NCBI GenBank assembly: GCA_945897565.1
Contig: CAMDFN010000002.1
Span: 62,001 to 126,000 of the forward strand
DNA length: 64,000 nucleotides
Source: Chryseobacterium gleum
GTDB lineage: Bacteria > Bacteroidota > Bacteroidia > Flavobacteriales_D > Crocinitomicaceae
Direction: 5' to 3'
Part shown: positions 1 through 64,000 of the stretch, piece by piece
Position numbering within the stretch: the stretch's first letter is position 1
Layout of the letters: each line of letters opens with the position of its first letter
The notes under the pieces: generated by a model
Told to the model about the DNA's origin: nothing
The model's database searches: none
The model's input: the letters and a program-made list of their open reading frames with translations, nothing else
Program-made: the position numbers and the translations under genes

Positions 1-153
1 AAATTGATAGCGCTGACCAAAATCTGTTTTTTTGGAGAGGTCTATGTTTTGACGCAAGACCTCTAGTTGTTGTTTGTAGTCAGCACTTGCGCGAGAGATG
101 CGCTTGAAACTGATTGCTGTACTACGCTGTATGAGCTTACCAATTATGGGCAT
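1..153 (-). CDS. GH3-like adenylate-forming protein, N-terminal fragment
   Basis: This is the first 51 codons of a minus-strand gene that leaves the window at base 1; the ATG is the complement of 151-153 and the frame stays open. The start MPIIGKLIQ and the later stretch TDFGQRYQF resemble the N-terminus of the GH3 (auxin-responsive promoter) family in Bacteroidota, where a short helical lead is followed by a T-x-F-G-x-x-Y-x-F motif. Plant GH3 proteins adenylate acids and join them to amino acids; the bacterial role is not established. The family call rests on a short fragment, so it is tentative. It is divergent from the stress protein gene, with about 100 bases between the two starts. Confidence 0.6.
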   Translation of the reverse strand, partial: MPIIGKLIQRSTAISFKRISRASADYKQQLEVLRQNIDLSKKTDFGQRYQF

Positions 154-230
154 TTGAAAAGAAGCTTTTTTAGCAGAGACTTCACACAAAAATAAAGAGA
201 AAACAAGTGCGTTCTTACTGCACTTTGTTT

Positions 231-238
231 TAAATTTG
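231..238 (+). promoter_or_regulatory. -7 promoter box of the stress protein gene
   Basis: TAAATTTG matches the Bacteroidota -7 consensus TAnnTTTG. It lies 14 bases before the ATG at 253, which predicts a leader of about ten bases. The in-frame TTG at 247 is too close to the expected transcription start to be the likely initiator. Confidence 0.55.
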
Positions 239-252
239 TAAAAAACTTGACT

Positions 253-1077
253 ATGCAAACTAAAACCTTCATTGTTCCTCACGACTTTACTTCAGTGGCC
301 GACATCGCCCTTCAACACGCCATTGCCACAGCCAAGCCTTTAGGTGCTCAAATTCAAGTACTTCACGTGGTATCCAAAGACACCCAAATTCCTGAAGCAC
401 TTGCGCAGCTAGAAAATATTATTGGTCAGTTTGAACAAGAAGGCGTACAACTCAAACCCAATGTGCGCATTGGTAGCATATTCGAAGATATCGGCGCTTT
501 TGCTGCAGAGCATCAGGCAGAGCTTATCGTTATGGGTACCCACGGTGCCCACGGCTGGCAGCACATCACGGGTAGCCGTGCGCTTAAAGTGGTTACGAGC
601 TCTCAAGTTCCTTTCATCATCGTTCAAGAGAAAGCCGTCAAAGCAAGTGGCTACGACTCCATCGTTGTACCCATGGACCTCCACAAAGAAACCAAACAAA
701 AACTTTCTATTGTAGCCAATTTGGCGCAATACTTCAAGTCTAAAGTACACGTCGTCACACCAGACGAATCCGACGAGTTTTTGCGTCACCAAGTGCGCTC
801 CAACATTACCTTCTCTGAAGGGTTCTTCAAAGACCGCGGCATTGAAATGACAAGCGCTCTTGTGCCTAGTTCGGGCTTCGACAAAGAAGTGGTTAAATAT
901 GCAGTAAGCGTAGATGCAGACCTGATTGCCATCATGAATCTACAGCGCAACAACCTCTTTACAGCACTCACCCCTAATCACGAACAGTACATCATCACCA
1001 ATGATGCACTCATTCCTACCTTAATTGTCAATCCAATCCACTTAGGCTCGGACTACAGCAATATGTTCTCGATGTAA
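253..1077 (+). CDS. Universal stress protein with two UspA domains
   Basis: A cytoplasmic 274-residue tandem universal stress protein. Domain 1 (about residues 1-127) begins with the usual strand ending in PHDF and carries the nucleotide-binding pattern G-x2-G-x9-GS (about residues 95-108, GTHGAHG...GS). Domain 2 (about 137-263) keeps the fold pattern but has no equivalent glycine motif, so only the first half is likely to bind ATP. The family supports survival under starvation and stress; the precise partner is unknown. ATG 253 is preferred over the TTG at 247. The stop lies two bases before the fbp start, so the two genes probably share an mRNA. Confidence 0.88.
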
Positions 1078-1079
1078 GC

Positions 1080-2075
1080 ATGTCTAAACTCATTACCCTT
1101 CACGAGTTTATTGTCAGCAAGCAAAAAGATTTTCCATTTGCAAGCGGCGAGTTATCTCGCTTGTTGAGCGATATCGCCTTAGCTTCTAAAATTGTAAGCA
1201 ATGATGTCCGCAAAGCTGGTTTAGTCGACCACATACTCGGTGCACAAGGCGGCCAAAACGTACAGGGCGAAGAACAGCAAAAATTAGATGTTGTTGCCGA
1301 TGAAGCTTTTATCCGTGCCTTTGAAAACGGCGGTGAAGTCTGCGGCATTGCCTCAGAAGAAAACGACGACTACCTTGCATTTGCATCCGAACAGGCTAAA
1401 AACGCCAATTATGTCGCGTTATTTGACCCACTAGATGGCTCATCTAATATAGATGTCAATGTATCAATTGGCACCATATTTTCTATTTATCGGCGTATTT
1501 CGCCAGCAGGCACAGCCGCCACTTTAACAGACATGCTGCAACCTGGCACAAAGCAAGTAGCCGCTGGATATGTGCTTTATGGTTCTTCGACCATCTTGGT
1601 ATATACCACAGGAAAAGGTGTCAATGGCTTTACGCTAGACCCCTCTATTGGAGAATTCTTTTTGTCACATCCCGACATGCAAATGCCAGAAAACGGCAGG
1701 CTATATTCCGTAAATGAAGGCAATTTAAACGATTTCGATCCGCAATTACGCGCTTATTTGGCTTATTGTCAATCCAATGACAACCAAACTGGCAAGCCTT
1801 ATTCAGGGCGCTATATCGGCTCTTTAGTTGCCGATTTCCATCGCAACCTCATCAAAGGCGGTATTTATATTTACCCAACTGTTCCTGCGGCACCGAATGG
1901 CCGCTTGCGTCTTTTATATGAGTGCAATCCGTTGGCATTTATTGCCGAACAAGCGGGTGGCCTCGCAACAGATGGTAAAAAGCGTATTTTGGATATTGAA
2001 CCAACAGCACTTCACCAACGTGTTGGTTTTTATATTGGTTCTAAGCTGATGGTGGAAAAAGCCATGGGGCTTTAA
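1080..2075 (+). CDS. fbp: Fructose-1,6-bisphosphatase, class I
   Basis: Hydrolyses fructose 1,6-bisphosphate to fructose 6-phosphate in gluconeogenesis, in the cytoplasm. The 331-residue length is normal for class I. The metal-binding sequences are visible: the EEN segment near residue 93 and FDPLDGSSN at 115-123. The substrate-binding segment [14 protein letters not shown] is present in the C-terminal half, with the family sequence [17 protein letters not shown] after it. It follows the stress protein gene with a two-base gap and is probably its operon partner, a possible link between carbon flow and stress state (inference). Confidence 0.96.
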
Positions 2076-2102
2076 CGAAGAACAACAGAAAGGATATCTC
2101 CT

Positions 2103-2915
2103 CTAAGATTTGGCTTTTAGGTTAATGGTATAGTCCATTTCCACAATTCCTGCACCTGGCTCTTTATTGTACTTTACTTCACGCTTAATGCGTTCCTTGA
2201 TATCGTTTGTGGTGCGGTCATCGACGCAAGTTGTTACAGATTTAATTGAACGCACACCTACAACTTGGCCTTCTGCATTCACTTGTACTTTAAAACCTAT
2301 ACGGCAATCAAAATCGTTCTCGTAAGAAGGTAAACTCACATTATTGACACGGATGCGGCCTTTTCCAGAGCCTCTGCCGTTACCAATACCGTCTCCACCT
2401 CCATTTCCATTACCCGGCCCGCCAAAAGGTCCGTTTCCTGAACCATTTCCGTTGCCGCTGCCACCACTGCCAAAGAAGTTGGTGCTTTGTGTTGTGGTAG
2501 AAGTACCGTTTGTTCCGTTCTGAGAATTGTGGTTGTTGGAATTACCGCTGTTGTGCGTAAAATCACTTTGGCTAGATGTTGCGACGCTTTCAGTTTGATC
2601 GGCAGGCGGCGCAATTCTGCCAGAACCTGGCGTGCCACCCCCGCGAGAGCCTCCAGCAGCTTCTTCAAGCTCCACGTTGTCTATCTGAAATTCTTCAATG
2701 ACTTCGTCGGAACGAAGTGGGGGAGTATCTACTAATTGGTCTGGTCTGGCGTCAAATTTAATGATGAATGCCAATAATAATAAGGATACCAACCAAACAG
2801 AGGTGTAGACCAAAGACTTTTTGGAATCTTCACGTGCGCCAATATATTCTAATTGATATTGTTCCATGGTTTGGTTGACATTGAGTGGTTGCGAATTATC
2901 CTTCTTTGGTGGCAA
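2103..2915 (-). CDS. TonB-like energy transducer with Gly/Asn-rich linker
   Basis: Last gene of an ExbB-ExbD-TonB-like cluster. A cytoplasmic lead is followed by one membrane span (about residues 34-54), an acidic stretch, a low-complexity Gly/Asn/Ser linker (about 88-185) and a compact C-terminal domain (about 187-270) of TonB/TolA type. That domain has two cysteines (in FDCRIGF and TTCVDD) that could form a disulfide in the periplasm. By analogy it carries proton-motive energy from the ExbB/ExbD motor to outer-membrane receptors. The listed start overlaps exbD by 20 bases; a second ATG at 2867 would give a shorter protein, and I cannot decide between them. The linker is Gly/Asn-rich instead of the usual Pro-rich. 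Confidence 0.72.
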   Translation of the reverse strand: MPPKKDNSQPLNVNQTMEQYQLEYIGAREDSKKSLVYTSVWLVSLLLLAFIIKFDARPDQLVDTPPLRSDEVIEEFQIDNVELEEAAGGSRGGGTPGSGRIAPPADQTESVATSSQSDFTHNSGNSNNHNSQNGTNGTSTTTQSTNFFGSGGSGNGNGSGNGPFGGPGNGNGGGDGIGNGRGSGKGRIRVNNVSLPSYENDFDCRIGFKVQVNAEGQVVGVRSIKSVTTCVDDRTTNDIKERIKREVKYNKEPGAGIVEMDYTINLKAKS

Positions 2916-3303
2916 TGATCATTTTCAAATCATTGAGCATGCCTATTTTGAGTAAGTCGACTAGCTCTTGCACTTGGGCATCAAAAGGCAAGCGCAAAAT
3001 GACGGTGTTGTCGCCAAGTTTTTTGGTCTCGCCGATGAGCACACCTTCTAATTGATCTAGCGCTATTTCGTCATTGTTGACAAAGAAATGGCGTTGCTGA
3101 TTTTCATCAAATTTGACTGTAAGTGTAACGTGCTGTTGTTGTGTCTTCTCATTTGCATCGGACTTAGGCAACGGAACTTTGATAACGTTCGGGTTGGCTA
3201 ATGTTGAGATGATCAAAAAGAACAATAACAAAAAGAACATGATGTCGCTCAAGGCAGAAGTAGCCACCTCTGCATGGAACCTTCTATTTCGCTTTATGGC
3301 CAT
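2896..3303 (-). CDS. exbD: ExbD/TolR-family biopolymer transport protein
   Basis: Small motor subunit of 135 residues: a basic cytoplasmic N-terminus, one membrane span (about 17-35) with the conserved proton-carrying aspartate at about residue 20 (ALSDIMFFLL), and a periplasmic domain. With ExbB it uses the proton gradient to power a TonB-type transducer. The start overlaps the end of exbB by 20 bases, and its own end overlaps the TonB-like gene, so the three are clearly co-translated. Confidence 0.93.
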   Translation of the reverse strand: MAIKRNRRFHAEVATSALSDIMFFLLLFFLIISTLANPNVIKVPLPKSDANEKTQQQHVTLTVKFDENQQRHFFVNNDEIALDQLEGVLIGETKKLGDNTVILRLPFDAQVQELVDLLKIGMLNDLKMIIATKEG

Positions 3304-4024
3304 CTTTTGAGTTCATTAATTTGATAAAGTCTAAATTCATTTTTTGAATGCCCAACGCATAATTATCAATGATGCCATTGAGTAGGTGATAGGCCGTAAA
3401 AGCGAGGATACCCACAACAAGGCCAGAACCCGAAGAAATCATTTTCTCGTACAAGCCGCCTGAGATATTTCCGATGGAAACGTTTTCAGAAATAGAGATA
3501 CTGTAGAAAATTTTGATAACCCCAGAAATGGTTCCGATAAAGCCAAGTGTTGGCGCGATACCTGCAATAAGCCCTAGATGGTTGATGTTTTTCTCCATTT
3601 TGCCAATCTCGATATTGGCTACTTTTTCCATGTTGCCCTCAATTTGTGGAATGGCTTGCCCAATACATTGCACGCCTTCTTTGATCACTGCACCATATGC
3701 AGTTTGGTCGCGGTTCACGACATCTTGTGCACCCTGCATATTGCCCGCATTGAGTTGGGTTTGTAATTCGTTGATCAAGAGCACGTTTTGCTTGGTCATG
3801 CGACGGATGTACAAAAAGCGTTCAACGGCTACATAAGTTGTATAAAACAATAGAAGGGCAATCGGAATCAAAAAGACACCACCCTTCATGAGGAAGTCGA
3901 TAGCTGAAATTTCCTCGACAGTTTTGAATGATTCTTCTTTTGCAGCTTCAGCTACTTGAGCGCTTAAAACTCCTGCGCTCATTAAAAACGCTGCTGCTAG
4001 TGTGTATTTGATTGAAAACTTCAT
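3284..4024 (-). CDS. exbB: ExbB/TolQ/MotA-family proton channel protein
   Basis: First gene of the energy-transduction cluster, 246 residues. It begins with what looks like a cleavable signal peptide (1-22, ending SAQ) and a short periplasmic segment before the first membrane span (about 48-68). Two further spans follow at about 146-170 and 190-215, with the family sequence GLIAGIAPTLGFIGTISGVI. ExbB forms the proton channel around ExbD. Signal-peptide forms of ExbB are common in Bacteroidota. A -7 box on the minus strand (4048-4055) fits transcription from here through the TonB-like gene. Confidence 0.94.
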   Translation of the reverse strand: MKFSIKYTLAAAFLMSAGVLSAQVAEAAKEESFKTVEEISAIDFLMKGGVFLIPIALLLFYTTYVAVERFLYIRRMTKQNVLLINELQTQLNAGNMQGAQDVVNRDQTAYGAVIKEGVQCIGQAIPQIEGNMEKVANIEIGKMEKNINHLGLIAGIAPTLGFIGTISGVIKIFYSISISENVSIGNISGGLYEKMISSGSGLVVGILAFTAYHLLNGIIDNYALGIQKMNLDFIKLMNSKDGHKAK

Positions 4025-4047
4025 AATTGGGTTCTAATTTGGTACGC

Positions 4048-4055
4048 TAAAATTA
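4048..4055 (-). promoter_or_regulatory. -7 promoter box of the exbB operon
   Basis: On the minus strand this reads TAATTTTA, matching TAnnTTTG except for the last base. It lies 23 bases before the exbB ATG and would start the exbB-exbD-TonB-like mRNA. Confidence 0.4.
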
Positions 4056-4171
4056 GTCATTGAGGGATGGCAACACGCTTGCATTCCTTGGAGATATTCA
4101 CACTGAATTGTTATTTGTAACGTTCTGACCACAAAAGGTCACAATTTTTTTTGCTCCGCGGATACTTTACG

Positions 4172-4179
4172 TAATTTTG
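4172..4179 (+). promoter_or_regulatory. -7 promoter box of mfd
   Basis: TAATTTTG, an exact TAnnTTTG match, ends nine bases before the ATG at 4189. It overlaps the alternative TTG start at 4177, which therefore cannot be in the mRNA if this box is used. This supports ATG 4189. Confidence 0.6.
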
Positions 4180-4188
4180 CAGCCCGCT

Positions 4189-7100
4189 ATGGAACTCAAC
4201 ACCTTTATCAAAACTCTTGCCAAACATCCAGCTTTAGACCGCAGTGCAGCGGCCTTGCAAACGGTTAGCGCAAGATTGCACTGGAAAGGAATGGTGGGTT
4301 CTGCAAAGTCCTTACTTTCTTTAATGGTTGCCCAGCAAGTGCGAGGCACACATTTATTTATTCTTGCAGATAAAGAAGAAGCGGCTTATTTTTTAAATGA
4401 TTTTGAAGGCTTGTTCCCAGAAGACAAGCGCATCTTATTTTACCCTGCGTCTTATCGGGTGCCTTATCAGCAAGAGCAAACAGACAATGCTAATGTAGTA
4501 GCAAGGGCAGAAGTGCTCGAAAAACTCACCGACAAAAAAAACACTTGGGTGGTGACCTACCCAGAGGCGCTTTTTGAGAAAATCCCGACCAAGAAAAATT
4601 TAGTGAAGCACACCATGCGTTTGGAGGTTGCCAAAACCTACAGCACTGATTTTCTCAACGAATTACTTCTAGAATACCAGTTTGAGCGCGTAGATTTTGT
4701 CTATGAGCCCGGTCAGTTCTCTATTCGTGGTGGCATTTTGGATGTCTTTTCATTTGCCAATGAGCATCCCTTTCGGATCGAGTTTTTTGGCGATGAGGTA
4801 GAAAGCATTCGCACATTTGATGCGGCCAGCCAGCTTTCTATTGCTAGCCATCAATTTTTTAATGTAGTACCTAATATTCAATCTGGCGAAAGTTTAGAAA
4901 TCCAAGAGACTTTATTGGGTTTTGTAGGTTCTCAAACCATCTGCTGGATGGCAGATGTACAAAGAACCTTAGACCTATTGAAACGCGAATACGAGCGCGC
5001 CGTAGAAATCCATAGCAAACACGACGGCCCAATCCAATACGCGCTCCCTCAAGATAAATTTGTCTCACATCTAGATTTTAAAACGCAACTTGCCGCGCAT
5101 CGCGTCATTGAGTTTGGTCCGGTTTATCATTTCAAGCCCACGCATACTGAAAACTTTGATTGCCTTCCACAACCTAGCTTTAACAAAGATTTTCAGCGCC
5201 TGAATACCGATTTGAAAGCGCGAAAGGCCGAAGGATTTCAGAATCTTATTTTCTCGAATCAACCTCGACAAGTAGAACGACTCTACCAGATTTTCAGCGA
5301 TATCGGTGAAGAGGGTGAGTTTAGTGCTTTGCCATTGGCCTTGCACGAGGGCTTTATTTTTCCTTCTTTGAAATTGGTATGCTATACCGACCACCAACTT
5401 TTTGAGCGCTATCATCGTTTCAGGCTCAAAGAAGGCTTTAAACAAGCCAAACAAGCGCTTACGCTCAAGGAAATTTACCAACTCCAAAAAGGAGACTACG
5501 TCACGCATATTGACCACGGTGTGGGTCAGTTTTCAGGCCTTGAAACCATAGATGTCAATGGCAAACCCCAAGAAGCGATTCGTTTGCTTTACAAAGATGG
5601 CGACGTGCTTTATGTCGGCATACACTCCTTACACCGGATTTCCAAATTTACAGGTAAAGAAGGCAGCGCGCCTACGCTGAATAAACTTGGCACACAAGCT
5701 TGGTCTAATCTCAAGAACAAGACCAAAAAGAAAATCAAAGAACTCGCATTTGACCTGATCAAGCTCTACGCACAGCGCCGCAGTAAACCCGGTTTTTCTT
5801 TTGCGCCCGATAGCTACTTACAAAACGAACTCGAGGCCTCATTTATGTTCGAGGATACCCCTGATCAGTATAAAGCCACCCAAGACATCAAACGCGACAT
5901 GGAAGCCCCGCGGCCAATGGATCGCTTGGTGTGCGGAGATGTCGGATTTGGCAAAACTGAGGTGGCGATTCGCGCAGCTTTTAAAGCAGTAACAGATTCT
6001 AAACAAGTAGCGATATTGGTCCCGACGACCATCTTGTCTTTGCAACATTTCCGCAGTTTTAAAAACAGACTTTCGAGCTTTCCAGTTACTGTAGACTACA
6101 TCAATCGCTTTAAGTCTGCCAAGGAAATTACAGAAACACTCAAGAAGTTAGCGACTGGCCAAATTGACATCTTAATTGGCACCCATGCACTGGTGGCAGA
6201 GCGCGTCAAGTTCAAGGACCTCGGCCTCATGATCATCGATGAAGAACAAAAATTTGGTGTGGCGGTCAAAGACAAACTCAAGACGCTCCGCACAACCGTC
6301 GATACCCTCACGCTCACAGCCACACCAATTCCGCGCACCTTGCAGTTTTCATTGATGGGTGCCCGAGACCTCAGTATCATCAATACACCACCGCCCAACC
6401 GGCAGCCGGTTTTAACCGATATCATTTCCTTTAACGAAGAACTCATCCGCGATGCCATTGCCTATGAAGTAGGGCGCGGTGGCCAAGTATTTTTTGTCAA
6501 TAACCGGCTTTCCAATATCAAAGAACTTTCTGGCATGATCCAGCGTTTGTGCCCTGGGGTTCGGGTCGGAATCGGCCACGGTCAAATGGATGGCAAGCAA
6601 CTCGAAAAAGTCATGCTCGATTTCATTGAAGGTGCTTACGATGTATTGTTAGCCACCACTATTATTGAGTCAGGCATCGATATTTCTAATGCCAATACCA
6701 TTATTATCAACGACGCGCATCAGTTTGGCCTCAGCGACTTGCACCAATTGCGCGGAAGGGTTGGCCGCAGCAATAAAAAGGGCTTCTGTTACCTGATTGC
6801 CCCCAAATTCAGCATCATGACCTCCGAGGCCCGCAAACGTTTGGAGGCCCTTGTACAATTCTCTGATTTAGGCTCTGGCTTCAATATTGCCATGAAAGAC
6901 CTCGACATTCGCGGAGCGGGCAACATGCTTGGTGGCGAACAAAGTGGGTTCATTGCAGAAATCGGTTTTGAGATGTATCAGAAAATCCTCAATGAGGCCA
7001 TGCAAGAACTCCGAGAAAGCGAATACAAAGAACTTTTTGATGATCGGAATACCGATCAGTTCAACGGTTTTGTTCAGGATTGTGTTTTTGAAACTGATAT

Positions 7101-7533
7101 GGAGGTCCGCATCCCAGACCAATACGTCAACCAAGTTGCCGAGCGTTTGAGTTTGTACCAAGCCATGGACAACTTAAAAAACAAAGAAGAACTTGCTGCT
7201 TTTAGTGCCCAACTTCAAGATCGTTTTGGCCCACTGCCCAAAGAAGTGAAAGAGTTATTGTTCTCTTTTGAACTCCGCTGGTTGGCCGAATCTATGGGGC
7301 TCGAGCGCTTGGTGCTCAAGTCAGAAAAATTAATAGGTCACTTTATATCCAATCCACAGTCTCCATTTTATGAAACAGAACAGTTTCAGGGTATTCTCAA
7401 TCGCATCTTAGCCCAACCTACTGGCTACAGACTGGCTCAAAAGGACGATAAACTCAGGTTGGTTATTGAGCCTATCCGCCATATCAAAGACGCTTTTCAA
7501 AAATTACAAGCGCTCCAAGACACCCCAAATTGA
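4189..7533 (+). CDS. mfd: Transcription-repair coupling factor Mfd
   Basis: A 1114-residue ATP-driven translocase that removes stalled RNA polymerase at DNA lesions and recruits UvrA for excision repair. In order: UvrB-like N-terminal region, CarD-like RNA polymerase interaction domain (from about residue 433, QKGDYVTHIDHGVGQF), RecG-like helicase with Walker A GDVGFGKT (about 583-590) and DEEQ box (about 684-687), helicase C domain with LRGRVGRS, and the C-terminal TRCF domain. Length is normal. ATG 4189 is chosen because the -7 box overlaps the upstream TTG. Its repair partner uvrC is at 60495-62315, too far for an operon. Confidence 0.97.
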   Translation: MELNTFIKTLAKHPALDRSAAALQTVSARLHWKGMVGSAKSLLSLMVAQQVRGTHLFILADKEEAAYFLNDFEGLFPEDKRILFYPASYRVPYQQEQTDNANVVARAEVLEKLTDKKNTWVVTYPEALFEKIPTKKNLVKHTMRLEVAKTYSTDFLNELLLEYQFERVDFVYEPGQFSIRGGILDVFSFANEHPFRIEFFGDEVESIRTFDAASQLSIASHQFFNVVPNIQSGESLEIQETLLGFVGSQTICWMADVQRTLDLLKREYERAVEIHSKHDGPIQYALPQDKFVSHLDFKTQLAAHRVIEFGPVYHFKPTHTENFDCLPQPSFNKDFQRLNTDLKARKAEGFQNLIFSNQPRQVERLYQIFSDIGEEGEFSALPLALHEGFIFPSLKLVCYTDHQLFERYHRFRLKEGFKQAKQALTLKEIYQLQKGDYVTHIDHGVGQFSGLETIDVNGKPQEAIRLLYKDGDVLYVGIHSLHRISKFTGKEGSAPTLNKLGTQAWSNLKNKTKKKIKELAFDLIKLYAQRRSKPGFSFAPDSYLQNELEASFMFEDTPDQYKATQDIKRDMEAPRPMDRLVCGDVGFGKTEVAIRAAFKAVTDSKQVAILVPTTILSLQHFRSFKNRLSSFPVTVDYINRFKSAKEITETLKKLATGQIDILIGTHALVAERVKFKDLGLMIIDEEQKFGVAVKDKLKTLRTTVDTLTLTATPIPRTLQFSLMGARDLSIINTPPPNRQPVLTDIISFNEELIRDAIAYEVGRGGQVFFVNNRLSNIKELSGMIQRLCPGVRVGIGHGQMDGKQLEKVMLDFIEGAYDVLLATTIIESGIDISNANTIIINDAHQFGLSDLHQLRGRVGRSNKKGFCYLIAPKFSIMTSEARKRLEALVQFSDLGSGFNIAMKDLDIRGAGNMLGGEQSGFIAEIGFEMYQKILNEAMQELRESEYKELFDDRNTDQFNGFVQDCVFETDMEVRIPDQYVNQVAERLSLYQAMDNLKNKEELAAFSAQLQDRFGPLPKEVKELLFSFELRWLAESMGLERLVLKSEKLIGHFISNPQSPFYETEQFQGILNRILAQPTGYRLAQKDDKLRLVIEPIRHIKDAFQKLQALQDTPN

Positions 7534-7537
7534 TTCC

Positions 7538-7551
7538 TTGACCTACGTCAA
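7538..7551. promoter_or_regulatory. Crp/Fnr-like palindromic operator
   Basis: TTGACCTACGTCAA is a perfect inverted repeat of five bases per arm around CTAC. It has the TTGA-N6-TCAA form bound by Crp/Fnr-family regulators. It lies between mfd and the first YceI gene, about 72 bases before that ATG. It can also form a short hairpin, but no T-run follows, so it is a poor terminator. The regulator is not identified. Confidence 0.5.
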
Positions 7552-7623
7552 GAGAAATTAAGTCGCTTTATTGCAACTTTGTGGTCTATAATTTGTTAAC
7601 ACAGTAATCTTAAAATTTAAAAC

Positions 7624-8196
7624 ATGAAAAATTTATTAGTTGGTTTAGTTGGCGCGTTCGCCTTATTTTCTTTTGTGGTTTCTCAAGCAGGTGTTTGGTC
7701 TGTTGATGGCGCACACTCTCGTTTGGGTTTCACAATCTTACACAACGGCATTACAAACGTTCATGGTAACTTCGCCAAATTTACAATGGAAGTAAGCACA
7801 CCAAATGCAGATTTCACAGGCGCTACTATCGTTTTGAATGCTGACGCAGCTTCAGTAAACACTGGTATCGAAGCCCGTGACAACCACCTGCGTACCGCAG
7901 ATTGCTTTGATGCAGAAAAACACCCATCAATTACCTTCAAAAGCACTTCAGTGACTGCTGCCAAAGCCAACGGAACTTACATCATCGAAGGTGAATTGAC
8001 CATGCACGGCACTACTAAAAAAGTTATTTTCAACGGCGTCCATACAGGTAATAGCAAAAACTACAAAGGAACAGAAATTGCAGGTTTGCAAATTTCTGGT
8101 ACTGTAAAGCGTTCAGAATTTGGCATGGGTGAGGTGAGCCCAGGTTTGGCAGACGAAGTTAAACTTCAAGCTGATTTAGAAATCGCTAAAAACTAA
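7624..8196 (+). CDS. YceI-family lipid-binding periplasmic protein
   Basis: A 190-residue secreted protein with a signal peptide (about 1-22) and one YceI beta-barrel domain. The family start is clear (W-x-V-D-x-A-H-S-x-L-GF, about residues 25-36), as are the middle HLRTADCFDAEKHPSITF and the late GELTMHGTTKKV. YceI proteins bind isoprenoid lipids or similar hydrophobic molecules in the periplasm. It lies behind a Crp/Fnr-like palindrome and is followed by a second YceI gene six bases on. I see no clean -7 box; TATAATTTG near 7587 is the closest. Confidence 0.92.
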   Translation: MKNLLVGLVGAFALFSFVVSQAGVWSVDGAHSRLGFTILHNGITNVHGNFAKFTMEVSTPNADFTGATIVLNADAASVNTGIEARDNHLRTADCFDAEKHPSITFKSTSVTAAKANGTYIIEGELTMHGTTKKVIFNGVHTGNSKNYKGTEIAGLQISGTVKRSEFGMGEVSPGLADEVKLQADLEIAKN

Positions 8197-8201
8197 TTTT
8201 G

Positions 8202-8723
8202 ATGCGCGGCTACTCTTTGTTTTTCCTATTTTTTACTGCTTTTGCAAGTCTTGCTCAGCAATACAAACTTGCCGAAGGTTACAAGATTTCTTTCTCAAAT
8301 CCTGATGTGAGCGGCACCTTCGATGAACTTACTGCGTCTGCAATCGTTTTTGACGAGGCAAAATTGGCCACTGCCAAACTCAATTTCAAAATTGAGGTGG
8401 GTTCTATCAATACGGGTAATGGCCTGATGAACAAGCATGCTAAAGGTGAAGAATGGTTCAATGCCGATAAATATCCATACATTGAATTTGCGTCTTCAAA
8501 GATTGAAAAAACAAGCGAGGGTTATAAAGCAACAGGAAAACTGCAGATGCATGGTGTCAGTAAAGAAGTCACTATTCCATTTACTTTTTCTGAAAAAGGA
8601 AACAAAGGCACTTTTGTTGCTAAGTTTAGCGTAGACCGCTCCGATTATCAGATTGGTAAAAAGAACGGCGGGGTGAGTGAAACCATTAAAATATCGGCCA
8701 CCATTCCAGTCATTAAAAAATAG
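8202..8723 (+). CDS. Second YceI-family protein
   Basis: A 173-residue protein with an N-terminal signal peptide (ending LAQQ, about residue 18) and a YceI domain, a diverged tandem relative of the gene just upstream. It keeps the pattern G-x-NTGNGLMNKH, EWFNADKYPYIEF and GKLQMHGVSKEV. The pair probably bind similar hydrophobic ligands in the periplasm. ATG 8202 is used; the TTG three bases earlier is weaker. It is transcribed with its neighbour and probably with the membrane protein that follows. Confidence 0.9.
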   Translation: MRGYSLFFLFFTAFASLAQQYKLAEGYKISFSNPDVSGTFDELTASAIVFDEAKLATAKLNFKIEVGSINTGNGLMNKHAKGEEWFNADKYPYIEFASSKIEKTSEGYKATGKLQMHGVSKEVTIPFTFSEKGNKGTFVAKFSVDRSDYQIGKKNGGVSETIKISATIPVIKK

Positions 8724-8727
8724 ACTT

Positions 8728-9111
8728 ATGTTAAGAACACTCACTTTCGGATTACTTATTGCTGTCCTATCTTCAGCAGTAATTGGTTTTTTTCTCAATT
8801 ACTTTTATGCATTTGAATTTGACGAAACCAGCAAAATTCTGCCGATCTGGAAAGTAGTGCTTATCTATTTTTTATTGGCCATAACATTTTCATTTTTGTC
8901 TTTTGTCATTGAAAGTAAATGGAAAAACAGAGGCTTATTTGTCTTGAATGCCTTGATTAGTTTTTTGGCCGTTGCCTCAATGGGTGTTCCTTTGAAATAC
9001 ACCAACACCGAAATCGACACCACATTTTTACCCATCGTTGCCATTCCTTGTTTATTTGTATTGCCACTGATTTGGATGTCGTTTCAGCCCCTTATTTTTG
9101 ATAAAAAGTAG
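8728..9111 (+). CDS. Small membrane protein of unknown function
   Basis: A 127-residue protein with four predicted membrane spans (about 5-25, 42-62, 70-86 and 98-118) and short polar loops. I recognise no family. The reading frame is open from 8677, but ATG 8728 is preferred because it lies four bases after the YceI stop and starts directly with a hydrophobic segment. A strong terminator follows, so it is the last gene of the YceI transcript. A link to lipid handling is only suggested by position. Confidence 0.7.
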   Translation: MLRTLTFGLLIAVLSSAVIGFFLNYFYAFEFDETSKILPIWKVVLIYFLLAITFSFLSFVIESKWKNRGLFVLNALISFLAVASMGVPLKYTNTEIDTTFLPIVAIPCLFVLPLIWMSFQPLIFDKK

Positions 9112-9133
9112 TCAGTTTTTGGCACAATACTTG

Positions 9134-9161
9134 AAAGGATGCTTCGGCATCCTTTTTTTTT
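9134..9161 (+). terminator. Rho-independent terminator with TTCG loop
   Basis: A perfect nine-pair stem (AAAGGATGC and its complement) closed by the stable tetraloop TTCG, followed by a run of T. It ends the transcript of the two YceI genes and the small membrane protein. Confidence 0.93.
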
Positions 9162-9214
9162 GAAAAAATGGCCAAAAAGCACAACGAAATCTTATAAAAT
9201 CCGTTATACAGTAG

Positions 9215-11593
9215 ATGTCCTTACGCTTGGGTATATATATATTGCTTTTAGGGAATTTATTTCTCTCAAAGCTTCATGCCCAGCTGCTTACCAATAATGC
9301 CCTCAATCCGCAGGGTTTGGTTCAAAATGTACTGCTCGGAAATGGTGTTACGGTTTCTAATGTTTCCTATAACGGCAGCCCTGTGGCAATAGCCCAATTT
9401 ACGGCAGCCAACACTACTCTTGGTATCAATAGTGGAATTGTACTTACCACGGGCACTACCTTACCCAATGGAGACGGTCCGCAAGGCCCTAATGATACCC
9501 CAGGCGCTGGCGTAGACAACAACATGGGTGGCTTCACACTGCTTTCGCAACTCATTCAAGGCACCCAAACCTACAATGCCGCCATCTTAGAGTTTGATTT
9601 TATTCCGTATGCAGACACCGTTCGTTTCAAATATGTCTTTGGTTCAGATGAATACCCAGAATTTGCGCCACCAAATAACACCACCTACAACGATGTTTTT
9701 GGTTTCTTTATTTCAGGGCCAGGCATCACTGGCTTTGAAAATATAGCCAAACTTCCAAACGGCGCTGTTGTTTCAATCAATAATGTCAATGGCATTACCA
9801 ACCCTTTTTATTTCGTCAATAACGGCGATGGCAACTCACCACCTTATAACCAAAGTGCGCAGTATGTTCAATACGATGGTTTTACTAAAGTTCTTGAGGC
9901 TATTTCTAAAGTGCAATGTGGACAAACCTATCACCTAATTCTCGCCATTGCAGATGTTGGCGATGGCCAGTGGGATTCCGGCATTTTTTTAGAAGCCAAT
10001 AGTCTTTCTACAATTACGCCTATTGAAATTGACCACACCCTCTCTCAGCAGGTTTTTGCCAACCCAGATTGGATGGCCGAGGGTTGCGTAAGTGCCAATG
10101 TTACGCTAACGCGTCAGACCAATCTCACACAAAGCATCACCATTCCGGTTCAGCTTAGCGGCACAGCCACCAATGGCCAAGATTGTAGTGGTATTCCATC
10201 GAGTATTACTTTTCAACCAGGGCAAACAACCGTGAGTTTTACCATTCAAACCCTTACTGATGCTTTGCTAGAAGGTCTCGAAACACTCACCCTTACTTTC
10301 CCAATTACGGACCCTTGCGGGAACACCACACCGCTTGTCCTCGATCTCTGGATCCAAGACAACCAACCTATGCAAGTTGACTTGAGCACTACTAATATCA
10401 GTTGTCCTGGCGATCCTATTGTGATTAACTCACAAATTAGCGGTGGTGTACAGCCATACACCTATCTATGGAGCACAGGTGAAACCACTGGTAGTATTTC
10501 ACTCACACCTTCTACAACACAAGCTGTTTGGCTCCAAGTGACCGACGCCTGCACAGGAGTTCCGGCCTATGACACAATTGTGGTTAGTGTACCTGTTTTT
10601 AGCCCCCTTAGCCTTTTGCCAAGCCCAGACATCACTGAAATATGCCCGTATGTACCAGCTACAATTGGCGTTCAGGCCAGCGGCGGTTCGGGCCAATACA
10701 CCTATGTTTGGACCACCAATAACGTGGTGAGTGGCACCACCGATTCGCTGTTAGTGAATCCTGGTAGCACCACCACGTACAACATTTTGCTTAGCGACAA
10801 TTGTGGCAATTCCATTCAAGACTCCATCACGTATACCATCTTAAGCCCTCCACTAGTATTGCAAATGAATGGTCCATTCGAAATTTGCCCAGGCGACACC
10901 ATAGAGATACTGGTAACAGCTAGTGGCGGATACGGCACTTACTACTATAACTGGTCTAACACTGCAACAACACCACAAATCTCTGTAGCGCCTCAGGTTT
11001 CTACCTCTTATTTTGTGCAAGTAAGCGATGAGTGTCAAACATTTAGTACAGCCGCAGTGGCTACTATACAGGTAGTGAAGCCGCTTGCTAATTTTTATAT
11101 CCTCACCCAAGCGCCGATGCAAGGCCTGCCAGTGCAGTTGCAGAATGCCTCCATGAATGCGTGGTCTTATACTTGGTCTTTTGGCGACGGTAACAGTTCA
11201 TTTTTAGTCAACCCGACACACGCCTATACGCAACCTGGGCCTTATGAAATCACACTTATCGCCACTGACCAGAAGGGTTGTATCGACAGTATTTCTAAAT
11301 GGATCGAGATTGCACCTGAGCGCTACATTTACTTACCCAATTCATTCACCCCCGACGGCGATGGGCTCAATGAATATTTCTATGGCCGCTTTATTGGGCT
11401 TATGAGTGCACGGTTCTATATTTTTAACCGTTGGGGAGAAGAAGTTTTCTTTTCAGATGAACTGAATTTTGTCTGGGATGCCAGCTATGAGGGAACGCCG
11501 GTTCAAGATGGAACTTATACCTGGTATCTCATCTACGAAGTCGAAAAAGGCATCTTTGAAGATTTATACGGACACGTCAACATCATCCGTTAA
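9215..11593 (+). CDS. Choice-of-anchor L protein with T9SS type B sorting end
   Basis: A 792-residue secreted surface protein. In order: signal peptide (1-23); choice-of-anchor L domain (about 25-265, with FDFIPYADTVRFKYVFGSDEYPE); a Calx-beta-like domain (about 270-390); three SprB-like/PKD-like repeats, each with a GG-x-x-x-YTYxW core (about 405-640); a PKD domain with WSFGDG (about 645-695); and a C-terminal gliding-motility-associated (CHU_C) domain starting LPNSFTPDGDGLNE, with IFNRWGEEVF and QDGTYTWYL. That end marks T9SS export and surface display. Adhesion is the usual suggestion. It stands alone after a terminator. Confidence 0.93.
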   Translation: MSLRLGIYILLLGNLFLSKLHAQLLTNNALNPQGLVQNVLLGNGVTVSNVSYNGSPVAIAQFTAANTTLGINSGIVLTTGTTLPNGDGPQGPNDTPGAGVDNNMGGFTLLSQLIQGTQTYNAAILEFDFIPYADTVRFKYVFGSDEYPEFAPPNNTTYNDVFGFFISGPGITGFENIAKLPNGAVVSINNVNGITNPFYFVNNGDGNSPPYNQSAQYVQYDGFTKVLEAISKVQCGQTYHLILAIADVGDGQWDSGIFLEANSLSTITPIEIDHTLSQQVFANPDWMAEGCVSANVTLTRQTNLTQSITIPVQLSGTATNGQDCSGIPSSITFQPGQTTVSFTIQTLTDALLEGLETLTLTFPITDPCGNTTPLVLDLWIQDNQPMQVDLSTTNISCPGDPIVINSQISGGVQPYTYLWSTGETTGSISLTPSTTQAVWLQVTDACTGVPAYDTIVVSVPVFSPLSLLPSPDITEICPYVPATIGVQASGGSGQYTYVWTTNNVVSGTTDSLLVNPGSTTTYNILLSDNCGNSIQDSITYTILSPPLVLQMNGPFEICPGDTIEILVTASGGYGTYYYNWSNTATTPQISVAPQVSTSYFVQVSDECQTFSTAAVATIQVVKPLANFYILTQAPMQGLPVQLQNASMNAWSYTWSFGDGNSSFLVNPTHAYTQPGPYEITLIATDQKGCIDSISKWIEIAPERYIYLPNSFTPDGDGLNEYFYGRFIGLMSARFYIFNRWGEEVFFSDELNFVWDASYEGTPVQDGTYTWYLIYEVEKGIFEDLYGHVNIIR

Positions 11594-11624
11594 GAAGCTA
11601 CAAATCATTAAATATTCAGTCCAA

Positions 11625-12593
11625 TTAATCGTTTGAAATGATCTCAAATAGCTCGTTGAGATTAGGCGAGATGATGATTTCAATGCGGCGGTTTTTTGTT
11701 TTATCAGCAGGGTCTACCGGATGATATTCACTGCGGCCAGCTGCCATCATTTGGGCTGGCTCCATATTTGAGTTGGCCAACATCAATTCTACCACTGCCG
11801 TGGCCCGCAAAACAGAAAGCTCCCAGTTATTTTTTGGAGAAACACTGCTATTGAGTTTGTCGGTATCGGTATGGCCTTCCACCACAATTTCGAGATCGCG
11901 TTCGGTTTCAAGTACACGTGCAAGTTCTACTAGAGCTGCAGTACCTTCTTCTTCTACTTTTGTTGAACCTGAATTAAAGAGCAGTTTGGCTTCTAAACTC
12001 ACGTAGATCTTGCCATTTTTTTGAACAACCGTTAAGCCCTGGTTTTCAAAGTTGCGCAGTGCATTGGCTACGCGTGCTTTGAGCAGTTGAATTTTTGCAT
12101 CTTTTTTTCGGATGGCTTCCTCGAGTTCATTGACACGTTTTTCGCGCTCTTCTAGCAAGGCTTGTTTGGCCTTGAGCTCTTGGTCTAATTTCAATAATGC
12201 ATCCTCTTTGCGTTGCAGTTCTTTGGTTTTTTGTTCGAGTTCTGTCTGAAGGGTAGCAGTTTCTTTGGCGCTGAGGTTTTTGAGCTTATCAAAAGAGCTT
12301 TCTAAGGTTTGGTATTGCGTCTCTAGCGTTTCTGTTTCGCGTTTCAAAAGGCGCATTTGATTGCCCAAATTGTTGGTGTCTCCGCGCAGGCGGCTCACTT
12401 CTTTGGCTGCTAAATCGTATTTGGTTTGAAGGTCTTTGGAGAGTACTTCGTAGTCGCTGCTGCTCTTTTTGTATTTGGCAAGTTCTTCACTACACGATTT
12501 TTCGCGTTCGAGTAGTTCGTTGTATTTTTTAGAAGGCACACAGGCCGAGAACAATAAGGTGGCGAAGATGGAAAGGAAAAAGAAATTTTTCAT
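11625..12593 (-). CDS. OmpA-family lipoprotein with long coiled coil
   Basis: A 322-residue protein. A lipobox (LFSAC) puts the lipid-carrying cysteine at residue 18. A long charged helical region (about 25-180) with heptad character predicts a coiled coil, and an OmpA-like peptidoglycan-binding domain follows (about 195-315, with VEGHTDTDKLN and NRRIEI). It probably links the outer membrane to the cell wall across the periplasm. It converges on the choice-of-anchor L gene with 31 bases between the stops and no clear terminator there. The -7 box is weak (CACCTTTG, minus strand 12610-12617). Confidence 0.92.
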   Translation of the reverse strand: MKNFFFLSIFATLLFSACVPSKKYNELLEREKSCSEELAKYKKSSSDYEVLSKDLQTKYDLAAKEVSRLRGDTNNLGNQMRLLKRETETLETQYQTLESSFDKLKNLSAKETATLQTELEQKTKELQRKEDALLKLDQELKAKQALLEEREKRVNELEEAIRKKDAKIQLLKARVANALRNFENQGLTVVQKNGKIYVSLEAKLLFNSGSTKVEEEGTAALVELARVLETERDLEIVVEGHTDTDKLNSSVSPKNNWELSVLRATAVVELMLANSNMEPAQMMAAGRSEYHPVDPADKTKNRRIEIIISPNLNELFEIISND

Positions 12594-12724
12594 GATGCAG
12601 CTTTTTTTACAAAGGTGATTTATTATCAGCTATTGAAATTGGGTTTTTTCTGTTTTTATAAACACTAGATATTGTATAAAGTAACACATTAGGGCAATTT
12701 GATGCACAGCGAGGGTGAATTCCT

Positions 12725-12732
12725 TACCTTTG
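12725..12732 (+). promoter_or_regulatory. -7 box, four bases from the ATG
   Basis: TACCTTTG, followed by exactly four bases and the ATG at 12737. A TTTG about 23 bases upstream (12698-12701) can serve as the -33 element. The spacing predicts a leaderless mRNA for the operon HEAT-like gene-yicC-gmk-nadD. Confidence 0.65.
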
Positions 12733-12736
12733 CATC

Positions 12737-13306
12737 ATGAGTATTGTCAGGAAAAATCAAAAGAAGTTGCAAGAGGCAGTTGGCCATCTTCAAAAAAAAG
12801 ACCATCCTTCTATTACAGCAGCGCTTGCTATATTAAAAGATTACGGTCATCCAAGCGTGCTTTCAGAAGTATTCAAGAGTTTGGAAGGTCTTGAGCGCGC
12901 CGAACAACAACTTGTTTTGGGCTTTTTAGCTGATATTCAAGATACAGACGCCGTTGAAGCATTCATAACGTATCTTGAAGAAGAAAAAAACCCTGCTATC
13001 CGAAACCTTATTTTGTCTGCAATTTGGAATTCAAAGTTGCCTTTTGATGCGCATTTGCCATTTTTTGTCATGTTGGCCTCACAAGGCGATTTTCTAGAGG
13101 CAATAGATTGCCTGACCATCATAGAAAATATGTCCGGCCCTTTCGATGAATCTCTACTGCTCGAATCTCAACTTTTGCTCAAAGAATATGTAGAGGAACG
13201 CGCTCCACAAACCGATCAAAAGGCGCAAATCATGAGTGAAATTGCTTGGTTTGTGAAGGAACAAAACGATGGCATAGATGCCGACTTATTAATTGACAAT
13301 GACTAA
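12737..13306 (+). CDS. HEAT-repeat-like helical protein of unknown function
   Basis: A 189-residue acidic, almost wholly alpha-helical protein without signal peptide. Paired helices such as AALAILKDYGHPSVLSEVFK and DAVEAFITYLEEEKNPAIRN suggest HEAT/ARM-type repeats, a fold used to bind other proteins. I do not recognise a named family. It is the first gene of an apparent operon with yicC, gmk and nadD: its stop overlaps or closely precedes the yicC start. It may assist the YicC nuclease, but only its position suggests this. Confidence 0.7.
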   Translation: MSIVRKNQKKLQEAVGHLQKKDHPSITAALAILKDYGHPSVLSEVFKSLEGLERAEQQLVLGFLADIQDTDAVEAFITYLEEEKNPAIRNLILSAIWNSKLPFDAHLPFFVMLASQGDFLEAIDCLTIIENMSGPFDESLLLESQLLLKEYVEERAPQTDQKAQIMSEIAWFVKEQNDGIDADLLIDND

Positions 13307-13310
13307 TAAC

Positions 13311-14189
13311 ATGACTCAAGTATTGCTCCAATCAATGACCGGATTTGGCAAAGCCAACGGACATTTTCAGGATAAAAAAATATCGGTAGAGGTGCGCTCG
13401 CTCAATTCAAAAGGACTCGACCTTAATCTTAAAATACCATCGAGCTATCGCGACCTAGAGTCTCCTATTCGCAAACTGGTTACCGAAAACCTATTGCGCG
13501 GCAAAATGGATCTCGGTATTTATATCGAGAGCCAACAACACCAAGTGGCAGGCCTCATCAACGAACAAGTAGCTACGGCGTATTTTGAAAAACTAAAAGC
13601 GATCAATACAAGTTGGGGCACCAACACCCAAGATTACCTCGCCTTAGTTTTGCGCATGCCAGACGTACTCACTAGTCAATTTGAAGAGCTCTCAGCACCT
13701 GAAGCAGCATTTATCCTAGACTTAGTGCTGCAAGCATGCTCACAACTCCAGAAGTTCCGCAAACAAGAAGGGCTTAGCTTGGCTACTGACTTACTAGACA
13801 ACCTCGCACACATCCAGACAGAACTTAAGGCCATTGTACCTTACGAGCAAGAGCGCGTGGCGCAAGTAAAGGAGCGCATTCAGAAAGGTTTGGCCTCCAT
13901 CGACGAAAGCCGTATAGATGCCAATCGTTTGGAGCAGGAAATGATTTATTATGTGGAAAAACTCGATATTTCAGAAGAAAAGCAGCGCTTACAGCAGCAC
14001 CTCAACTATTTTACGGAAACACTTAGCCAAGAAGCATCGGGCAAAAAACTAGGTTTTATTGCCCAAGAAATGGGACGTGAAATCAATACCTTGGGCAGCA
14101 AGTGCAATCATTCTGAAATACAACGAAGGGTAGTCATCATGAAAGACCACCTCGAAAAAATCAAAGAACAGGTTCTCAACGCACTCTAA
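13311..14189 (+). CDS. yicC: YicC/YloC-family endoribonuclease
   Basis: About 292 residues, cytoplasmic. The N-terminus has the family signature SMTGFGKA and VEVRSLNSKGLD; the C-terminus has GKKLGFIAQEMGREINTLGSK, the conserved active region of the family. YicC proteins are metal-dependent endoribonucleases involved in RNA turnover. An ATG at 13299 overlaps the upstream stop and would add four residues; ATG 13311 is equally possible. The next gene, gmk, starts two bases after the stop, an arrangement seen in many bacteria. Confidence 0.93.
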   Translation: MTQVLLQSMTGFGKANGHFQDKKISVEVRSLNSKGLDLNLKIPSSYRDLESPIRKLVTENLLRGKMDLGIYIESQQHQVAGLINEQVATAYFEKLKAINTSWGTNTQDYLALVLRMPDVLTSQFEELSAPEAAFILDLVLQACSQLQKFRKQEGLSLATDLLDNLAHIQTELKAIVPYEQERVAQVKERIQKGLASIDESRIDANRLEQEMIYYVEKLDISEEKQRLQQHLNYFTETLSQEASGKKLGFIAQEMGREINTLGSKCNHSEIQRRVVIMKDHLEKIKEQVLNAL

Positions 14190-14190
14190 A

Positions 14191-14760
14191 ATGCTTAGCA
14201 AACGCAGTATAGTCATTTCAGCCCCGTCAGGCGCAGGTAAATCTACTATTGTAGGCGCATTGCTACGCAAATATCCACAATTGGAGTTCTCTATTTCTGC
14301 TTGTTCTAGAGCGCCACGCGGACAAGAACAAGATGGAGTTGACTATTATTTTTTAAGCACTGAAGTCTTCAAACAGCAAATTGAGCAAGGCGCATTTTTT
14401 GAATGGGAGGAGGTGTATGAAGGGATGTATTACGGCACACTCCAGACAGAACTTGAGCGCATTTGGACTTCGGAAAAAGTCGTCGTTTTTGATGTAGATG
14501 TAATTGGGGCTTTAAATATCAAGGCTAAATTACAGACAACTGCGGTTTCTATTTTTATTCAGCCACCAAGTATACAAGTGCTCGAGCAAAGACTGCGCAA
14601 GCGTCAAACCGATAACGAAGATAAAATTCAGCTGCGCTTGGCCAAAGCTTCAGAGGAGCTCAGCCATGCCAAAGACTTCGATTATGTGGTCGTCAATGAT
14701 GAGCTTACAAGGGCAATCGATGAGGTGGAGCATATTATCCAACAATTCATCGATACATGA
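14191..14760 (+). CDS. gmk: Guanylate kinase
   Basis: Phosphorylates GMP to GDP with ATP in the cytoplasm, feeding GTP and dGTP pools. The 189-residue protein has the P-loop SAPSGAGKST (about residues 10-19), the GMP-binding segment with SRAPRG and GVDYYFLS, and the lid-region arginines in LRKRQTD. Its stop overlaps the nadD start by four bases (ATGA), so the two are translationally coupled. Confidence 0.96.
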   Translation: MLSKRSIVISAPSGAGKSTIVGALLRKYPQLEFSISACSRAPRGQEQDGVDYYFLSTEVFKQQIEQGAFFEWEEVYEGMYYGTLQTELERIWTSEKVVVFDVDVIGALNIKAKLQTTAVSIFIQPPSIQVLEQRLRKRQTDNEDKIQLRLAKASEELSHAKDFDYVVVNDELTRAIDEVEHIIQQFIDT

Positions 14761-15353
14761 AAATAGGCCTTTTTTTTGGTACATTCAATCCCATACATGT
14801 GGGGCATCTGATCATTGCCAACCATATGGCACAACATGCAACCATTGATCAGGTCTGGTTGGTTGTTACGCCGCATAATCCGCACAAAGAAAAATCAACC
14901 TTACTCGCAGATCACCTGCGCTTAGATATGGTTCGTGATGCAATTTATGAGTATCCTCATCTCAAAGCGAGTGATATCGAATTTCATTTACCTAAGCCCA
15001 ACTATACCATCTCTACGCTCACTCATTTACAAGAAAAGTATCCTCAGGATGAATTTTGTTTGCTGCTTGGTCAAGACAACCTGCGCTCATTTCATAAGTG
15101 GTATAACTGGGAGCAAATTTTAGCGAAGCATCAAATTTTTGTATACCCGCGCCTGGTTGAAGATGGCATTGAACACCAACAAAACCCATTGCTTGTGGCG
15201 CATCCAAATATTGAATTTGTCAATGATGTCCCCATTTTGGGCATCAGTGCGAGTGCTGTGCGCCAGCGTTTAGCAGTTGGTAAAGACTGCTCCTTTTTGC
15301 TGACAGAACCCGTTGCCAAATTTATTGCCGATAGGGGCTTGTATCAAAATTAA
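14757..15353 (+). CDS. nadD: Nicotinate-nucleotide adenylyltransferase
   Basis: Adenylates nicotinate mononucleotide to give deamido-NAD in NAD synthesis. The 198-residue protein has the nucleotidyltransferase motif GLFFGTFNPIHVGHL (about residues 4-18) and the second signature ISASAVRQRLAVGKD near the C-terminus. It is the last gene of the HEAT-like-yicC-gmk-nadD group. The earlier step enzyme NadC is encoded at 62370-63206. Confidence 0.96.
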   Translation: MKIGLFFGTFNPIHVGHLIIANHMAQHATIDQVWLVVTPHNPHKEKSTLLADHLRLDMVRDAIYEYPHLKASDIEFHLPKPNYTISTLTHLQEKYPQDEFCLLLGQDNLRSFHKWYNWEQILAKHQIFVYPRLVEDGIEHQQNPLLVAHPNIEFVNDVPILGISASAVRQRLAVGKDCSFLLTEPVAKFIADRGLYQN

Positions 15354-15359
15354 AGGCAC

Positions 15360-15383
15360 AAAAAAAGGGGAGTTTCCTCCCCT
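15360..15383 (-). terminator. Terminator of the small T9SS protein gene
   Basis: A seven-pair stem (AGGGGAG with its complement) around a four-base loop. On the minus strand a run of seven T follows, so it serves the gene ending at 15406. On the plus strand the same hairpin lies just after nadD but lacks a T-run. Confidence 0.8.
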
Positions 15384-15405
15384 AGTTCAATAAGTATTTT
15401 TTGGC

Positions 15406-16152
15406 TTAAAGCTTCACAAATTTTTGTTGTTGTGTGCCAAATGTATCGGTAAGTTCAATGAGGTAGCTACCGCTAGCTAATTTACTTAAATCAAAAGTAA
15501 CGGTGCTTGCATTGGTTTGTAGTACTTCAATTGTTTTGCCTGATAGGTCGCGTAGCGTTACAACAGATGCACCGCCAGCAAACAAACCAGTTACTTCAAT
15601 AGTTGATGCAGCAGGGTTTGGTTGTATGCTCAATGGATTGATCACTTGGTTGATTACACCTCCAGATCCGACTACAATTTTGTAGCCGTCGAAAGAAACT
15701 GTTTGGGTAACGGGAGTTGGTGGCAAACCAGGGAAAAGCACAACTAATACGGTTGCAGTGATATCAACAGTAACAGGAAATACGGCTACTGAGTCTGTGG
15801 TGCCATAAAGATTTGCACAGCCGTTTGCTCCTCCAAGGTAGGTGCAGTTTGAATTATTACAAGCAAAATCGAATCCTGGAGGCAAACCTTGAACGGCATC
15901 AATGGTAAATTGTTGGATTACGGAACCTACAAACTGACCACTCGGATCGATTTCGGCGGTAACCGTTGATGGCACTTTGAAATTGATATCTGTAGAGTAG
16001 GCTACATTTGGAAGTGCCGGCGGGAGGTTTTGTGTGGTGTCTGGCCAAATGCCGTAGGTAGAGTCTACGAAGTTGGCGCCAGGCGTACAAGATTGACCCC
16101 AAGAGAGGGCGTAAGTAGTTGCAAATAAAGCAGAAAGTAAGAGTTTTTTCAT
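15406..16152 (-). CDS. Secreted protein with T9SS type A sorting domain
   Basis: A 248-residue protein with a signal peptide (1-19, ending SWG before Q), a middle beta-rich region with four cysteines clustered in DFACNNSNCTYLGGANGC, and a C-terminal T9SS type A sorting domain (about 178-248, IQPNPAASTIEV to GSYLIEL). The sorting domain directs outer-membrane secretion and surface attachment. I do not recognise the middle region. It is a single-gene transcript with its own terminator. Confidence 0.87.
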   Translation of the reverse strand: MKKLLLSALFATTYALSWGQSCTPGANFVDSTYGIWPDTTQNLPPALPNVAYSTDINFKVPSTVTAEIDPSGQFVGSVIQQFTIDAVQGLPPGFDFACNNSNCTYLGGANGCANLYGTTDSVAVFPVTVDITATVLVVLFPGLPPTPVTQTVSFDGYKIVVGSGGVINQVINPLSIQPNPAASTIEVTGLFAGGASVVTLRDLSGKTIEVLQTNASTVTFDLSKLASGSYLIELTDTFGTQQQKFVKL

Positions 16153-16257
16153 GGTATATGTTTAAAGATTCTAGGCTAAAAGTACAATAATTTTTATTTT
16201 AAATCTACCGTATTTCTACGTAAAGCTATCCAATTTTTTGCAATCCGCTGCTTTGGC

Positions 16258-16265
16258 TACCTTTG
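16258..16265 (+). promoter_or_regulatory. -7 box, four bases from the ATG
   Basis: TACCTTTG ends four bases before the ATG at 16270, with a TTTTTTG 17 bases upstream as the -33 element. It predicts a leaderless DUF4286-rsmA mRNA. Confidence 0.65.
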
Positions 16266-16269
16266 CATT

Positions 16270-16581
16270 ATGGTAGTATACAATGTAACGGTCAGTATTG
16301 ACCAAGCGGTGGAGCAAGAGTGGTTGGCTTATATGAGGGGCACACATATACAAGACGTTCTGAACACCGGTTGCTTTTTAGAATGCCGCCTTTCTCGGGT
16401 AAACGGCGAAGAAGATGGCGGTTTTACCTATTCAGTGATGTATTTGGCCAAAGACCAACAAACCCTAGATCATTACCAATCTGAATTCGCCCCTGCGCTG
16501 CAGCAAGATCATTCATTGCATTTCCAAGGTAAGTTTGCCGCTTTTCGCACAACCCTCACACTTATTGAAGAATTCAAGTAA
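16270..16581 (+). CDS. DUF4286-family protein
   Basis: A 103-residue cytoplasmic protein. MVVYNVTVSID, the W-x-x-YM-x-x-x-HI segment and the later DQQTLDHYQSEFAP match the DUF4286 family of Bacteroidota, a dimeric alpha-beta barrel-like fold of unknown activity. The stop overlaps the rsmA start by one base (TAATG), so translation is probably coupled. The pairing with rsmA suggests a minor role in ribosome or RNA metabolism, but this is inference. Confidence 0.83.
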   Translation: MVVYNVTVSIDQAVEQEWLAYMRGTHIQDVLNTGCFLECRLSRVNGEEDGGFTYSVMYLAKDQQTLDHYQSEFAPALQQDHSLHFQGKFAAFRTTLTLIEEFK

Positions 16582-17369
16582 TGATTGTTAAGCCTAAAAA
16601 ACAACTCGGTCAGCACTTTCTCAAAGATGCCGGCACATGTCAGAAGATTGCCAATCAAGTCATCTGGACAGACCAAACCCGAAAAGTGCTTGAAATTGGC
16701 CCTGGAATGGGCGCCTTGAGTAAATACCTTTGGGATCTACCAGAAATAGACTTATGGCTACTCGATGTCGATATTGAGTCTATAGATTATTTACGTGCGG
16801 CTTATCCAGCCAAGTCTGAGCGCATCCTATTTGGCGACTTTTTGCGTTTGAATCCGGCAGAATTATTTGGCAGTGAGTCTTTTATTGTGGTGGGTAATTT
16901 TCCATACAATATTTCCTCACAGATATTATTTAAGTGCCTAGAGTACCGCAATCAGGTGCCGCAAATTATGGGCATGTTTCAAAAAGAAGTAGCGGTAAGA
17001 GTTGCTCAAAAGCCCGGTTCAAAAGAATACGGGATCACCAGTGTACTTTTGCAAACTTACTACGACATCCATTACTGTTTTACCGTAGACGAACACGTCT
17101 TTATTCCGCCACCAAAAGTGAAGAGTGGTGTCATTCGCTGCGTGCGCAATGAGCGCAATTCACTCCCTTGCGATGAAAAGTTGTTTTTCCAAGTGGTCAA
17201 AGTGGCATTTAACCAAAGACGCAAAACACTGCGCAATTCTTTGCGGGTTTTGTTAAAAGACGCCCCCTTGCCAGCAAAATTTGAGCAGCAACGTCCTGAG
17301 CGCTTAAGTGTAGAAGATTTTATTGAATTGACCTGTTTTATCGAGCAGCTGGCAGCTAATAAGGACTAA
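16581..17369 (+). CDS. rsmA: 16S rRNA dimethyladenosine transferase RsmA/KsgA
   Basis: Dimethylates two adjacent adenines near the 3' end of 16S rRNA, a late check in small-subunit assembly. The 262-residue protein has KKQLGQHFL at the N-terminus (about 4-12), the S-adenosylmethionine motif LEIGPGMGAL and the catalytic NFPYNISSQILF. The 3' end overlaps the convergent YwqK-repeat gene by 14 bases. The rRNA end it modifies is the same region that carries the anti-Shine-Dalgarno sequence. Confidence 0.96.
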   Translation: MIVKPKKQLGQHFLKDAGTCQKIANQVIWTDQTRKVLEIGPGMGALSKYLWDLPEIDLWLLDVDIESIDYLRAAYPAKSERILFGDFLRLNPAELFGSESFIVVGNFPYNISSQILFKCLEYRNQVPQIMGMFQKEVAVRVAQKPGSKEYGITSVLLQTYYDIHYCFTVDEHVFIPPPKVKSGVIRCVRNERNSLPCDEKLFFQVVKVAFNQRRKTLRNSLRVLLKDAPLPAKFEQQRPERLSVEDFIELTCFIEQLAANKD

Positions 17370-19068
17370 AGCCATCTTGGTTTTGTGTGCCAATTTCTTT
17401 ACCCATTCTGAACATTTTCTTACTGATCAGCTGTCCATTTTCATTGAAGGCATAGAACGGTCCGTTTTTGAGTCCGCGTTTGTAGTGGATTTCATAAACG
17501 ATTCTGCCGTAGCGATCGTATTGCTTGAAAACACCATGTAATCTGCCATATTGGTACTGTGCCACAATAGTTGGCACCACACCTCCAGGATAATAGTTGA
17601 TCCAGGTGCCGTGCTTGAGCCCGTGGTAGTATTTGCCGGTTTCTTTGATTTGGTAATCTGCCTGTGAATACGCTTCATACGAACCATGAAAGTCGCTAAC
17701 CGTTTCTTTGAGCCCCATAATGGCGATGCCATCGGCTACGTTCTTTTGGGTAAAGACTTTGTAGTGTTGCTTCTCTTTGATCCGGCCATTGTTGAAATAG
17801 CCCGTCCATTCACCAACTTTATGGCCAGCTTTGTAGGTGCCCTCTAGTTTGAGCACGCCATCGGGCGCAAAAGATTCCCAAGCACCATCTAGTAGGCCTT
17901 CGTGAAAAGTGGTTTTGTCTTTGAGACGCCCGCTTTCCCAGTAATTGAGCCATTCGCCTTCTTCTTTTCCATTCGTGTAGCGTCCGGTCATTAGAAGCGT
18001 AGAATCTTCATACCAAGTTTGCCAAGTACCGGTGCGTAAGTCCTTGAGGTAACTACCCGTGCGATACAACGCACCATTTGGATAATAGTAAGTCCAGTTG
18101 CCGGTGCGCAAGTCTGTTTTGTAGTGCGCAACGTAAGAGAGCTGTCCGTTGGAGAAGTAATAATGCCAAATGCTATCTTGTTTGCCATTGTCAAAGTAGC
18201 CTTCCATATCCAATTTACCATCTTCCGTAAACCACTTCCAGTGCTGGGTTTTTAAGCCCATATTGTAAAATCCAAAATGAAGTGTATCGGTTTCGTTAGC
18301 CATTACAAGATAAACGCCATTTAAGGAGTCGGCACGGTAGGCAACTCTTTTTTCTAGCACGCCATCAAAACGGTAGAATTCCCAAACACCAGTTTTTTTC
18401 CCTTTTTCAAAAGTGCCTCCGACGGATAAAACGCCATTCGCCGTGCGCTCTTCAAAAGGCCCGGTTTTTAAACCACCTTGGAAAGTGTATAATTCTTTGA
18501 CGGTGCCGTCTACAAAATAGTTGATGATTTGACCATTTCCATCTTTGATAGTTTGTTGATGCGTGCTGTCTTCTTTCCAGAAGGCTTGTAGGTAGACGGT
18601 GTCATTTTGCACCCTTTCAATTGATTTAGGGTGCCCGTCTGCGTAGAAATATTCCCAAATCCCGATGGGGCTCCCTAGTTCAAATTGTCCTCGGATTTTA
18701 ATTTTACCATCTGATGCATATTCGCGGTAAATAGAGTCGGGGACATTGAACTTGAAATAGGATTCTTGCTTCAATTGTTTGTTGGGGTAGTAAAAGCTGC
18801 GTTTGCCGTAGAGCCGGTTGCGGTAGTAATTGGCTTCTTCCTCCAAGACACCGTCATAAGTATAAAAGAGCCATTTGCCGTGCTTCTCGGTTGTCTGAGG
18901 AGTGGCGGCACTCGTAAAATAGGCCCCATAACCCTGCATGTGTTTATTTTGCCCATCCCAGAAAATACGCACCTTGGGGCTGAGGTTTTCTTTGAGCACC
19001 TTTACGTCTTGTCCAAAAACAGCGCTCACTAGACAAACGCATATGACAAATGTTATTGTGCGCATCAT
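17356..19068 (-). CDS. Long YwqK/MORN-like repeat protein, secreted
   Basis: A 570-residue protein with a signal peptide (1-19) and about 17 repeats of 22-24 residues with the pattern G-x-W-x-x-Y-x-x-(D/N)G-x-L-x-x-x-x-x-Y-x-x-G-x-x-x-G. This is the YwqK ('antitoxin YwqK') or MORN-2 repeat, which forms a long flat beta-hairpin stack. Despite the family name I see no toxin gene nearby, and a secreted form is more likely a binding surface. It starts five bases after the LysE gene and should share its mRNA. The 3' end overlaps rsmA on the other strand. Confidence 0.85.
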   Translation of the reverse strand: MMRTITFVICVCLVSAVFGQDVKVLKENLSPKVRIFWDGQNKHMQGYGAYFTSAATPQTTEKHGKWLFYTYDGVLEEEANYYRNRLYGKRSFYYPNKQLKQESYFKFNVPDSIYREYASDGKIKIRGQFELGSPIGIWEYFYADGHPKSIERVQNDTVYLQAFWKEDSTHQQTIKDGNGQIINYFVDGTVKELYTFQGGLKTGPFEERTANGVLSVGGTFEKGKKTGVWEFYRFDGVLEKRVAYRADSLNGVYLVMANETDTLHFGFYNMGLKTQHWKWFTEDGKLDMEGYFDNGKQDSIWHYYFSNGQLSYVAHYKTDLRTGNWTYYYPNGALYRTGSYLKDLRTGTWQTWYEDSTLLMTGRYTNGKEEGEWLNYWESGRLKDKTTFHEGLLDGAWESFAPDGVLKLEGTYKAGHKVGEWTGYFNNGRIKEKQHYKVFTQKNVADGIAIMGLKETVSDFHGSYEAYSQADYQIKETGKYYHGLKHGTWINYYPGGVVPTIVAQYQYGRLHGVFKQYDRYGRIVYEIHYKRGLKNGPFYAFNENGQLISKKMFRMGKEIGTQNQDGFSPY

Positions 19069-19073
19069 AAACC

Positions 19074-19736
19074 TTAGAAAATAACGCGAAAAATGAAAAA
19101 TAGGCCAAAACCAATAAAGACGCTTCCAATCAATTTATTGAGTAAATTAAGCAGGCTGTGCGTTACTAAATTGCGGATTTTTTTGGCGGTGATGATTTTG
19201 AGAATATCAAAAGAAATGAAGGTAGCAAGGATGATACCTAAAAATAAGAACAAGAAACTATTGCTGTCGTCTGGGCTTTCTCGTTTGGCTACCGAGGCTA
19301 CACTTAACCAGTAAAAGATGACAAGAGGGTTGGCGAAGTTGAGCAAGAAGCCTTTGGCGATCATGAGTCCAAAATTCTTTTTTGGATCTTTGCTTTCTTT
19401 GAGATGGTATTTTTCAGTGACCTCTTCTAATTCTTGGTCGCCGTTGTGCATTTTTGATTTCTTGAGCAAATTGACAATCCCGAAAGCGATAAAAATGAGC
19501 CCACCAAGCACATCAAAAAGTTCTTTGTTTTTACCGGTCAGTAAAGAATTGATTTGTTCGACAAACAGAACAGATAAGAGAATATATAGGATATCGCTCA
19601 GCATGACACCAAAATCAATGGCCAATGCACTTCTAATGCCTTTAGTAATGCTGTTCTCGAGCAAAACAAAAAACACAGGCCCTGGTATCAAGGATAAGAT
19701 CAGGCCGATAGAAAACGCGTGGAACACTATATCCAT
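19074..19736 (-). CDS. LysE-family amino acid exporter
   Basis: A 220-residue inner-membrane protein with about six spans. The N-terminus FSIGLILSLIPGPVFFVLLENSI carries the family motif around PGP, and the middle NPLVIFYWLSV matches the fourth span. LysE/RhtB proteins export amino acids or related metabolites; the substrate here cannot be read from sequence. The promoter box ends four bases before the ATG. It leads a two-gene transcript with the YwqK-repeat protein. Confidence 0.9.
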   Translation of the reverse strand: MDIVFHAFSIGLILSLIPGPVFFVLLENSITKGIRSALAIDFGVMLSDILYILLSVLFVEQINSLLTGKNKELFDVLGGLIFIAFGIVNLLKKSKMHNGDQELEEVTEKYHLKESKDPKKNFGLMIAKGFLLNFANPLVIFYWLSVASVAKRESPDDSNSFLFLFLGIILATFISFDILKIITAKKIRNLVTHSLLNLLNKLIGSVFIGFGLFFIFRVIF

Positions 19737-19740
19737 TGAA

Positions 19741-19748
19741 CAAAAATA
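19741..19748 (-). promoter_or_regulatory. -7 box of the LysE gene, four bases from the ATG
   Basis: Minus strand TATTTTTG, followed by TTCA and the ATG ending at 19736. It is an exact TAnnTTTG match and predicts a leaderless mRNA. Confidence 0.65.
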
Positions 19749-19822
19749 GCTTTTAATGCACTAGAAATGCTTGAAGTGGACTAATGTTACGGACAGCGCG
19801 ATGTTTATTTCGGGAAATGCAC

Positions 19823-19830
19823 TAAATTTG
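19823..19830 (+). promoter_or_regulatory. -7 box of the small acidic protein gene
   Basis: TAAATTTG, 18 bases before the ATG at 19849. It lies inside the longer open frame that begins at 19771, which argues for the later start. Confidence 0.5.
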
Positions 19831-19848
19831 TTGCTCAATTTAGAGAAC

Positions 19849-20208
19849 ATGAAAACATTGCGCGCCAATCAAAAACTTGAACAAATCATTGCTAATATCG
19901 AAGAGAAGGGCTTAGAGGCTCCCAAATTGATAGACGAACTCAAAGAGCTCAGAGAAATGGCTTTGCTCGAACAAGACCCATTGGTGGTAAAGTCTTTGCG
20001 TCTTACCTATGAGTTTCTTCAAGAAAACGATTGCTTTGATGTTGAGGCGCAATACGAAGAAGATGAAGAAGGCAACGAGTATCCTATTGAAATCGAGGAC
20101 AAAGAAAACCTACTATACTTCTTGAACCTTCTCAAAAACGCAGAGCATAAAATCAACCGCGAAGAAATCAAAGATTACCGTTCAGCGCTCAAATTAGAAT
20201 TATACTAA
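19849..20208 (+). CDS. Small acidic helical protein of unknown function
   Basis: A 119-residue protein starting MKTLRANQK. It is rich in Glu and Asp, with predicted helices (about 1-60), a strongly acidic turn YEEDEEGNEYPIEIEDKEN (about 71-89) and a basic-acidic C-terminal helix. There is no signal peptide, membrane span or cysteine pair, and I recognise no family. The frame is open from 19771, but the -7 box at 19823 favours the ATG at 19849. It is a single gene between the divergent LysE gene and a shared terminator. Confidence 0.7.
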   Translation: MKTLRANQKLEQIIANIEEKGLEAPKLIDELKELREMALLEQDPLVVKSLRLTYEFLQENDCFDVEAQYEEDEEGNEYPIEIEDKENLLYFLNLLKNAEHKINREEIKDYRSALKLELY

Positions 20209-20284
20209 GCAACCATTTTACACTGACACTCGTCTCAAGTAAAAGAGCAAGTCATTGTTCATTTTGGTTTTAATTATCTTGCAG

Positions 20285-20316
20285 AAAAACCTGGAATTAC
20301 CTTCCAGGTTTTTTTA
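20285..20316. terminator. Bidirectional terminator
   Basis: AACCTGGAA and its complement pair around the five-base loop TTACC, flanked by A and T runs on both sides. It can end the acidic-protein mRNA on plus and the nuclease mRNA on minus. The minus-strand stop codon (20314-20316) lies inside its T-run. Confidence 0.87.
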
Positions 20317-23112
20317 TGTACAAAACTGGCAATACTTCGCTTTTTGTTCATGAGAAAAAGCAGTTTCAGCATCAAGTAGCTCCAAAATAAGCGTCTGAAC
20401 TCCTTCTTCAAAAAGGGCCGGCACAAAGGTTAAATCTGTGTTTTTATCCATGCACAACGCGAAGTCTTCGGCGCGATTGATCAGGGATTCTATACGCGCC
20501 TCTGCTGGTAAGTGTCCGAATTTTTCACGAAAGAACATACTATATAGACAGAGCTGCAGCGCGTGTTTTGGTTTGGTGAAATTGGTATAGGCGTCGTCTT
20601 TGCCCGTCATTTTGACATCGACATCATTTACCTTTCCTGATTTGTAGTCAATTACGCGGTAGTGGTTGTTGCCAATGCAGTCAATGCGGTCAATATATCC
20701 GACAAAATGAATCGGAATGGCTTCTTGTTCGAATTGAATAGTTTGAGACAATTCAAATTTGGCCTCTAGTTGGATAATATAAAGCGGCTCTTGAAGCGCC
20801 TCGACAAACGAGAGTTCTTTGAGCAAAGTTTGTTTAGTGAGGTCGAGGGCCATTTCAAAGCTGAGCAAGTTTTTGCCGCGCGCAAAGAGCGTTTCGTTTT
20901 GGTCAAAGTAATTCAAGAAATACTTGCGCAAGACCGCCGGATAGGTGGTGAGCATTTGCGAAAGTGCTTTTTCTGTTAAGGGGCCCGGCGTAGGCGTAAC
21001 TTGCACACCCTGTTTGTCGCGTTGGGCAAACGGGGTATAGAGTTCTTCTAAACAGTTGTGAATGAGAGAACCAAATGTACTGGAGGCCAAGTCTTCTTCT
21101 ACTTCGTCTTCTTCGCCAAACTCTACAACATATCGATAGTAGAAATCGAGGGGGCAAGTGATGTATTTGCGCAGTGCTGATGCAGAAACATTCCCCGCTA
21201 AATAGGTTTTAATGCGCGCTTGTATGGCGGGTGTCTTTGAAATGAGCGTTTGGGTAGTGCTTTGGGTTGTCGCAGGAATTTGATAGAAAAATTCTTCCCA
21301 AGTACTGTGCTGATTTTGTTGCATCCACTCCATTTTGAGTTGCAAGAGGTAACGGCTGCGCTCATGACTACCCAACACCTCGCTTGTTGAGGTATAAGTG
21401 AAAACCAACTCGCGCGCATGATGGAGTAATCTGTAAAAATGTTGGGCAAATAGACCCTGTTTGTCACGGTTGTTGGGCATGCCAAAAGCTGCGCGCAAGT
21501 CCATTGGAATAATACTCTGGATGGGGTTGGTAGGCGGCAACTTACCTTCGTTCATGCCGAGCACATAAATGCGTTCAAAGTCGAGTAAGCGCGTCTCGAG
21601 TAAACCGGTAAGCTGCAAACCTGTTGTTGGGCTACCAAGATAGGCGAGGTTGCTGCGCGTCCAGTGCTGGTAAAATAATTTTTTGAAGCTGCTCAGGGCC
21701 ATTTTTGGAAAATCGGCATCGACAAATATTTCAAACTGTCGACATGCGAGTTCAAATGAGAGCAAAGCGGTGCGTTCAAAATCATTGGCTGCTGGAATAT
21801 ATGCTAGCAAGATGCTATTGATTTTGCGCAATTGTTGGATGGCTTTTTGCCAATCTGAATCCCAGGAAGAAGCTAAAATGCGGATGAGTTCAAGTAGTTG
21901 AGGGTCTAGTTGGAGCTGATCTACGTTCTGAAATACCCGGTTGTTTTTGACCGTTTTGTATTCTGCTGCCGCCAACAAGCCTTGTTGCTTTTGGTCAAAT
22001 GCAAGGGTGGTAAAGGCATGGTGACAAAACCGCTGAAAATCTTTGTAATAAAGAGCTTTTGTCTTGAATTTGAGTTGGTTTTCTTGAAGTTGAAAGCAGA
22101 GGTCTACCCAAGTTCTGACAGGTGTCTGATCGAGCGGTAGCCCAAGCGTAATATTCGCTTGCCCCACTATTTTTGGGATATTTCGAATAGCGGCGTGCAC
22201 CAAATTTTCGTCGGCCAGCAACACCAAGACTTCACTCCAATCAGCAACTGGATTTTCAAGTAGTTCGGTAGCCAACACCTTTACTTGTCCGATATGTTGG
22301 GCACATTCAATAACTTTAACCTTATAACTAGCTGTTTGCAGCGCGTTGCGCAAGTTTTCTGGTTGCTTTTGGCCAAAGAACTGTAAATTTTTACGCTGAA
22401 AGTGGCCGGCTTCGTGAAATTTATTGTTGAGGTAGAATTGGTCTGAATCGATGATGAATTCGGCTTGTTTTTTATCGATGAGGTATTTGATGATGCGCTG
22501 TTCTGCCGCGGATAAAGCATTGAATCCGACAAAAATATAGTGCATATTATCTTCAAAATACTGTGCCGGATTTTCAGCGAGTTGTCGGTAGGCCTGCGCC
22601 TTGCTACAGCCTTTGAGTTCTTTGAACCTAAGCTGTAGCCCTTCGTGAAGCTGTGGAATGAGTTCCCAAAACTCCATGAATTTTTTTTGCGAAGCAGAGT
22701 ATGATTCTTCATCAATTTGCCAGCTTTCAAGCGCTTTAATGGAAGCTAGATTTTTATAGAGTTGTTGGTGATCGACCAAATAACGATCGACGTCATCGAA
22801 GTCGGAGAGCAGAATGGGCCCCCAGGTGAGGTAATCTTCAAAAGACAGCGCTGCTTCTTTGAGCTTGGTTTGGTAAATCTTATAGAGTTCGAGTAGGGCT
22901 TTGGTGGGGTGTAGGATCTCTTGCGCACACAGGGTAGCTACCCATTGGTCTATAGTGAGAATATGCGGTGAAATCAACGGCCCGTTGTTGGCCGTAAAAA
23001 GCGCATTGAGTAAATAGCGCTTGGCGCGTTCTGAGGGCAATAGAACGGTTAAGTTTTTGGGGTCGTGTCCTTTTTGGAGGATGTCTTTGGCTAGTTGATC
23101 CAGAAATTTCAT
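20314..23112 (-). CDS. AddB-like PD-(D/E)XK nuclease
   Basis: A 932-residue cytoplasmic protein of AddB/RexB type, the partner of an AddA helicase-nuclease in double-strand break repair. The long helicase-like region has no Walker A, as in AddB. The C-terminal nuclease has GSLIHNCLEELY, GYIDRID, the catalytic core VIDYKSGK and the downstream QLCLY. AddB proteins hold a 4Fe-4S cluster with one cysteine before the nuclease and three at the C-terminus. Here I see ITCPLDFYYRY and the last residues YCQFCT, so only three of the four are evident. It is the last gene of the hutI-TraB-nuclease operon. The matching AddA is not in this window. Confidence 0.85.
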   Translation of the reverse strand: MKFLDQLAKDILQKGHDPKNLTVLLPSERAKRYLLNALFTANNGPLISPHILTIDQWVATLCAQEILHPTKALLELYKIYQTKLKEAALSFEDYLTWGPILLSDFDDVDRYLVDHQQLYKNLASIKALESWQIDEESYSASQKKFMEFWELIPQLHEGLQLRFKELKGCSKAQAYRQLAENPAQYFEDNMHYIFVGFNALSAAEQRIIKYLIDKKQAEFIIDSDQFYLNNKFHEAGHFQRKNLQFFGQKQPENLRNALQTASYKVKVIECAQHIGQVKVLATELLENPVADWSEVLVLLADENLVHAAIRNIPKIVGQANITLGLPLDQTPVRTWVDLCFQLQENQLKFKTKALYYKDFQRFCHHAFTTLAFDQKQQGLLAAAEYKTVKNNRVFQNVDQLQLDPQLLELIRILASSWDSDWQKAIQQLRKINSILLAYIPAANDFERTALLSFELACRQFEIFVDADFPKMALSSFKKLFYQHWTRSNLAYLGSPTTGLQLTGLLETRLLDFERIYVLGMNEGKLPPTNPIQSIIPMDLRAAFGMPNNRDKQGLFAQHFYRLLHHARELVFTYTSTSEVLGSHERSRYLLQLKMEWMQQNQHSTWEEFFYQIPATTQSTTQTLISKTPAIQARIKTYLAGNVSASALRKYITCPLDFYYRYVVEFGEEDEVEEDLASSTFGSLIHNCLEELYTPFAQRDKQGVQVTPTPGPLTEKALSQMLTTYPAVLRKYFLNYFDQNETLFARGKNLLSFEMALDLTKQTLLKELSFVEALQEPLYIIQLEAKFELSQTIQFEQEAIPIHFVGYIDRIDCIGNNHYRVIDYKSGKVNDVDVKMTGKDDAYTNFTKPKHALQLCLYSMFFREKFGHLPAEARIESLINRAEDFALCMDKNTDLTFVPALFEEGVQTLILELLDAETAFSHEQKAKYCQFCT

Positions 23113-23129
23113 GCGCCTATGTAGTTAAC

Positions 23130-24350
23130 TTACTCGAACCAAACCTTTTCAAAGAAGGAAAAAGGCCGATTGGAATGCATGAATTTATGGCCGCCATATG
23201 ATTTGATGATGGCAAAGTAGTTGGCGCCAAATTGAATTTGGACAAAATTAAGGCCTTCTGGGTAGGTGTCTGACAAGCCTTGAAAGACAATGGAGCCGTC
23301 TGCTAATGTTTTTTTGGTCATGGTAGCTCCGGCAGGGGGGTTGATATAAATACTGGCGATTTCTTCTGCTGAAATAGTGGTGTCGCGCAGTTGAATATTG
23401 ATTTCAAAGGTATTGCCTTGGCCGAGCTCGCGGTAAATGAGTTTTTGGGAGCCGTCGGGCAAGCTGAGCGCAAGTGGTTTGCCTGGAAACTTGGCTATTA
23501 AACCAGATTTTTGATCTATGTAAATGGATTCGGTTTGTTTTTTGATCAAGCGCTTGCTTTGTGGCGCCTGTGGGCTGATTGTCCAATGGACTGGCCGTAC
23601 TTTGTAGCCCCGTGCGCGCAGCAGTTGCAAGAGCCCTTCTTCGCCACCTAAATGACCTGCACCCACAGCGCAAAAGAAAGATTGAGGTGCTTTAAGCAAC
23701 TCTAAAAGTTTATTGAGCATGAGTAGGTTGCGCTTCACAATCACTTCATCGTAGAGGTTTTCTTGAACAGAAAGATAGGATTTCATGAAGCGCTGCAATG
23801 CATCGAGGTCTCCGCGCAAATAAAGTTCGAGTAGTTTTTCTTGTGTGAAAGCATTGATTTGGTTGTCGATGATGCGGCGCTCGCTGAGCTTGAATTCATT
23901 GGATAAGGCGTATTGGTCCTCAACTTTTTCGAGCGCAATGGTTTCTTTACCTAATTGGAGCCCGAGCACTTGAAAGTAAGCATCTAAAAACTGCGGCATA
24001 CCATCTTCAGTTCCGTAGAGGGTTTGGGAGGTCATGACCAGACTCGTGTAAGACTTGCCCTTGTCGTCGAAGCGTGTTTCGGGTAAGTTTTTGCGGGTGT
24101 CCATGGTTGAGAAAAGGCTGTAGATGTCGGTCTCGAGTACGATTTTTTGCGCTTGGTCAAATGCAAAATAGACGCTATCAGATAGTTCAAAAAGTGCGCG
24201 GTCATTGGCATGAAGGGTGCCAAATAGGTAAGATTTTACACCTGATTTTGGGTTGCTCACCTCCCAAAGGAGCTCTTTATCGAGTTCTATGAGTTGTGTC
24301 AGCCCTAAATTGGAGCTCAGTAAAGCCAGTAAAATGAGTGCCGTACGCAT
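23130..24350 (-). CDS. TraB/GumN-family protein
   Basis: A 406-residue protein with a signal peptide (start MRTALILLALL) and a TraB/GumN domain in the first 270 residues. The domain has the conserved SYLFGTLHAND near the N-terminus and AVGAGHLGGEEGLLQLLRARGYKVRPV as the closing motif. Family members resemble erythromycin-esterase/Tiki-type metalloproteases; the bacterial role is unknown. About 130 further residues follow, beta-rich, of no known family. The ATG at 24350 is preferred, 14 bases after the hutI stop. The open frame reaches 24368. Confidence 0.87.
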   Translation of the reverse strand: MRTALILLALLSSNLGLTQLIELDKELLWEVSNPKSGVKSYLFGTLHANDRALFELSDSVYFAFDQAQKIVLETDIYSLFSTMDTRKNLPETRFDDKGKSYTSLVMTSQTLYGTEDGMPQFLDAYFQVLGLQLGKETIALEKVEDQYALSNEFKLSERRIIDNQINAFTQEKLLELYLRGDLDALQRFMKSYLSVQENLYDEVIVKRNLLMLNKLLELLKAPQSFFCAVGAGHLGGEEGLLQLLRARGYKVRPVHWTISPQAPQSKRLIKKQTESIYIDQKSGLIAKFPGKPLALSLPDGSQKLIYRELGQGNTFEINIQLRDTTISAEEIASIYINPPAGATMTKKTLADGSIVFQGLSDTYPEGLNFVQIQFGANYFAIIKSYGGHKFMHSNRPFSFFEKVWFE

Positions 24351-24364
24351 GTATTCAAAGTTAA

Positions 24365-25597
24365 TCAAATAAAAACACGTTGAATGTGTTTTTCTGTGTA
24401 GGCATAAGCTAAATAAGCCAAAGATGGCAGTTCTTTTGTCAAAAGAATGGGTGATTTTCTGCCCAAAGCAATTTTGCCATGGGTATGCCCGACCTCAAGG
24501 GCAGCAGCAGCATTAATGGTGAGCGCGTTGATAGCTGCCTCCGGCGTCATTTTCATCTTGATACAAGCCAAAGAGAGTATGTGCATAAGGTCATAACTTG
24601 GCGCAGAACCCGGATTGAAATCGCTGGCAAGGGCTACAATAGCGTTTGCAGCCATGAGCTCTTTGGCGGCGCCAAATGGAATCGATAAGAAATGCGAACA
24701 GCCCGGCAAGAGTGTTGCTACACAATTGCTATTGGCAAGAGCGTCGAGGTCTTGTTGGTCTAGTTCTTCGAGGTGATCTACCGAGATGGCGCCTTTGGCA
24801 ATTGCTGCCGGCACGCCACCTAACACTGAAAACTGATTGACATGCACTTTAGGCTTGAGACCGTACCGGGCACCAGCATCTAAAATTTGCTCCATTTCGG
24901 CAGTGCTGAAATAACTGCGTTCGCAAAAAACATCGATGTAGTCTGCGAGATGTTCGGCTGCAATTGCGGGCAACATTTCGTTGATGAGTAGTGCGATGTA
25001 GTCTTCGCGCTTGGTTTTGTAGTCTTGTGGGATGGCATGCGCACCTAGAAAAGTAGCTTTGATGGATATTGGAGCCGTTTCTTTGAGCTTTTTGATAACG
25101 CGCAACATTTTGAGTTCGCCAGCTACACTTAAGCCGTAGCCAGATTTGATTTCGACAGCGCCTGTTCCGGCAGCCTGCATTTTTTGAAGGCGTTCGAAGG
25201 CAGCAGCATAGAGCGCAGCTTCAGACAGTTCGTTTAGTTTTTTGGCCGAATTGAGGATGCCGCCGCCTTTGGCCGCAATTTCTTCATAAGTAAGGCCGTT
25301 GATCCGATCTACAAATTCTTCTTCACGGCTTGCGGCAAATACGGTATGGGTGTGTGAATCGATAAATGCCGGTAGCACAAAGCAATTTGTCGCGTCGATG
25401 ACTTCGACATCTCGCCAGTCTGTAATACCTGGCCATTCGTTCATTGGGCCATAGGCAATGACTTCGTTGTCTTCGAGCGCTAAGTAGGCATTTTCAATGA
25501 GTGGCAATTGGTTCATCTGAGCGCCGCGCAGCACCAACGGCAGGTCTTCACCTGCTTGCACTAGCCCTTTGATATTCTTGATAAATTGTTTACGCAT
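24365..25597 (-). CDS. hutI: Imidazolonepropionase
   Basis: Third step of histidine breakdown: hydrolyses imidazolonepropionate to formiminoglutamate. The 410-residue amidohydrolase has the metal-binding DSHTHTVF, the lysine/glutamate region EIKSGYGL, HVNQFS and the late ASDFNPGSAPS. ATG 25597 is chosen because the -7 box (25612-25619) ends two bases before the alternative GTG at 25609. No other hut gene is in the window. It leads a co-directional run with the TraB/GumN gene and the AddB-like nuclease, an unrelated mix. Confidence 0.95.
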   Translation of the reverse strand: MRKQFIKNIKGLVQAGEDLPLVLRGAQMNQLPLIENAYLALEDNEVIAYGPMNEWPGITDWRDVEVIDATNCFVLPAFIDSHTHTVFAASREEEFVDRINGLTYEEIAAKGGGILNSAKKLNELSEAALYAAAFERLQKMQAAGTGAVEIKSGYGLSVAGELKMLRVIKKLKETAPISIKATFLGAHAIPQDYKTKREDYIALLINEMLPAIAAEHLADYIDVFCERSYFSTAEMEQILDAGARYGLKPKVHVNQFSVLGGVPAAIAKGAISVDHLEELDQQDLDALANSNCVATLLPGCSHFLSIPFGAAKELMAANAIVALASDFNPGSAPSYDLMHILSLACIKMKMTPEAAINALTINAAAALEVGHTHGKIALGRKSPILLTKELPSLAYLAYAYTEKHIQRVFI

Positions 25598-25611
25598 ACG
25601 TATTTTCACTG

Positions 25612-25619
25612 TAAAGATA
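25612..25619 (-). promoter_or_regulatory. -7 box of the hutI operon
   Basis: Minus strand TATCTTTA, 14 bases before the ATG at 25597. It faces the yraN box in a divergent promoter region of only about 50 bases. Confidence 0.5.
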
Positions 25620-25634
25620 AGGGCAATTTAGGCT

Positions 25635-25642
25635 TAATTTCG
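25635..25642 (+). promoter_or_regulatory. Imperfect -7 box of yraN
   Basis: TAATTTCG (one mismatch to TAnnTTTG), five bases before the ATG at 25648. It nearly repeats the four-base spacing seen at eight other genes. Confidence 0.4.
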
Positions 25643-25647
25643 TTCCG

Positions 25648-26028
25648 ATGACACAAAGAAATTCAGACATGAAGCACGATGTGCTCGGTAAATGGGGTGA
25701 AGCCTACGCCTTGCAGCAGTTGCTTGGGCTGGGTTATGCCATTAAAGCCCGCAATTACAAATTCAACCGGATGGAAATCGATTTGATCATGACCGATGGC
25801 CAAACGTTGGTGGTGGTGGAGGTCAAAACGCGCCACAGCGCAGCGCATGGCGAACCCTGGCGCGCAGTTAATTTGGCCAAGCAAAAGCAGCTTATTAGAG
25901 TGGCTAACTACTTTGCAAAATCCATTGAATGGCCGCATGAGGTGCGTTTTGATGTCGTGTCTATAGTGCACAACAGCAACCACACCGATCTTCAACACAT
26001 CAAAGATGCGTTCAGTCCAAGGCCTTGA
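25648..26028 (+). CDS. yraN: YraN/UPF0102-family putative endonuclease-like protein
   Basis: A 126-residue cytoplasmic protein with the family order GKWGEAYALQQL, GYAIKARNYKF, EIDLIM and VVVEVKTRHS. The E-x-D...E-V-K arrangement is that of a PD-(D/E)XK nuclease fold, but activity is unproven for most members. ATG 25648 is used because of the -7 box five bases upstream; an ATG at 25669 also exists. The gene converges on lpdA with two bases between the stops. Confidence 0.92.
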   Translation: MTQRNSDMKHDVLGKWGEAYALQQLLGLGYAIKARNYKFNRMEIDLIMTDGQTLVVVEVKTRHSAAHGEPWRAVNLAKQKQLIRVANYFAKSIEWPHEVRFDVVSIVHNSNHTDLQHIKDAFSPRP

Positions 26029-26030
26029 TT

Positions 26031-27428
26031 TTAGATGTGTAAAGCGCGGTCTGCGGTAGCGGCAAGTGCGGCTTCTTTGATGGCTTCAGAATAAGTGGGG
26101 TGCCCATGGCAAATGCGCGCGATATCTTCGGCAGATGCACGGTATTCCATGGCGGTAACGGCTTCCATGATGAGGTCGGCAGCGCGAGGAGCAATCATGT
26201 GCACACCTAAAATTTCGTCTGTAGCAGCATCTGCCAAAATCTTGACAAAACCACTGGTGTCCATACTGGCGCGCGCTCTACCTAGTGCTTTGATCGGAAA
26301 AGACCCTGCTTTGTAGGCGCGTCCGGCCGCTTTGAGTTCTTCTTCGGTTTGCCCTACTGCGGCAATCTCGGGCCAAGTATACACAACTCCTGGAATAAGG
26401 TTGTAATTGATGTGTGGTTTTTGCCCAGCAATTTGCTCTGCAACAAAAACGCCTTCTTCTTCGGCTTTGTGGGCGAGCATGGCGCCGCGAACGACATCGC
26501 CAATGGCATAAATATGCCCAACTGCGGTTTGCAAATGCGCATTGACCTCTACTTGCCCTCGTTGGTTCACTTTTAAGCCTACCTGCTCTAAGCCTAAGCC
26601 ATCGATATAGGCTTTGCGGCCTACGGCTACAAGGCAATAATCGGCCTCAAGCGTAATTTGTTCTCCTTTTTTGTTTTCAGCAGTAAGTACAACTTGTTTG
26701 CCGTTGCTGACCACGCCAATTACTTTGTGCTCCATATGGAACTTGAAGCCTTCTTTTTTCAGGATTTTGGTGAATTCTTTGCCAATGCCTGCATCCATGG
26801 TTGGCAAAATACTCGGTGCAAATTCGATCACTTCGACCACAGCACCCAAGCGGGCGTATACCGAGCCTAATTCAAGGCCAATGACACCGCCGCCAATTAC
26901 GAGCATCTTTTTAGGGATTTCTTGGAGTTTCAGTGCTTCTGTTGAAGTAATGATGCGTTTTTTGTCTGGTTCCATTCCAGGGAAGTAATTGGGCTTGCTT
27001 CCGGTAGCGATGATGATGTTCTTGCCGCTTATTTGCGTCGTTTGTTCGCCTTTGACTTCAATTGTATGTGCATCGATAAAGCTACCAACACCCTGATATA
27101 CGGTGATTTTATTTTTGTCCATGAGGTATTTGACCCCGGCACAAGTTTGGGCGACTACTTCATTTTTGCGTGCAATCATTTGAGCAAGGTTGGCCTTAAG
27201 GCCTTTTACTTCAATGCCGTGCGCCGAAAAATTGTGTTGTGCATTGTAGAAATGTTCGGATGAATCGAGTAGTGCTTTGGAGGGAATACAACCTACGTTA
27301 AGGCAAGTTCCACCTAAAGTGCTGTATTTTTCTATCAAAGCTGTTTTCAGGCCAAGTTGTGCACAACGCAACGCTGATACGTATCCGCCGGGACCTGAAC
27401 CAATTACTACCACATCAAAAGTTTCCAT
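26031..27428 (-). CDS. lpdA: Dihydrolipoyl dehydrogenase
   Basis: E3 flavoprotein of the pyruvate and 2-oxoglutarate dehydrogenase complexes; reoxidises dihydrolipoyl groups with NAD. The 465-residue protein has the FAD motif VIGSGPGGYV, the redox disulfide GGTCLNVGCIPSK (about 39-51), the NAD motif VIGGGVIGLELG, and the catalytic HGHPTYSEA near the end. It is a single gene with its promoter in the 71-base divergent region before the PKD protein. No E1 or E2 gene is in the window. Confidence 0.97.
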   Translation of the reverse strand: METFDVVVIGSGPGGYVSALRCAQLGLKTALIEKYSTLGGTCLNVGCIPSKALLDSSEHFYNAQHNFSAHGIEVKGLKANLAQMIARKNEVVAQTCAGVKYLMDKNKITVYQGVGSFIDAHTIEVKGEQTTQISGKNIIIATGSKPNYFPGMEPDKKRIITSTEALKLQEIPKKMLVIGGGVIGLELGSVYARLGAVVEVIEFAPSILPTMDAGIGKEFTKILKKEGFKFHMEHKVIGVVSNGKQVVLTAENKKGEQITLEADYCLVAVGRKAYIDGLGLEQVGLKVNQRGQVEVNAHLQTAVGHIYAIGDVVRGAMLAHKAEEEGVFVAEQIAGQKPHINYNLIPGVVYTWPEIAAVGQTEEELKAAGRAYKAGSFPIKALGRARASMDTSGFVKILADAATDEILGVHMIAPRAADLIMEAVTAMEYRASAEDIARICHGHPTYSEAIKEAALAATADRALHI

Positions 27429-27444
27429 CCGTCTAATTTTTTTA

Positions 27445-27452
27445 CAAATTTA
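27445..27452 (-). promoter_or_regulatory. -7 box of lpdA
   Basis: Minus strand TAAATTTG, 16 bases before the lpdA ATG. It faces the divergent box at 27480-27487. Confidence 0.5.
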
Positions 27453-27479
27453 CAGTTTGTACACGAACAACCAAAGCCT

Positions 27480-27487
27480 TAATTTTG
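27480..27487 (+). promoter_or_regulatory. -7 box of the large PKD protein gene
   Basis: TAATTTTG, 12 bases before a GTG at 27500. The frame could also begin at TTG 27485, but that codon lies in the box, so GTG 27500 is the likely start. Confidence 0.55.
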
Positions 27488-27499
27488 CGTTGTAACGCT

Positions 27500-30166
27500 G
27501 TGCACAAGTTAAAAACACTCTTCTTAAGCCTTTCGCTGCTCCTTTCGGGGTGGTCTGTGGCTTCGCACATCATCGGCGGCGATATCTACTACAACTATCT
27601 TGGCGCTAATCAATACCGGTTTTTTATCACGCTTTATCGCGATTGTGCATCTACGGGTGCTCAATACGATGATCCGCTTTACCTCTCCATTTTTACGCAA
27701 GGCAATATCCATTATCAAACCGTTCAGGTACCTTTTCCGGGGTCGGTTGTGCTGCCCATCAACTTCAATAATCCTTGCGCTACGCAGCCTACAGGTATTT
27801 GTGTGGAGCGCGCTATTTATCAAGTCGTCTTGACCCTTCCGCCTATCCCTGGCGGCTATACCGTATCTTATCAGCGCTGCTGCCGCGGGCCGAATATCAC
27901 CAATTTGCAATTCCCCGACGACACCGGGCTAACCCTTGTTGCCCAAGTGCCGGGCTCAAATACCGGCGCGAGCATCAACAGTAGCCCTCGCTTCACAAAC
28001 TACCCGCCGGTTTTACTCTGTAACAACGATCAACTGCTTTTCGACCACTCGGCAACAGACCCCGACGGCGATCAACTCGTTTATTCATTAGTTACACCCA
28101 ATGCGGGTGCTAATTCGGGTAGTCCGCAACCACTTCAAATGCCGCCCCCTCCATATTTTCCGGTCACGTGGCAATCTAACTTTAATGCTGCGGTGCCTCT
28201 TGGCCCTGGCTCATCTACGATCATTCACCCGAGTACGGGGCTCTTAACAGTGAGTCCAAACCTGATCGGTTTATTTGTTGTGGGTGTTCGTGTGCAAGAA
28301 TTCCGCAATGGTCAACTTATTGGCGAAACCGTCCGCGATTTTTTATTCCGGGTTTTTGATTGCAATATCCAATTGGCTGCTATTTTACCCACTCAAAGCC
28401 AATTGCCCAACTTTAGCGGCTACTGCGATGGTTTAACCGTGCAGTTTGACAACATGTCTTTTGGAGGCACCAATTACAGCTGGAATTTTGGTGTGTCGGG
28501 CACTAATGCTGATGTAAGCCCCTTGTTTGAACCCACCTATACTTATCCGAGTTCGGGTACCTACACCGCCCAACTGATTGTCAATCCTGGCCAAAACTGT
28601 ACCGACACCGCCTACATCGAAATCATTGTCAATGAAGCACTCGATCTCGAATGGCAAACCCAAGACTCCCTATGCTTAACAGGCAATTCTCATGATTTTC
28701 TAGCGCAAGTTTCGGACCCTTCAGCAACTTTTTCCTGGACTTTCCCACCTAGTGCATCGGTAGCACAAGCAAACGGCAGCCTCGTCCCCGACGTCGTGTT
28801 TTCCTCCCCTGGGTTTCATCCTGTACTGCTCGAAGCCACCACTACCTATTGTCAGCAAAGCTTTTTGGATTCCATTTTTATCTTTGGAGCTGCCACAGCT
28901 GCAATTGTGGTGCCACCACAAGTAGAATGTTTGGGTTATACCATTTCATTTGGCAACAGCTCACAAAATGCCATGTTATACAATTGGGATTTTGGAAACG
29001 GGCAGGTAAGCACCCAAATGCTGCCCACAACCACCTTTCCCGGCCCTGGCGTATATCCCGTGACGCTCATTGCAGGGTCATCTCCAAGTTGTCTGGACAC
29101 CACAACAGTTAATGTGCTTATTGAGCAACCAATTGTCTTGAATTTCACACACTCCGATTCACTTTGCATAGACAATTTATTCGCCTTTGACGCACAAGTA
29201 AGTGGCCCGGTAGGCACCACTTATCTCTGGGACTTTGGCTCAAATGCAACACCCGCTGTCAGCGCACAACTCACTGGAAATTCGGTTTTGTTTGCTCAAA
29301 ATGGGAATCAACAAGTCTTATTGATAGGCCAAAATGCGCTTTGTGCAGACACAGCTGTTGCACTCGTTCGGGTTTTTGGACATCCGAGTATCAACTTTAT
29401 GTTTTTGAATGCCTTGCAATGCGCACCCTCTCAAGCACAATTCGTAAACCTGAGTCAAAGTGAAGTGCCTACAACATATTTATGGGATTTAGGCGACGGC
29501 ACGCAAGTACAGGGCACCAACGTCCTGCACACATACAGCCAGCCAGGTAATTATACCGTTACGCTCACACTCATTGAGCAATTCGGCTGCCAAGACACTT
29601 TATTTATGGCACAGCAAGACCTCGTGACGGTACATCCTTCTCCACAAGCAGGGTTCTCTATCAACCCAGACCGCGTAGATGTTTGTCAGAATGAGGCAGT
29701 TTTTACAGATCTTTCTATAGATGCTACCACTTACCAATATTTTGTCGAGGACCGCGGCGTGCAGTACACCACGCCTAATTTTATCCATGCGTATCAATCG
29801 GGAGGCACAGACTACCCAATGCAAGTGGTGGCCAATAATTTTGGCTGTACAGACACCGCCTTCGCGCGCATTGAAGTGGAGCCATTTAGCATTTATGCGC
29901 CCAACACCTTTATTCCTGACGCAAACGGCCGCAACGACATCTTCAGGGTGGTTACAGACTTCGGAGTCACGGATTGGTCTTTAGAGATTTTTAACCGTTG
30001 GGGCGAGCGTGTTTTTGTAACTCAGCAGGCTGCAGAAGGATGGGACGGCACCTACAAAGGCCTGCCGTGTCAGGATGGCATGTATAATTATGTTTTGAAA
30101 TTTAGGCCGTGTCATGAGCCGTACATCCGCAGGCAGTATGAGGGAGTGGTGCAATTGTTGCGCTAA
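27500..30166 (+). CDS. Large PKD-repeat protein with T9SS type B sorting end
   Basis: An 888-residue secreted protein starting with a GTG codon. After a signal peptide (about 1-22) comes a conserved N-terminal region, ASHIIGGDIYYNYLG, found in many Bacteroidota surface proteins. Several PKD-type domains follow, with cores YSWNFG, YNWDFGNG, YLWDFG and YLWDLGDG. The C-terminal CHU_C domain has YAPNTFIPDANGRND, IFNRWGERVF and QDGMYNYVL. T9SS exports such proteins to the surface. It has many cysteines in the PKD region. It is divergent from lpdA and stands alone. Confidence 0.92.
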   Translation: MHKLKTLFLSLSLLLSGWSVASHIIGGDIYYNYLGANQYRFFITLYRDCASTGAQYDDPLYLSIFTQGNIHYQTVQVPFPGSVVLPINFNNPCATQPTGICVERAIYQVVLTLPPIPGGYTVSYQRCCRGPNITNLQFPDDTGLTLVAQVPGSNTGASINSSPRFTNYPPVLLCNNDQLLFDHSATDPDGDQLVYSLVTPNAGANSGSPQPLQMPPPPYFPVTWQSNFNAAVPLGPGSSTIIHPSTGLLTVSPNLIGLFVVGVRVQEFRNGQLIGETVRDFLFRVFDCNIQLAAILPTQSQLPNFSGYCDGLTVQFDNMSFGGTNYSWNFGVSGTNADVSPLFEPTYTYPSSGTYTAQLIVNPGQNCTDTAYIEIIVNEALDLEWQTQDSLCLTGNSHDFLAQVSDPSATFSWTFPPSASVAQANGSLVPDVVFSSPGFHPVLLEATTTYCQQSFLDSIFIFGAATAAIVVPPQVECLGYTISFGNSSQNAMLYNWDFGNGQVSTQMLPTTTFPGPGVYPVTLIAGSSPSCLDTTTVNVLIEQPIVLNFTHSDSLCIDNLFAFDAQVSGPVGTTYLWDFGSNATPAVSAQLTGNSVLFAQNGNQQVLLIGQNALCADTAVALVRVFGHPSINFMFLNALQCAPSQAQFVNLSQSEVPTTYLWDLGDGTQVQGTNVLHTYSQPGNYTVTLTLIEQFGCQDTLFMAQQDLVTVHPSPQAGFSINPDRVDVCQNEAVFTDLSIDATTYQYFVEDRGVQYTTPNFIHAYQSGGTDYPMQVVANNFGCTDTAFARIEVEPFSIYAPNTFIPDANGRNDIFRVVTDFGVTDWSLEIFNRWGERVFVTQQAAEGWDGTYKGLPCQDGMYNYVLKFRPCHEPYIRRQYEGVVQLLR

Positions 30167-30168
30167 GG

Positions 30169-30900
30169 CTACTCTGAGCGTCTTAAGACAAAGTTTTGCC
30201 CTAAGTAAACTTTTCTGACTTGTTCGTCTGCTGCTAATTCTTCGGCGCTACCAGACTTTAAAATTTTCCCTTCAAACAACAAGTAGGCGCGGTCGGTAAT
30301 AGAGAGGGTCTCTTGTACATTGTGGTCAGTGATCAATATACCGATATTGCGTTTTTTAAGCGCTGAAACAATAGCTTGAATATCTTCTACAGCAATAGGA
30401 TCCACACCTGCAAAGGGTTCGTCTAACAAAACAAATTTAGGATCGGTAGCGAGTGCACGCGCAATTTCAGTGCGTCTTTTTTCTCCACCAGAAAGTCGGT
30501 CTCCGAGGTTTTTGCGCACATGCGTGAGGCTAAATTCAGAGAGCAGGCGTTCGAGCTTTGCTTCGCGATCGGCTTTATTGAGTGGGCCCATTTCTAGAAT
30601 GGCCATGATGTTGTCTTCTACGCTGAGTTTGCGAAATACCGAAATTTCTTGTGGTAAATAGCCGAGACCCAATTGCGCTCTTTTGTACATGGGTAATTTG
30701 GTAATTTCGGTATCGTCGAGAAATACTTTTCCGGAATCGGGCTTCACCAAGCCTACCATCATGTAGAAAGAGGTGGTTTTGCCCGCGCCGTTTGGCCCAA
30801 GTAGGCCTACAATTTCACCTTGATTGACCTCAACGCTCACGCCATTGACCACCGCACGACCACGGTATGCTTTACAAATATCGAGCGTTCGAAGTTTCAC
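30169..30900 (-). CDS. lptB: LPS export ABC transporter ATPase LptB
   Basis: The ATPase that drives lipopolysaccharide extraction from the inner membrane with LptF/LptG. The 243-residue protein has Walker [11 protein letters not shown] (about 34-43), the Q-loop [19 protein letters not shown], the signature [15 protein letters not shown] and Walker [14 protein letters not shown]. These match LptB closely. It is the last gene of the tatC-DUF5686-lptB operon, with a 12-base gap from the DUF5686 stop, and its own 3' end faces the PKD gene. Confidence 0.95.
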
Positions 30901-30912
30901 GAATCGAATTTA

Positions 30913-33363
30913 CTAAAAATTTAGGGAGTAGCGGGCTTTGATACCAAACGGGCTGATGCCTGGTATTTGATGCGTAGCGCGGTAAATGAAATCAATGCGG
31001 ATTACTTTGAGGATGTTTTCAATCCCGACGCCAAGTTCTACATATGGAATTCCGTTAAATGGCCGCACGAAGGATGGAATCAGCAGCGCCTGATTTTGCT
31101 GTTCAGATAGGCTACCGAGCATAATGCGCTCCGTGGTAATGAGTCTAATTTTACTGGCCTTGATGAGTGGAATGCGGTCAAAAAACAAGCCTTCCCAGCG
31201 GTTTTCAGCAAAACCAATTACATAGCGATCACTAATGAACTCAAGGAAATTAACCATGTTGGCCGTGCTCGTGAGCAACCACAATGATTGGTTGCCTTCG
31301 TGTACTTTGAGCAGAGGATACGCAGCAACGCCATTGATGTAACCAAGTGTAAATCCGTAACGCATTCTGCCGAGAACACCCAGCTGTGTATTGTGTTCGA
31401 ATTGGAATTCTAATTTTTGGTAGTTGTAGTCACTGCCAAATACATCTTTGAATCCAAAAATTCCTTGAAAAGACAAAATCGGGTAAGGTGAGCGCAAGGC
31501 GGTGCGGTCAAAAGAACCTGACAGGAATTCTTCATCTTTGGTCCAGCGGATGCGCGTGGTGAACTCTGTTGCGGTAATTTGACTGATATTAAGGGTGTCT
31601 AATCCGTTCCATTGTTGGTAGGTAGCCAAGCCAAGAGGAGTATAGTTTTTCCATTCGAGTGCGCCAAATATGATGAGGTCTTTACGGATGTCTTTTTCTA
31701 GGCTAAGCCCGGCTTTTTGTACAAACGTGAGTTTGTCAAACGGTGCGGTACTCAAAAAAGTAGCAAACGAGGTGCCCATAGAAGCTGCGGTGGGTGACTG
31801 CCCAATTTGCTCGATGTCGTAGTTGTAATAGGCATTGAGCATACCGCGTTTCTGAGGTGTGATATTGTAACGCAGTCGAATGTTATACTTGAAGCGCTCA
31901 TCTCCAAAACCATAGGCCAGGCGACCGCCAATTTCAAAGCGTTTAGAGAAATCATTTGATGTGCGCAGCGCTAAAGCCACTCTGAAGTTTTCTACCGGAT
32001 TGACACTCAATAATGAAGCCGCAGAACCAATTTCAACTTTTTTCACAGGCCAATATCCGGTGGTTGCAAAGTAGGTGAGTTTGCGCATGGTTTGGTAAAA
32101 GGGCTGTGCTGCGAGGGAGTCTGCCATTTGCTCAATGCGTTCTTCCTTGTTACTCAAAGAAATTGGCCTAAGCTGCGCCCATTCGGCATCGTTGCGTGCT
32201 TTGGCGTTGCTCAGCACAGCAACTGAACTGCTAGACCGATAAAATTCTTCGGGCTGGGCATTATTGATGACGTACTGACTCCGTTGGCTGTATTTGCGAC
32301 CGATGAGGCCTAAAAATTTTGATTTTTCTGTTACTTTGAACGAAAGCACCATTTTTTCGCTGGTGAGCATCCAAACTTCTTTTTGAACTTGCTCAAATGC
32401 TTGTTCGATATAAAATTCCTGAATGTAATTGATGTTGGCACCTGGGGCAATATTCGCTTGAAATCTTTTGACTGCATAGGTGGTGTCATGGACCCACATA
32501 TGCCCTTCAAAAACTAAGTCGCCACTGCGTTTGGGAACAAAGCGCAGTTTGTAGCACCAATCGGCGCCAATAAAAGTAGAATCGTCTAGGTAAAATTGAT
32601 AATAAGTGCGGGCATACGGCGCAAGCGGGCTAATGAACGATTTATTGAATAGATCATAGATATTGTCATAGATATTGAGCTCTAAGTACATGTCGCCGAG
32701 AAACTGCGTCATTTGCATGTTCTCCACACCGGTAATGCGCGTCGCCTCAACGACCTCTTTTTTAAGCTTCGGGTCTTTGCGATAGAAATAGTCCGAAACA
32801 CTCTCCGATAATATCACTGGCAGCAATGATTTATCTGCGGAGTCTGTTTGGAGGTAACTTTTGACAATAGAAAGTCTATCGACAAGCGGGTTGTTAATGA
32901 GGCCAGAGTCTAGGTTGTTGGCATCGAGTTGAATTTTGTTGTAGAGATGGTATTGGTAGGCCGCGAGTTTCTCTTTGTTGTTGATGTCCTTGTAAGTGAT
33001 GATGCGCCTGTGCAGTTGTGCGCCACGTGTTTCAGTAGGGGCTGTTAAAACTACTTCTGCCACTTCCTTGTCTTGGCTCGCAAGCTTAACAACCAATTCT
33101 TGTATCTGGTCTTTTTTGATTTTAACGCGTTCTGTTTGGTAACCGATGAGCCGAAAAACAAGGCTGTCTGTTGGGTAGTAGGTACTGAGGTAGAAGTTAC
33201 CCAAGCTGTCGGATTTTGTTCCGATTTTACTGTCTAAGAATTGAATTTGGACATAGCTGATGGGCGCTCCTTTTTTGTCGGTAACCCTTCCCTTTACAAC
33301 AGTTTGCTGGCCCCACAGTACCAAAACGCAAATGTTGAACAATAAAAAACTAAGTAAGCGCAT
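30913..33363 (-). CDS. DUF5686 outer-membrane protein with CarboxypepD-reg-like domain
   Basis: An 816-residue protein with a signal peptide (1-18), an N-terminal carboxypeptidase-regulatory-like domain (about 20-100, VVKGRVTDKKGAPISYVQI) and a long C-terminal region of alternating strands that ends in a typical outer-membrane barrel strand (ARYSLNF). This is the DUF5686 arrangement of Bacteroidota. The function is unknown; it is not a clear TonB receptor because no plug domain is seen. Its start overlaps the tatC stop by one base, so the two are coupled. Confidence 0.87.
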   Translation of the reverse strand: MRLLSFLLFNICVLVLWGQQTVVKGRVTDKKGAPISYVQIQFLDSKIGTKSDSLGNFYLSTYYPTDSLVFRLIGYQTERVKIKKDQIQELVVKLASQDKEVAEVVLTAPTETRGAQLHRRIITYKDINNKEKLAAYQYHLYNKIQLDANNLDSGLINNPLVDRLSIVKSYLQTDSADKSLLPVILSESVSDYFYRKDPKLKKEVVEATRITGVENMQMTQFLGDMYLELNIYDNIYDLFNKSFISPLAPYARTYYQFYLDDSTFIGADWCYKLRFVPKRSGDLVFEGHMWVHDTTYAVKRFQANIAPGANINYIQEFYIEQAFEQVQKEVWMLTSEKMVLSFKVTEKSKFLGLIGRKYSQRSQYVINNAQPEEFYRSSSSVAVLSNAKARNDAEWAQLRPISLSNKEERIEQMADSLAAQPFYQTMRKLTYFATTGYWPVKKVEIGSAASLLSVNPVENFRVALALRTSNDFSKRFEIGGRLAYGFGDERFKYNIRLRYNITPQKRGMLNAYYNYDIEQIGQSPTAASMGTSFATFLSTAPFDKLTFVQKAGLSLEKDIRKDLIIFGALEWKNYTPLGLATYQQWNGLDTLNISQITATEFTTRIRWTKDEEFLSGSFDRTALRSPYPILSFQGIFGFKDVFGSDYNYQKLEFQFEHNTQLGVLGRMRYGFTLGYINGVAAYPLLKVHEGNQSLWLLTSTANMVNFLEFISDRYVIGFAENRWEGLFFDRIPLIKASKIRLITTERIMLGSLSEQQNQALLIPSFVRPFNGIPYVELGVGIENILKVIRIDFIYRATHQIPGISPFGIKARYSLNF

Positions 33364-34142
33364 TAGTTTTTTTCTTGCTTCACAACCCGTTTGGCAACTA
33401 AGATACTTAGCTCAAAAAGCAGGTAAATAGGAATGGTGACGATGACCTGAGATATGACGTCCGGTGGGGTAATTACGGCGGCTAAAATAAGGATTACGAC
33501 AATGGCGTGCTTTCGGTATTTGATGAGGAATTCAGGGGTGACCAGCCCAATTTTTACCAATAAAAAGGTGACAATCGGGAATAAAAAGAACAGCCCTGTA
33601 TAAAAGACAGTCGATAGTATGGTGCTCATGTAAGAGGCGATTGTGACGTCTGTTTTGATTTCGGGAGTAATCTGAAAAGCGCCAAAAAATTGAACGCTCA
33701 GAGGAGCCACTATATAGTAACCGAAGAGAATACCTAAGAAAAAAAGTAAACTGACATAAAAGACGATGCCTTTTGCCATGTCTTTTTCACTTCCTTTGAG
33801 CCCGGGCTTTATAAAAGACCAAAGTTGATAAAATATATACGGGAATGCCAATACCACACCACCCATGATGCTCATCATTAGCGCATATGAAAATTGACCC
33901 GCAAGGGTAGTACTTTGGAAATCTACATGAATTTGATCTACGCAAACGCCAAGGTATTTGCAAAGGAGTTCAAAGGTAATAAAGTGAGGGTCTACCATGT
34001 TGAGAAAGACATTCTCCATGATTTCGCGCTGGTAGATCCAAATAACAACCGAAAAAATGATGACTGCAACTGCTGCCCTGAGTAAGCGCCAGCGGAGTTC
34101 TTCTAAATGATCTAAAAATGACATTGGTTGGTCCTCAGACAT
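33363..34142 (-). CDS. tatC: Sec-independent translocase subunit TatC
   Basis: Core of the twin-arginine translocase, which moves folded proteins across the inner membrane; 259 residues with about six spans. The N-terminus has the conserved SFLDHLEELRWRLLRA, which binds the twin-arginine signal. The middle has PLSVQFFGAF and the last spans have ILAAVITPPDVISQ. First gene of the tatC-DUF5686-lptB operon. The minus-strand -7 box ends four bases before the ATG. No tatA/B gene is visible in the window. Confidence 0.96.
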   Translation of the reverse strand: MSEDQPMSFLDHLEELRWRLLRAAVAVIIFSVVIWIYQREIMENVFLNMVDPHFITFELLCKYLGVCVDQIHVDFQSTTLAGQFSYALMMSIMGGVVLAFPYIFYQLWSFIKPGLKGSEKDMAKGIVFYVSLLFFLGILFGYYIVAPLSVQFFGAFQITPEIKTDVTIASYMSTILSTVFYTGLFFLFPIVTFLLVKIGLVTPEFLIKYRKHAIVVILILAAVITPPDVISQVIVTIPIYLLFELSILVAKRVVKQEKN

Positions 34143-34146
34143 GCAG

Positions 34147-34154
34147 TAAAATTA
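34147..34154 (-). promoter_or_regulatory. -7 box of tatC, four bases from the ATG
   Basis: Minus strand TAATTTTA (last base differs from TAnnTTTG), then CTGC and the ATG ending at 34142. It predicts a leaderless tatC-DUF5686-lptB mRNA. Confidence 0.5.
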
Positions 34155-34243
34155 AGGATTTATTCCGAAAATGAGCAATGAAAAGAAGAACGTAAATTGT
34201 TTACGATGTACATGCTGAAATTTGTATCATCAAAACAAACGCC

Positions 34244-34555
34244 ATGAATAAGAAATTTGCAATTCAACACATTTGGTTCAACAATCAAGACGCAGAAGTT
34301 ACTTTAGTCGGACTCATGCAAGACGACACTCTTTTCTATGAAACGAAGCTTGTGATCAAGATGGCACAGCTCAATGGGGTTGTTTCTAAACTTCAAAAAA
34401 CAGCGGGGATTGAAGTGAGCGAATACATGTGCAGATTCGAGCTCGGTTTTATAACGGAATACGAAATAAAGTTCCCTACTACCGTACAATGCTTTTTAGA
34501 CCTACAAGAAATTATAGGGGCAGATCAGCATTTGGTCAGAAGAATTGTAGCTTGA
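34244..34555 (+). CDS. Small protein of unknown function
   Basis: A 103-residue protein with alternating strands and one central helix. It has no signal peptide, no membrane span, and two cysteines (YMCRFE and VQCFLD). I recognise no family. The region before it contains GAAATTTG near 34217, an imperfect -7 box. It converges with the first lipoprotein gene with four bases between the stops. It is real by its clean frame, start and position, but its role is unknown. Confidence 0.62.
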   Translation: MNKKFAIQHIWFNNQDAEVTLVGLMQDDTLFYETKLVIKMAQLNGVVSKLQKTAGIEVSEYMCRFELGFITEYEIKFPTTVQCFLDLQEIIGADQHLVRRIVA

Positions 34556-34559
34556 GCGC

Positions 34560-34928
34560 TTAAGGCTGGATAAAAACGGTTTCTTCGTTTACCTTTTCAG
34601 CTTCAATTTTAATGATGCCTTGCCCTGTTTTGTTGCCTTTTTGAGCTTTGATGTCTAGAACGGCTACACCTGCCTGACCCAACTGATACAATTCGTTGTA
34701 GTTGAAAGTAGCTAAACCATTCGCGTTCGTATAGGCGGTGTCAAAGACAGCAACTTGTTGAGGCGTACTTTGTGTGTTGGTACCGTACAAAACAACCATG
34801 GCGTTTGAAACACTTGCGTTGGTCTCGTCTTTGACATAAATATGTGCAACGGTATCCATTTTTTTACGACACGCACTTAGAGATACAAGTGACGTGGCTG
34901 CAACGGCAAATAAAAGAATCTTTTTCAT
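34560..34928 (-). CDS. Lipoprotein, member A of a three-gene paralogous set
   Basis: A 122-residue lipoprotein with lipobox LSAC (cysteine at residue 20) and a beta-rich body. The body shares a pattern with the next two genes: strands around AHIYVKDETNASVSNAMVVLYG, then FDTAYTNANGLATFN, then ldIKAQKGNKTGQG. Such short regulatory-like or Ig-like folds often serve as surface or periplasmic modules; the function is unknown. The gene follows member B with only a five-base gap. The product has no other visible domains. Confidence 0.8.
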   Translation of the reverse strand: MKKILLFAVAATSLVSLSACRKKMDTVAHIYVKDETNASVSNAMVVLYGTNTQSTPQQVAVFDTAYTNANGLATFNYNELYQLGQAGVAVLDIKAQKGNKTGQGIIKIEAEKVNEETVFIQP

Positions 34929-34933
34929 GGTAG

Positions 34934-35305
34934 TTAGTTGGGTAAGTAGATAGTCTCGACAGCGGTGGTGTGCACTTTGGCGCGGGTATAGCCATAGGCC
35001 GTTTTGTTGTTGTATTTGACGATGATGTCAAAATACCCGGTTTTGTTGCTCTCGCCCGATACAGAGAAATAGGGATCCATGTCGAAAGACGTAAATCCGG
35101 AAGAATTTGTGTAGGTGGTGTCTACGTAGGCCAAAGTGGCGGGCGTAGATTGCTGGTCGCCGATTATAATGACCTTGGCGCCATCGATGAGCTGATTAGA
35201 GGATGAGCGAACAAAGACCTTAATAATTGCTGGGTCTGTAGGCTCACAACCACTCAAAATGAAGAGCAGTGAGAGCGCAAAAAAGCTGGTTAGTATAGTT
35301 TTCAT
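34934..35305 (-). CDS. Lipoprotein, member B of a three-gene paralogous set
   Basis: A 123-residue lipoprotein with lipobox LSGC (cysteine at about residue 20). The body repeats the scheme of member A: IIKVFVRSSSNQLIDGAKVIII, then YVDTTYTNSSGFTSFD, then YFDIIVKYNNKTAYG. The frame is open to a TTG at 35323, but a -7 box covers that codon, so ATG 35305 is used. It is probably cotranscribed with member A, and is followed on the upstream side by member C after a 62-base gap. Function unknown. Confidence 0.8.
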   Translation of the reverse strand: MKTILTSFFALSLLFILSGCEPTDPAIIKVFVRSSSNQLIDGAKVIIIGDQQSTPATLAYVDTTYTNSSGFTSFDMDPYFSVSGESNKTGYFDIIVKYNNKTAYGYTRAKVHTTAVETIYLPN

Positions 35306-35320
35306 AGGTTTAGAATGTTT

Positions 35321-35328
35321 CAAATTTA
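35321..35328 (-). promoter_or_regulatory. -7 box of lipoprotein genes B and A
   Basis: Minus strand TAAATTTG, 15 bases before the ATG at 35305 and overlapping the TTG codon that an upstream start would use. Confidence 0.5.
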
Positions 35329-35367
35329 CATTTTAATTTTTGAATTTTAAAACTTCGAAAGTGGTGT

Positions 35368-35757
35368 TTATTGTATTTGAAGGAGCACTTGATTGCGTTC
35401 TTGTTCAGTAATTTCTGCAAGTGCCTCGCCGGTCAGGCCAAAATAGAAGCCCTTCACCTTGATTTGCATGACGCCAATTTGCCCCGGTTTGTAGAAAGAA
35501 CTGAGGTCAAAGTAGGCTTTACCTGCGTCATTTGAAACCGAGCTATCTTGCACCGCAATGGGGTTGTGGGCGGTGTCGGTAGGTTCGGCAACGAGCCAAA
35601 CTTTTGCATTAGAAATGATAGTGCCATTGGCAGAGACCACCGAAACCTCTAAGGTGGTGGGGGGTGTTTCTTTGCAGGACACTAAAAAAAACACTAGGGC
35701 AATCAGCGATAGAAATGCGATGGCCGCGATAGTGTTCAGCTTTTTTTTCTTGTACAT
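35368..35757 (-). CDS. Lipoprotein, member C of a three-gene paralogous set
   Basis: A 129-residue lipoprotein, starting MYKKKKLN, with an unusually basic N-terminus and lipobox LVSC (cysteine at about residue 28). The body follows the same scheme as members A and B but is more diverged: TLEVSVVSANGTIISNAKVWLV, then VQDSSVSNDAGKAYFD, then MQIKVKGFYFGLTG. The frame also has ATG codons at 35763 and 35772; the shorter start fits best with a signal peptide. Function unknown; position suggests the set arose by tandem duplication. Confidence 0.75.
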   Translation of the reverse strand: MYKKKKLNTIAAIAFLSLIALVFFLVSCKETPPTTLEVSVVSANGTIISNAKVWLVAEPTDTAHNPIAVQDSSVSNDAGKAYFDLSSFYKPGQIGVMQIKVKGFYFGLTGEALAEITEQERNQVLLQIQ

Positions 35758-35830
35758 TTGCATGAAGACCAAGATTTTTCGTTGTTAAACAACAAGAAGG
35801 GTCAAAAGGTTACAACAGAACCGCTTAAAA

Positions 35831-36850
35831 ATGAATATTGAAGTTTTATCACTAGAATTAAGTCAAGTTCAGCTCCAAGACGAACAAGTGCTCGAACAAT
35901 TCCGCATCCGCTTTTTGGGTTCAAAAAACGTACTCAAAGATTTGTATGCTGCAATTAAAGACATTCCGAACGACCAAAAACGGGCTTACGGCCAGCAGGT
36001 CAATGGGCTCAAAGAACGCGCTGAACAAATCTACCACGAAGCAAAAGCAGCCCTCACCCAAACGCTTAGCGCAGGCGCAGCCGAAGACCTCAGCAGACCT
36101 ACAGGCGAGGCCAAAGTAGGCGCACACCACCCCCTTTCGCTCATCCGCCGCGAAATCATCGAAATATTCAATCGCGTTGGTTTTGTAGTGTCCGAAGGGC
36201 CCGAAATCGAAGACGACTGGCACAATTTCAGTGCGCTTAACTTTCCGCCTGAGCATCCGGCCCGCGATATGCAAGATACCTTCTTTATCTCCAAAGGAGA
36301 AAACGAGTTGGCGCTGCGCACGCATACAAGTAGCGTTCAGGTGCGCGTCATGGAAGACCAAGCGCCACCGATTAGAACAATTTCACCAGGGCGTGTCTAC
36401 CGCAACGAAGCCATTTCGGCACGTGCACACTGTTTTTTTCACCAAATAGAAGGTTTGTATATTGATAAAGGTGTATCCTTTGCCGACCTCAAACAAACAT
36501 TGCTATATTTTGCGCAGGCACTTTTTGGCCCACAAACCCAAATCCGCATGCGGCCGTCGTATTTTCCGTTCACCGAACCTAGTGCAGAGGTTGATGTTTC
36601 TTGTTCGCTGTGCAATGCAAAAGGTTGCAATGTGTGTAAGTACACCGGTTGGTTAGAAATCATGGGTTGCGGCATGGTAGACCCCAACGTGCTCGAAGCT
36701 TGCGGCATTGACCCCGAGGTTTATACAGGTTTTGCTTTTGGCATGGGCGTGGAGCGTATTGCCCAGCTCAAATACCGCGTAACCGACCTGCGTTTGTATT
36801 CAGAAAACGATGCCCGTTTCTTGCGTCAGTTTAAACCGGGTATGGCATGA
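35831..36850 (+). CDS. pheS: Phenylalanyl-tRNA synthetase alpha subunit
   Basis: Catalytic subunit that charges tRNA-Phe with phenylalanine; works as a tetramer with PheT. The 339-residue protein has an N-terminal coiled-coil arm (about 1-85) and the class II catalytic core with the region around HTSSVQVRVM, motif 2-like GRVYRNEAISARAHCFFHQIEGL, PSYFPFTEPSAEVDV and the closing motif 3 GFAFGMGVERIAQLKY. A short insertion with CSLCNAKGCNVCKYTG carries four cysteines that may bind a metal. pheT is not adjacent; ytxJ follows with a four-base overlap. Confidence 0.96.
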   Translation: MNIEVLSLELSQVQLQDEQVLEQFRIRFLGSKNVLKDLYAAIKDIPNDQKRAYGQQVNGLKERAEQIYHEAKAALTQTLSAGAAEDLSRPTGEAKVGAHHPLSLIRREIIEIFNRVGFVVSEGPEIEDDWHNFSALNFPPEHPARDMQDTFFISKGENELALRTHTSSVQVRVMEDQAPPIRTISPGRVYRNEAISARAHCFFHQIEGLYIDKGVSFADLKQTLLYFAQALFGPQTQIRMRPSYFPFTEPSAEVDVSCSLCNAKGCNVCKYTGWLEIMGCGMVDPNVLEACGIDPEVYTGFAFGMGVERIAQLKYRVTDLRLYSENDARFLRQFKPGMA

Positions 36851-37188
36851 GTTGGCTGGCCTTCCAAACTGAAGCAAATTGGCAAGAAATCCTCGCCGCT
36901 TCTCAAACTACACCGCAACTGATTTTCAAACATAGCACGCGCTGTTCTATTTCTTCAATGGTCCTGAATCGTTTTGAAGCAAGTGAGTTGTATAAATCGG
37001 CAGAGCTCTCTTGTTGGTTCCTAGACCTCATTGCCTTTCGAGACTTATCCAACTTAATTGCCGTTGAAACCCAAGTTTGGCATGAGTCACCGCAGTGCAT
37101 TGTCATTGACAAAAGCAAGGTAATTTACGCAGAAAGCCATGGTTCTATAGACGCTAAAGCTATTCAACAACTGATTCTAAACAAATGA
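36847..37188 (+). CDS. ytxJ: YtxJ, bacillithiol-linked thioredoxin-like protein
   Basis: A 113-residue cytoplasmic thioredoxin-fold protein. The N-terminal half has IFKHSTRCSISSMVLNRFE, where one cysteine of the redox site is kept and the second is Ser, as in monothiol bacilliredoxin-like proteins. YtxJ is linked to bacillithiol-dependent removal of thiol adducts. It overlaps pheS by four bases and the next gene by four bases, so it is embedded in a run of coupled genes. The presence of bacillithiol in this organism follows by inference. Confidence 0.88.
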   Translation: MSWLAFQTEANWQEILAASQTTPQLIFKHSTRCSISSMVLNRFEASELYKSAELSCWFLDLIAFRDLSNLIAVETQVWHESPQCIVIDKSKVIYAESHGSIDAKAIQQLILNK

Positions 37189-38267
37189 AAAAAATAATTA
37201 TCTGGGTATTGGTTCTGGGCCTTTTAATAGGTTTTTTAGTGCCGCTATTCAATTCGTCTTCAAGTGACAGCAGCAACCAAGCTGCAACTTTTGGTTTCAA
37301 GGAAAATCTGGCCACTACTTATGGCCAAACCATTGCTATCCCGCTTAAAATCACTGAAAACTGTAGGGCCCTTGAACTTAAAATTGCAGATTCTGTAGTT
37401 TTAAAGGTTCAAAATCCAAAGAAAAAAGAAGTTTATTTCTTAGATACCAAAGATTTTAAGCCAGGTGCTTTTCTGCTGGATTTACAAGTGCAAGACGCCA
37501 ATGGCAACCTTTACACTGAACAGCGCAATCTGCGCATTTTATCGGATATCAAACCCGAAAGATGGTCTTTGAAATTGGGCACTTCTTACCAACACAATAT
37601 CAAAAACTACACCCAAGGCCTCACTTTTTGGAAAGGGGAGCTTTACGAAGCCACCGGCGACCCCAATCAGGACGGCAGTTCAATGGTTGCTAAAATCAAT
37701 ATGAACACAGGAGAAGTCATTCAAAATGGCAGCACCACTTTTCAACAAAAACTGGATGCGTCCAAATTTGGAGAAGGCATCGCCATTCTCAATGATCAAA
37801 TTTTCCAGCTCACTTGGAAAAACCAACAGTGTTTTGTCTATGACCTCAACACCTTTCAACTCAAGCGCGAGTTGGCCTACAACGGCGAAGGGTGGGGGCT
37901 TTGCACTGACGGCAAGCAGCTGATCATGTCTGACGGCACCGAACGCCTCACTTTTAGAGACCCCACGACTTTCGAGACCTTGCGCACCTTAGAAGTGTAT
38001 TCAGACCAAGGCCCCTTGCCACAACTCAACGAACTCGAGTTTATAGACGGGCTCATTTATGCAAATATTTACACTACTAATTTTGTGGCAGTCATTGAAC
38101 CAACCTTAGGCAGGGTAATTGCACTCATCGACGCCAGTAACTTGGTGGCTGCAGGAAAAGGAAATGGTGAGGTATTAAATGGCATAGCATATAATGCAAA
38201 GACAGGTAAAACTTACATGACCGGTAAATATTGGCCTAAAATGTATGAAGTGAGCATCATTAAATAA
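37185..38267 (+). CDS. Glutaminyl-peptide cyclotransferase
   Basis: A 360-residue protein that turns N-terminal glutamine into pyroglutamate on exported peptides. An N-terminal membrane segment (about 4-24) anchors it or acts as a signal. A beta-propeller of the plant/bacterial glutamine cyclotransferase family (PF05096) begins near residue 125, with SYQHNIKNYTQGLTFW, LYEATGDPNQDGSS, and NELEFIDGLIYANIY. A four-base overlap couples it to ytxJ and the LOG gene follows six bases later. Confidence 0.9.
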   Translation: MKKIIIWVLVLGLLIGFLVPLFNSSSSDSSNQAATFGFKENLATTYGQTIAIPLKITENCRALELKIADSVVLKVQNPKKKEVYFLDTKDFKPGAFLLDLQVQDANGNLYTEQRNLRILSDIKPERWSLKLGTSYQHNIKNYTQGLTFWKGELYEATGDPNQDGSSMVAKINMNTGEVIQNGSTTFQQKLDASKFGEGIAILNDQIFQLTWKNQQCFVYDLNTFQLKRELAYNGEGWGLCTDGKQLIMSDGTERLTFRDPTTFETLRTLEVYSDQGPLPQLNELEFIDGLIYANIYTTNFVAVIEPTLGRVIALIDASNLVAAGKGNGEVLNGIAYNAKTGKTYMTGKYWPKMYEVSIIK

Positions 38268-38273
38268 CTTTTT

Positions 38274-38954
38274 ATGGAAAATCTGCGCAAAGATTGGGCC
38301 GAGATCAAAAGCAACGACAGTTGGTCAATTTTTAAAATCATGGCCGAATTCGTCGAGGCCTACGATAAAATGGCTAAGGCGGGCCCTTGTATTTCTATAT
38401 TTGGCTCGGCCCGCACCAAAACCGATCAGCACTACTACACCCAAACTGTAGAACTCGCCGACAAAATTGCCAGAGCCGGTTACGGTGTAATTACCGGCGG
38501 TGGCCCAGGTATTATGGAGGCAGGCAATAAAGGCGCCAAACAAGGTGGCGGCACTTCTGTCGGACTCAATATCGATTTGCCTTTTGAGCAATTTCACAAT
38601 CAGTACATAGACCGCGATCATTTTTTGGAGTTTGATTACTTTTTTGTCCGAAAGGTCATTTTTGTCAAGTATGCGCAAGCATTCGTCATCATGCCGGGCG
38701 GTTTTGGAACACTAGACGAACTTTTTGAGGCCATTACACTCATTCAAACCCGAAAAATTGCCAAGAGGCCAATTGTGTTGTTTGGAAGTGCTTTTTGGCA
38801 GGGCTTATTTGATTGGGTCAAAAATGTGCAGTTAGCGGAAGGGCTCATTTCGGAATCTGATTTAGACTTGTTCAAAATTACGGACTCAACTGATGAAGCG
38901 CTGCAGTTTATCGAGGACTTCTTTCGTTCACACGCGCTTTCTCCAAATTTCTAA
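38274..38954 (+). CDS. LOG-family (TIGR00730) Rossmann-fold protein
   Basis: A 226-residue cytoplasmic protein with the two family signatures: GGGPGIMEAGNKGA (about residues 75-88) and PGGFGTLDELFE (about 141-152). Related enzymes release cytokinin bases from nucleotides or act as nucleotide 5'-monophosphate hydrolases. In bacteria the substrate is usually unknown. It is the last gene of the pheS-ytxJ-cyclotransferase group. Confidence 0.93.
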   Translation: MENLRKDWAEIKSNDSWSIFKIMAEFVEAYDKMAKAGPCISIFGSARTKTDQHYYTQTVELADKIARAGYGVITGGGPGIMEAGNKGAKQGGGTSVGLNIDLPFEQFHNQYIDRDHFLEFDYFFVRKVIFVKYAQAFVIMPGGFGTLDELFEAITLIQTRKIAKRPIVLFGSAFWQGLFDWVKNVQLAEGLISESDLDLFKITDSTDEALQFIEDFFRSHALSPNF

Positions 38955-38984
38955 GCATCTTTGTAACACATATACCGATTCTTT

Positions 38985-39806
38985 ATGTTGGATAAAATCA
39001 AACGTACGCTTAGGTTGGTCATCCCATTTATCAAGACCAAACTTTTCTGGAAACATTTTGGCTTGGTCATTTTGTTTTACTTAGTGATGGTTTTTGCCAC
39101 TATCCTCTATCTCGATTTTGCTACAAACCACGGTGAAAAAATTGCCGTTCCCAATTTAGTGGGCATATCTGGCGAAAAAGCCAAAAACCGCATCGAAGAA
39201 CTCGACCTCACTTATCAAATTGTGGACAGTATCTACGACCCAAAATTGCCTGAAGGCACCGTTGTTGAGCAGCTTGTTGAGCCCACTTCGCTCTCGCAGG
39301 TATATGTAAAATCAGGGCGTGTTATCGGACTGAGGTTATCAAAGAAGAGTCAATTAGTAGAAATGCCAAGTCTCCTGCACAAACAAATCCAATTTGCGCA
39401 GAGTATTCTCGAGCAAAGAGGTTTGCGTTTCACGATCCAATACCAACCAACCGCCGAGGCCAATGGTTCGGTCCTTGACCAGCGCTACAAAGGGCGTCGC
39501 ATTACAGAAGGGGAGCGTTTGCCTATCGGAGCAGTTGTCACGCTCATAGTGGGGCAGAATGACGAAGGTGAACCGATAGCATTGCCTAATTTGTTGGGTC
39601 TTACCATGTCAGAAGCCAAATATATTTTTGACACGCTGGGTGTGAGCAGTTATTCTTTTATTTGTCCGGATTGTTTAACGGGTCAAGATTCTGCCGACGC
39701 TCGAATTTTTTCGCAGTCTCCAGAATATATTGAAGCAACGACCGTTTTTAAATCCACTCAATTTATCCTCTCGATGGAAAAAGGAGGAGACGGACAAAAT
39801 CCTTAA
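38985..39806 (+). CDS. PASTA-domain membrane protein
   Basis: A 273-residue protein with one N-terminal span (about 25-46) and three extracytoplasmic PASTA domains: about 52-118 (IAVPNLVGISGEKAKNRIEE), 120-185 (VEMPSLLHKQ) and 190-265 (LPNLLGLTMSEAKY). PASTA domains bind cell-wall precursors or beta-lactams, usually on serine/threonine kinases or penicillin-binding proteins; there is no kinase here. It is probably cotranscribed with the T9SS protein and pseudouridine synthase that follow. Confidence 0.92.
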   Translation: MLDKIKRTLRLVIPFIKTKLFWKHFGLVILFYLVMVFATILYLDFATNHGEKIAVPNLVGISGEKAKNRIEELDLTYQIVDSIYDPKLPEGTVVEQLVEPTSLSQVYVKSGRVIGLRLSKKSQLVEMPSLLHKQIQFAQSILEQRGLRFTIQYQPTAEANGSVLDQRYKGRRITEGERLPIGAVVTLIVGQNDEGEPIALPNLLGLTMSEAKYIFDTLGVSSYSFICPDCLTGQDSADARIFSQSPEYIEATTVFKSTQFILSMEKGGDGQNP

Positions 39807-39809
39807 TTT

Positions 39810-42032
39810 ATGATGCGCATATTCTTTACATTTTTTGCCTTTCTGATCTTTTCATTTTCTTGGTCACAAGGCCTTGAAATCGGACCAATTAGCCGAAATT
39901 ATCAGTTGGTTGGGCCTGTTGGGCAACTCAAAAGCACCGTAAATACCATCGACAGTTCTTTTTTCTATACGCCTGACACCCTCAATTTGCCGTTTTTTGA
40001 TGAATTTTCTACAGATAAATTCCAGAATTATACTGCTCAATTCAACGATCCAGGCGTGAGTTCTACGCTTTACTATCAGTTGCTCAATCCAAGCACGCTT
40101 GTGCCATTTGCTTCGACACAAAGCTTTACTGACCAAGCTACTTTTCGCCGCACTTTTGATCAAACGACAAGTACTTTTACCGATTCCATATTTCCTACTA
40201 TTGCTGTTAAGGTTGCCGATTTTTCAGCTTTCCCTTTGAGTTATCAGACGCTTAACCTCTATCCAACTTACTATATCTATGATACCATTGGTGTAGTGGA
40301 TACACCCGATACCGTTTGGGTGCAGAACCCAAATTTTGCACAAGATTCTGCGCGTATTTTCTTTGCTACGCTCAATGACCCAAATGCACTTTGGCTAGAT
40401 GCACATGCTTATCGAAACAAGCGGTTTGCAGTCCAACCGCGCTCAATCGGGGTGGTTACTTTCGATGGTCTTGATGCCGCAGGCTACCCATACGCTATTG
40501 GCACAAGCCTCACCAATACAGCAGACTACTTAAATGCCAAGCCACTAGACCTCAGCCCCTACACCGCTGCCGATTCATTGTATTTTTCATTTTTGGTACA
40601 AGCACAAGGTTTTGGAGACCTGCCAGAAGCTACCGATTCATTGCGCCTTGAATTTTATGCCAAAGACCTCGACCAATGGTTTCATGTTTGGGCCACTGCA
40701 GGCGACACCACCGCGCCATTTAAAGTTGTCCACTTTGCAGTTAAAGAGGCCAAGTATTTTAAAAAAGGATTCCAATTTCGTTTCAGTAACTACGGCGCGC
40801 TTTCAGGTGCCTTAGATCATTTTCACATCGACTATGTGCATTTGCGCACGCAATCCAACTTGGCAGACACCTTATTTAAAGATTTTGCATGGGTTTATCC
40901 TATGAATACGCTGTTGCAAGATTATACTGCTGTGCCCTGGGATCACTACAAAAACACACCAAAACCGTATAGGAATGATTTCCCTGTAGTACTTCACAAT
41001 GGCAGCCCAACCGCTGAAAACAACCAGTTCGCAGGACAGTTTACGATAGACCAATCCGGAACGCAACTCAATCAATTTTCAATATCGGGTAGTCAGTTGT
41101 CTAACGGTGATTTAAACTACGCGCCCAACACAACATATTTCTCCACGCACAACATCAGTACTTCGGGCTCGTTTCCAACAAACGGTGGTGGTGACGAACA
41201 AGCGTTTCGCGTCAAAGGCACCTTAAATGTACAGTTTCCAAATTTAACGCTCAATGACACCACAAGCTTTTACCAACCGTTTTTTAACTTTTACAGTTAC
41301 GACGACGGTAGCGCAGAAGCTGCTTTTGGCCCAACGGGTGCACAATCTCGCTTGGCAGTAGAATACAATGCATACGAGGCCGATTCTTTAGTGGGCGTTT
41401 CATTCCATTTTGTGCCTTCAGTAATTGACGTCGCCAATAAATTATTTTTAGTAAGTGTTTGGAGCAATGAAAACGGACACCCCGGCACGCTGCTTTACGA
41501 AGACGACGTGTTTTTTCCGAGAACACCACTTTACGGTGATGAACGCGGCATATTTGTGCCTTATTATTTTACCGATACTCAAAAAGTCAGTGTCCCGACT
41601 TCCTTTTTTATAGGTTGGCGACAACTAGATGCAGAGCGTTTGAATTTGGGCTTAGATAGGAATATCGACCATTCGGATAAAGTGCAGTACAGCGTAGATG
41701 GCGGCTTTACTTGGTATACCTCACCATTTGAAGGTTCGGCGATGCTTCACCCCATCTTTTCTACGACACTCGATGCAAGTTTAGGTATTTCAAATGAAGT
41801 TACTCAGCAAGAAACATGGAGCGTTTTCCCAAATCCAGCGCAAAAGGAAGTACAGGTAACCTTGCCACTCATTTATCGTGGAAAACAAATTATTTTGTGC
41901 GATGCATTGGGTAAAATTCAGCTGTCTCAAACGGAAAGTATTCTCGATATCAGCAGGTTGCCTAACGGTATTTATTTCTTGCGTTGCCCACAAACCAGCT
42001 TGGGTACTTTAAAGCTGATTATCAACAACTAA
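39810..42032 (+). CDS. T9SS type A sorting-domain protein
   Basis: A 740-residue secreted protein with a signal peptide (about 1-19), a long beta-rich body and a C-terminal T9SS type A sorting domain (about 670-740, WSVFPNPAQKEVQVTLP to RLPNGIYFLR). The body has no family I recognise; it contains DHFHIDYVHLR, a typical jelly-roll strand pair, near residue 335. It starts three bases after the PASTA gene and its stop overlaps the pseudouridine synthase start by one base. This PASTA-T9SS-RluA order appears coupled. Confidence 0.88.
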   Translation: MMRIFFTFFAFLIFSFSWSQGLEIGPISRNYQLVGPVGQLKSTVNTIDSSFFYTPDTLNLPFFDEFSTDKFQNYTAQFNDPGVSSTLYYQLLNPSTLVPFASTQSFTDQATFRRTFDQTTSTFTDSIFPTIAVKVADFSAFPLSYQTLNLYPTYYIYDTIGVVDTPDTVWVQNPNFAQDSARIFFATLNDPNALWLDAHAYRNKRFAVQPRSIGVVTFDGLDAAGYPYAIGTSLTNTADYLNAKPLDLSPYTAADSLYFSFLVQAQGFGDLPEATDSLRLEFYAKDLDQWFHVWATAGDTTAPFKVVHFAVKEAKYFKKGFQFRFSNYGALSGALDHFHIDYVHLRTQSNLADTLFKDFAWVYPMNTLLQDYTAVPWDHYKNTPKPYRNDFPVVLHNGSPTAENNQFAGQFTIDQSGTQLNQFSISGSQLSNGDLNYAPNTTYFSTHNISTSGSFPTNGGGDEQAFRVKGTLNVQFPNLTLNDTTSFYQPFFNFYSYDDGSAEAAFGPTGAQSRLAVEYNAYEADSLVGVSFHFVPSVIDVANKLFLVSVWSNENGHPGTLLYEDDVFFPRTPLYGDERGIFVPYYFTDTQKVSVPTSFFIGWRQLDAERLNLGLDRNIDHSDKVQYSVDGGFTWYTSPFEGSAMLHPIFSTTLDASLGISNEVTQQETWSVFPNPAQKEVQVTLPLIYRGKQIILCDALGKIQLSQTESILDISRLPNGIYFLRCPQTSLGTLKLIINN

Positions 42033-43063
42033 TGAGCGAAAATTTAGAGATTGAAATAGAGGAAGCAGACCTCTTTGAACATTACCGATTCAAGTCAGAC
42101 CCCGGTCAGGAGGTCATTAGGATTGATAAATTTTTGTTGGACCGCATGGCCGACACCTCGCGAAACAAAATTCAGGTGGCCGCTAGAAATGGCAATATCC
42201 ATGTCAATGGCGCGCCTGTCAAGCAAAATTATCGCGTCAAACCAGGCGACGAAATTGCCATTGTGTTGCCTTATCCAGTCAGAGAAATTGAACTCATTGC
42301 GCAAGACATTCCGATAGAAGTGGCTTACGAAGATGACGATTTATTGGTGGTCAATAAAGCTGCCAATATGGTGGTACACCCCGGTTACGGCAATTATTCG
42401 GGCACGCTTGTGAATGCGCTGGTTTTTCATTTTGAGCACTTGCCAACGCGCCCAAAAGACTATTTTGGAAGGCCTGGTCTTGTGCACCGCATAGACAAAC
42501 ATACTACCGGATTGCTCGTCATTGCAAAAACTGAAAATGCCCTCAATGACCTAGCCAAGCAATTCTATGACCGCACCACCGAACGGCGCTATTACGCCTT
42601 GGCTTGGGGCGATATCAGCGAAGACGGGACCATAGAGGGCCACATTGGAAGGTCGCTCAAAAACCGAAAGGTCATGACGGTTTTTCCAGATGGAGCTTAC
42701 GGTAAACACGCGATCACGCATTTCAAGGTCATCGAACGCTTTGGTTACGTGACCCTCATCGAGTGTAAACTAGAGACGGGCAGAACACATCAGATTCGTG
42801 CGCACATGCAATCGATCGGCCATCCGCTGTTCAACGACCTAGAGTATGGTGGAGACCGCATCTTGAAAGGAACCAAATCGTCGGCATATGAAAAATTCAT
42901 GGTCAATAATTTTGCTTTGTTACCCGGTCAGGCGCTACACGCCAAAACACTTGGTTTTATTCAGCCACGCACAAAAGAGTATTTAGAGTTTGATTCTGAG
43001 CTACCTGAAGGTTTTCAGCGCTTATTGGAACGCTGGCGAACCTATTGTTCGGATTTTAAATAA
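42032..43063 (+). CDS. RluA-family pseudouridine synthase
   Basis: Converts uridine to pseudouridine in 23S rRNA or tRNA. The 343-residue protein has an N-terminal S4 RNA-binding domain (about 22-85) and the RluA catalytic domain with the aspartate motif GLVHRIDKHTTGLLVIAKT (about residues 149-167). It ends with ETGRTHQIRAHM and HPLFNDLEYGG. The ATG at 42032 overlaps the upstream stop (TAATG). The RluD-type sequence suggests a role on the large ribosomal subunit. Confidence 0.94.
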   Translation: MSENLEIEIEEADLFEHYRFKSDPGQEVIRIDKFLLDRMADTSRNKIQVAARNGNIHVNGAPVKQNYRVKPGDEIAIVLPYPVREIELIAQDIPIEVAYEDDDLLVVNKAANMVVHPGYGNYSGTLVNALVFHFEHLPTRPKDYFGRPGLVHRIDKHTTGLLVIAKTENALNDLAKQFYDRTTERRYYALAWGDISEDGTIEGHIGRSLKNRKVMTVFPDGAYGKHAITHFKVIERFGYVTLIECKLETGRTHQIRAHMQSIGHPLFNDLEYGGDRILKGTKSSAYEKFMVNNFALLPGQALHAKTLGFIQPRTKEYLEFDSELPEGFQRLLERWRTYCSDFK

Positions 43064-43071
43064 AATTTCTC

Positions 43072-43079
43072 TATTTTTG
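43072..43079 (+). promoter_or_regulatory. -7 box of the PorE-like gene
   Basis: TATTTTTG lies 37 bases before the ATG at 43117, which gives one of the longer predicted leaders in the window. Confidence 0.5.
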
Positions 43080-43116
43080 CTTTCCTTGGTTATTAACCGA
43101 GCTAAAACTACGCTTT

Positions 43117-45258
43117 ATGAAACAACTATTCATTGCCGCAATTTTAATGCTTTTCACTGCATCGGTAAGCTTTTCACAAACCGCTACTGATCCAAAATTT
43201 GTACGTGAAGCAAACGAAGTCTTTATTTCTGGTAACTACTTTGAAGCCATCAACGTTTGTCAAGATGCCTATAAAAAACTTGGCGCACGAGGTTCTTTGC
43301 GTCAAAAAGGCGAAATGGCCTTCAAAATTGCTGAGTCATACCGCGCATTAGAAATTTTTGACAAAGCCAACGATTGGTATGGCACCTGCATTGAGCTTAA
43401 ATATTTTGATGTTGTCCCAGAAGTTTATTACTTCAAAGGCGACATGCAGCGCATGATGAAAGACTTTGACAACGCTATCAAAAGCTACCGCGAATACAAG
43501 CGCATTGCCCCAAAGTCACGTACAAAAGAGGTAGACGACGCCATTATGGCTTGTGAAAAATATAAAGACTTCGATGAGTTTGAAACGTCGAGATTGGTCA
43601 TTAAATCCGAAGTCAAAATCAATACCAAGCAAATGGATATGGCGCCATCTTTTATGGATAAAAAAGGTAAAGTCATTGTTTTTAGTTCTTCCCGTGACGA
43701 AAGTACTGGCGCAAAACGCGACCCTATTTCTGGTGAAAAATACATGGACTTGTATGTTGCAGAGTACGACGTCAATGGCAATCCAACAAATGTAAAGTCT
43801 CTTGACACCAAAGGTGTTGTCAACACCACGCAAAATGAAGGTTCAGCTACTTTCGATGCAAAGCGCAAAAACATTTACTTCACGCGTTGCCCCAACGCAG
43901 AAAAAATGGATTTAGGTTGTGAAATCTGGACAGCAGTCATGAACGGCGAAGATTTCGACGATCCGCGCAAAATTACTTTGACCATCTCTGATACCATTTC
44001 TGTTGGGCATCCATGCTTGTCTGCAGACGACCAAATGCTCATTTTTGCTTCCGACATGAAGCAAAGCCCTAACGGTGAAAAATCTTATGGTGGCCGCGAC
44101 CTCTGGTATGTCAATTTTGACAAGCGCACCAAAATGTGGGATTCCATTCCGCACAACATGGGCGCTATGTTCAATACTGCAGGCAACGAACTATTCCCAT
44201 CTATCGGTCCGAACGGGCAATTGTATTTTGCTTCAGACGGCTTACCAGGCATTGGTGGTCTAGACCTCTTTGTTGCAGAGCAAGTAGCCGGAGAAAACAA
44301 ATGGACCGGCACAAAGAACATGGGTTATCCTTTCAATTCACAAGGCAATGACTACGCTATGTCTGATTTCGATGGTAAATCTGGCTTCTTTACCTCCGAA
44401 CGCAAAACCACTAGCAACCAAGAATATGCCCCAGACATCTGGAGCTTCTCTACACCTCCAAACCTATTCGATTTGCGCGTTACGGTCTATGAGTCAGGTA
44501 AAAAATCTAAAAAATTAGCCGGCGCAAAAGTTTACGTTACTGTTTCCGATGGCACAAGCTGGGAAGGCGTTACCGATGCAAAAGGTAAAATCATATGGAA
44601 AGAGCGTCCAGACAAAAAAGGCCGTTATATCCTCACCGGTAAAGAATACACCCTCAAAGCGGAGAAAGAAGGCTTCTACGAAGACAAAAAAGGAGCAAAA
44701 ATCTCAACTTTAGGAATGGACCAAAGCCAAAGTTTCTTAATTGAGATGCCTTTGCTACCAGTTGGCATCATTCGTACGCCAGAAATCCGTTATGTATTTG
44801 ACCAATGGACGTTCATCAACGACGCTACTTGTATGTCTCTAGACTCCTTGAAGTTTTTAGATAGTATGCTCAAAGAATATCCTAACATCACAATTGACCT
44901 CTTTTCACACACCGATGCACGCGGTGGCGACGTCCGCAACCAAATGCTCTCTGAAAACCGCGCAAAAGCGGTTTACAAGCACTTGGTAGAAACATGTGGT
45001 ATTGACGCGCGTCGTATTCGCCCTGTTGGTCGTGGAGAGTCTGAACCCGCTACATGGGTAGACGAAAGCGGCAAAACTGTTGTGCTCACTCCCGACTACA
45101 TCGACCAATTCAAGTCCAGCGATAAAGCGAAATTTGAAATGCTTCATACCATTAACCGCCGCACCACCGCTAAGATCACTAGCACTACTTTTGATCCCAA
45201 CACGGCACCTCCGGCAGATCCAGAATACCGCAAGTTTAAACAACTTCCAAGATTATAA
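43117..45258 (+). CDS. PorE-like T9SS component: TPR, propeller, OmpA
   Basis: A 713-residue protein with a signal peptide (1-20). In order: TPR repeats (about 25-150, NYFEAINVCQDAYKKLG and MKDFDNAIKSYREYK), WD40-like PD40 propeller blades (about 165-445), a carboxypeptidase-regulatory-like domain (about 450-545) and an OmpA-like peptidoglycan-binding domain (about 555-680, LFSHTDARGGDVRN). This is the arrangement of PorE, a T9SS component in Porphyromonas gingivalis. PorE is a lipoprotein there; here I see an ordinary signal peptide. It is a single gene followed by a terminator, so the T9SS role rests on domain order. Confidence 0.82.
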   Translation: MKQLFIAAILMLFTASVSFSQTATDPKFVREANEVFISGNYFEAINVCQDAYKKLGARGSLRQKGEMAFKIAESYRALEIFDKANDWYGTCIELKYFDVVPEVYYFKGDMQRMMKDFDNAIKSYREYKRIAPKSRTKEVDDAIMACEKYKDFDEFETSRLVIKSEVKINTKQMDMAPSFMDKKGKVIVFSSSRDESTGAKRDPISGEKYMDLYVAEYDVNGNPTNVKSLDTKGVVNTTQNEGSATFDAKRKNIYFTRCPNAEKMDLGCEIWTAVMNGEDFDDPRKITLTISDTISVGHPCLSADDQMLIFASDMKQSPNGEKSYGGRDLWYVNFDKRTKMWDSIPHNMGAMFNTAGNELFPSIGPNGQLYFASDGLPGIGGLDLFVAEQVAGENKWTGTKNMGYPFNSQGNDYAMSDFDGKSGFFTSERKTTSNQEYAPDIWSFSTPPNLFDLRVTVYESGKKSKKLAGAKVYVTVSDGTSWEGVTDAKGKIIWKERPDKKGRYILTGKEYTLKAEKEGFYEDKKGAKISTLGMDQSQSFLIEMPLLPVGIIRTPEIRYVFDQWTFINDATCMSLDSLKFLDSMLKEYPNITIDLFSHTDARGGDVRNQMLSENRAKAVYKHLVETCGIDARRIRPVGRGESEPATWVDESGKTVVLTPDYIDQFKSSDKAKFEMLHTINRRTTAKITSTTFDPNTAPPADPEYRKFKQLPRL

Positions 45259-45262
45259 AAAG

Positions 45263-45290
45263 AAAGGCGTCGGAAGGCGCCTTTTGTTTT
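45263..45290 (+). terminator. Probable terminator of the PorE-like gene
   Basis: A stem AAAGGCG with its complement around an eight-base loop, followed by TTTTGTTTT. It ends just before the PspC-like gene starts at 45296, so that gene needs read-through or its own promoter. Confidence 0.7.
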
Positions 45291-45295
45291 GAGCC

Positions 45296-45535
45296 ATGAG
45301 ACGCCTTTTACAAAAAATAGTATTCTTCTTCGAGCTACAGTCATTTGGCGTATGCGAATGGTGGGCTCGTCGTTTAGGCATTCGCACCAATAAAGTGAGG
45401 CTTGGTTTTATTTACCTAAGTTTTATTGGCTTAGGCTCTCCGGTCTTACTCTATCTTATCATGGCTTGGATCCTCGAGCACAAGCACTATTTTAAGTTTC
45501 AAGCCAAGCGCAAACAATCTATTTGGGATTTATGA
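45296..45535 (+). CDS. PspC-domain membrane protein
   Basis: A 79-residue protein with a membrane region (about 36-65). The sequence GVCEWWARRLGIRTNKVRLGFIYLS and the closing LLYLIMAWILE match the PspC domain (GVCGGLAEYFGI...VRL...LYLI), known from phage-shock envelope stress systems. It is shorter than usual and lacks further domains. It starts six bases after a terminator and overlaps the next gene by four bases (ATGA). Confidence 0.8.
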   Translation: MRRLLQKIVFFFELQSFGVCEWWARRLGIRTNKVRLGFIYLSFIGLGSPVLLYLIMAWILEHKHYFKFQAKRKQSIWDL

Positions 45536-46413
45536 AATTATTGATCACCGGAAGTAATGGCCTCCTGGGCCAAAAACTTATCGATTTATGTGTGGCCAAG
45601 CAAATTGAATTTCTAGCTACATCAAGTGGCGCCAATCGCTATTCAGTTTGTCCTATTCATCAGTACAGAACACTCGATATTACCGATGAGCAAAACATTC
45701 AAGAGGTACTAGAAAGCTACCAGCCCACGCATGTGATTCATACTGCGGCCATGACCAACGTGGATCAGTGCGAGTTGCAGCCCGAGGCTTGCGATTTAAT
45801 CAATCGTCAGGCTGTATTTATGCTTGCAAAATATTGTCAATTGCACCACATTCATTTGCAATTGCTCTCTACAGATTTTGTTTTTGATGGCCAAGACGGT
45901 CCTTATGTTGAAACTGACGCGCCAAATCCATTGAGTGTATATGCGCGCTCCAAAGTGGAAGCTGAAAAAATACTGCAACAAACAGAAGCGCTGAGCTACT
46001 CCATTGTTCGAACCATCATTGTCTATGGCCAAGGCGAACAACTTTCGAGATCTAATTTGATCTTATGGGCAAAAGAAGCGTTGCTAAAGGGCAGCCCTTT
46101 GCAAATAGTAAACGATCAGTTCCGGGCGCCAACATGGGCAGACGACCTCGCTTGGGCTTGTGTGCGCATCTGTGAACTCAGTCAGGTTGGTATTTTTCAT
46201 ATCGCCGGGCCAGAGGTGCTGTCTATTTACGATATCGTGGCACGCGTTGCGGCGTTTTACAAGCTCCCCATGACACAAGTTAGTCAACTCAGTAGCGACA
46301 CCCTACAGCAGCCCGCTAAACGCCCGCCTCGCACTGGGTTTGTGCTCGATAAAGCCCACGACGTTTTAGGCTATCGACCGCATACACTCGAGCAAACTTT
46401 TGCGCTTTTGTAA
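45532..46413 (+). CDS. RmlD-like sugar nucleotide reductase
   Basis: A 293-residue cytoplasmic short-chain dehydrogenase. It has the NAD(P) motif ITGSNGLLGQ (about 4-13), LSTDFVFDG, and the catalytic Y-x-x-x-K in YARSKVEAEK. This matches dTDP-4-dehydrorhamnose reductase (RmlD) and close SDR relatives. There is no rml cluster beside it, so the exact substrate is uncertain. The start overlaps the PspC-like stop; an earlier start at 45523 would add three residues. Confidence 0.87.
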   Translation: MKLLITGSNGLLGQKLIDLCVAKQIEFLATSSGANRYSVCPIHQYRTLDITDEQNIQEVLESYQPTHVIHTAAMTNVDQCELQPEACDLINRQAVFMLAKYCQLHHIHLQLLSTDFVFDGQDGPYVETDAPNPLSVYARSKVEAEKILQQTEALSYSIVRTIIVYGQGEQLSRSNLILWAKEALLKGSPLQIVNDQFRAPTWADDLAWACVRICELSQVGIFHIAGPEVLSIYDIVARVAAFYKLPMTQVSQLSSDTLQQPAKRPPRTGFVLDKAHDVLGYRPHTLEQTFALL

Positions 46414-46427
46414 TTGAGAAAAAAATT

Positions 46428-46435
46428 TATCTTTA
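46428..46435 (+). promoter_or_regulatory. -7 box of the amino acid permease genes
   Basis: TATCTTTA, 20 bases before the ATG at 46456. It would start the two-permease transcript. Confidence 0.4.
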
Positions 46436-46455
46436 CCTACCTAAAAAAATAGAAT

Positions 46456-47967
46456 ATGAGTATTTGGAGAAAAAAACCGGTAAGTCACTTTCAACGTGAC
46501 ATGAAAAAAAATGACCTCAACCGTGTTTTGACCCGTTGGGGTCTTACTTCATTAGGAATTGGCGCTATTATCGGTGGAGGTATCTTTACCTTAACCGGAA
46601 TTGCTGCCCATGATCACGCTGGCCCTGCATTGGCTTTGTCTTTTGTAATTGCCGGGGTAGGTTGCTTATTTGCTTCACTTTGTTATGCTGAATTTGCCTC
46701 AATTTTGCCTGTTGAGGGTTCGGCCTATGCCTATTCCTATGGCACCATGGGTGAGCTTTTCGCATGGATTATCGGTTGGAATCTGATTTTGGAATACATG
46801 ATGGGCGCTACCACTGTGGCAGTGGCCTGGAGTGGGTATTTTGAAAAATTGCTGCATCAATTTGATATACATCCGCCAATGTGGCTGATGAACGACGCTA
46901 TAACTGCAGCCGAAAAAGCACATGAAGCAGGTATTGCCAAGCCAGAATTTGCTTTTAATTTACCGGCCTTTCTGATCACTTGGGTTGTAACAGCGATTTT
47001 GATTAAAGGCATTAAGGAAGCCGCTAAAACCAATAACCTTATTGTGATCCTGAAGGTAGCGGTAGTATTGTTTGTGATCTTTGTAGGCTTCTTCTACATT
47101 GATACGGATAACTACGTACCTTTTATCCCTGAAACCGTCCATAATCCTGATGGCTCTTCTTCTTTTGGTTGGTCTGGTGTGGTAACCGCCGCTACCATCG
47201 TCTTCTTTGCTTACATTGGTTTTGACGCTGTTTCTACACAGGCAGGTGAAGCGATCAATCCGAAAAAAGATGTCCCATTTGCCATCATCATGTCTTTGGT
47301 TATCTGTACGGTATTGTATATTATTGTTTCATTGGTCTTAACAGGAATGGTTCCATACAACGAACTCGACATCAAAGCACCGGTTGCTTCGGCCTTCGAG
47401 GGCATCGGTATGCCATGGGCCACAACGCTCATTACCATCGCAGCAGTAGCCGGTCTTACGTCAGTTATGTTGGTCATGATGCTTGGTCAAACGCGTATAT
47501 TTCTCGGCATGGCCAAAGATGGTTTGCTGCCATTCAATATTTTTGGAAAAATTCATGAAACCTACAAAACACCACTCAGAAGTACCATTTTAGTAGGTGC
47601 TGTTGTTTCAATTGTTGCCGCTACAACACCAATCGATAAAGTCTCTGAAATGTGTTCTATGGGCACGCTCCTTGCCTTTGCCATGATTTCAATTGCAGTT
47701 TTGATCATGCGTATTCGCCAACCAGAATTGGAGCGTCCCTTCAAAACGCCAGCGGTTTGGTTTGTAGCTATCGCAGGTGCAACTTTTAACTTCGGTTTGA
47801 TGTATTTTGTGCGTCCTGATACCTGGGTGGCATTCATTGTTTGGTCTACACTTGGCCTTATTGTCTACTTCTTGTATTCTCGCAAGCACAGCAACCTCAA
47901 TAACTACGCGTTTGAAGAATCGCTCAAAGGTCATGATGCGGTTGTGAATGCTTCAGAAGAAGATTAA
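46456..47967 (+). CDS. APC-family amino acid permease, cationic type
   Basis: A 503-residue inner-membrane protein with about 12-14 spans. The first spans have IGAIIGGGIFTLTGIAAHDHAGPALALSF-type sequence and the fifth region has IGFDAVSTQAGEAINPKKDVPFA, marks of the cationic amino acid transporter branch of APC. The substrate is not certain. A second permease starts at its stop codon (TAATG), so the two are coupled. Confidence 0.92.
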   Translation: MSIWRKKPVSHFQRDMKKNDLNRVLTRWGLTSLGIGAIIGGGIFTLTGIAAHDHAGPALALSFVIAGVGCLFASLCYAEFASILPVEGSAYAYSYGTMGELFAWIIGWNLILEYMMGATTVAVAWSGYFEKLLHQFDIHPPMWLMNDAITAAEKAHEAGIAKPEFAFNLPAFLITWVVTAILIKGIKEAAKTNNLIVILKVAVVLFVIFVGFFYIDTDNYVPFIPETVHNPDGSSSFGWSGVVTAATIVFFAYIGFDAVSTQAGEAINPKKDVPFAIIMSLVICTVLYIIVSLVLTGMVPYNELDIKAPVASAFEGIGMPWATTLITIAAVAGLTSVMLVMMLGQTRIFLGMAKDGLLPFNIFGKIHETYKTPLRSTILVGAVVSIVAATTPIDKVSEMCSMGTLLAFAMISIAVLIMRIRQPELERPFKTPAVWFVAIAGATFNFGLMYFVRPDTWVAFIVWSTLGLIVYFLYSRKHSNLNNYAFEESLKGHDAVVNASEED

Positions 47968-49412
47968 TGCAACCCGACACTAAAAAATCATTAGGCCTAC
48001 TCGATGCCACCCTATTGGTGTCGGGCTCAATGATCGGTTCAGGTATTTTCATTGTTTCAACACTCATGCTGCGCGATATTGGGTCGCCCGCTTGGTTGTT
48101 GGTGTTGTGGGTGCTTACTGGCCTGATCACTGTTTTTGCAGCTTTGAGCTACGGTGAACTCGCGGGCATGATGCCAAATGCGGGCGGGCAGTATGTGTAT
48201 ATCCAACGCGCTTATGGCAAAATGGCTTCGTTTCTTTACGGCTGGACGGTTTTTACAGTCATTCAGACGGGCGTTATTGCGGCTGTGGCTGTGGCTTTTG
48301 CCAAATACACGGCAGTCTTCTTTCCAGAGCTCAATCAAGTCATTTTAGAAACACCTCTAGTGACAATGACTTGGGCGCAAGTCTTAGCCATTGCATCGGT
48401 GGTGTTTTTAACCTATTCGAATTCAAGAGGTGTCCAAAACGGTAGAATAATTCAGTTTGTTTTTACTTTCGCTAAGCTTTTTGCATTGGGAGCCTTGATT
48501 GTTTTAGGTATTTACATAGGCCTTAAAACGGATGTTTTTGCACTCAATTTTACCGATGCCTGGACAGCAACCAAAACGGTGGTTTCGAATGGAGGAGACA
48601 AAGTTTTTCAGATACCGCTTACTGGTTGGGCGCTCGTGGGTGCATTGGGCGCCACCATTATCAACTCATTGTTTTCTGCCGATGCCTGGAACAACGTTAC
48701 GTTTATCGCAGGCGAAATCAAAGACCCCAAAAAGAACATCCCCAAGAGTTTGTTTTTTGGGACATTGATTGTAACACTCATTTATATTTTAGCCAACATC
48801 GCTTACCTCGCTTTGTTGCCGATCAACGGCAGTCCGGACGGGCTCAATCCAATTGATCAAGGGATGCTTTTTGCCAGTAATGACCGCGTAGGTGCTTCGG
48901 CAGCTTATGTCATTTTTGGCGACGCTGGTATTCTATTGATGGCAGGCCTCATTATGGTCTCGACTTTTGGCTGCAACAACGGGCTTGTATTGGCGGGTTC
49001 GCGTTTGTTTTATGCGATGTCAAAAGACGGCTTGTTTTTCAAAAGCGCAGCGCAACTCAATTCAAATGGTGTGCCTTCACGTGCGCTCTGGATCCAATGT
49101 GCCTGGGCAAGCGTGCTGTGCCTTTCAGGCAAATACGGAGATTTATTGACCTACAGTACTTTCGCCAGTTTGTTGTTTTACATCCTGACCATCTACGGCA
49201 TTTTCCGCTTGCGCAAATTAGAACCTGATACACCTCGCCCATACAAGGCTTGGGGTTATCCGTATATCCCTGCCTTATATATCATCCTCACACTTGCCAT
49301 CTGCATTGACCTCTTGATTTACGATTTTCGCAATGCAGGTATGGGTCTGTTTATTGTGCTGCTCGGTATTCCGGTATATTACTTAATCGAATCGAAAAGA
49401 AAGGCTGCTTAG
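47967..49412 (+). CDS. APC-family amino acid permease, L-type
   Basis: A 481-residue inner-membrane protein with about 12 spans. The N-terminus has SGSMIGSGIFIVSTLMLRDIGSP and the middle DAWNNVTFIAGEIKDPKKNIP, as in the L-type (LAT/SteT) branch of APC. Such transporters often exchange amino acids. It is a diverged partner of the cationic-type gene upstream and is translated from an overlapping start. The two could form an uptake-exchange pair (inference). Confidence 0.92.
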   Translation: MQPDTKKSLGLLDATLLVSGSMIGSGIFIVSTLMLRDIGSPAWLLVLWVLTGLITVFAALSYGELAGMMPNAGGQYVYIQRAYGKMASFLYGWTVFTVIQTGVIAAVAVAFAKYTAVFFPELNQVILETPLVTMTWAQVLAIASVVFLTYSNSRGVQNGRIIQFVFTFAKLFALGALIVLGIYIGLKTDVFALNFTDAWTATKTVVSNGGDKVFQIPLTGWALVGALGATIINSLFSADAWNNVTFIAGEIKDPKKNIPKSLFFGTLIVTLIYILANIAYLALLPINGSPDGLNPIDQGMLFASNDRVGASAAYVIFGDAGILLMAGLIMVSTFGCNNGLVLAGSRLFYAMSKDGLFFKSAAQLNSNGVPSRALWIQCAWASVLCLSGKYGDLLTYSTFASLLFYILTIYGIFRLRKLEPDTPRPYKAWGYPYIPALYIILTLAICIDLLIYDFRNAGMGLFIVLLGIPVYYLIESKRKAA

Positions 49413-49446
49413 CCAATATTTCTGGTGCTCAATCGTTGAGCGTTCC

Positions 49447-50331
49447 ATGAAAAAACCTTTTGTGATCTTCTCCAAACGTTTAGAGCGCGGCACCATTCTC
49501 TGGTTGTTGGTATGTATTTTTGTCATTTTTGTTCCTAGACTCGAGGCTTATTTTATGCCGTCTGATCTTTCCTATGAGTGGACGCATACGCAAGAACGCA
49601 AAGTCAAACATATATTTACCGAGCGAAACGCCGCTTCTCAAGACTATTCAGGGCGTTTTAAACCACTTTGGAAGCAATGCGCTCCCGAAGCACTCAACGC
49701 TGCAGATTGGCAACGTTTAGGGCTTAGTTCTAAACAAGCGTCGTCAATGTTGCGTTACCGAGATAAGTATGGTTTTCATTCAATTGAACAGATGCAACAC
49801 ATACGCGTTTTACCACCGGCCTTGCTCAATTTAATTTCAGATTCGTTGCGCTTTCAACAGCCATTTGGCAACACCTCCACTAAGAATATAGAAGGAAAAG
49901 CAAAAGAGACCTCAAGTGTTCTTCTTGAAAAGAAAATTCAGAAATTAGACCTCAATTCTGCAACCACAGGAATGTTAGTGGCCTTGCCGGGTGTGGGTGA
50001 ATATACAGCAGTAAAAATCATAGCTTATCGCGAGCGTTTAGGTGGTTTTTTGTCTTTGGATCAACTTCAGGAAATTCAGGGTCTCAAGCCAGAAATACTG
50101 CAAAAGCTTTTGCCCTATTTGGAACTCGAACAAGGCGTGAAACGCATTTCAATCAATGAGGTCCCGTACGAACTGCTCAAGTTACATCCATATCTAACTT
50201 GGAATCAGGCCAATTCCATTATCAAAATGCGCAAACAACGCGGTCAGTTTAAAGACCTAGTGGAGCTCAAAGAATCGGTATTAATTGACGAGGAGACATA
50301 CAAAAGACTTTTACCTTATGTATCTTTGTGA
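49447..50331 (+). CDS. Membrane-anchored helix-hairpin-helix protein
   Basis: A 294-residue protein with one N-terminal span (about 18-35) and three helix-hairpin-helix units: about 75-135, 165-225 (LNSATTGMLVALPGVGEYTAVKIIAYRE) and 235-292. The second unit resembles ComEA, the periplasmic DNA receptor of natural competence, and the others are diverged copies. DNA binding outside the inner membrane is thus likely. The end of this gene contains the apt promoter box. It is longer than a standard ComEA. Confidence 0.85.
   Translation: MKKPFVIFSKRLERGTILWLLVCIFVIFVPRLEAYFMPSDLSYEWTHTQERKVKHIFTERNAASQDYSGRFKPLWKQCAPEALNAADWQRLGLSSKQASSMLRYRDKYGFHSIEQMQHIRVLPPALLNLISDSLRFQQPFGNTSTKNIEGKAKETSSVLLEKKIQKLDLNSATTGMLVALPGVGEYTAVKIIAYRERLGGFLSLDQLQEIQGLKPEILQKLLPYLELEQGVKRISINEVPYELLKLHPYLTWNQANSIIKMRKQRGQFKDLVELKESVLIDEETYKRLLPYVSL
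50321..50328 (+). promoter_or_regulatory. -7 box of apt, four bases from the ATG
   Basis: TATCTTTG lies inside the last codons of the HhH gene and is followed by TGAT and the ATG at 50333. It predicts a leaderless apt mRNA independent of the upstream gene. Confidence 0.6.
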
Positions 50332-50332
50332 T

Positions 50333-50863
50333 ATGACTATTCACGAACAACTCAAAGCGGTTATCCGCGATGTGCCCGATTTTCCAAAACCGGGTATCCT
50401 CTTTAAGGATATTTCAACCATCATGCTCAGTCCGGAAGTTTCAAATGCCGTATTGGATCATTTAGCAGCACAATACAAATACGCGGGTCTCGATGCCATT
50501 GCAGGTATTGAAAGCCGCGGTTTTCTTTTTGGCTATCCTTTGGCCATGCGTTTGGGCCTTCCGTTTGTACTCATTCGCAAAGAAGGCAAGCTTCCTTATG
50601 ACAAAATCAAGCATGCTTATGAACTCGAATATGGCTCAGCGGTCATTGAAATACATACCGATGCTATTCAAGCTGGGCAGCGCATCCTGATTCATGACGA
50701 CCTGCTCGCCACCGGTGGTTCTGCAGCGGCAGCGGCTACGCTTATTGAAAAGTGCGGTGGAGTAGTGGCCGGTTTTGACTTTTTAGTAGCACTTGATTAT
50801 TTAAATGGTACAGAGCACCTTGCTGCGTTTAGCGAGCAAATCAATGCCATAGTGCACTATTAA
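50333..50863 (+). CDS. apt: Adenine phosphoribosyltransferase
   Basis: Salvages adenine with PRPP to form AMP in the cytoplasm. The 176-residue protein has DVPDFPKPGILFKDIS near the N-terminus, the GIESRGFLFG loop and the PRPP motif ILIHDDLLATGGSAAAA. ATG 50333 is chosen because the -7 box ends four bases before it; the frame stays open upstream into the HhH gene. Length matches the family. Confidence 0.96.
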   Translation: MTIHEQLKAVIRDVPDFPKPGILFKDISTIMLSPEVSNAVLDHLAAQYKYAGLDAIAGIESRGFLFGYPLAMRLGLPFVLIRKEGKLPYDKIKHAYELEYGSAVIEIHTDAIQAGQRILIHDDLLATGGSAAAAATLIEKCGGVVAGFDFLVALDYLNGTEHLAAFSEQINAIVHY

Positions 50864-50900
50864 CTATACAATATGGCCTGACCCCATTACTCCAAATTTC

Positions 50901-50926
50901 ATCAATCAACAACATCAATCAACAAC
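50901..50926 (+). repeat. Tandem 13-base duplication before an ATG
   Basis: ATCAATCAACAAC occurs twice back to back (50901-50913 and 50914-50926) and the second copy touches the acyl-CoA dehydrogenase ATG. The stretch has no G, so it should be unstructured in mRNA, which would aid initiation without a Shine-Dalgarno site. Confidence 0.75.
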
Positions 50927-52066
50927 ATGAGTAACTATTTTACAGAACAGCAGCAGCTCCTGGCCCAAATGGTCAGGGACTTCGCTGAGCGAGAAATTCG
51001 CCCCCAAATGAAGCACTGGGACGACCACGAAATCTTTCCTATCGAGGTCATGAAAAAAATGGGCGAGCTCGGCTTGCTTGGCATTTTTATTCCAGAACAA
51101 TACGGTGGTTCTGGCTTTGGCTACAACGCATACGCCACCGTTTTAATGGAACTTGGAAAAGTTTGTGGTGGTATAGGGTTGAGTGTAGCTGCGCACAACT
51201 CTTTGTGCACAGGCCATATCTATTACCATGGTTCCGAGGCGCAAAAACAAAAATACTTACCCAAATTAGCCAGCGGCGAATGGATAGGCGCATGGGGGCT
51301 CACCGAAGCCAATACCGGCTCGGACGCCATGCGCATGAAAGCCACTGCGGTTTTTGATGGCGATCATTGGGTCTTGAACGGATCCAAAAACTGGATCACG
51401 CATGGGCTTTCTGGTGACGTAGCTGTTGTACTTATTCGTACAGGCGAACTGCTCGACAGCAAAGGCATCACCGCCTTTATTGTGGAGAAGGGTACACCTG
51501 GCTATTCAGCCGTCAAAATCAAAGACAAACTTGGTGTGCGCGCAAGTGAAACAGCCGAGCTCATTTTTGACAACGTGCGCCTGCCAAAAGAAAACGTGAT
51601 AGGCGAGGTGGGGCAAGGTTTTGCACAAGCCATGCAAATTCTCGATGGTGGACGAATTTCAATTGCTTCTTTGAGCTGCGGAATTGCCAGAGGCGCATTT
51701 GAAGCATCTGTAAAATACGCTAAAGAACGCGAGCAATTTGGCCAACCCATTGCTCATTTTCAAGCCATCGGTTTTAAATTAGCCGATATGGCCACCCAAT
51801 TAGAGGCTGCTGAGCTCCTTACTTTTCAGGCAGCAGCTAGAAAAGACGCCAAGCAATCCGTTACCAAAGAAGGCGCTTTTGCCAAATACTTTGCCTCAGA
51901 GGTTTCGGTCAAGTGTGGCAATGAGGCTGTTCAAATCATGGGAGGGTATGGCTACACCAAAGAGTACCCAGCCGAGAAATTTCTCCGCGATTCAAAACTC
52001 ATGACCATTGGTGAGGGCACTTCTGAAATTCAAAAGTTGGTTATTTCTAGAGAAATATTGAAATAA
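50927..52066 (+). CDS. Acyl-CoA dehydrogenase
   Basis: A 379-residue flavoenzyme that introduces the 2,3-double bond in acyl-CoA during fatty acid or branched-chain breakdown. The sequence has the FAD-binding [19 protein letters not shown] region, and the C-terminal [19 protein letters not shown] and GEGTSEIQK motifs; the catalytic glutamate is expected in the region of KEYPAE. The exact chain-length preference is not readable. It is a single gene behind a tandem repeat; no electron-transfer flavoprotein genes are nearby. Confidence 0.93.
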
Positions 52067-52091
52067 TTTTTGTAGAATTGAATTTCTCTCG

Positions 52092-52099
52092 TATCTTTG
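52092..52099 (+). promoter_or_regulatory. -7 box of rpsU
   Basis: TATCTTTG, 33 bases before the rpsU ATG. The leader between them (AAAGAAATTAAAG near the ATG) has no GGAGG-like sequence. Confidence 0.6.
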
Positions 52100-52132
52100 C
52101 GACCCTAAGTCAAAACAAAGAAATTAAAGCAT

Positions 52133-52324
52133 ATGTTGATCATTCCAATTAAAGAAGGCGAGAACATCGAACGCGCATTGAAGAAGTACAAGAAGAAGTA
52201 CGAGAAAACAAATGTGATGAAACAATTGCGTGCGCGCAAAGAATTCGTGAAGCCATCAATCTCTCGACGTCAGGAAGTCATCCGTGCTGCTTACAAGCAA
52301 AGAATGCAAAGTCAGCAACTGTAA
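52133..52324 (+). CDS. rpsU: 30S ribosomal protein bS21
   Basis: A 63-residue basic ribosomal protein. MLIIPIKEGENIERALKKYKKK and QLRARKEFVKPSISRRQ match Bacteroidota bS21. In this phylum bS21 sits at the 3' end of 16S rRNA and, with bS18 and bS6, hides the anti-Shine-Dalgarno sequence. A strong Shine-Dalgarno site before rpsU has been reported for some members and linked to autoregulation; I see none here. A TTCG-loop terminator follows. Confidence 0.95.
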   Translation: MLIIPIKEGENIERALKKYKKKYEKTNVMKQLRARKEFVKPSISRRQEVIRAAYKQRMQSQQL

Positions 52325-52348
52325 CCATTTGCTACAAAATACGTATGG

Positions 52349-52372
52349 AAAGGAGCTTCGGCTCCTTTTTTT
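52349..52372 (+). terminator. rpsU terminator touching the next start codon
   Basis: An eight-pair stem AAAGGAGC with its complement around TTCG, then a T-run. The ATG of the recombinase gene begins at 52373, directly after the run. The hairpin therefore ends rpsU mRNA and may block or time the next gene. Confidence 0.93.
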
Positions 52373-53248
52373 ATGCTCCAAGAATTCGAAAATTACCTCC
52401 GCCAAGAAAAACGCTACTCAGCGCACACCTGCCTAGCCTACATGCAGGACCTCCAACAGTTCAGTACTTTTGCGGGTTGCAAGGAGCTCAGTGATTGGCA
52501 AGACCAAAATAGCGCAATCATCAGGGGCTGGATGGTTTCGATGCTAGAGCAAGGCCTCAGCAAGCGTTCGGTCAATCGCAAACTGGCAGCGTTGCGCACC
52601 TTTTTCAAGTGGTTGCGCAAAGAGGGCCGGCTCACCGAAAACCCCATGACGCGCATACAGGGCCCTAAAGGCGAAAAACGCTTACCTGTTTTTGTCAAAG
52701 AATCAGAACTCGATGCGCAAAAAGTGAGCGCACTTTTCAGTCCCGATTTTGAAGGGCTGCGCAATCAACTTATCATAGAGCTTTTTTATCAAACAGGGAT
52801 GCGTCTATCTGAGCTTATTGAGCTCAAAGAAGCTGCAGTAAATGCACAACATATTAAAGTTTTGGGTAAACGCAGCAAAGAACGCCTTATCCCAATTGCA
52901 CCTGAGCTGAGTATAAAAATCAATCATTACCGAGCAGCAAACCAGGCCTTGAGCCTCGACCATCCTAATTTGTTGGTGCGTAGAAATGGAGAAGCATTGT
53001 ATCCGCAACTGGTGTATCGCCTCGTTAAAGAAGTGCTCGGAACCTTAAGCGGTGTAGAAAAGCGCAGCCCGCATGTTTTGCGTCACACTTTTGCCACACA
53101 TATGCTCAATAATGGCGCCGGTCTCGAGACCCTCAAAGACCTGCTAGGCCATGCAAATTTATCGGCAACACAAGTCTATACGCACAATACATTTGCGCAA
53201 TTGCGCAAGGCTTATGGCAGCGCTCATCCAAGAGCACTGAAATCATAG
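52373..53248 (+). CDS. xerC: Tyrosine recombinase, XerC/XerD type
   Basis: Resolves chromosome dimers at dif with a partner recombinase. The 291-residue protein has an N-terminal core-binding domain (about 1-85) and the catalytic domain with arginine in YQTGMRLSELIE (about residue 144), lysine in GKRSKERL, HVLRHTFATHML (H-x-x-R), GHANLSATQVYTH and the nucleophile tyrosine near residue 269. Whether it is XerC or XerD is not settled. The ATG touches the rpsU terminator, so expression depends on read-through or an unseen promoter. Confidence 0.93.
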   Translation: MLQEFENYLRQEKRYSAHTCLAYMQDLQQFSTFAGCKELSDWQDQNSAIIRGWMVSMLEQGLSKRSVNRKLAALRTFFKWLRKEGRLTENPMTRIQGPKGEKRLPVFVKESELDAQKVSALFSPDFEGLRNQLIIELFYQTGMRLSELIELKEAAVNAQHIKVLGKRSKERLIPIAPELSIKINHYRAANQALSLDHPNLLVRRNGEALYPQLVYRLVKEVLGTLSGVEKRSPHVLRHTFATHMLNNGAGLETLKDLLGHANLSATQVYTHNTFAQLRKAYGSAHPRALKS

Positions 53249-53278
53249 TAAATTAATAGGCAAAGCGCTGAAATTGCC

Positions 53279-53286
53279 TATCTTTG
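53279..53286 (+). promoter_or_regulatory. -7 box of the PfkB kinase operon
   Basis: TATCTTTG, 17 bases before the ATG at 53304. It lies after the first codons of an alternative upstream frame, which supports the later start. Confidence 0.55.
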
Positions 53287-53303
53287 CCGCACAATTTAGA
53301 ACT

Positions 53304-54224
53304 ATGAATTTAGCAGCAGTTGGTAGTGTCGCATTCGATGCCATCGAAACACCCTTCGGGAAAACAGATAAAATCGTTGGTGGCGCGGGCTCTTATATCG
53401 CCTTGGCCTCTTCATTCTTCGTGAAAGAACAGAGTCTGATCTCTGTAGTAGGCGGAGATTTCCCCAAAGAATTTCTCTCTTTATTAGAAGCAAAAGGAGT
53501 TGATATCAGTGGTATTGAAATCAAACAAGATGAAAAAACTTTTTTCTGGTCGGGTCGTTACCATACCGATCTGAACGCCCGCGATACCCTCATTACCGAA
53601 CTCAATGTGCTCGCCGATTTCAAACCAGTAGTTCCAGCACAAGCTCAAAATGCAGCCTTTTTAATGCTCGGTAACTTGAGCCCAGCTGTTCAATTATCTG
53701 TCATTGAGCAAATGACTACTCGTCCAAAACTCATCGCTATGGACACCATGAATTTCTGGATGGACATCGCCTTAGATGAGCTCAAAGAAACACTCAAGCA
53801 CATAGACGTCCTGATCATCAACGACGAAGAAGCGCGTCAGCTTTCTGGTGTCTACTCCTTGCGCAAAGCTGCTGCACTCATTCGCGCAATGGGCCCAGCC
53901 ATCCTGATTATCAAAAAAGGAGAGCACGGTGCTTTGTTGTTCCACGAAACAAATATTTTTTATGCACCCGCGCTTCCATTAGAAGAAGTTTTTGACCCAA
54001 CCGGTGCAGGCGACACCTTCGCAGGTGGCTTTATGGGCTATTTAGCTGCATCGCCACAGCTCAACTTCGAAACCATGAAACGCGCCATTATTGCCGGTTC
54101 TGCTCTCGCATCTTTCTGCGTAGAAAAATTTGGCACAGAGCGTTTACTCGAAATCAATCAACAAGACCTACACAAGCGCATGCAAGAATTTGTCGCTTTA
54201 TCTACCTTTCAACTGGAAGCCTAA
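53304..54224 (+). CDS. PfkB-family carbohydrate kinase
   Basis: A 306-residue cytoplasmic kinase of the ribokinase fold. It has the early GGAGSYIALASSFF region, the middle VLIINDEEARQLSG, and the signature DPTGAGDTFAGGFMGYL (about residues 232-248), which holds the catalytic aspartate. Substrate may be a sugar or nucleoside and is not readable. Its stop overlaps the DUF349 gene start (TAATG), so the two are coupled. The earlier frame to 53274 is not used because the -7 box would lie within it. Confidence 0.93.
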   Translation: MNLAAVGSVAFDAIETPFGKTDKIVGGAGSYIALASSFFVKEQSLISVVGGDFPKEFLSLLEAKGVDISGIEIKQDEKTFFWSGRYHTDLNARDTLITELNVLADFKPVVPAQAQNAAFLMLGNLSPAVQLSVIEQMTTRPKLIAMDTMNFWMDIALDELKETLKHIDVLIINDEEARQLSGVYSLRKAAALIRAMGPAILIIKKGEHGALLFHETNIFYAPALPLEEVFDPTGAGDTFAGGFMGYLAASPQLNFETMKRAIIAGSALASFCVEKFGTERLLEINQQDLHKRMQEFVALSTFQLEA

Positions 54225-55933
54225 TGGAATTACAGCATTACACCGAACAAATTGTGGCTTTGAGCCAGCAAGAAGACCTTTTGCAACTTGGCCGCACGGC
54301 AAGTGAACACAAACAGCACTTCGAAGATCTTTTGATAGAACTCGAGCGCCAAGAGCAGGTCAAGCGCCTAGATGCTGCCGACCAAGGCAATTCTTATGAA
54401 GAAATCGATTATTCGACGCAAAAAGAAGCGTTTTTTGAGGCCTTCAATCTATTTGTAAGCAAGCGCAAAGCGCAACAACAGCTTCAGCAGACCCTCGAGA
54501 CACAAAACCTCAAGCTCAAAAGAGACCTCATTACGCGCCTCAAAGAAGTCATTGACAACGAAGAGATAATTGGCACCGCTTTTCAGGCCTACAAAGAAAT
54601 TCACGAGACCTGGAAGAAAATCGGTGCTATTCCACGCGAGCAGCGCGAAACCATTCAGAAGGAGTACTCTCGTTTACTCGAGATTTTCTTTTACAATATC
54701 AAAATCTATAAAGAGCTCAAAGACCACGACTACCGCCGCAACAAACAACTTAAAGAGGACTTGATTTTCAAACTCAAACAGTTGCGCGTGTCTGCGCTTG
54801 AACAACGCGATCTAGAAGCGCAGCTTCATGTTCTTCAAGACGAATGGGAAGAAATTGGCCCAGTTCAAAACGAAGAATGGGAGCTCATGAAAAATACTTA
54901 CTGGGAAGCCGTTCGCAGTATCTACGACAAAATCAACGAACACTACGAGGCCCAAAGACAAGTACTTAAGGCGAACATCGCTGCCAAGAAAAAATTAGTT
55001 GCCGACCTAGCAGAGCGCTTGAAAGAAGTGGAACAATGGAACAACTTCAAACATTGGGAAACCCAAACGGCTTTTGTACTCGATTTACAGGCGCAATGGA
55101 AAACAATAGGCTCGGGTAGTCGCAAAGACAACGAAGCTATTTATCAATCCTTTAGAGCGCTTTGCGACGATTTCTTTTCCGCTAAAAAGAACTTTTCAAA
55201 AGAAATCGATGCCGTTAGTCAAGAAATCGTTCAAAATAAAAAGGGTTTGATTGAAAAAGCACAAGCTTTGAGCAGCTCGACCGACTGGAAAAATACCGCT
55301 GAACAACTCAAGAAACTCCAAAAACAATGGCAAGAATTCGGTTCTGCAGGCCAGCGTTACGAAAACAAATTATGGAAAGAATTCAGAGCGGCATGCAATG
55401 GTTTCTTTGATGCGCGCCAAGCACATTTTGAAGGTCAAGACGCGGAGAATTCCGACAACCTCGCTGCCAAGCAAGCTTTAATTGCAGCCCTCAATCAGTA
55501 TGCCTTGCCAACCGACAAACAAGCTGCCTTGGCTCAATTGCGCGACTTTCAGCAACAATTCAATGCAATTGGTCAGGTAGGCATCAAAGAAAGACAAAAC
55601 ATCTATACTGCGTTCAAAACACGCATGGATGAACTCTACAAAGACCTCAAGCTAGAAGGGCAAGAAAAAGAACGCATATTCTTTGAGGCCAAACTCGAAG
55701 GTTTGTTGGCTTCACCAGACAAACAACGCCTCTTGCAGTCAGAGCGCCAAGAGATCCGCAAACAAATCGATTTCTTACAAAAAGATATTTTCACCTTAGA
55801 AAACAATCTTGGTTTCTTTGCGCGCTCCAAAGGTGCAGACCAACTTCGCCTAGACGTTCAGAAGAAAGTCGAAGCAGCGCAAGAAAAAATCCAAGGCCTC
55901 AAAGCTAAGCTCAAACTCATCCCAAATGAATAG
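54224..55933 (+). CDS. DUF349 coiled-coil protein
   Basis: A 569-residue charged helical protein made of repeated DUF349 units of about 75 residues (W-x-x-I-G-x-(V/I)-x-R-x-x-x-E...). Examples include THETWKKIGAIPREQRE-type, LQDEWEEIGPVQNEEWE, LQAQWKTIGSGSRKDNE and LQKQWQEFGSAGQRYEN. There are about five units and a C-terminal coiled coil (about 490-565). It has no signal peptide. Function is unknown in Bacteroidota. It is coupled to the PfkB kinase upstream and the membrane protein downstream. Confidence 0.9.
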   Translation: MELQHYTEQIVALSQQEDLLQLGRTASEHKQHFEDLLIELERQEQVKRLDAADQGNSYEEIDYSTQKEAFFEAFNLFVSKRKAQQQLQQTLETQNLKLKRDLITRLKEVIDNEEIIGTAFQAYKEIHETWKKIGAIPREQRETIQKEYSRLLEIFFYNIKIYKELKDHDYRRNKQLKEDLIFKLKQLRVSALEQRDLEAQLHVLQDEWEEIGPVQNEEWELMKNTYWEAVRSIYDKINEHYEAQRQVLKANIAAKKKLVADLAERLKEVEQWNNFKHWETQTAFVLDLQAQWKTIGSGSRKDNEAIYQSFRALCDDFFSAKKNFSKEIDAVSQEIVQNKKGLIEKAQALSSSTDWKNTAEQLKKLQKQWQEFGSAGQRYENKLWKEFRAACNGFFDARQAHFEGQDAENSDNLAAKQALIAALNQYALPTDKQAALAQLRDFQQQFNAIGQVGIKERQNIYTAFKTRMDELYKDLKLEGQEKERIFFEAKLEGLLASPDKQRLLQSERQEIRKQIDFLQKDIFTLENNLGFFARSKGADQLRLDVQKKVEAAQEKIQGLKAKLKLIPNE

Positions 55934-56585
55934 CTTCATTAATTTACTCTTGTTGGTCTTGAGCTTTCCGGCGCTATTGTTCTCCGTCTTCGTTGGCTTT
56001 GACCTCCCCATTGATTTTCTCAACACAACCGGTAAGCGCCTCACTTTCAGTACCGAAGTATATCTTGGTTTGGGCCTCTTGCTTTTGATTATTGGCCTTA
56101 GACGCAGCATCCGCCGCTGGATGGGCGTTTCTATGGTAAAGCAGGTCGGCAAATTTGTTTGGAATGCAGCCATCAGCAAAGAGCGTCGCACGCGTGTATT
56201 TGTCTATAATTCACTAGAAGGCGTGGTCTTTTTGAGCTTGGCATTTGCGCATTGGTTTCTCACACCTTCAGCTATTTTTGTGCTGTTTGTTTACCTCGTT
56301 TTAGCACTTGATTCCTTTCTTTTTATCCTCATCAATCAATCCAATTTTAGGGTAGGGCTAAGTTCAAAAGCAATTCTTGTCGCCGATAGAGAAGTTCTTC
56401 TCATTTACCTAAATGGCCTTAGAAAAGTGTCGGTTAGTCAGCAAACAGTATACTTTGACTACAGCGAAAACCTCCAGCTTTCTTTTCCTTTAGATTGTAT
56501 CGAAGAACAGCAAAAAGCTAACTTCTTTGCTGCATTAGAGGGTCAGATAGATCGCGACCGCGTTCTTTTTCAGCACACAAAATAG
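55926..56585 (+). CDS. Membrane protein of unknown function
   Basis: A 219-residue protein with four predicted spans (about 4-24, 44-62, 92-112 and 113-137) and a cytoplasmic or periplasmic C-terminal domain of about 75 residues. I recognise no family. Its start overlaps the DUF349 stop by eight bases, so it belongs to the PfkB-DUF349 operon. The basic loop RRSIRRWMGVSMVK between spans 2 and 3 suggests an inside loop. Confidence 0.72.
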   Translation: MNSFINLLLLVLSFPALLFSVFVGFDLPIDFLNTTGKRLTFSTEVYLGLGLLLLIIGLRRSIRRWMGVSMVKQVGKFVWNAAISKERRTRVFVYNSLEGVVFLSLAFAHWFLTPSAIFVLFVYLVLALDSFLFILINQSNFRVGLSSKAILVADREVLLIYLNGLRKVSVSQQTVYFDYSENLQLSFPLDCIEEQQKANFFAALEGQIDRDRVLFQHTK

Positions 56586-56603
56586 ATTTTGTACATTCGT
56601 ACA

Positions 56604-57605
56604 ATGCACGGTGTAACCCCTCAAAAAATTCTGCTTGTTCGCTTTAGTTCTATCGGCGATATCGTCCTGACTTTCCCTGTTGTTGCCGCTATTAAATCTT
56701 ACTTTCCGACTTGTCAAATAGATTACGTCACGAAGCAGCAATTTGCTACATTACTCCAAGCTAGTCCGGACATCAACCAGACTTTTCTGCTAGAAAATTC
56801 CTTGACCCAATTGCGTCAACAAATTGACTTCTCTCAGTACGATGCTATATTTGATTTACACCACAACCTGCGCACGCGCTTATTGCTGCGGTCCTGCGGT
56901 GCAACGGTGTATCGGTTTCCAAAAAATAACTTGCAAAAGTGGTTGCTGACCAAATTTAAGATGCGTCCAAAGCAGCGCACCCATGTGGTAGAGCGTTATT
57001 TGCAACCCCTTTCTCAACTAGTTGCCGACTGGCAGCCACTTTATAGCCCATTGAAGTATGTGATCCCAATTGCGGCTCAATTTGATGTGGAAGCAAGGTA
57101 TGGCGTCAAGCCAAAAACCTACACGGCATTGGCTATCGGTGCGCAGTTTGCTACTAAAAGATTGCCCACTGATTTACTCATTCAACTCATTGAGCAATTC
57201 AGCCACCCAATTGTTATTTTAGGTGGAAAGGAAGACCTTCAAACGGCCGAACTTATTTTAAAAAATTGTCGTCGGCATAAAGTGATCTCAGCTGTCGGCC
57301 AAACAAATATACATGAGTCGGCGTGGTTGATTCAAAATGCAAAAGCATTGCTCACACACGATACCGGCCTCATGCACATTGGCGCAAGTTTTGACTTGCC
57401 AATACATGTCATTTGGGGCAATACAACTCGTGATTTTGGAATGTACCCATACCGATTGGAGCAAGAAGATATTTTCCATTATGAAGTGGAGCATTTAGCT
57501 TGCCGCCCCTGTTCTAAAATAGGTCATCAGGAATGTCCGAAAGGGCATTTTGACTGCATGCGCAAGCAAGATTTACAGCAAATTGCAGCAGCGCTTAACC
57601 AATAG
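56604..57605 (+). CDS. Family 9 glycosyltransferase (heptosyltransferase-like)
   Basis: A 333-residue inner-face enzyme of the GT9 family, which adds heptose or similar sugars to lipopolysaccharide core. The N-terminus has KILLVRFSSIGDIVLTFPVV, the middle AQFATKRLP, and the C-terminal half THDTGLMHIGASFDLPIHVIWGNT, the nucleotide-sugar site. Four cysteines near the end (LACRPCSKIGHQECPKGHFDC) resemble the ending seen in many family members. ATG 56604 is preferred over TTG 56589. Confidence 0.93.
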   Translation: MHGVTPQKILLVRFSSIGDIVLTFPVVAAIKSYFPTCQIDYVTKQQFATLLQASPDINQTFLLENSLTQLRQQIDFSQYDAIFDLHHNLRTRLLLRSCGATVYRFPKNNLQKWLLTKFKMRPKQRTHVVERYLQPLSQLVADWQPLYSPLKYVIPIAAQFDVEARYGVKPKTYTALAIGAQFATKRLPTDLLIQLIEQFSHPIVILGGKEDLQTAELILKNCRRHKVISAVGQTNIHESAWLIQNAKALLTHDTGLMHIGASFDLPIHVIWGNTTRDFGMYPYRLEQEDIFHYEVEHLACRPCSKIGHQECPKGHFDCMRKQDLQQIAAALNQ

Positions 57606-57648
57606 AGTTCAGCTTACAGTAGTTTCTGCAGAAGGTCAGCAACGAAAT

Positions 57649-58167
57649 TTATGCGTTGTCCAAAAACAATTTTTTGAGTTCAGTGGCCTCAGATGCTTTC
57701 ATCTTGCCCGCCAAAATAAGCGCCAACTGCTTGCGTCTTAGCGCGCCTTCGTAGCGCATTTTTTCTTCGTCAGTTTCTGGGATCAGTTCGGGAACCTGAA
57801 TCGGATTTCCGTTCTGGTCTACAGCTACAAAGGTATAAATAGCCTCGTTGCATTTTTCGCGTTTGCCGGTAACGGGATCTTCTACAAAAACATCTAAAAA
57901 CACTTCCATGGAGGAATTAAAAGCCCTCGAGACTTTGGCCTCAAGTGTTACAATTGAAGCGTGGTTGATGGGTTTTTGAAAAGATACATTGTTGACTGAT
58001 GCTGTTACCACTACGCGTTTGGAGTGTCGGTGCGCAGAAACACTAGCAATGACGTCCATCCAAGCGAGGAGCTGACCTCCGAAAAGATTACCGAGGGTGT
58101 TGGTGTCGTTTGGCAATACAATTTTGGTTGTAATAGCGAGGGTATCAATGGCTTTATTGGCTTTCAT
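57649..58167 (-). CDS. Acyl-CoA thioesterase, hotdog fold
   Basis: A 172-residue cytoplasmic hydrolase of acyl-CoA to free fatty acid and CoA. The sequence has the family core NTLGNLFGGQLLAWMDVIASVSAHRHS, containing the asparagine-containing turn and the catalytic-region aspartate. It has one hotdog domain (about 15-130). The -7 box ends four bases before the ATG. The gene converges with the GT9 gene with 43 bases between their ends and no clear terminator. Confidence 0.92.
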   Translation of the reverse strand: MKANKAIDTLAITTKIVLPNDTNTLGNLFGGQLLAWMDVIASVSAHRHSKRVVVTASVNNVSFQKPINHASIVTLEAKVSRAFNSSMEVFLDVFVEDPVTGKREKCNEAIYTFVAVDQNGNPIQVPELIPETDEEKMRYEGALRRKQLALILAGKMKASEATELKKLFLDNA

Positions 58168-58171
58168 AGAA

Positions 58172-58179
58172 CAAAGTTA
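58172..58179 (-). promoter_or_regulatory. -7 box of the thioesterase, four bases from the ATG
   Basis: Minus strand TAACTTTG, followed by TTCT and the ATG ending at 58167. Exact TAnnTTTG match; predicts a leaderless mRNA. Confidence 0.65.
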
Positions 58180-58239
58180 GTGAATCAATGTTATCGATTA
58201 TATTTATAAGTAGAATATTATAATTTGTAAGACTTATTG

Positions 58240-58247
58240 TATTTTTA
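58240..58247 (+). promoter_or_regulatory. -7 box of the M43 metalloprotease gene
   Basis: TATTTTTA, 32 bases before the ATG at 58280, in the divergent region shared with the thioesterase. Confidence 0.4.
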
Positions 58248-58279
58248 CCACGAACTATAATGCTCTATCAGAATCAACT

Positions 58280-60478
58280 ATGAAACGTTACTCCACTTTG
58301 GTGCTCTTTTTCGGTGCACTCTCTCTTTTTTCTATAGCCCAAGCCCAAAAGCCACAGCGTGTTTTGGACGTGCAAAACATGCGCGAAGGCGAAAGCGTAG
58401 AATATTGCATTACGCACAAAAAACATGCGGCCTTGCTCCAAAATCCTGACTACGTAAACGGCCTTGCCATTGCCGAAGCAGAGTTCGCTAGCGTCTCAAA
58501 AAAAGGCGAAGCGCAAAAGGCAACTATTTACACCATTCCAGTTGTATTTCACGTACTTCATTTTGGCGGTATTGAAAACATATCTGATGAACAAATTCTC
58601 AATGCATTAGCGCTCCTGAACAGAGATTACCGCAAGCAAAATGCAGATACGGCTAACGTGCACCCCGATTTTCAAGGAATGCCTGCCGACATTGAGGTAG
58701 AATTTAAGTTAGCTACTATCGCGCCAAACGGCCAATGCTTTAGCGGCGTCACCCGCACTTTTTCTCCTTTGAGCCTTCAGGGTGACGACGGCGGCAACCA
58801 AGTAGATGCAATCGTTGCCGGCAATAACGTTTACAACGGTGTTTGGCCAGGTAATAAATACCTCAATATCTTTATTTGTGGTGAAATTGGTGGAGCCGCG
58901 GGCTATACTTACAAACCTTCGAATTGGGGTGCAACAAGTATGCAAAATGGCATCTGGATACTTCATGACTACGTAGGTGCAATCGGAACCGGTTCAGTAG
59001 GCGCAAGCCGCGCACTCACGCATGAGGTAGGGCATTGGCTCAACCTCGATCATACTTGGGGAGGCAACAATAACCCAGGAAACACAACTAGCTGTCCGGG
59101 TAACGGTGACAACGTTCAAGATACACCAACTTGTATCGGTGTATCAGCATGTCTTCTCAATTCAAATACTTGCAACAACGACAATGCTTTTTGGGGTTTT
59201 GATATCCGCGACAACGTAGAAAACTACATGGATTACTCTTACTGCTCCAAAATGTATACTGAAGGGCAGCGCACACGCATGCGCAACGCTTTGCAAGTAA
59301 CGAGCACTGGACGCGCCAATGTGGTGTCTGCCGCCAATTTAGCCGCGGTGGGTGCTTCTGGCACGCCATATCTTTGCAAGACCGACTTCAGCGCTGATAA
59401 AACTACCATTTGCCTAGGCAATACCGTTCAGTTTCAAGACGAATCATACAATGCAGTTTCAAGTTGGAGTTGGGTGATCACGCCTTCCACAGGTTGGAGT
59501 TTTGCCAACGGTACTTCAGCAAGTTCTACACACCCTGCCATTACTTTTGAAACGCCAGGAATGTATGATATCCAGCTAACCGCCAGCGATGGCACCAACA
59601 GCGATGCCGAGACAAAAACAGGATTTATTCGCGTGTTGGGCGCTCCAGCGAGCATTCCTTATTGGGAAGGCTTTGAGGACTACACCACATTGAATAACCT
59701 TCCTAATTGGGAAGTATTCAACGCTCCAAGCAACAATACATTTGTTGTTGAATCAAACTTCGGTCATTCAGGTTCAAAATGCGCGCGTCTCAATAATTTT
59801 GGTCAGGCGGCCTCTAATTTAGACGAGCTTACCTCTACCAACATTGATTTGTCAGGCATCGATACCACAACCGGTACCGTTACACTTTCTTTCCGCTATG
59901 CTTACCGCAAAAGAACTTCCAGTGATTACGAATACCTCAAAGTATTCATTACCGGCAACTGCGGCGAAAACTGGGCCCAAAGAAAAACCCTAGGAGGAAA
60001 CCAACTCTCTAATCAGGTTTCTTCTAGCTCATGGGTCCCAACAAGTCAAGCTGACTGGGTAACAATCCACATGACAAACGTTACCAATAACTACTTTACC
60101 GATAATTTCCGCATGCGTTTCAAGTTTGAGGGTGAGGGCGGTAACAACTTCTTCTTAGACGACATCAATTTGTATAGCGGTAGCCCTTCTAACGATTTAG
60201 TCTTGGCTACTGTTGGTCAAAACCAATTCGATGATCTAAACCTCTATCCAAATCCAACCGACGGAGATATCCATGTGCAGTTTACCGCTCAGATCGGCGG
60301 AGCAGCCCAATTGCGCATCACCGACTTGAGTGGCAAAAGCATAGCAAATTATTCATTGCAAGTACAGACCGGAGCCAATTTAGTGATCACAGATACAAAG
60401 CAATTGGCAAGCGGTAGCTACCTAATGGTTCTTGAGCTCAATGGCCAGACCACTATCCGAACGTTTGTTGTCAAATAA
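58280..60478 (+). CDS. M43-family metalloprotease with PKD and T9SS domains
   Basis: A 732-residue secreted zinc protease. After a signal peptide (1-22) and a propeptide-like region comes the M43 (pappalysin/cytophagalysin) domain with the zinc motif HEVGHWLNLDH at about 248-258 and a Met-turn in ENYMDYSYC near 314. A PKD domain follows (about 370-455), then a beta-jelly-roll (about 455-635), and a T9SS type A sorting domain (about 650-732, LYPNPTDGDIHVQF). T9SS would place it outside the cell. It probably degrades external proteins. Confidence 0.95.
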   Translation: MKRYSTLVLFFGALSLFSIAQAQKPQRVLDVQNMREGESVEYCITHKKHAALLQNPDYVNGLAIAEAEFASVSKKGEAQKATIYTIPVVFHVLHFGGIENISDEQILNALALLNRDYRKQNADTANVHPDFQGMPADIEVEFKLATIAPNGQCFSGVTRTFSPLSLQGDDGGNQVDAIVAGNNVYNGVWPGNKYLNIFICGEIGGAAGYTYKPSNWGATSMQNGIWILHDYVGAIGTGSVGASRALTHEVGHWLNLDHTWGGNNNPGNTTSCPGNGDNVQDTPTCIGVSACLLNSNTCNNDNAFWGFDIRDNVENYMDYSYCSKMYTEGQRTRMRNALQVTSTGRANVVSAANLAAVGASGTPYLCKTDFSADKTTICLGNTVQFQDESYNAVSSWSWVITPSTGWSFANGTSASSTHPAITFETPGMYDIQLTASDGTNSDAETKTGFIRVLGAPASIPYWEGFEDYTTLNNLPNWEVFNAPSNNTFVVESNFGHSGSKCARLNNFGQAASNLDELTSTNIDLSGIDTTTGTVTLSFRYAYRKRTSSDYEYLKVFITGNCGENWAQRKTLGGNQLSNQVSSSSWVPTSQADWVTIHMTNVTNNYFTDNFRMRFKFEGEGGNNFFLDDINLYSGSPSNDLVLATVGQNQFDDLNLYPNPTDGDIHVQFTAQIGGAAQLRITDLSGKSIANYSLQVQTGANLVITDTKQLASGSYLMVLELNGQTTIRTFVVK

Positions 60479-60494
60479 AATTTGGGAAACGGGC

Positions 60495-62315
60495 TTAACT
60501 TAATTTATCCTCGTTTTTACTAAAGAATTCAAATAGGAGCTTTGCTTTTGCGGCTCCTATTTTTTTTGCGACTTGTTCAGGCGATGCCTCCCGAATTTTA
60601 GCCAACGATTTGTACTCAACATAGAGTGTTTCAATGGTTTTCGGCCCAAGTCCTTTGACCTGATCGAGTGCTGAACCCACGGCATTTTTACTGCGTAGGG
60701 TGCGGTGATGACTCAAGCCAAAGCGGTGTGCTTCATCGCGGAGCTGCTGTACTAACTTGAGGGCCAAAGACCTCCTGTCCAAAATCAATGACTTCGAGAA
60801 GCCTGGCTTGTAAAGTTCTTCCAAACGCTTGGCTAAACCGACTAGTTTGAGTTGGCTTTGCAATCCGATTTCCTCGATGGCTTCTAAAGCGGCACTTAGC
60901 TGCCCTTTACCGCCGTCGATGATCACCAAGTCGGGCAGTGGCTGCCCTTCATCTTTCAAGCGCTTGTAGCGCCTGCCAACCGCTTCTTTCATGGTGCTGA
61001 AATCATCGGGCCCCACTACTGTTTTGACATTGAAGTGGCGGTAGTCTGCCTTGCTTGGCACCCCATTCTTGAAAACAACACAAGCCGATACCGGATTGGT
61101 GCCTTGTAAGTTTGAGTTGTCAAAACACTCGATGTGAAGCGGTGGTTTTGAAAGCCCCAGTGAACTTTGTAGTTCTAAAACTGCTTGCATCGGTGCATTT
61201 TGAACTGCTGTACTCTTGTTCATGTCTGCTTTGCGTGCTTGAAGCTGTGCATGCCGCACGTTGTTCATGGCCATTTCAAGCAGCTGTTTTTTTTCGCCAA
61301 TTTTAGGAAACAAACTTTTGGCATCTGCAAGCAGTAACGGGCCTTTTAGGCCTAATACAATTTCTTTTGAAGTGCTTTCAAAATGACTACGGAGTTGTGG
61401 AATAATTTGTCTGTATAAAGTCTCGAGGGGCACATCTAACGGATCAGAGACCTTTGAGGTATAAGCATGAACAATACTTCCCTCGCAAATAACAAGGTAA
61501 CTGAGCCAAGCGTCTGGTTGGTTTTTCTCTACATAACACACGTCAAAATTTTGTGTATGATCCGAAACAACCATTGATTTCGCTTGGTATTTTCCTAGCG
61601 CATCGATGAGCTCTTTACAGCGCTGTGCAGCTTCAAAGGCTTGGTTACTCGCGTGAGCCAGCATTTCTTTTTTGAGTTGCTGGATCAAAGAAAAGTTTTT
61701 GCCTTCAAGTAATAAGCGAATGGTTTGTAAGGTTTGGTCGTAGGCACTGCTCGTTTGTAAGTTTTCACAAGGCCCCGCACATTTTCCGATGTGATATTCA
61801 AGACACACTTTGTATTTGCGCTGTTCTAGTTTTTGAGTCCGCAAGTCGAGGGCACATGTTCTGATTTGAAAAAGCTCGCGAATGAGCGTCAGCAATTGAT
61901 GCATTTGCTTGACGTTGGGGTAGGGTCCGTAATATGTCGATCCATCGTTGAACTTGCGTCTGGTCGGGAAAACCCGAGCAAACGCCTCATTCTTGATCAC
62001 AATCCAGGGGTAAGTTTTGTCATCTTTCAATAAGACGTTATAACGCGGCTTGTAACTCTTGATCAGGTTATTCTCTAGCAATAGCGCATCTAGTTCATTT
62101 TGTACGACTGTAAAGCGCAAATCACAAATGAGCTTGACTAAAGTGCGCGTTTTGCCATCCAAATGATCTTTCTGAAAATAAGAATTCACGCGCTTCTTTA
62201 GGTCAATAGCCTTGCCAACGTAGATAATGGTGCCATTTTGATCCAAAAACTGATACACTCCAGGATTGTGTGGGAGCGTATTTACTTTATTGGCAAGTTG
62301 GTCTTTGGAATTCAT
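60495..62315 (-). CDS. uvrC: Excinuclease ABC subunit C
   Basis: Cuts the damaged strand on both sides of a lesion in nucleotide excision repair with UvrA and UvrB. The 606-residue protein has the GIY-YIG nuclease (about 17-90, GVYQF and YVGKAIDLKKR), a UVR motif (about 200-235), the RNase H-like second nuclease with IECFDNSNLQGTNPVSACV and DFSTMKEAVGRRY, and a C-terminal helix-hairpin-helix (LDQVKGLGPKTIETLY). It is divergent from nadC, and both promoter boxes sit four bases from their ATGs. Confidence 0.96.
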   Translation of the reverse strand: MNSKDQLANKVNTLPHNPGVYQFLDQNGTIIYVGKAIDLKKRVNSYFQKDHLDGKTRTLVKLICDLRFTVVQNELDALLLENNLIKSYKPRYNVLLKDDKTYPWIVIKNEAFARVFPTRRKFNDGSTYYGPYPNVKQMHQLLTLIRELFQIRTCALDLRTQKLEQRKYKVCLEYHIGKCAGPCENLQTSSAYDQTLQTIRLLLEGKNFSLIQQLKKEMLAHASNQAFEAAQRCKELIDALGKYQAKSMVVSDHTQNFDVCYVEKNQPDAWLSYLVICEGSIVHAYTSKVSDPLDVPLETLYRQIIPQLRSHFESTSKEIVLGLKGPLLLADAKSLFPKIGEKKQLLEMAMNNVRHAQLQARKADMNKSTAVQNAPMQAVLELQSSLGLSKPPLHIECFDNSNLQGTNPVSACVVFKNGVPSKADYRHFNVKTVVGPDDFSTMKEAVGRRYKRLKDEGQPLPDLVIIDGGKGQLSAALEAIEEIGLQSQLKLVGLAKRLEELYKPGFSKSLILDRRSLALKLVQQLRDEAHRFGLSHHRTLRSKNAVGSALDQVKGLGPKTIETLYVEYKSLAKIREASPEQVAKKIGAAKAKLLFEFFSKNEDKLS

Positions 62316-62319
62316 GGTT

Positions 62320-62327
62320 CAAAATTA
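62320..62327 (-). promoter_or_regulatory. -7 box of uvrC, four bases from the ATG
   Basis: Minus strand TAATTTTG, followed by AACC and the ATG ending at 62315. Exact consensus. Confidence 0.65.
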
Positions 62328-62357
62328 GAAACATTGCGCGGAATATCTCGCTCTTCT

Positions 62358-62365
62358 TATCTTTG
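62358..62365 (+). promoter_or_regulatory. -7 box of nadC, four bases from the ATG
   Basis: TATCTTTG, followed by TTGT and the ATG at 62370. A TTG about 21 bases upstream (62334-62336) can act as the -33 element. Confidence 0.65.
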
Positions 62366-62369
62366 TTGT

Positions 62370-63206
62370 ATGCTAGATGAATTTATCAAATCTGCCCTAA
62401 CGGAAGATATCCAAGACGGCGACCACTCTTCTATGGCTTGTGTGCCTGCCGATGCGCAGTCAAAAGCGGTTTTATTGATCAAAGAAACGGGTGTATTGGC
62501 CGGAATGCAAGTTGCGCAAAGAATTTGTGAAATTTACGACCCAAGCCTGCGAATGACTACATTGCTTCAAGATGGCGACCGCGTAAGTTATGGTCAAATT
62601 GCTTTTTCCTTGGAGGGGTCGGCGCGGTCGATTTTAGCGGTAGAACGCCTGCTGCTGAATTGCATGCAGCACATGAGTGGCGTAGCAACTAAAACAGCTT
62701 ATTATGTAGCTTTAATTGCCGGTACAAATTGCACGCTACTGGATACCCGAAAAACCACGCCAGGCATGCGTTTATTAGATAAATATGCAGTCAAAATTGG
62801 CGGGGGTTCTAACCATCGTTTTGGGCTCTACGATATGATCATGCTCAAAGACAACCACATTGACTACGCTGGAGGCTTAGCTGCTGCTCTTGAGCGCACA
62901 CATGTATATCTTACTGATCAAAAATTGAAGTTGAAAGTAGAAGTGGAGGTGAGATCTATGGATGAATTGACTGAACTTTTAGCGATTGCACAACCCTATG
63001 ACCGCATCATGTTAGATAACTTCACTCCAGATGAGCTTAAAGTGGCATTAACCTTGATTCCTTCAACAGTCGAGACAGAAGCCTCCGGCGGCATCACCGA
63101 AGAAACCATCAGGTCTTATGCCGAAACTGGAGTGCAGTATATTTCGGTTGGTGCGCTCACGCATTCGGTGAAGGCTTTAGATATGAGCCTCAAGGCGCAG
63201 CTTTAA
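62370..63206 (+). CDS. nadC: Nicotinate-nucleotide pyrophosphorylase (carboxylating)
   Basis: Converts quinolinate and PRPP to nicotinate mononucleotide in de novo NAD synthesis. The 278-residue protein has LTEDIQDGDHSS near the N-terminus, ERLLLNCMQHMSGVATKT, LLDTRKTTPGMRLLDKYAVKIGGGSNHRFGLYDMIMLKDNH-type active-site sequence, and the closing EASGGITEETIRSYAETGVQYISVG. ATG 62370 is chosen from the -7 box; the frame extends upstream into uvrC. Its 3' end overlaps the phosphopantetheinyl transferase gene by 17 bases. Confidence 0.96.
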   Translation: MLDEFIKSALTEDIQDGDHSSMACVPADAQSKAVLLIKETGVLAGMQVAQRICEIYDPSLRMTTLLQDGDRVSYGQIAFSLEGSARSILAVERLLLNCMQHMSGVATKTAYYVALIAGTNCTLLDTRKTTPGMRLLDKYAVKIGGGSNHRFGLYDMIMLKDNHIDYAGGLAAALERTHVYLTDQKLKLKVEVEVRSMDELTELLAIAQPYDRIMLDNFTPDELKVALTLIPSTVETEASGGITEETIRSYAETGVQYISVGALTHSVKALDMSLKAQL

Positions 63207-63816
63207 AAAAAGCAATAGCAATATGAAGATCATTTGTTTGCTGCAATTGCACTTCAATTTCATGTCTTTGCTTGCCCTGATGAACTGTGGCACTTAAACA
63301 AGTTGTCTCGTTCTTTTTTTGCCGGAAGGTTATACGCATATCATTTTTGAACGAAAGGTTTTCTAGCCCAACTAATTTATAGATCGCTTCTTTGGCACAC
63401 CACAACTGCAGGTACCATTCATTGGTGTCGTCGGTGCATAAATTTTTTTCGGCTTCAGTAGCAATTTTATTGATGATTTTCGTTGCATTGCGGTCTTTTT
63501 GTTCGATGTCAATTCCGATCAAAAATGCTGCAATTGCGAGGGCAATATAATCTTTGGTATGCGAGATGGAAAGTGCTTGATCGGCTTTAGAAAAAAAAGG
63601 TTTTCCTGTGTCATGATATAAAATGGGGGAATTGATATTCAGTTGGTTGCGTAGGTAACGCACCCCTAAAAATTCATTTTTACGTTTAGAATTTAAGCGC
63701 TTATTTAGGTGTTCAATTTCTTGCTCAAAAAGCACGGTGGCCTCAGGATCAAATGCAGCTGACTTCAGCAAAGCAAATTGAAAATGGGGCAGTTTGAAAT
63801 CGAGCAGGTCGTACAT
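63190..63816 (-). CDS. 4'-phosphopantetheinyl transferase
   Basis: Attaches the phosphopantetheine arm of CoA to acyl or peptidyl carrier proteins. The 208-residue protein has the metal motif IGIDIEQKDR in the middle and WCAKEAIYKLVG later, the two marks of the Sfp/AcpT superfamily, with LSISHTKDYIALAI before them. ATG 63816 is chosen because the minus-strand box CATCTTTG (63842-63849) lies downstream of the alternative ATG at 63858. Its 3' end overlaps nadC. Confidence 0.88.
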   Translation of the reverse strand: MYDLLDFKLPHFQFALLKSAAFDPEATVLFEQEIEHLNKRLNSKRKNEFLGVRYLRNQLNINSPILYHDTGKPFFSKADQALSISHTKDYIALAIAAFLIGIDIEQKDRNATKIINKIATEAEKNLCTDDTNEWYLQLWCAKEAIYKLVGLENLSFKNDMRITFRQKKNETTCLSATVHQGKQRHEIEVQLQQTNDLHIAIAFFKAAP

Positions 63817-63841
63817 CTCAGTTGAAAGCTTGTATATTACA

Positions 63842-63849
63842 CAAAGATG
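63842..63849 (-). promoter_or_regulatory. Imperfect -7 box of the phosphopantetheinyl transferase
   Basis: Minus strand CATCTTTG (first base differs from TAnnTTTG), 25 bases before the ATG at 63816. It covers the first codons of the longer frame from 63858, so it argues for the shorter protein. Confidence 0.4.
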
Positions 63850-63955
63850 CGTAAACATCTCATAGATTTTTGATGAATTTTATGTTAAGACTATGGAATT
63901 TTCTATATTTACATTCTTTAAAAAACCAGAAATAGTAAAATTTATACGCATTCAT

Positions 63956-64000
63956 ATGGTGGGTAGACTCAAATTATTGCTTTTAAGTGTTTTGTTTGTA
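63956..64000 (+). CDS. Start of an exported protein running off the window
   Basis: Fifteen codons from ATG 63956 (MVGRLKLLLLSVLFV) stay open to the edge. A basic residue pair followed by a leucine-rich stretch looks like the start of a signal peptide. TATATTTA at 63904-63911 could be its -7 box, about 44 bases upstream. The product cannot be named from so little sequence. Confidence 0.5.
   Translation, partial: MVGRLKLLLLSVLFV

Follow-up and report, generated by a model that had tools for sequence, protein, structure and literature searches.

Three tandem paralogous lipoproteins beside pheS: copy history and a possible docking role

Introduction

Positions 34560-35757 of the 64,000-nucleotide stretch of DNA analyzed here (the window) are taken up by three minus-strand ORFs, transcribed in the order A, B, C and lying between pheS and tatC. 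What are these three genes, how did they come to stand side by side, and what might their products do? An initial annotation took them for tandem paralogous lipoproteins with a common motif and order of elements, and read their divergence as a hint of old duplications and possibly of different ligands. The A-B-C array was not found described in a narrow literature search, and the host bacteria are known here from metagenome assemblies.

Results

Organization of the locus

Gene A, the pheS-proximal paralogue, occupies 35368-35757 on the minus strand (35371-35757 without the stop codon) and encodes 129 aa from the ATG at 35757. An alternative ATG at 35763 (M-Q-M-Y-K) gives a protein of 131 aa, and a MQ[MI]Y-type start is found in 25 of 33 A-class loci; gene A may thus start at 35763 instead. 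The middle paralogue, gene B, lies at 34934-35305 on the same strand (34937-35305 without the stop; 123 aa) and the distal one, gene C, at 34560-34928 (34563-34928 without the stop; 122 aa, minus strand). The B-to-C gap has a median of 7 bases (range, 5 to 90) over 44 loci, and this tight tandem makes co-expression probable. On one side stands pheS, coding for the phenylalanyl-tRNA synthetase alpha subunit (35831-36850, plus strand; PF01409, E = 4.1e-94), which serves as the syntenic anchor of the family in the order, and on the other side tatC (33363-34142, minus strand; PF00902, E = 7.4e-62).

Two neighbors complete the picture. A convergent ORF of 103 aa without Pfam match (34244-34555, plus strand) ends a few bases from gene C and is given as context only; in some of the genus loci blastp gave no match to it at the corresponding position. 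Just downstream of tatC, 30913-33363 on the minus strand encodes a DUF5686 protein whose N-terminal CarbopepD_reg_2 domain belongs to a fold class near that of the three lipoproteins.

Three divergent lipoproteins of one family

Sequence searches, profile comparisons and the presence of a signal peptide with a lipobox all bore out the description of A, B and C as tandem paralogous lipoproteins. With C as the query, the source genome yielded B (E = 7.8e-12), A (E = 1.2e-8) and no further match at E <= 0.001, and a 51-row family profile run against the same genome (2.24 Mb, given as 100% complete) retrieved only A, B and C at E <= 0.1. Profile-profile comparisons gave E values of 4.1e-39 for C/A, 6.5e-17 for C/B and 1.7e-15 for B/A, at pairwise identities of 21 to 26%. 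The lipoboxes of the three ORFs read LSA-C, LSG-C and LVS-C, each ending a signal peptide and followed by a body of about 100 residues, and the lipobox cysteine is placed in 177 of 179 aligned family rows. By signal peptide and lipobox cysteine, A, B and C thus classify as bacterial lipoproteins, with lipidation predicted.

The motif pointed out in the initial annotation is kept in all three proteins, with a correction to its spacing, which was one residue short: N-x-G occurs in 0 of 3, and the residues stand as N-x-x-G. The corrected form, [DV][TS]xx[TS]N-x-x-G-xxx-F-[ND], is present in 3 of 3 proteins, has no further occurrence in the window's six frames, and was found 0.0 times per window in 20 residue shuffles. 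As for the K-rich strand described next to it, our reading of the sequences finds it clear in C and B but weak in A. Gene B lacks the family GQxG motif; the majority of B rows have SGxxNxTGYFDI, and the loops SxxNQL and GDQQS are near invariant in B.

The only cysteine in the A, B and C proteins of the window is that of the lipobox. Among relatives, extra cysteines occur in even numbers (2 or 4) in 8 of 34 outgroup sequences (L033, L034, L043, L046, L048, L051-L053) and as a CxC pair in 9 of 41 distinct C-class sequences (L072, L075-L082, L084), and in the B class 27 of 39 sequences, in the A class 3 of 31, have a single extra one. Judging from this pairing, the extra cysteines of the outgroup and C-class proteins likely form disulphides.

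No Pfam or NCBIfam model scored over its cut-off for A, B or C. The best sub-threshold match was TIGR04134, a radical SAM-associated putative lipoprotein family, with C at E = 6.4e-05; its cut-off of 39.8 bits was missed by C (23.0 bits) and B (16.9 bits), A was not among the matches listed, and 16 of 48 family members matched at E <= 0.01. The three proteins resemble TIGR04134 in being small lipoproteins but differ in scoring under the cut-off and in coming from a genome with 0 matches to the partner radical SAM family TIGR04133, a model that in a control gave a match in 13 of 14 genomes, none above cut-off. Other candidates were rejected. Matches to the PG1828 family (7 of 48) and to LIC12338 (2 of 48) lay within the N-terminal stretch, among the matches listed. 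Homology to BamK came down to weak NCBIfam matches in 3 of 48 members (best E = 0.0019), which carry no weight because BamK is a peptidyl-prolyl isomerase, as described in PMC12578637.

Predicted fold and structural relatives

AlphaFold2 models built on alignments of relatives reached a pLDDT of 83.7 and a pTM of 0.67 for C, and 91.3 and 0.75 for B, the alignment used for B including its paralogues. Both models are seven-stranded sandwiches with strands in matching places, B having one extra short helix. Differing folds would have spoken against the initial reading; C and B, the two copies modeled, agree, and profile homology extends the expectation to A. The three proteins hence appear to share a transthyretin-like or CarboxypepD_reg-like fold, according to the models for C and B and to sequence for A.

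Structural comparisons placed both models near a Bacteroides fragilis transglutaminase-family fragment (3e8v; Z = 12.7 for C and 11.8 for B, each with an rmsd of 2.7 over 82 aligned residues). Carboxypeptidase N and D domains (2nsm, 5aq0) scored between 9.9 and 10.6, the transthyretin-like domain of carboxypeptidase D (5aq0) having Z = 9.9 for C and 10.2 for B, and the N-terminal extension of SusC (9hfj) scored 8.6 and 9.0, respectively. An archaeal S-layer protein (8qox_B; Z = 11.3 for C and 12.0 for B) and other structures match as well as the transthyretin-like domains do, so that fold is a poor guide to role. With Foldseek alone, two chains passed E = 0.001 for C and three for B, and a PDB sequence search with B gave a best E value of 0.1.

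CarboxypepD_reg domains (PF13620, PF13715; 5aq0, 9hfj) belong to the same class of seven-stranded sandwich, with Z scores of 8.6 to 10.2. The window's proteins differ from them in being free-standing lipoproteins, and their PF13620 scores (14.4, 15.3 and 15.4 bits) are far below the cut-off of 32.3. The fold is also related to that of the SusC N-terminal extension, whose deletion, according to PMC7782687, blocked growth on levan, its role there being left as unknown. In PMC3213119, TssJ is described as a lipoprotein of the outer membrane with a transthyretin fold and a loop by which it docks TssM; it has an extra helical domain that is absent from the C model, which shows no helix outside the signal peptide. 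TssJ was not among the 50 structural matches listed for C and B, a list beyond which neighbors may include it, and its model TIGR03352 was not listed for A, B or C and matched 1 of 48 family members, at E = 0.0085.

Distribution and conserved neighborhood

Using C as the query on 100 genomes, including its own, we obtained a match in 94, i.e., 57 of 61 from the genus and 37 of 39 from the rest of the order. Completeness is 71 to 86% for the four unmatched genomes of the genus, and 78% and 100% for the two unmatched outgroup genomes. In a phylum-wide scan, 13 of 198 genomes matched, strongly for our genome and one other of the same order, and at E values of only 2e-7 to 9e-4 for the other 11; pheS was found within roughly 10 kb in 0 of the 5 neighborhoods of these weak matches that were examined (L220-L224). 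We rejected a phylum-wide presence of the family on these figures, which come from at most 21 candidates scored per genome, and distant members can thus be missed.

In the order, the gene typically sits beside pheS. Thirty-one of 33 outgroup loci contain pheS, 28 a divergent cyclophilin gene and 27 a gene of roughly 112 aa, in most cases adjoining and convergent; where pheS is missing (two loci), the sequence stops at or inside the cyclophilin gene. Of 49 genus loci, representing 44 genomes with 5 repeats, 47 contain pheS. The cyclophilin and 112-aa genes were found in 0 of 49 of these loci, and genes of both kinds are present elsewhere in the source genome.

Copy history and rates of evolution

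Outside the genus, 36 of 37 matching genomes of the order have one match to C and one has two. Within it, the pheS locus has the arrangement A-B-C in 30 of 44 genomes, A-B-C with a second C copy in 3, and B-C in 11. The old duplications proposed from the window are thus supported at the level of the genus, which has A-B-C, with or without the second C, in 33 of 44 genomes; the single match in 36 of 37 outgroup genomes does not support a greater age. The mean identity of outgroup sequences is highest to C (36%), lower to A (25%) and lowest to B (21%), and by this sequence measure C is ancestral-like, standing nearest to the single copy found in the order's other families.

In a tree of 76 rows and 104 columns, whose bootstrap had not settled, B formed a single clade (100/100), whose stem measures 1.87 changes per column and whose end branches measure 0.04 to 0.14. 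Fifteen of 17 A rows grouped together (99/99), the other two standing apart. C, the second C copies and B were also grouped (96/91), which could be a long-branch placement given the few columns and the unsettled bootstrap. Mature proteins from 32 loci with all three copies had mean identities of 0.84 for C, 0.79 for B and 0.49 for A. Median dN/dS was 0.029 for C (42 pairs), 0.025 for B (30 pairs) and 0.061 for A (25 pairs). Each gene was represented by 16 sequences of the window's clade, and of the 120 pairs only those with a dS of 0.05 to 1.5 were kept. All three copies are under purifying selection, and A is the fastest evolving. Given the low dN/dS, all three appear to be functional, B having first passed through a burst of change, as its long stem indicates. 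A long stem followed by tight conservation is plausibly a pattern of neofunctionalization, and the suggestion that the three proteins have different ligands would be compatible with this stem and the later strong constraint.

A fourth relative, D, is a lipoprotein encoded elsewhere in the genome. It was found in 15 of 99 genomes at E <= 2.6e-58, the next match being at 3.5e-15, and forms a separate clade in the tree with a branch length of 2.0. In all eight D loci that were read (L212, 4965-5342; L213, 4917-5270; L214-L219), D is flanked on one side by a gene resembling a ZIP transporter and on the other by one resembling prolyl-tRNA synthetase (proS), both confirmed by Pfam in L212. D is present in 9 of 11 genomes without A at the pheS locus, versus 0 of 33 with A; this complementarity may reflect a single event in one clade. 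At yet another locus, some genus members encode a longer lipoprotein (L225, 1346-1972, 209 aa; L226, 4608-5225, 206 aa) in which the N-terminal domain is related and several cysteines are shared.

Membrane side and conserved surfaces

The surface export signal C-x-K-(D/E)2 was defined in Capnocytophaga, other species varying, as reported in PMC5080379. It is present in 0 of 3 window proteins and absent from 31 of 31 A, 38 of 39 B and 41 of 41 C distinct sequences of relatives; in the outgroup it is absent from 26 of 34 and present in 8. A looser rule, taken from PMC12578637, calls for at least two acidic residues within six after the cysteine. B has two such residues in the window, and A and C have one each; the rule is satisfied by 28 of 39 sequences of the B class and 24 of 34 from the outgroup, but by 9 of 41 in the C class and 1 of 31 in the A class. 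C has a net positive N-tail. Because of the export-signal and looser-rule counts, a periplasmic orientation is probable for A and C but perhaps does not apply to B; the ancestral copy and B may face outward.

Positions conserved at 95% or more are about as frequent in loops as in strands, both in B (22 of 44 versus 26 of 50) and in C (23 of 44 versus 29 of 49), as would be expected of a docking surface. No sign of catalysis was seen in A, B or C.

Discussion

The account that we favor, which we hold to be only a little more probable than its opposite, is that A, B and C are outer-membrane docking lipoproteins and that B has a new role. Its computed basis consists of homology, the predicted fold of B and C, synteny, copy history and purifying selection; we infer the membrane, the side, the docking and the change of partner. 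One ancestral gene beside pheS, conserved in the order, would have been duplicated into the A-B-C tandem. After export and lipidation of its cysteine, each copy would sit in the outer membrane, where the beta-sandwich would act as a non-enzymatic docking module for a partner; A and C would most likely face the periplasm. C would retain the ancestral role, B would have taken a new, now fixed binding role, and A would be the copy that diverges fastest.

The initial annotation leaned toward surface-exposed binding lipoproteins with three different ligands, an alternative that deserves attention even if we think it unlikely. The two acidic residues behind the cysteine of B, the frequency of such pairs in B-class and outgroup sequences, and the export signal in 8 of 34 outgroup copies all argue for it, and the divergence of A among genomes would fit a variable outside world. 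It has to contend with the absence of C-x-K-(D/E)2 from the window's three proteins, with the single acidic residue of A and C and the scarcity of pairs in their classes, and with the positive N-tail of C. That the three copies are instead largely redundant, kept for dosage and drifting rather than acquiring new functions, is an improbable reading: the tight tandem and the absence of A from 11 of 44 genomes agree with it, but all three genes are under purifying selection, and B, lacking GQxG, is nearly fixed after its long stem branch.

Quite improbable, in our opinion, is a function in a machine that assembles or folds outer-membrane proteins, of which A, B and C would be accessory subunits acting together with the cyclophilin divergently encoded in relatives. 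This gene adjoins the lipoprotein gene in 28 of 33 outgroup loci, and Bacteroidota BAM complexes are described as using accessory lipoproteins, some of them peptidyl-prolyl isomerases (PMC12578637, PMC12611786); however, the cyclophilin is at none of the 49 genus loci, the BAM subunits reported in these two sources differ from A, B and C, and BamK matches are few and weak. A hydroxyisourate hydrolase-like enzymatic activity, or a role in binding metal, would have in its favor the resemblance to 2gpz (Z scores of 8.2 with C and 8.6 with B) and the even-numbered extra cysteines of some outgroup and C-class sequences. Hydroxyisourate hydrolase ends in a C-terminal YRGS-type motif. The three proteins end in IQP, LPN and QIQ without such a motif, no hydrolase family was among the Pfam matches listed, and the window's proteins have no cysteine besides that of the lipobox, which makes this alternative extremely improbable.

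The docking account can be carried further, at the price of becoming tentative: a docking lipoprotein found across the order, usually in single copy, might have given rise in the genus to a trio in which each member has a partner of its own and the two sides of the outer membrane may both be occupied, the inner one by A and C and the outer one by B. The B copy would have gone through a burst of change and then been fixed, and the role of A would be replaceable by D at the proS locus, the whole making up an unnamed envelope module. We regard this extended version as possible, though on the unlikely side.

The gene set is real, well kept and of a known kind, and what is new about it is its copy history rather than its fold. 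The family has matches in 57 of 61 genus genomes and in 37 of 39 genomes sampled from elsewhere in the order, yet the window's three members pass no Pfam or NCBIfam cut-off. The find is fairly ordinary except for one copy, B, with its large change followed by strong conservation, and it offers a compact, testable case in which a small envelope adaptor would have been duplicated, changed fast and become fixed again.
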